A DNA stretch of 17,057 bases, taken from positions 1 through 17,057 of the forward strand of contig CAKSZF010000026.1 in assembly GCA_934525405.1 (NCBI GenBank), written 5' to 3'. Numbering within the stretch: position 1 is the first letter of the stretch; each line of letters opens with the position of its first letter. Source of the DNA: an uncultured Faecalibacterium sp. (lineage in GTDB: Bacteria; Bacillota; Clostridia; Oscillospirales; Ruminococcaceae). Under the pieces are notes generated by a model that worked only from the letters and a program-made list of their open reading frames with translations, did not search any database and had not been told where the DNA came from. The translations under genes and the position numbers were made by a program. Of the stretch, positions 1-17,057 are shown piece after piece.

Positions 1-2
1 AC

Positions 3-206
3 AAGCTGCTGCAAAAGCTGGACGAGGTGCTCAGCGACCGGGTGCACACCATCCGGGTGCTGCTGCCCTACGACAAGTTGGGGCTTGCCGCCCCCATGCG
101 GGAGCGCGGCAGCGTACAGGTGGAGGAATACCGAGAGGACGGGCTGTATCTGGAAGGCATCGTCAAAACCGAGGACCTGCACTGCTTTGAGGGCTATCTG
201 GTCTGA
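3..206 (+). CDS. hflX: GTPase HflX, C-terminal fragment (5' end outside window)
   Basis: The frame is open from the left edge and stops at TGA 204-206, leaving the last 67 residues of a larger protein. The visible part has the pattern of the HflX C-terminal domain: a short beta strand reading VLLPYDKLGL, then the MRERGSV helix end, then EYREDGLYLEG and a final strand ending FEGYLV. HflX is a ribosome-associated GTPase that binds the 50S subunit and splits or rescues stalled and heat-damaged ribosomes. The G domain and the N-terminal domain are not in the window, so the call rests only on the tail. The stop is followed directly by repeat copy A, whose hairpin may end the transcript. Confidence 0.75.
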   Translation, partial: KLLQKLDEVLSDRVHTIRVLLPYDKLGLAAPMRERGSVQVEEYREDGLYLEGIVKTEDLHCFEGYLV

Positions 207-215
207 TAGGCGCAT

Positions 216-345
216 ACGATTTAAATAGCCTCCGCTGCGCTCTGGCTATCATCAGCGGAATAGTATTTTGATATAGAGCAAGCCCGGAAAGTCTGCGGAC
301 TTTCCGGGCTTGCATTTTCACGGGTGGAGTCGTGACCGGAAACAG
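216..345 (+). repeat. Structured intergenic repeat, copy A
   Basis: This is one of three related intergenic elements in the window (B at 6830, C at 12355). All begin ACGATTT and share a CCTCCGC block. Copy A can form a crossing pair of stems: ATAGCC 225-230 with GGCTAT 244-249, and TCCGCT 231-236 with AGCGGA 254-259. It also has a perfect 16-bp hairpin (278-293 with 298-313) closed by a TGCG loop. The tail after the hairpin (TTTTCACGGGTGGAG...) is loosely shared with the other copies. The element starts 10 bases after the hflX stop. Borders are approximate. I do not recognise a named family. Confidence 0.7.
278..313 (+). terminator. Perfect 16-bp hairpin downstream of hflX
   Basis: Arms 278-293 and 298-313 are exact reverse complements with a four-base TGCG loop. 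Only a short T stretch (ATTTTCA) follows, so termination of hflX is plausible but the hairpin may be primarily part of the repeat element. Confidence 0.5.
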
Positions 346-403
346 CTGCTCTATGGGTCAAGTACGTTGTCTACCACTGTTTTTTCATAAATAAAAAGCC
401 CCA

Positions 404-441
404 ACAAACACAAAAACCCGCCTGGCAGCGGGCTTTTGTGT
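404..441 (-). terminator. Intrinsic terminator of the candidate small RNA
   Basis: On the minus strand the stem ACACAAAAGCCCGC (441-428) pairs with 421-408 across a six-base TGCCAG loop, with one mismatch in 14 pairs. The 3' arm itself ends in a T-rich tract (GGGTTTTTGTGTTTGTT) and a further GGGGCTTTTT follows. On the plus strand only four T residues follow the GC-rich part, so it points mainly leftward. Confidence 0.7.
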
Positions 442-518
442 ATAGAGGGGTGGGAAAGTATATAAAGTGGTGAATCTCAATATTATTGGCAGGCTTTTGT
501 ACATTGCGCTGCCTTGCA
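405..518 (-). ncRNA. Candidate small regulatory RNA, about 115 nt
   Basis: A complete short transcription unit lies on the minus strand: a consensus promoter (525-552), about 115 transcribed bases and a strong terminator (404-441). The 5' end is set at about 518, six to seven bases past the -10 box. The RNA can form a 5' hairpin (GGCAG 513-509 with CTGCC 492-488). A probably single-stranded middle follows, containing the C-rich run CTTTCCCACCCCTC (458-445), and then the terminator stem. The only ATG-led frame starts near the 5' end without a ribosome binding site and reads through the terminator, so coding looks unlikely. C-rich unpaired runs are typical of Gram-positive small RNAs that pair with Shine-Dalgarno sequences (RsaE/RoxS, FsrA); the match here is by analogy only. 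It is not 6S, SRP RNA or tmRNA as far as I can see. Confidence 0.5.
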
Positions 519-524
519 TGATGT

Positions 525-552
525 ATTATACCCGTTTTTCTTTTCTTGTCAA
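525..552 (-). promoter_or_regulatory. Perfect-consensus sigma-A promoter for the small RNA
   Basis: Minus strand reads TTGACA (552-547), a 16-base spacer, then TATAAT (530-525). Both boxes match the housekeeping consensus in all six positions. It fires away from the lrp-type gene; the two -35 boxes are separated by 33 bases (553-585). Confidence 0.8.
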
Positions 553-585
553 ACAAGATTTTCGGATTTTACTTTAAAATAATAC

Positions 586-614
586 TTTACTTTTTCACAA
601 AAACTTTATATAAT
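586..614 (+). promoter_or_regulatory. Promoter of the Lrp/AsnC-family gene
   Basis: TTTACT (586-591, four of six matches to TTGACA), a 17-base spacer, then a perfect TATAAT (609-614). It leaves a leader of roughly 110 bases before the ATG at 732. Confidence 0.6.
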
Positions 615-684
615 TAACATAGAATTTCAGAAACGAAATTTTATTCCATTTCTGTGGGTTTGCACAACATAAAAACTTTACTTT

Positions 685-699
685 CAGAAAATTTTATAC
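685..699 (+). promoter_or_regulatory. Possible Lrp-type operator in the leader
   Basis: CAGAAAATTTTATAC matches 12 of 15 positions of the E. coli Lrp consensus YAGHAWATTWTDCTR as I recall it. The block ACTTTACTTTCAGAAAATTTTATACAAT resembles the promoter block at 584-614, as an imperfect direct repeat. Autoregulation is common in this family, but the sequence is very AT-rich and chance matches are likely. Confidence 0.3.
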
Positions 700-731
700 A
701 ATCCAACATATTTTTGAAGGAGGCTCTTCTC

Positions 732-1172
732 ATGGACGATCTTGACCGCAAAATCCTCACCCTTCTGGCAAAAAACGCACGGATGCCCGTCAAAGAAATT
801 GCGGAGCAGGTGTCCCTTACCAGTCCGGCAGTCTCCAGCCGTATCCATAAGCTGGAAACGGACGGCATCATCAGCGGCTATACCGTCACGCTGAACCGTC
901 CGGCAGACCGGATGTATGTGGATGCGCTCATCAGCCTTTCAGTTGCCCCCTCCAAGCAGGATGCCTTTCTGGAGCTGCTGCAAAACAGCCGCGAGGTGCT
1001 GCAGTGCTACCACGTTACCGGTGCGTACACCTTTCTGGTCAAGGTCAGCTGCGGCAGCATGGCACAGCTGGAGCATCTGATTTTGCAGTTCCAGAAGCTG
1101 GGCACCACCAGCACCCAGATCATCCTGTCCACCCCGGTGAACCACGGCGATCTGGACGCTTTGATGCTGTAA
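732..1172 (+). CDS. Lrp/AsnC-family transcriptional regulator
   Basis: The protein has 146 residues, the usual length for the family. An N-terminal winged helix-turn-helix spans about residues 2-60 (LDRKILTLLAKNARMP, then the recognition region TSPAVSSRIHKLETDGII). A C-terminal ligand-sensing RAM domain spans about 62-140 and includes the GAYTFLVKV strand. Such proteins form octamers or similar assemblies, bind amino acids or related effectors and control amino-acid metabolism; the target and ligand cannot be read from the sequence. ATG 732 is chosen because GAAGGAGG (716-723) lies eight bases upstream and the protein then starts MDDLDRKI as family members do. A longer in-frame start at 654 would add 26 unrelated residues. 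The gene is divergent from the small RNA candidate and may control it. Confidence 0.88.
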   Translation: MDDLDRKILTLLAKNARMPVKEIAEQVSLTSPAVSSRIHKLETDGIISGYTVTLNRPADRMYVDALISLSVAPSKQDAFLELLQNSREVLQCYHVTGAYTFLVKVSCGSMAQLEHLILQFQKLGTTSTQIILSTPVNHGDLDALML

Positions 1173-1328
1173 GCGAGTGCTGTTCATAAAACTGTTACTT
1201 TTCCCTGCAATTTTGCGGTGCGGTGGTTCGTATCCAGAATAGCAGCCCAAAACCGGCACACACTACCTGTAACGTGTGCGCCCGGCTGCGCCTTCCACAC
1301 ACAGCACTATGAAAGGAATTGCAATACT

Positions 1329-1886
1329 ATGAAAAAATTCATCGCCGCCCTGCTGGCAGGGCTGACCCTGTTTACTCTGGTGGGCTGCTCCGGCGGCAGC
1401 AAGGCCGACAGCTCCACCCCCAAGGACTACTCCCAGATCATCCACGACGCCCGCAGCGACGAGGACAACGAGTACGATATGATCTTTACCAAGGGCGAGG
1501 ACGGCAAGTTTACCGCCATTGACGGTTACAGCGCCGAGTACGAGGCTGACCAGCTGGACGAGGAGATCCGGGACATCCTGATGCCCCTGCTGAACCTGGA
1601 GGATGACCAGTACACCGCCTTTGCCGCCAGCATTTCCAGCATGATGGTGCGCAGCTACGCCGTTGCCATCGTGAAGCCTGCCGAGGGCAAGACCGATGAG
1701 GTAAAGGCCGCACTGGAGGCCTACGTTGCCAGCGAGCAGCAATCCATGGAGCACTATCTGGAGGATCAGTACCTCGTGGCCAAGGCCGCTACCGTCACCG
1801 TAGCCCCCACCGGCGAAGTCATCCTTGTCTGCTGTGAGGGCAGCGATACCGTCCTTGCCAACATCAAAGCCGCTCTCGCAAAATAA
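1329..1886 (+). CDS. DUF4358-type lipoprotein
   Basis: The protein has 185 residues. It begins with a lysine pair and hydrophobic segment, then a lipobox LVGC with the acylated cysteine at residue 20, so it should be exported and anchored to the outer face of the membrane. A polar linker follows, and from about residue 45 a domain with the DUF4358 pattern: a central YAVAIVKPAEGKTDEVKAAL strand-helix, a second helix rich in Gln and Glu, and a final VILVCCEGSD strand. DUF4358 proteins are common in clostridia and have no known function. ATG 1329 is preferred over the in-frame start at 1218 because it gives a proper signal peptide and has GAAAGGA at 1311-1317. The 156 bases before it show no clear promoter. 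A strong terminator follows. Confidence 0.82.
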   Translation: MKKFIAALLAGLTLFTLVGCSGGSKADSSTPKDYSQIIHDARSDEDNEYDMIFTKGEDGKFTAIDGYSAEYEADQLDEEIRDILMPLLNLEDDQYTAFAASISSMMVRSYAVAIVKPAEGKTDEVKAALEAYVASEQQSMEHYLEDQYLVAKAATVTVAPTGEVILVCCEGSDTVLANIKAALAK

Positions 1887-1897
1887 TTTTCCCGCAT

Positions 1898-1950
1898 AAA
1901 CCCCGGCCTTTGCAGTATGTTTCATCTGCAACGGCCGGGGTTTGGTTTTT
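1898..1950 (+). terminator. Terminator shared by convergent lipoprotein and ABC permease genes
   Basis: Arms 1898-1915 and 1926-1943 pair with one mismatch (11 perfect pairs in AAACCCCGGCC/GGCCGGGGTTT plus six more) around a ten-base loop. GGTTTTT follows on the plus strand. On the minus strand it sits four bases past the permease stop region and also ends in TTT. Confidence 0.85.
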
Positions 1951-1954
1951 ATGC

Positions 1955-2773
1955 TTATTCCAGATCCAGCTTATTTTTCATCAGCCAGCTGGTAAGGACA
2001 AAATAGACTGCGCCGATCAGAATCGTTACAAGAAGGACGAGCCAGAGATTGCCGCTGGCGGAATAAGCCATCGGCATCGCTGCCACAGAGCCAACGATCA
2101 CCCGGATCCCGCCGCCTGCATCCAGTTTGCCCTGAATCAGCTGCAACAGGAAGAAGGCCAGAATGCTGGCAATCGTGGAATGGTTCCTGAACTGATGCCC
2201 GATCATGCAGGCGGCGTAGATACAGAGGATGAGGACTGCAACGCCCGCCAGACCAAGGACGATGATCCACGCCAGCTCGCTCCAGAATTCACCGCCGATG
2301 CTCTGGATCGCCTTCCAGCTGAATTTCAGGACATCGCCCCAGCCCGTCGTGATCGTCTCCCCATTGATGACCGTTTTGGAATCCTCGAAGGCGCACAGGC
2401 CGACCAGCATCAGAAGGACGGACAGGATCCCGACCACTCCGCTGCAGATCACCCAGACCATGCTGGAAATGAGTTTGGACGCAACCAGCTGCTCTGGATG
2501 GACCGGAAGGGTGTGCATGAGATAGCCCTCCCGCCCCAACAGATTTTTGGTGAACCGCTGGATGATCGTCACAATACAGACCACTCCGATGGCAACCCCG
2601 ATGGCAAAGTAGGCAAACATCAGGTATGCCCAGATCTGGCTGCTGCCATTGTCCCAGACTTCGTCCCGCATCGAGATCCCCATTGCCAGCGCAACCAGCA
2701 GCCAGACCAGATACAGGCCGCCATAGGTCCGTCCGGTCGCCCGGAATTCATACTTCAACAGATTTTTCAGCAT
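1955..2773 (-). CDS. ABC-2 type transporter permease
   Basis: The protein has 272 residues and about six membrane segments, near residues 18-34, 47-71, 100-127, 165-190, 198-214 and 242-262. The N-terminus MLKNLLKYEFRAT and the segment REGYLMHTLPV after the second helix are typical of ABC-2 permeases that pair with separate ATPases. It has no signal for a specific substrate. Its start overlaps the ATPase gene by seven bases, with GGAGG at 2785-2781 inside the ATPase gene, so translation of the two is probably coupled. In YtrA-controlled modules of Firmicutes such pairs export or protect against cell-envelope-active peptides, but that role is inferred from gene order only. Confidence 0.82.
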   Translation of the reverse strand: MLKNLLKYEFRATGRTYGGLYLVWLLVALAMGISMRDEVWDNGSSQIWAYLMFAYFAIGVAIGVVCIVTIIQRFTKNLLGREGYLMHTLPVHPEQLVASKLISSMVWVICSGVVGILSVLLMLVGLCAFEDSKTVINGETITTGWGDVLKFSWKAIQSIGGEFWSELAWIIVLGLAGVAVLILCIYAACMIGHQFRNHSTIASILAFFLLQLIQGKLDAGGGIRVIVGSVAAMPMAYSASGNLWLVLLVTILIGAVYFVLTSWLMKNKLDLE

Positions 2774-3465
2774 TTGAATACCTCCCGGAAATATGCGTCC
2801 ACGCTCATTCCCTCATTCTCACGGATCTCATCCACACTGCGGTGAGCAAAGACCGTTCCCTCTTTCAGGAAGATGGCCTCATCCAGCACCGGCTCGATAT
2901 CCTCGATCAGGTGGGTCGAGATGAGGACGGTCGCGTCCTTGCTGTAATTGGACAGGATGGTGTGCAGGATATAATCCCGTGCCGCCGGGTCCACGCCGCC
3001 GATGGGTTCATCCAGCAGATAGAGCCGGGCATTCCGGCTCATGGCAAGGATGAGCTGCACCTTTTCCCGGTTGCCCTTGGAAAGGGTCTTGAGGACGTCT
3101 TTGGGGGAAAGTTCCAGATTTGCCAGCATCTCATTCGCCCGGGCCGGATCGAAGTCCTTATAGAAGTCCCCAAACATCTTCACCAGCTGCTCTACCCGCA
3201 TCCAGCCGGGAAGCCAGTCGGCATCGGGCAGGTAGGATACGATCGCCTTGCTCTCCACGCCGGGCTTCATCCCGGCGATCCGGATGCTGCCGCTGTCAGG
3301 CTGCAGCAGACCGTTTGCCAGTTTGATCAGGGTGGTCTTGCCGCTGCCGTTCGGCCCCAGCAGGCCAACGATCTTCCCAAAGCCGATGTGCAGATCCACA
3401 CCGTCCAGCGCGGTTTTTGCGCCGTAGTGTTTTGTCAGCCCTTCACAGGTCAGAAGTTCACTCAT
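2767..3465 (-). CDS. ABC transporter ATP-binding protein
   Basis: The protein has 232 residues and all the main nucleotide-binding motifs: Walker A GPNGSGKTT (37-45), signature LSKGNREKV (128-136), Walker B LYLLDEP (148-154, Asp152 and Glu153) and the switch histidine in STHLIED (His185). The Q-loop position reads YLPD rather than YLPQ. It powers the six-helix permease encoded just downstream. ATG 3465 is chosen because it follows GAAAGGAGA (3482-3474) and gives a normal ABC start (MSELLTCEGLTKHYG). The frame extends upstream to 3582 but that part is out-of-frame GntR coding. It overlaps the end of the GntR gene by eight bases (ATGAGTGA). Confidence 0.9.
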   Translation of the reverse strand: MSELLTCEGLTKHYGAKTALDGVDLHIGFGKIVGLLGPNGSGKTTLIKLANGLLQPDSGSIRIAGMKPGVESKAIVSYLPDADWLPGWMRVEQLVKMFGDFYKDFDPARANEMLANLELSPKDVLKTLSKGNREKVQLILAMSRNARLYLLDEPIGGVDPAARDYILHTILSNYSKDATVLISTHLIEDIEPVLDEAIFLKEGTVFAHRSVDEIRENEGMSVDAYFREVFKC

Positions 3466-3835
3466 GATTCGGTTCTCCTTTCGTCTGACGGGCCAGCAAT
3501 TCGGCGACCTGCGCCGGGCTGTACCCGATGCCCCGCATCTTTTCCAGAAATTCTTCCGCGAACTTTTCCGCGGTCGCGGCACGCAATTGTTCGATCAACA
3601 TGGTATCCTCCGTCACATAGCGGCCCGCCGTCCGTTCGGTCCGGACAAGCCCCTCCGTTTCCAGCTGTGCCAGCGCACGCTGCATGGTATTCGGGTTCAC
3701 CCCTGCGGCTGCGGCCATATCCCGCACCGAGTCAAGATGTCCTCCGGGCGGGTATGTCCCCGCAAGGATCTTCGCCTTCAACCGCTCTACCAGCTGCGCA
3801 TAGATCGGACGGCTGGAATCAAATTGTTCACTCAT
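3458..3835 (-). CDS. GntR-family regulator, YtrA subfamily
   Basis: The protein has 125 residues. A GntR winged helix-turn-helix occupies about residues 8-77 (PIYAQLVERLKAKILAGTY, then SVRDMAAAAGVNPNTMQRAL and a wing ending GRYV). It is followed by only about 45 residues of helix, the short tail that marks the YtrA group, which lacks a large effector domain. These regulators usually repress their own operon with its ABC transporter genes. It is first in a three-gene overlapping set with the ATPase and permease. AGGGAGGG (3848-3841) lies five bases before the ATG. A consensus -35 box is found 70 bases upstream. Confidence 0.9.
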   Translation of the reverse strand: MSEQFDSSRPIYAQLVERLKAKILAGTYPPGGHLDSVRDMAAAAGVNPNTMQRALAQLETEGLVRTERTAGRYVTEDTMLIEQLRAATAEKFAEEFLEKMRGIGYSPAQVAELLARQTKGEPNHE

Positions 3836-3882
3836 CGTAGCCCTCCCTGCATTTTGTGTTTCTGTGTTAAGTGCCTAATACA

Positions 3883-3910
3883 ATAATACTCATTTTTCAG
3901 ATTGTGTCAA
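3883..3910 (-). promoter_or_regulatory. Promoter of the GntR-ABC operon with possible operator
   Basis: Minus strand: TTGACA (3910-3905), 16-base spacer, TATTAT (3888-3883). The hexamer GTATTA occurs twice, two bases apart, across the -10 region (GTATTATTGTATTA). A YtrA-type repressor could bind there, but this is a guess from position. Confidence 0.6.
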
Positions 3911-3994
3911 GGGGTTCATACAATTTTTTTAGCCAATTCTGTCACAGCTCCCCGGGCATTGCCTTGCAAACGAGGGCAGGCGTTATCCGAGAGG

Positions 3995-4023
3995 TTTGCA
4001 TTTTTGCGATAATATGATATACT
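3995..4023 (+). promoter_or_regulatory. Promoter of the glycosyltransferase gene
   Basis: TTTGCA (3995-4000), 17-base spacer, TATACT (4018-4023). It is followed by AGGAG (4045-4049) and the ATG at 4058, giving a short leader of about 30 bases. Confidence 0.5.
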
Positions 4024-4057
4024 CTCTCTGTAATTGACGAAAACAGGAGTAACTTTT

Positions 4058-5059
4058 ATGATAAAAGCGACCATCATTATCCCAAACATCAACGGCAAGG
4101 GCTGGCTGAAGGACTCCATCGAGTCCATCTACGCCCAGACCGAGCAGGATTTTGACCTGATCGTGGTGGACAACGGTTCCACCGATGAAAGTCTGGAACA
4201 AGCCCGCAGCTACTGTACCCGCCCCAACTTTACCCTGATTGAAAACGGGCGCAACACCGGCTTTTCCTACGCAGTGAATCAGGGCATTGCCCGGGCGCAG
4301 AGCAAATATGTGGTGCTGTTCAATAACGATGCCTTTGCCGAGCCGCAGTGGCTGGCTGAACTTTTGCGCACCGCCGATGCCGACCCAAAAATTTTTGCGG
4401 TACAAAGCCTGATGATCCGGCACTTTGAGCGGGAACTGGCCGATGATGCCGGGGACTATGTAACATGGATGGGCTTTGCCTGCAAGACCGGCGATGGCCG
4501 CCGCGCCAGCCGCTACACGAAACAAAAGCGCATCTTCTCGGCCTGCGGCGGCGCAGCGCTGTACCGCAAAAGCATTCTGGACGAGATCGGCGGCTTTGAC
4601 GAGCACTTTTTTGCCTACTTTGAGGACGTAGACCTGAGCTGGCGCGCCAACAATGCCGGTTACAAAAATGTACTCTGCCCCGCTGCCAAGTGCTACCACA
4701 TCTGCGGTGCCAGCACCGGCGCTGTGCGCTACAACGCCTTTAAAAGCCAGCAGAGCGGCCGCAACAGCATTCTGCTGCCGCTCAAAAACGAGCCGCTGCT
4801 GATGCTGGTACTCAACTTTATCCCGCTGGCGCTGGGCTATCTGCTCAAGTGCTACAAGTTCCACAAGCAGGGCTTTGGCGAGGCTTGGGACAAAGGCATG
4901 CACGAAGCCTTTGCCCTGCTCAAAGCGGGCAAGCTGGGCAAGCGTCCCTTCCGCCTGAAAGACCTGCCCAACTATATTCTGATGGAGCTGTGGATGATCT
5001 GGAACATGGTGCCCTACCTGTGGTATCGGCTGGTGGTGGTACGGTTTGATTTGAAATAA
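4058..5059 (+). CDS. Family 2 glycosyltransferase
   Basis: The protein has 333 residues. The GT-A fold of family 2 is visible in order: ATIIIPNINGKGWL at the N-terminus, IVVDNGSTD (35-43), the nucleotide-sugar region with LFNNDA (DxD position, 88-92), then GGFDEHFFAYFEDVDLSWR (178-196) with the acidic pair E189-D190 as likely catalytic base region. It resembles rhamnosyltransferases of the WbbL/RfbF type. Hydrophobic stretches near 245-264 and 307-328 suggest attachment to the inner face of the membrane. It probably adds a sugar to a surface polysaccharide, though no polysaccharide genes are near. ATG 4058 has AGGAG eight bases upstream; a TTG at 4034 would add eight residues and is less likely. 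The gene stands alone. Confidence 0.87.
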   Translation: MIKATIIIPNINGKGWLKDSIESIYAQTEQDFDLIVVDNGSTDESLEQARSYCTRPNFTLIENGRNTGFSYAVNQGIARAQSKYVVLFNNDAFAEPQWLAELLRTADADPKIFAVQSLMIRHFERELADDAGDYVTWMGFACKTGDGRRASRYTKQKRIFSACGGAALYRKSILDEIGGFDEHFFAYFEDVDLSWRANNAGYKNVLCPAAKCYHICGASTGAVRYNAFKSQQSGRNSILLPLKNEPLLMLVLNFIPLALGYLLKCYKFHKQGFGEAWDKGMHEAFALLKAGKLGKRPFRLKDLPNYILMELWMIWNMVPYLWYRLVVVRFDLK

Positions 5060-5068
5060 AACGTACAA

Positions 5069-5110
5069 AAAACACCCGACTGTGAAATCAAACTCACAGT
5101 CGGGTGTTTT
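5069..5110. terminator. Bidirectional terminator between convergent genes
   Basis: A perfect 17-bp stem (5069-5085 with 5094-5110) with an eight-base loop. Its ends are AAAA and TTTT, so it gives a T run in both directions. It lies 10 bases past the glycosyltransferase stop and 11 bases past the stop of the convergent gene. Confidence 0.9.
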
Positions 5111-5120
5111 CATTTACATT

Positions 5121-6029
5121 TTACGCTGCGGTGCTGGCGGCATCCTCAGCGGCGGGGGCTTCTGCCACGGCGCTGTCAGCGCCCGTTTCTGCCTGCGCCT
5201 CCGGCTGCACAGCCGAGGCAGCAGCCGAATCTGCCGCAGCGGAATCTCCGGCAGTGGCCAGAATGGCGTCCTGCACATCGCTTTCTGCCATGGGCTCCGA
5301 CTGCGCGGCAGCGGAGCTTGCGGCGCTTTCGGGCTTGGTCTCGCTCTCGGTCAGGCCGGTCAGATACCAGCTGCCGCTCTGGCGCTCGAACAGGTAGTCC
5401 ATATATTTGGTGGGGGTGTCCGAGGAGGGATTGATGATGCTGTCATCCGCGCTGGCGGTGGGGATATAACCCACAGTGACGTGCAGCTTGCCGCTGCGCT
5501 TGAACAGCTTGACCACGGTGGCGCGGTAGTAGCCCACCGTACCGGTGATGGGGATCTTGTAGCACTGGGTGGTCTCGTCAAACTCGACGGTCATATCCTC
5601 CATATCAAAGCTGCGGTGGGTCAGCTTGAAGCCGGGGCCCAGCAGCTTTGCCAGATAGGCATCCACTTCCACCGAGGGCAGCAGCAGCTGCTCGGTCTCG
5701 GGGTCGGTGTTGTAGTTATCAAAGCTGCCCTGCGTCTCCTGAATACTGTACACACAGCCCCACACGGCTGCTTCCCGCAGGGTCAGGTCGTCGATGTTCT
5801 CAATGCCATCAAAGGGCATGGGGTCGAACAGTACCAGGCCTTCCAGCTTGTCCTCATATTCCTGCTTTTGTGCGGTATCGTCAAACAGGTTTGCCACAAG
5901 GCCCACACCGGCCCGCAGCACCGTGATAAACCCGATGAGCACCAGCACCGTGATCAGCAGACCCAAGGTCTGCCGCCAGCGGCGGCGCTTGATCCGGGCG
6001 TGTTCTTCCGGGGTGATCGTATTTTTCAT
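5121..6029 (-). CDS. Membrane-anchored protein of unknown function with Ala/Ser-rich tail
   Basis: I do not recognise the family. The 302-residue protein has a basic N-terminus (IKRRRWRQ), one hydrophobic helix at about 21-46, then a folded region at about 55-228 that should lie outside the cell. This part has a helix followed by several beta strands (CYKIPITGTVGYYRATVV, KLHVTVGYIP, GSWYLTGL), like an NTF2/SnoaL-type or DUF4829-like exported domain. The last 70 residues are a low-complexity tail made mainly of Ala, Ser, Glu, Asp and Pro. It shares a terminator with the glycosyltransferase but has its own promoter. GGGAG lies in the leader before the ATG. Confidence 0.7.
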   Translation of the reverse strand: MKNTITPEEHARIKRRRWRQTLGLLITVLVLIGFITVLRAGVGLVANLFDDTAQKQEYEDKLEGLVLFDPMPFDGIENIDDLTLREAAVWGCVYSIQETQGSFDNYNTDPETEQLLLPSVEVDAYLAKLLGPGFKLTHRSFDMEDMTVEFDETTQCYKIPITGTVGYYRATVVKLFKRSGKLHVTVGYIPTASADDSIINPSSDTPTKYMDYLFERQSGSWYLTGLTESETKPESAASSAAAQSEPMAESDVQDAILATAGDSAAADSAAASAVQPEAQAETGADSAVAEAPAAEDAASTAA

Positions 6030-6065
6030 TGGTCTGAGTCTCCCAAAGTTTTTTGTCTACCCAAC

Positions 6066-6095
6066 AGTATACCACATCCGGCCGCAGAGTGCAAA
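6066..6095 (-). promoter_or_regulatory. Promoter of the membrane-anchored protein gene
   Basis: Minus strand: TTTGCA (6095-6090), 18-base spacer ending TGG, then TATACT (6071-6066). The TG before the -10 box makes it an extended -10 promoter. It lies just past the stop of the ArsC-like gene. Confidence 0.5.
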
Positions 6096-6131
6096 ACCTG
6101 TACCGGTGGTTTTTTTGTGAAAGCAGGCTTT

Positions 6132-6473
6132 TTATTCCCAGTCCTTCCATATCTCGGGCTGGTAGCCCACGGTGGCCTTGCGCCCGTTGCGCACGATGGG
6201 GGTCTTGAACAGCTGCTGGTTTTCAAACAGCTTGTCCTCCTTCTGCCAGTCCACCAGCGCATCCAGCAGCGCAAGGGTCTGCTTATCCTTTGCCGCCGGA
6301 TTTACCAGCGCTTCCCAGCCGCCCAAGGCGCGCGCCACGTTATCAAACTCGCCCCGGCTCATGCCCTTTTCCTTCAGGTCGATCATCTGGAACTTTATGC
6401 CGCGCTCCTTGAAATAGCGCTGCGCCTTTTTGGTATCAAAGCACTTGCTCGTGCCAAAGATCTGGATATTCAT
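6132..6473 (-). CDS. ArsC/Spx-family thioredoxin-fold protein
   Basis: The protein has 113 residues, the normal length for the arsenate reductase (ArsC)/YffB/Spx group. The N-terminus reads NIQIFGTSKCFDTKKAQRYF with the active-site Cys at 11. The Spx-type CxxC is absent (C-F-D-T), so it is not a classical Spx redox switch. The cis-proline motif TPIVRNGRK precedes the C-terminal segment VGYQPEIWKDW, as in this family. Members called arsenate reductase family are often not tied to arsenic, and no ars genes are near, so a thiol-redox role is as likely as arsenate reduction. AGGAGGA lies before the ATG. It is divergent from the ferredoxin gene. Confidence 0.85.
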   Translation of the reverse strand: MNIQIFGTSKCFDTKKAQRYFKERGIKFQMIDLKEKGMSRGEFDNVARALGGWEALVNPAAKDKQTLALLDALVDWQKEDKLFENQQLFKTPIVRNGRKATVGYQPEIWKDWE

Positions 6474-6584
6474 CTTATCTCCTCCTGCCGGTTCCCGGCG
6501 GTCTTATTGTACCACACCGCAAACCGCTTGCATAGGCATAATTTGCGGCAAAACGGGCAATGCTTTCCGCAAGGAGGTGTTTGC

Positions 6585-6773
6585 ATGAACGCATTCGTAG
6601 ACCCTGAACTGTGCATCGGCTGTACCCAGTGCGCCGGGCTGTGCCCCGCCGTGTTCCGCATGGAGGGGGTTCTGGCTGTGGCAGAGCCCGGCCCCATCCC
6701 GCCGGAGGAGGTGCCGCAGGCCGTTACCGCAGCCCAGAGCTGCCCGGTAAGCGCCATCCGCATCGAGGAATAA
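6585..6773 (+). CDS. Small [4Fe-4S] ferredoxin
   Basis: The 62-residue protein has the motif C10-x2-C13-x2-C16-x3-C20-P and a second CP near the end (C53-P54). That is the pattern of single-cluster ferredoxins such as the Thermotoga type, where C10, C13, C16 and C53 hold one [4Fe-4S] cluster and C20 is not a ligand. In those proteins C20 often pairs in a disulfide with another Cys, but no partner exists here. It is a cytosolic electron carrier; its partner enzyme is not evident from neighbours. AAGGAGG (6571-6577) is seven bases before the ATG, which decides the start within a longer open frame. A strong terminator follows, so it is transcribed alone. Confidence 0.9.
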   Translation: MNAFVDPELCIGCTQCAGLCPAVFRMEGVLAVAEPGPIPPEEVPQAVTAAQSCPVSAIRIEE

Positions 6774-6789
6774 GCCCGGCATCGCTAAG

Positions 6790-6821
6790 GCTGCTGCACA
6801 GCGTGTGCGGCAGCTTTTTTT
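6790..6821 (+). terminator. Terminator of the ferredoxin gene
   Basis: Stem 6790-6799 with 6805-6814 (ten pairs, one of them G-T), five-base loop, then seven T residues. It lies 17 bases after the ferredoxin stop. Confidence 0.88.
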
Positions 6822-6829
6822 GCGGCGGG

Positions 6830-6925
6830 ACGATTTGAAATGCCCTCCGCATAAATTATACGATTGTCACGGCTTACGAGCCGTGACAATCGTATTTTTA
6901 CGAGAGATGGCATCACGAAAAGCAG
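6830..6925 (+). repeat. Structured intergenic repeat, copy B (shortened)
   Basis: The copy begins ACGATTT, then AAATGCCC (6838-6845) and TCCGC (6846-6850) exactly as in copy C. The 3' partners of both stems are missing: the sequence jumps to ATAAATTATACGATTGTC. The long hairpin is kept as a perfect 17-bp stem (6858-6874 with 6879-6895) around a TACG loop, followed by TTTTT. The tail TTTTTACGAGAGATGG resembles the tail of copy C. It lies between the ferredoxin terminator and the polA promoter. Confidence 0.7.
6858..6899 (+). terminator. Terminator-like hairpin of repeat copy B
   Basis: A perfect 17-bp stem with a four-base loop followed by TATTTTTA. It could act as a second terminator behind the ferredoxin gene and insulate polA, although it belongs to the repeat. 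Confidence 0.5.
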
Positions 6926-6971
6926 CCGCTTCTCTTTTTTGCGCAAAAAGCTCCCGCGCGGTACAGTTTTG

Positions 6972-6980
6972 TGCTATACT
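6972..6980 (+). promoter_or_regulatory. Extended -10 promoter of the polA operon
   Basis: TGC directly before TATACT (6975-6980) forms an extended -10 box. No good -35 box is seen at the right distance. The start codon is at 7017, after CGGAGG (7002-7007). Confidence 0.5.
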
Positions 6981-7016
6981 ATAAGATGTGAGATTACGCA
7001 ACGGAGGAACTGCATT

Positions 7017-9590
7017 ATGCGTTTACTGGTCATTGACGGCAACAGCATTGCCAACCGCGCTTTTTACGGCATCAAGCTGCTGACCACCAAGGACGGACGT
7101 TACACCAACGCCATCTATGGCTTTTTGAACATTCTGCTCTCCCTGCTCAAGGAGTGCCAGCCGGACGAGGTCGCCGTGGCTTTTGACCTGAAAGCCCCCA
7201 CCTTCCGGCATAAAATGTACGATGGCTACAAGGCCACCCGCCACGCCATGCCCGAGGAGCTGGCGCAGCAGATGCCGGTACTCAAGCAGCTGCTGGCAGA
7301 CCTTGGCTACCGCACCGTTACCGCCGAGGGCTGGGAGGCGGACGATATTCTGGGCACGCTGGCTGCTGCCTGCGCCGCCCGGAAGGACGACTGCTTCCTT
7401 GCCACCGGAGACCGGGACAGCCTGCAGCTGGTGAGCGAAAGCACCACCGTGCTGCTTGCTGCCACCGTGATGGGGCGCAGCAAGACCGTGGTGATGGACG
7501 AGGACGCCATTCAGGAAAAATACGGTCTTGCGCCCAAGCAGCTCATCGAGGTGAAGAGCCTGATGGGCGATACCTCAGATAATATCCCCGGCGTGAAGGG
7601 CATCGGCGAAAAAACTGCCCTCTCGCTGGTGCAGGCCTTCGGTTCGCTGGATGGCGTGTACGAAAACATAGATGACAAGCGCATCAAGCCCAAGCAGCGG
7701 GAGCACTTGTTGGAGGATAAGCCCATGGCTGAGCTGAGCCACACACTGGGCACCATCCGCACCGATGCCCCCATTGACACCGCCGAGGGTTCCTACACCG
7801 TGGGCGAGGGTAACAAGCCCGCCGCCGTGCGGCTTTTGCAGGAGTTAGAGATTCACTCCCTGATTCCCCGGTTCGGGCTGGACGGCGTAGCGCCGGAAGC
7901 CGCCGCCGAGGAACAGGCCGTGGAGCTGCCGGAGGCTGACCTCGCTCCCCTGCCCCTGACCCCTGCCGGGCACTATCTGGTAGCCGCCCGCCCCGCCGTT
8001 ACCGGCAAGCAGGGCACCCGCAACGTGGTATTGCAGCCGGAAAGCTGGTACGCCGTGCAGGATGCCACCGTCTACCCGCTGGAGGATGCCGAGTTGCTGC
8101 GGCTGCTGGACAATACCGATGTGACGCTGGATGTGTTCAACTCCGCGCCCCTGTACGCCAAGGCCATGGCTGCCGGCGGCTGGGGCAGCAGCATCGTCTG
8201 GGACGGCAAGCTGGCCGCCTATCTGCTGGATGCCTCCGCCTCCAAGTATCAGATCAGCGAGCTGATCCCCGCCTACAAGGCCGCTGCCGCCTTTACCTGC
8301 ACCGATTACCCGGACGCCGGGCGGCTGGCCGACCTGTTTGCCCGGATGAAGGCCGAGATCACCGCCTGCGGCGAGGATGCACTGTACAACGAGATCGAGT
8401 TCCCGCTGGCACAGGTGCTGGCCGACATGACCCGCACCGGCGTGCTGGTGGATAAGGACGGCATCGAGCAGTTCGGCGTAAAGCTGCGGGAGGAACTGGA
8501 ACAGGTGCTGACCCGCATCCACATGGAGACCGGCAGCGCTACCTTCAACCCCAACAGCCCCAAGCAGCTGGGCGAAATGCTGTTCGATACCATGGGTCTG
8601 CCCCACGGCAAAAAGACCCAGCGCGGCTGGTCCACCGATGCCGAAACGCTGGAAAGCCTGCGTGAGTACCCGCTGGTGGAGGACGTTTTGCAGTACCGCG
8701 CCTACCAGAAGCTGAACTCCACCTATGTGGAGGGTCTGCTCAAGGTCATTGGCGAGGACGGGCGCATCCACTCCACCTTCAATCAGACCGAAGCCCGCAC
8801 CGGGCGGCTCTCCTCCGATAATCCCAACCTGCAGAATATCCCCATCCGCACCGAGCTGGGCAGCCAGCTGCGCGCCTACTTTATTGCAAAGCCGGGCTGT
8901 GTGCTGGTGGACGCGGATTACAGCCAGATCGAGCTGCGCATCTTGGCGCACATCACCGGGGACGAGCACATGCAGCAGGCCTTTTTGAACGGCGAGGACA
9001 TCCACCGCAGCACTGCCGCCAAGATCTACGGCATCCCGCAGAGCGAGGTGACGCCCCGGCTGCGCTCCTCTGCCAAGGCTATCAACTTCGGTATCATGTA
9101 CGGCAAGGGCGCATACAGCCTTTCCAAGGATATCGGCGTGACCGTGAAGGAGGCAGACGCCTTCCTCAAGAACTATCTGGCGGCCTTCCCCAGTGTGAGC
9201 GGCTATATGGACAAGACCATCGCGGACGCAAAGGCAAACGGCTATGTGTCCACCCTGTTCGGCCGCCGCCGCACCCTGCCGGAACTGGCCAGCACCAACT
9301 TCAATGTGCGCGCCAGCGGCGAGCGTATGGCCCGCAACACCCCCATTCAGGGCACCGCTGCGGACGTGATCAAGCTGGCCATGGTGCGGGTGTGGAAGCG
9401 CCTGCGGGACGAAAAAATGGCCAGCCGCCTGATTCTGACCGTCCACGATGAACTGATCGTGGAGGCCCCGGAGGCGGAGGCCGAGCAGGCTGCCCGCATT
9501 CTGCGGGAGGAAATGGAAGGCTGCGTGCAGTACGCGGTGCCCCTGAGCACCGATGTGCACGCAGGCAAAAACTGGCTGGAGGCACACTAA
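7017..9590 (+). CDS. polA: DNA polymerase I
   Basis: The 857-residue protein fills RNA-primer gaps and works in excision repair. The 5'-nuclease domain comes first: DGNSIANRAFYG (7-18), EADDILG (107-113), TGDRD (130-134) and GDTSDNIPGVKGIGEKTA (from 184) with its metal-binding Asp residues. The middle region, about 300-450, aligns with the 3'-5' exonuclease domain but lacks the DxE pair and other metal ligands, so proofreading is probably absent, as in Bacillus pol I. The polymerase domain has motif A DADYSQIELRIL (catalytic Asp634), motif B with R683, K687, F691 and Y695, and motif C VHDE (809-812). The start is ATG 7017, nine bases after CGGAGG; the frame runs open upstream to 6864 through repeat copy B. 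tsaD follows after one base. Confidence 0.97.
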   Translation: MRLLVIDGNSIANRAFYGIKLLTTKDGRYTNAIYGFLNILLSLLKECQPDEVAVAFDLKAPTFRHKMYDGYKATRHAMPEELAQQMPVLKQLLADLGYRTVTAEGWEADDILGTLAAACAARKDDCFLATGDRDSLQLVSESTTVLLAATVMGRSKTVVMDEDAIQEKYGLAPKQLIEVKSLMGDTSDNIPGVKGIGEKTALSLVQAFGSLDGVYENIDDKRIKPKQREHLLEDKPMAELSHTLGTIRTDAPIDTAEGSYTVGEGNKPAAVRLLQELEIHSLIPRFGLDGVAPEAAAEEQAVELPEADLAPLPLTPAGHYLVAARPAVTGKQGTRNVVLQPESWYAVQDATVYPLEDAELLRLLDNTDVTLDVFNSAPLYAKAMAAGGWGSSIVWDGKLAAYLLDASASKYQISELIPAYKAAAAFTCTDYPDAGRLADLFARMKAEITACGEDALYNEIEFPLAQVLADMTRTGVLVDKDGIEQFGVKLREELEQVLTRIHMETGSATFNPNSPKQLGEMLFDTMGLPHGKKTQRGWSTDAETLESLREYPLVEDVLQYRAYQKLNSTYVEGLLKVIGEDGRIHSTFNQTEARTGRLSSDNPNLQNIPIRTELGSQLRAYFIAKPGCVLVDADYSQIELRILAHITGDEHMQQAFLNGEDIHRSTAAKIYGIPQSEVTPRLRSSAKAINFGIMYGKGAYSLSKDIGVTVKEADAFLKNYLAAFPSVSGYMDKTIADAKANGYVSTLFGRRRTLPELASTNFNVRASGERMARNTPIQGTAADVIKLAMVRVWKRLRDEKMASRLILTVHDELIVEAPEAEAEQAARILREEMEGCVQYAVPLSTDVHAGKNWLEAH

Positions 9591-9591
9591 A

Positions 9592-10599
9592 ATGATCATT
9601 CTCGGAATCGAGTCTACCTGTGACGAAACTGCCGCTGCACTGGTGGAGGACGGACGGCATCTGCTGAGCAACGTCATCTCCACCAGCGTCAAGGAGCAGG
9701 CGCTGTACGGCGGCGTTGTACCGGAGATCGCCAGCCGCCGCCACTGCGAGTTTATCAGCGCTACGGTCAAAAAGGCTCTGCTGGACGCCGGTAAGACCAT
9801 AGACGATGTGGACGCCGTGGCTGTCACCTTTGCGCCGGGGCTCATCGGTGCGGTGCTGGTGGGCGTGAATTTTGCCAAGGGTCTAGCCTACTCGGCAGGT
9901 AAGCCGCTGGTGCCGGTGCACCATCTGCGGGGACACATCGCTGCGCTCTACCTGACCCACCCGGAGCTCAAGCCGCCCTTTTTGTGTCTGGTGGCCTCCG
10001 GCGGGCACAGCCACATCGTGGAGGTGCAGGACTACACCCACTACCACATTCTGGGGCACACCGTAGACGATGCTGCGGGCGAAGCCTTTGACAAGGTGGC
10101 CCGCACACTGGGTCTGCCCTACCCCGGCGGCCCCAGCGTAGCCGCCGCCGCAAAGACCGGCGACCCCAAGGCCTACCGCCTGCCGGTGCCCCATGTGGAG
10201 GGCAAGTACAACGTGAGCTTTTCCGGCTTAAAGACCGCCGTGCTCAACGAGGTAAACAAGGCACAGATGAAGGGCGAGGAAGTGAACGTACCCGACCTTG
10301 CTGCCAGCTTTCAGGAGCGCATTGCGGGCATTCTGGCTGAAAAGCTGCTGCTGGCTGCTGCCGATACCGGTGCAAAGCAGGTGTGCCTTGCCGGTGGCGT
10401 AGCCGCCAACGGCCGTCTGCGCCAGCTGGTGAATGACGGTGCCCAGAAGCTGGGCGCCAAGGTCTACCTGCCGGAGCTGAAGTTCTGCGGCGACAACGGC
10501 GCGATGATTGCGGCACAAGGCTACTACCAGTACATTGCCGGGCACACCGCCGGGCTGGAACTGAACGGCCTGCCCACCCTGCCCATCGACTACGAATAA
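9592..10599 (+). CDS. tsaD: tRNA N6-threonylcarbamoyladenosine transferase TsaD
   Basis: The 335-residue protein is full length for TsaD (formerly Gcp/YgjD). It moves the threonylcarbamoyl group from TC-AMP to A37 of tRNAs that read ANN codons, working with TsaB and TsaE. The N-terminus ILGIESTCDETAAALV is the family signature. The metal-binding histidines are His111 and His115 in VHHLRGHIAA. The nucleotide loop VASGGHSH and the late CLAGGVAANGRLR and CGDNGAMIA motifs are present. ATG 9592 starts one base after the polA stop, with GGAGG (9578-9582) inside polA, so translation is probably coupled. tsaB and tsaE are not in this window. Confidence 0.97.
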   Translation: MIILGIESTCDETAAALVEDGRHLLSNVISTSVKEQALYGGVVPEIASRRHCEFISATVKKALLDAGKTIDDVDAVAVTFAPGLIGAVLVGVNFAKGLAYSAGKPLVPVHHLRGHIAALYLTHPELKPPFLCLVASGGHSHIVEVQDYTHYHILGHTVDDAAGEAFDKVARTLGLPYPGGPSVAAAAKTGDPKAYRLPVPHVEGKYNVSFSGLKTAVLNEVNKAQMKGEEVNVPDLAASFQERIAGILAEKLLLAAADTGAKQVCLAGGVAANGRLRQLVNDGAQKLGAKVYLPELKFCGDNGAMIAAQGYYQYIAGHTAGLELNGLPTLPIDYE

Positions 10600-10621
10600 A
10601 CACAACACCGGAGGTATTCCC

Positions 10622-11356
10622 ATGACCGAGCGCAACCCTATCCTGCAAAGCCTGTTCGACCGCAAGTCGGTGCGGGTGTATGAAGAAAAGCCCATCCCTG
10701 CCGAGATGAAGCAGGCCATTTTAGAAGCTGCCGCACAGGCGCCCTCTGCGGGCTGTCAGCAGCTGTATACCATTTTAGATATCACCGACCCGGCGCTGAA
10801 GGAATCGCTGGCTGAAAGCTGCGACCACCAGCCCTTTATTGCCAAAGCGCCGCTGGTGCTAGTGTTCTGCGCCGACTGCAAAAAGTGGTACGACGCCTAT
10901 TTAGAGGTCGGCTGCACGCCCCGCACCCCGGGTGTGGGCGATTTGATGCTGGCAGTCACGGACGCCGCCATTGCCGCCCAGAACGCCGTAGTTGCCGCCG
11001 AGAGCTTTGGCATTGGCTCGTGCTACATCGGGGATATCATGGAAAACTGCGACACCCAGCGCAGTCTGCTGCATCTGCCGGACTATGTGTTCCCGGCAGT
11101 GATGCTGGTGTTCGGCTGGCCCACCCAGCAGCAGAAAGAGCGGACAAAGCCCCAGCGCTGCGCCATGGAGCACATCGTGCACGAAAACGGCTACCGCACC
11201 ATGGACGGCGCGGAGCTGCGGGACACCTTCGGCTACAAGGCCGGCAACGCGCCCTTTGAGCAGTGGTGCACCGCCTTTTGCAACCGCAAATATAACTCCG
11301 ATTTCTCCAAGGAGATGACCCGCTCGGTGGAGGAATATCTGAACCAGTTCCGGTAA
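10622..11356 (+). CDS. Nitroreductase-family FMN oxidoreductase
   Basis: The protein has 244 residues. FMN-binding features are RKSVRVY (14-20), the APSAG segment (40-44, followed by Cys-Gln-Gln where Asn-Gln is more usual) and FGIGSCYIGDIMEN. The length and the C-terminal arm (CNRKYNSDFSKEMTRSVEEYL) fit the larger NfsA/Frp-like clostridial group that uses NADPH. Members reduce nitro compounds, quinones or flavins; the natural substrate is unknown. GGAGG (10610-10614) is seven bases before ATG 10622, and only 22 bases separate it from tsaD, so it is the last gene of the polA-tsaD run. A hairpin terminator follows after 40 bases. Confidence 0.87.
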   Translation: MTERNPILQSLFDRKSVRVYEEKPIPAEMKQAILEAAAQAPSAGCQQLYTILDITDPALKESLAESCDHQPFIAKAPLVLVFCADCKKWYDAYLEVGCTPRTPGVGDLMLAVTDAAIAAQNAVVAAESFGIGSCYIGDIMENCDTQRSLLHLPDYVFPAVMLVFGWPTQQQKERTKPQRCAMEHIVHENGYRTMDGAELRDTFGYKAGNAPFEQWCTAFCNRKYNSDFSKEMTRSVEEYLNQFR

Positions 11357-11396
11357 TCTAAAACGTTTCCGAACCACATATTATAGCAATTAAAAT

Positions 11397-11430
11397 GAGG
11401 CAGCTGCACGGCATTTTGTGCAGCTGCCTC
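11397..11430. terminator. Terminator between convergent nitroreductase and nnrD
   Basis: A perfect 13-bp stem (11397-11409 with 11418-11430) with an eight-base loop. The minus-strand side is followed by ATTTTAATT and the plus-strand side by TTCTCG, so it works best for nnrD but probably serves both genes. Confidence 0.75.
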
Positions 11431-11437
11431 TTCTCGT

Positions 11438-12337
11438 TTATCTCTGATTTTCCGCAAACAGTGCGCCCAGCTCCGGCAGGATATCATGAGGCAGCATTCC
11501 GTACTCACCGCGCTTTGCGGCGGCGCGGTCGGCGGCGGCACCGTGCAGGTATACCGCGCAGGCGGCGGCTTCGTAAGCGGGCAGACCGCATGCCAGCAGC
11601 GCCGCCAGCATGCCCGCCAACACATCCCCGCTGCCGCCCCGGGCAAGCCCCGGGTTTCCGGTGGGGTTCACGCACGCACGCCCATCCGGGCTTGCCACCA
11701 CGGTGCGTGCACCCTTCAGCACCACCACGGCGTTCCACGCCTTGGCATAGCGCAGGGCGATACCCTCCCGGTCGGCGGCAAGCTCTGCTGCCGAAAGGCC
11801 GGTCAGGCGCGCCATCTCGCCGGGGTGCGGGGTAACTACCAGTTCTCCCGCCGGGTGCGGAAAGGGCTTGCCCTCGGCCAGCAGCTGGGCGGCGGCGTTC
11901 AGACCGTCTGCGTCCAGCACCGCAGCGCCCGCAAAGCCGGGCAGCAGCTGCTGCACCAGCGTGCGGGTCTCGGCGGCGCGGGCGGCGCTTTGCGCTGTGC
12001 CGCCAAGGCCGGGGCCCAGCAGCAGCACGGTGGCCTTCTGCCGTCGGAGCAGCGGCACATTCTCCGGTGCAATACCGCCCTGTGCGCCCTCTTTACAGGG
12101 GCACAGGCAGCACTCCGGCAGGCGGATGACGGCGGCGCTGACCACCGGCTCTACGCTTGCAAGGGTGACGATGCCCGCCCCGGTGCGCAGTGCACCCTCG
12201 GCTGCCAGCAGGGCCGCGCCCCGGTAAAAGGCACTGCCCGCCACCGCCAGCACACTGCCAAAGGTGCCCTTATGGCTGTCCCGGGCACGGCGCGGGATGC
12301 TTTGCCAGACAAATTCTTCGGTAATTTCCACAGCCAT
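11438..12337 (-). CDS. nnrD: ADP- or ATP-dependent NAD(P)H-hydrate dehydratase
   Basis: The 299-residue protein belongs to the ribokinase-like YjeF C-terminal (NnrD/CARKD) family, which uses ADP or ATP to turn damaged hydrated NAD(P)H back into NAD(P)H. Visible motifs are HKGTFGSVLAVAGS near the N-terminus, LLLGPGLGG, VLDADGLNAAA, VVTPHPGEMARL and the nucleotide and catalytic loop GGSGDVLAGMLAALLA. Many bacteria fuse this domain to the epimerase NnrE; here the protein holds only the dehydratase, so NnrE must be elsewhere or absent. ATG 12337 is chosen for GGAGG seven bases upstream. A TTG at 12364 in the same frame would place the start inside repeat copy C. Repeat copy C forms its leader. 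Confidence 0.93.
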   Translation of the reverse strand: MAVEITEEFVWQSIPRRARDSHKGTFGSVLAVAGSAFYRGAALLAAEGALRTGAGIVTLASVEPVVSAAVIRLPECCLCPCKEGAQGGIAPENVPLLRRQKATVLLLGPGLGGTAQSAARAAETRTLVQQLLPGFAGAAVLDADGLNAAAQLLAEGKPFPHPAGELVVTPHPGEMARLTGLSAAELAADREGIALRYAKAWNAVVVLKGARTVVASPDGRACVNPTGNPGLARGGSGDVLAGMLAALLACGLPAYEAAACAVYLHGAAADRAAAKRGEYGMLPHDILPELGALFAENQR

Positions 12338-12354
12338 GGGCGCACCTCCAGAGA

Positions 12355-12486
12355 ACGATTTCAAATGCCCTCCGCGTTGCTGTGGGCATTTTTAGCGGAA
12401 TAAAAATTTTAAGATTGTCGGTTTGGAAAATCTGCGGATTTTCCAAACCGACTTTTTTCACAAGAGAGGATTTTTTCGGGATAGCA
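12355..12486 (+). repeat. Structured intergenic repeat, copy C (most complete)
   Basis: The copy starts ACGATTT. AAATGCCC (12363-12370) pairs with GGGCATTT (12384-12391), and TCCGC (12371-12375) pairs with GCGGA (12395-12399). The two stems cross, as in a pseudoknot. The long hairpin is a perfect 16-bp stem (12417-12432 with 12437-12452) with a TGCG loop, followed by TTTTTTCACAAGAGAGG. The element ends exactly at the stop codon of the minus-strand GTPase gene and reaches to within 17 bases of the nnrD start, filling the whole gap. Compared with copy A, seven of 16 hairpin positions differ and each change is matched on the other arm. Confidence 0.75.
12417..12458. terminator. Hairpin of repeat copy C, possible terminator of the GTPase-nuclease gene
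   Basis: A perfect 16-bp stem with a TGCG loop lies about 35 bases past the GTPase-nuclease stop. Six T residues follow on the plus strand, but on the minus strand, where the gene ends, the T tract is broken (AATCTTAAAATTTTT). Termination is possible but not certain. Confidence 0.45.
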
Positions 12487-15069
12487 TTACGCCTGCCCCT
12501 GCACAAGGGCGCGGATTTGTTTTTCCACGTTCTGCACTTCTTCGTGGAACATCCGGGCGGAAACGCGCAGTGCGCCGTGTCCAAGGATGATGACCTGCTC
12601 CATGCCGTCCGAGGTCGCCACGCGGACGCGGCGGCTCTTGCCGATTTCATGGGTGACCCGCTCGATGAACATATCGGCGGTCTCGGCCTCCTTAGTGTAG
12701 ACCACATGGATGTTGTGGTACTGCTCGATGGCGCCGGGGCTGCCGGGCACGCGGTAAGCATCAAATACCAAGATGAGCACGCATTTCTGGTAGCCCTGAT
12801 AGTTGCACAGGATGTCCATCAGCCGATGGCGGGCAGCGTCCAAGCTTTCCTTTGCCAGCGCGTTCAGCTCGTCCCACGCAAAGATGATGTTGTAGCCGTC
12901 CACCAGCAGATACTCCGGGGCAATTTCCCACTGTTCGGCGGAAAAATCCGGGCGTTCGGTCTTTTGCACCGGACGGAACGCCGCCAGCGGGTCCCGCTTG
13001 ATGGGGCCGTAGGTGCGTTCAAAAATTTTGAGCAGTTCGGCGTCCTCCTCCAGCGTGGCGCGGTAGGCCATGGCGCGGCGCTGAGGCGCAGCCTGTACCT
13101 CCGGGCGGGCGGGCTTTGCCTTGCCCCAGCCGCTTTCCACGTGCATGTGGCTGCGCACCTCGCTCCACGGCACCACAAAGCCAGCACCATGGGCGCAGAA
13201 CACAGAATCCGCGGGGTTTTCCAGATCATGCTCCGGCTGGTAGCCTCTCTCTGCAATGACCTCCTGTGCATTGTGACAGGGGCGGTAGCCGTCCAGCGTC
13301 AGGCTCAGATGTCCCCTGCCCCGGGTGTAGCTGACCACCTCCATGGGGTAGCTGCGCATGGTGGCTACCGGCGCAAAGCCGGTCAGGGTGGCCGTGTCGG
13401 TGCCGCTTTCCGGCGGATCAAAACTGCCCTCCATGCGCTGGATATCGCTCATGGCGCGGCCGATGTTCTCCACCGGCACTTCCAGCCGAAAGGCGTACCA
13501 CGGCTCTAACAGCTGGCTTTTGGCCAGCATCAGCCCCTGCCGCACAGCGCGGTAGGTAGCTTGCCGGAAATCGCCGCCCTCAGTGTGCTTGAGGTGCGCT
13601 TTGCCTGTAAGCAGGGTGATTTTCACATCCGTCAGCGGTGCGCCAGTCAAAACGCCAAGGTGCTGCTTTTCTTCCAGATGGGTCAGCACCAGCCGCTGCC
13701 AGTTTTTGTCCAGAACCTCTTCCCGGCAGTCGGCGGCAAACTGCATCCCGCTGCCCCGGGGCAGCGGTTCCAGCAGCAGATGCACCTCGGCATAGTGGCG
13801 CAGCGGCTCGTAGTGGCCTACGCCCTCCATGGGCTCGGTGATGGTCTCCTTATACAAAATGCCGCCCGGGCCAAAGGATACTTCCAGCCCGAACCGCTCC
13901 GCCAGCAGGCTGCGCAGCACTTCCAGCTGCACCTCACCCATCAGCTGCACATGGATCTCGCCCAGCGTTTCGTTCCACACCACATGGAGCTGGGGTTCTT
14001 CCTCTTCCAGCCGGTGCAGCTTTGCCAGTGCAGCGTGTACGTCTGCGCCCTCCGGCAGCAGCACCTGATAGCTGAGCACCGGTTCCAGCACCGGCACATC
14101 GCTGTCCCGCTCTGCCCCAAGCCCGGTGCCGGGCTTTGCATGGGTCAGGCCGGTCACGGCGCACACCTGTCCCGGGCCGATGGCCTCGGTCAGGGTATAC
14201 TTTGCGCCGGAGTACAGCCGCAGCTGGTTCGCTTTTTCTGCCCACGGCTCGCCGTCCGCTTCGCCGGAGAGCAGAGCCTTTACCTTCAGCTCCCCGCCGG
14301 TGACACGCAGCCACGTCAGGCGTGCCCCCTGCTCGTCCTGTGATACCTTGAACACCCTTGCACCAAAGGCGTGCAGCGCCGGGGCGGGGCGGGTGTAGCG
14401 GTCAAGCCCCTCCAGAAGTGCATCCACTCCGTCCAGCCGCAGCGCCGCCCCAAACCAGCACGGAAAAACGTGCCGCCGGGCAACTGCGGGGATAATGTCT
14501 GCATCGGTCAGGGTGCCTGCGTCCAGTATTTTCTCCATCAGCTGCTCATCGCACAGCGCCAGTGCTTCGTTGCGGGCGGCAGGCTCTGCGCCAAAATCCA
14601 CAAAACCCTCGCCAAGGCGGTGATTCAGCTGGCTGAGTAACTGTTCCCGGGTCATGCCGGGCAGGTCCATCTTGTTCACGAACACAAAGGCGGGCACATG
14701 GTAGCGCCGCAGCAACCGCCACAGCGTTTCGGTATGGCTTTGCACGCCGTCCGTTCCGCTGACCACCAGCACGGCGTAATCCAGCACCTGCAAGGTGCGC
14801 TCGGTCTCGGTGGAAAAATCCACATGGCCGGGGGTGTCCAGCAGGGTGATGGCGGTATTGCCCGCCGTAAGCAGCGCCTGCTTGGAAAAGATGGTGATGC
14901 CGCGCGCTTTTTCCAAGTTGTCGGTGTCCAGAAAGGCATCTCCGTGGTCTACCCGCCCCAGCTTGCGGATAGCACCTGCGCGGTAGAGCATGGCCTCGGA
15001 GAGGGTGGTCTTGCCGGAGTCCACATGGGCCAGAATGCCCAGTACGATCTGTTTTTGCGTTGTTTCCAT
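12487..15069 (-). CDS. TetM/EF-G-like GTPase fused to a Rae1/YacP-type NYN nuclease domain
   Basis: The 860-residue protein has two parts. Residues 1-650 are a translation-factor GTPase of the TetM/TetO group: AHVDSGKT (14-21), RGIT (56-59), DTPGH (78-82), NKMD (132-135), then beta-barrel domain II, domain III, and domain IV with tip TEGGDFRQATYRAV (496-509). The SPVSTPADF-type tip of resistance proteins such as Tet(M) is missing, so tetracycline resistance is doubtful. A helical linker at about 660-710 leads to residues 720-860, which read like B. subtilis Rae1 (YacP), a ribosome-associated nuclease that cuts mRNA in the A site: LLVDGYN (D724, N727), VFDA (D770), TKEAETAD (D799) and ATSDGMEQ (D821), all acidic positions kept. 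I infer a factor that docks at the A site and cleaves mRNA there. AGGAGC precedes the ATG. Confidence 0.9.
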   Translation of the reverse strand: METTQKQIVLGILAHVDSGKTTLSEAMLYRAGAIRKLGRVDHGDAFLDTDNLEKARGITIFSKQALLTAGNTAITLLDTPGHVDFSTETERTLQVLDYAVLVVSGTDGVQSHTETLWRLLRRYHVPAFVFVNKMDLPGMTREQLLSQLNHRLGEGFVDFGAEPAARNEALALCDEQLMEKILDAGTLTDADIIPAVARRHVFPCWFGAALRLDGVDALLEGLDRYTRPAPALHAFGARVFKVSQDEQGARLTWLRVTGGELKVKALLSGEADGEPWAEKANQLRLYSGAKYTLTEAIGPGQVCAVTGLTHAKPGTGLGAERDSDVPVLEPVLSYQVLLPEGADVHAALAKLHRLEEEEPQLHVVWNETLGEIHVQLMGEVQLEVLRSLLAERFGLEVSFGPGGILYKETITEPMEGVGHYEPLRHYAEVHLLLEPLPRGSGMQFAADCREEVLDKNWQRLVLTHLEEKQHLGVLTGAPLTDVKITLLTGKAHLKHTEGGDFRQATYRAVRQGLMLAKSQLLEPWYAFRLEVPVENIGRAMSDIQRMEGSFDPPESGTDTATLTGFAPVATMRSYPMEVVSYTRGRGHLSLTLDGYRPCHNAQEVIAERGYQPEHDLENPADSVFCAHGAGFVVPWSEVRSHMHVESGWGKAKPARPEVQAAPQRRAMAYRATLEEDAELLKIFERTYGPIKRDPLAAFRPVQKTERPDFSAEQWEIAPEYLLVDGYNIIFAWDELNALAKESLDAARHRLMDILCNYQGYQKCVLILVFDAYRVPGSPGAIEQYHNIHVVYTKEAETADMFIERVTHEIGKSRRVRVATSDGMEQVIILGHGALRVSARMFHEEVQNVEKQIRALVQGQA

Positions 15070-15128
15070 GCGCTGCTCCTACAAGGAAGCCGTTTTCGTA
15101 AGCAGCTCCCAAAAATTATTTCTTGTTT

Positions 15129-15137
15129 ATTGTAACA
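15129..15137 (-). promoter_or_regulatory. Extended -10 promoter of the GTPase-nuclease gene
   Basis: Minus strand: TGT directly before TACAAT (15134-15129), about 60 bases before the ATG. The -35 region is poor (TTTCTT-like). Confidence 0.4.
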
Positions 15138-15182
15138 CGCTTTGCCGGGAAAAGAAAGTTTTCATGTGCAAATCCTGAAGGC

Positions 15183-15221
15183 AAAAAAACAGCACCGGAC
15201 AGAAAATGGTCTGCCCGGTGC
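15183..15221 (-). terminator. Terminator of the Cys-rich protein gene
   Basis: Minus strand: GCACCGGGCAGA (15221-15210) pairs with 15203-15192 (12 pairs, one G-T) around a six-base loop, followed by TG and seven T residues. It begins eight bases past the stop codon. Confidence 0.88.
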
Positions 15222-15228
15222 AATTTCC

Positions 15229-16134
15229 TTAAAAAAGGTCCAGCATATTGTCCAGATAGATTTCCTCCCGCACTTGCAGCTGGTATTCCGGCTTTATCAT
15301 GTAGTAAAGCAGAAATTCCAGCACCAGTGCACTGCCAAGCCCCCTGCCCTCTATCTTGAACTGGGAAAAACCTGCGGGCAAATACCGCTGCCGGATGTCC
15401 TCCACCCCAATAAATCCGGGACTGCGCATCGCCTTGGAAAAGCGGTAGCCCCCGGCGGCATCCGGGGCGGTGCAGCGGTGGTCCGGGCAGTCCTCGCCCA
15501 GATTCTGACGGCTGACCGTCTCGTAGCAGCGCTTGCGCTCGGTGCAGCCAAACCAGCAGCACTCGTTGCACAAAAACTCCACCTTCGCCTTTTGCTCCGG
15601 CGGCAGGGTGCGCAGCTGCTCCGATGCCGGGTTCAGCCGGAAATCCGGCACCACATACCGGAACTGCGGTTTTTCCAGTTCCTGCCGCAGCTCCGCAAAC
15701 TCGGTGAGCACTTTGGTGGTGGAGGACACCAGATACAGCTCCGGCCAGCGCTGCTGCAGATAGTCTGCCAGCAAATCAGAATGGACGATGACGCCGTTTG
15801 GCGCACCGCCCGCCTTGGCAAACTGCTCACACAGGGCATTGCACTGCGGGTCGGCAAGGTGCTCAGCCCGCAGCAGGGAGTTACTGAAGGTCAGCCGCCC
15901 GGAGATGCCGTATTCCCGCAGCAGCGCCAGCACCTCGCGCGCAGCTGCCCCGCCGCAGGAGATGCGTCCCCCGCCCCAGATACAGCCCGCCGGTGCGCCA
16001 TAGATAGAGCCGATGGTGCACCAATCGTAAAAATATTCCCGGTGCTCCCGGTACAGCGGCAAAAAGCGGCGGTACAGCTCGTAAAACTCGAACAGGCCGG
16101 GCAGATGATAACAGGCAGCTGCGGGCTTTTCCAT
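15229..16134 (-). CDS. Uncharacterised Cys-rich protein, possibly peptidase U32-like with Fe-S cluster
   Basis: I do not recognise a named family. The protein has 301 residues and 13 cysteines. Seven cluster in 189-221 (CNECCWFGCTERKRC, then two more at 216 and 221). Other marks are LTFSNSLL (81-88), a VPDFRLN segment (162-168) and FKIEGRGLGSA (259-269). The FKIEGR motif after a Cys cluster recalls the U32 family (RlhA, UbiU/UbiV, TrhP), where four Cys hold a [4Fe-4S] cluster in a TIM barrel. That link is my inference and is distant. ATG 16134 is preceded by AGGAAAGGA; the open frame further upstream is a shadow of the next gene. It has its own terminator downstream and a hairpin just upstream. 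Confidence 0.65.
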   Translation of the reverse strand: MEKPAAACYHLPGLFEFYELYRRFLPLYREHREYFYDWCTIGSIYGAPAGCIWGGGRISCGGAAAREVLALLREYGISGRLTFSNSLLRAEHLADPQCNALCEQFAKAGGAPNGVIVHSDLLADYLQQRWPELYLVSSTTKVLTEFAELRQELEKPQFRYVVPDFRLNPASEQLRTLPPEQKAKVEFLCNECCWFGCTERKRCYETVSRQNLGEDCPDHRCTAPDAAGGYRFSKAMRSPGFIGVEDIRQRYLPAGFSQFKIEGRGLGSALVLEFLLYYMIKPEYQLQVREEIYLDNMLDLF

Positions 16135-16151
16135 AGCGGTTCCTTTCCTGC

Positions 16152-16193
16152 AAAAAGGGAGCTGCTGCGTAAAAATGCCGTGCAGCGGCTCCC
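16152..16193 (-). terminator. Terminator of the dehydratase-activase-related gene
   Basis: Minus strand: GGGAGCCGCTGC (16193-16182) pairs with 16168-16157 (12 pairs, one G-T), then TTTTTGC. The T tract ends only about 18 bases before the ATG of the Cys-rich protein, so readthrough would place its ribosome binding site right behind the hairpin. Confidence 0.8.
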
Positions 16194-16217
16194 CTGTTTT
16201 TATCGTATTTGCCTTTG

Positions 16218-17057
<840 letters not shown>

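Follow-up and report, generated by a model that had tools for sequence, protein, structure and literature searches.

Organisation of the fused gene

The window, that is, the whole stretch of 17,057 nucleotides that was analysed, carries on its minus strand, at positions 12487-15069, a single open reading frame with an ATG start, 860 codons and no internal stop. Its product has the following organisation.

12487..15069, minus strand: fused gene, 860 aa (open reading frame call and Pfam search)
14392..15048, minus strand: G domain (GTP_EFTU), residues 8-226; Pfam 5.7e-48, with AHVDSGKT, RGIT, DTPGH and NKMD present
13870..14085, minus strand: EF-G domain III (EFG_III), residues 329-400; Pfam 3.3e-8
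13522..13860, minus strand: domain IV (EFG_IV), residues 404-516; Pfam 1.5e-18
Minus strand, domain IV: family-specific tip, GHYEPLRHYAEVH (residues 418-430) and KHTEGGDFR (residues 494-502)
13267..13515, minus strand: domain V (EFG_C), residues 519-601; Pfam 1.6e-17
13126..13278, minus strand: C-terminal extension, residues 598-648, with C598, Y610, S622, C625, G628 and H643
12922..13119, minus strand: linker, residues 651-716, predicted to be disordered, with a conserved motif around E678-I682-T686
12502..12909, minus strand: NYN_YacP (Rae1-type) nuclease domain, residues 721-856; Pfam 6.6e-49

The matches to GTP_EFTU, EFG_III, EFG_IV, EFG_C and NYN_YacP each lie above the Pfam gathering score, and EF-G domain 2, at residues 236-309, stays under its cut-off (19 versus 27 bits). 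The GTPase motifs and the EF-G fold place the protein in the translational GTPase superfamily. The initial annotation, made from the sequence alone, had read the locus as a GTPase and a NYN nuclease joined in one protein, and the uninterrupted frame with both domains above gathering score bears this out. Its assignment of residues 1-650 to a TetM/EF-G-like part is correct for the domains found there but not for their extent: the EF-G-like domains stop near residue 601, and the extension and the linker come next.

A sequencing frameshift or an assembly join of two genes, named in the initial annotation as a possible objection, is ruled out by two observations. The nearest genome compared encodes a homologue of 860 aa, 97% identical over its full length, and the same architecture recurs among homologues, PF05991 (NYN_YacP) being present in 120 of 120 among the matches listed (7997 scored). 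A search of that nearest genome for a stand-alone rae1, also suggested earlier, found none.

Distribution and replacement of stand-alone Rae1

The spread of the architecture was surveyed in 393 genomes of the class, with a threshold of E 1e-110 for the GTPase. NYN_YacP matches occur in 250 of the 393 genomes and GTPase matches in 162; once lengths and split cases had been resolved, the fusion was assigned to 136. The NYN match lies within an open frame of at least 700 codons in 129 of these, while three of the remaining seven are broken (G045, G191 and G236) and four are cut by contig ends (G157, G173, G186 and G296). The fused gene of G191 (locus L124) is split into pieces of 285 and 540 codons and is possibly a decaying copy.

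An intact stand-alone NYN_YacP protein above the cut-off was found in one of the 136 fusion genomes (G285), against 113 of the 257 genomes without the fusion (Fisher's exact p 1.6e-24, uncorrected for relatedness). This mutual exclusion partly follows lineage. Both forms occur, in different genomes, within five families (f22, f23, f27, f28 and f47), and in f27 within one genus. Moreover, in one fusion genome (G371) the stand-alone copy is apparently left only as broken pieces on another contig. Weak partial NYN matches below the cut-off, in frames of 163-165 codons, were left out of the count in three fusion genomes (G121, G175 and G209), and a contig-edge NYN fragment below the cut-off was dropped from the stand-alone count in G262. 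One genome (G287) has a NYN_YacP domain in a frame of 342 codons, about twice the usual stand-alone size.

Neither the fused nor the stand-alone form is present in 144 of the 393 genomes, which indicates that the function is dispensable. A GTPase without NYN domain was found at E 1e-110 in 27 genomes, 21 with and six without any NYN_YacP match in the genome; in these genomes the GTPase has no nuclease attached, so cutting need not be part of what it does by itself. The pairing of unfused GTPase and stand-alone Rae1 (21/27, versus 92/230 of the other non-fused genomes) was considered as evidence for a partnership and is given little weight, a single family (f38) contributing 14 of the 21.

Among 398 sampled genomes of the phylum, 35 gave a match at E 1e-110, of which 28 were classed as fused and seven as unfused by open-frame length; 20 of the 28 fused copies lie in genomes labelled as other classes. 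The fusion is present in many gut bacteria, and named carriers include Monoglobus pectinilyticus, on a 518-kb record listed as a plasmid, and metagenome-assembled genomes (MAGs) of Lawsonibacter, Merdimonas and Pseudobutyrivibrio.

The nuclease domain and the missing Rae1 tail

The window protein scores 166.5 bits against PF05991 (gathering score 24.6), and residues 720-856 match the Bacillus subtilis Rae1/YacP structures 5mq8 and 5mq9 at 1e-23. These matches agree with the NYN/YacP assignment of residues 720-860 in the initial annotation. Its description of the domain as complete has to be corrected, as the match covers profile positions 1-138 of 166 and the C-terminal tail of Rae1 is absent.

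In the alignment to B. subtilis Rae1, D724 pairs with D7 and N727 with N10, and the acidic residues at 770, 799 and 821 are conserved. No substitution of D724, N727, D770, D799, E803 or D821 occurs in any of the 44 fused or 41 stand-alone proteins aligned, sets which include a few near copies. The catalytic acidic residues and the DGYN motif that characterise Rae1/YacP are thus present in every fused protein of the alignment. The residues D724, N727, D770, D799 and D821, noted earlier as kept in the window protein, are kept throughout, and the loss of acidic residues in homologues that would have spoken against a nuclease role is not seen in any of the 44.

The region downstream of the active site behaves differently in the two forms. 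Counted from position 838, the tail of the stand-alone proteins has a near-constant length of 47 to 52 residues, compared with 20 to 60 in the fused proteins. A LEKxRR-type tail motif, a pattern defined post hoc from the alignment itself, is present in 36 of 41 stand-alone and in 0 of 44 fused proteins. The last residue of this motif corresponds to R166 of B. subtilis Rae1, and, according to passages of PMC6613710, a screen for efp suppressors yielded R166P as one of several rae1 mutations whose effects fit a loss of function. As a proline could disturb a helix, this mutation is supportive of a role for the tail and no proof of ribosome contact. The absence of the motif from all 44 fused proteins suggests that their NYN domain now depends on its GTPase partner and, taken together with R166P, would fit a handover of ribosome targeting to the GTPase.

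Passages of two studies describe Rae1 as an endonuclease that attacks mRNA in the ribosomal A site (PMC12320835, PMC6613710). The near-exclusive replacement of Rae1 by the fusion fits an A-site nuclease role of this kind; as it seems to substitute for the stand-alone nuclease, the fused protein probably cuts mRNA on stalled ribosomes.

Phylogeny and unfused relatives

A GTPase tree of 77 rows unites the fused proteins in one clade (SH-aLRT 98), inside which a single unfused protein, from a Ligilactobacillus salivarius plasmid, is placed. The sister group of this clade consists of 15 unfused proteins of 640-687 aa (SH-aLRT 84), and the Tet proteins and EF-G lie outside both. A second GTPase tree, which took 40 of the 57 fused proteins, places unfused Bifidobacterium and Collinsella proteins within the fused clade, on the branch of the window protein (SH-aLRT 94, not starred). 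The simplest history for a fused clade with nested unfused members is one fusion followed by a few transfers in which the nuclease was lost. For the nuclease domain (48 fused versus 41 stand-alone rows), a free tree search recovered no single fused clade and support was weak overall; the tree in which the fused rows were constrained together scored higher and was not rejected (p-AU 0.7).

A scan of contigs by general GTPase motifs returned mostly EF-G among its 80 loci. Thirteen fused loci, five unfused ones and L157 were used, and 61 were dropped, including three short fragments of the family. L157 stands among the 22 unfused proteins although it is merely truncated by a contig end, and for L159 the best blastp segment ends at query residue 518, so that a frame break is possible. 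Two further loci, L083 (G334) and L088 (G196), encode Tet-like GTPases that group with the Tet proteins but reach no more than 503 and 557 bits with the tet_protect model, whose cut-off is 775; their tip is of the HTHPLD type and they form a further, uncharacterised group.

The GTPase part and the case for ribosome protection

The alignment of the GTPase part comprised 44 fused proteins (window included), 16 unfused relatives, seven Tet-type and eight EF-G-type rows, with three intermediate rows kept out of the counts. The GTPase motifs are conserved across the family, with single substitutions in a few rows. H425, E428, H470, H495 and T496 occur in 44/44 fused and 16/16 unfused proteins, and in 0/7 Tet and 0/8 EF-G rows. 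In nearly all rows of the family the domain IV tip has the sequence KHTxGGDFR; its equivalents are SPVSTPADFR in the Tet rows, SPASTPADFR in TetB(P) and [YF]HxVDSSE in the EF-G rows. The tip is therefore neither Tet-type nor EF-G-type, and the initial annotation was right that it differs from that of the resistance proteins, whose loop III sequence SP[VA]STPADFR is absent in the family. The extension is a second distinctive element. C598, Y610, S622, C625, G628 and H643 are conserved in most of the 57 fused and 22 unfused proteins, with C598, C625 and H643 near-invariant in both, and this region is unaligned in the Tet and EF-G rows. That C598, C625 and H643 might form a metal site is only a guess.

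Profile models place the protein apart from both groups. It obtains 391.5 bits with the tetracycline protection model NF012153 (cut-off 775; 876.5 for a Tet(M) control) and 278.3 bits with the EF-G model TIGR00484, below the cut-off of 659.4. Among PDB entries, the family profile matches Tet(O), EF-G and Tet(M) best, with similar scores for the three.

The main alternative to a Rae1-like role is ribosome protection with an added nuclease: the GTPase would dislodge tetracycline or a different A-site inhibitor, whether of natural origin or made by competitors, leaving the NYN domain to destroy RNA on ribosomes beyond freeing. Such a function would extend the proposal of Atkinson 2015, passages of which report the gain of a YacP-like NYN domain by Tet proteins in ten clostridial species and suggest RNase-based resistance (PMC4342817). 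The Tet-like domain plan and the top structural matches speak for it, and the unfused copies that have moved keep it alive. Some unfused relatives are on mobile or horizontally moved DNA: besides those nested in the fused clade in gut Actinomycetota, the copy on the Ligilactobacillus plasmid lies near an IS1380 transposase. A RefSeq plasmid record labels an unfused copy as a Tet-family protein, and in a Bifidobacterium MAG (L154:5998-9564) the unfused GTPase is followed, 127 bases downstream, by a Mef-like MFS efflux gene, itself below its family cut-off (265 versus 675 bits). Against protection stand the score at the tetracycline protection model and, weighing less firmly than the cut-offs, the missing Tet loop III. 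According to passages of PMC4750697, Tet(M) can remain active with S508, P509 and V510 of loop III all changed; a differing tip sequence alone thus does not exclude protection and is an indication, no proof. The broad spread of the fusion and its lack of conserved neighbours (the best cluster covers 9 of 54 loci, its example being an ABC transporter protein) also argue against a resistance gene, as do two fusion genomes (G030 and G199) in which a further match, of 644 codons and 30% identity, resembles the Tet-type proteins of this analysis in both respects. Taken together, this evidence makes protection rather unlikely as the function of the fusion.

Other associations were considered. No anti-phage defence model out of 5027 in PADLOC matched at E 0.001. 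A phage gene was suggested by an 85%-identical copy in MT835563 (L100) and was rejected: the record is an unverified faecal scaffold that aligns to the window over both the fusion and the NAD(P)H-hydrate dehydratase gene next to it, and it is probably bacterial DNA within a phage collection. A second, unannotated phage record, MT835514, holds a copy at 51%.

The linker and the predicted structure

An AlphaFold2 model built from 33 sequences has a mean pLDDT of 81.2 and a pTM of 0.63. The GTPase and the extension, to about residue 650, are mostly confident except for stretches between 39 and 60, and the same holds for the greater part of the NYN domain. For residues 651-716 the pLDDT is below 50; the linker is thus predicted to be probably flexible, and the relative placement of GTPase and NYN domain is not fixed by the model. 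Fold comparison with Foldseek and VIA-align matched EF-G over about residues 2-612; no Rae1 structure was among the 50 matches listed, a result uninformative for the NYN domain because the query was the whole model.

A flexible tether whose length varies from 67 to 201 residues (across the stretch 644-719), together with the existence of each module alone in relatives, would also suit two modules that act independently and are joined merely to be made in equal amounts, the tether having no mechanistic part. We consider this improbable. The linker retains a motif (E678 in 55/57, I682 in 55/57 and T686 in 50/57 fused proteins) which has no counterpart in the unfused rows, as these end before it, and which is a possible docking element judging from its conservation. 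In addition, the Rae1 tail motif is missing throughout the fused proteins, and the GTPase tree points to a single origin of the fusion, which was then retained.

A possible mechanism

We lean towards the view that the fused protein acts as its host's functional Rae1, the nuclease now forming the C-terminal domain of a Tet-like translational GTPase through which it reaches the ribosome. Three features, namely mutual exclusion with stand-alone Rae1, an active site without variation and the missing Rae1 tail, together suggest that the fused NYN domain does the job of Rae1 and relies on the GTPase for ribosome access. The initial annotation had proposed a GTP-driven release or destruction of mRNA on stalled ribosomes, as quality control rather than drug resistance; the two modules, the invariant nuclease residues, the differing tip and the replacement of Rae1 support this in part. 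Given the EF-G fold and the intact GTPase motifs, this access would probably be at the site used by EF-G and Tet(M). Domain IV and Rae1 would need the same A-site space, so that any joint action would have to be sequential.

In the pathway that we infer, from ribosome binding and the order of the steps to mRNA as the substrate and the outcome of rescue, the GTPase in its GTP form would bind over the ribosomal A site, in the manner of EF-G and Tet(M). Recognition of a ribosome whose A site is accessible would fall to the distinct domain IV tip and the C-terminal extension. GTP hydrolysis, followed by release of domain IV, would vacate the A site. Held by a flexible tether some 65 residues long, the NYN domain could then move in and cut the mRNA. 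Cleavage would leave a ribosome clearable by trans-translation.

A bolder version of this proposal, which we put forward tentatively and hold at less than even odds, is that of a GTP-gated mRNA nuclease, in which hydrolysis hands the A site to the tethered endonuclease and cutting is licensed by the state of the ribosome, not by free diffusion. A sensor of stalled ribosomes and a cutter in one protein might in this way have taken the place of Rae1 in much of the class, the tail being discarded once the GTPase had taken over targeting. An alternative in which the NYN domain targets A-site rRNA or tRNA, perhaps as a way of inactivating or recycling faulty ribosomes, is very unlikely: passages of PMC4342817 cite NYN domains as proposed to mature rRNA and tRNA and name rRNA RNase ability as a point to test, but the domain matches Rae1, by description an mRNA A-site endonuclease, and replaces it in genomes.

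That a fusion found in nature has replaced Rae1 and lost the Rae1 tail points to ribosome targeting as a need shared by both forms, and provides a test system in one protein for how Rae1-type nucleases find stalled ribosomes. The family also bears on annotation, as genome records may label its relatives as tetracycline resistance proteins although neither the domain IV tip nor the model cut-off supports this.

Comparison with known systems

The window protein shares with Rae1/YacP of B. subtilis (5mq8, 5mq9) the NYN_YacP domain with all acidic residues aligned, and takes its place in genomes. It differs in carrying a fused GTPase and in the absence of the LEKxRR-type C-terminal tail. With Tet(M), Tet(S), Tet(W) and TetB(P) it has in common the five-domain EF-G-like plan, at about 28-31% identity, but the fused family has a different domain IV tip and the C-terminal extension. 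Identity to EF-G is 24-32% in the compared rows, and the [YF]HxVDSSE loop of EF-G is lacking.

The clostridial Tet-NYN proteins of Atkinson 2015 have the same architecture and, judged from passages of the text, are probably the same family. A literature search, with results mostly at listing level, found no description of the architecture beyond that study. The fused proteins can now be set beside Rae1 itself, the description of which the 2015 study predates. Relative to the passages of that study, the new elements are the replacement of Rae1, the loss of its tail, the unfused sister group and the comparison of the domain IV loops.
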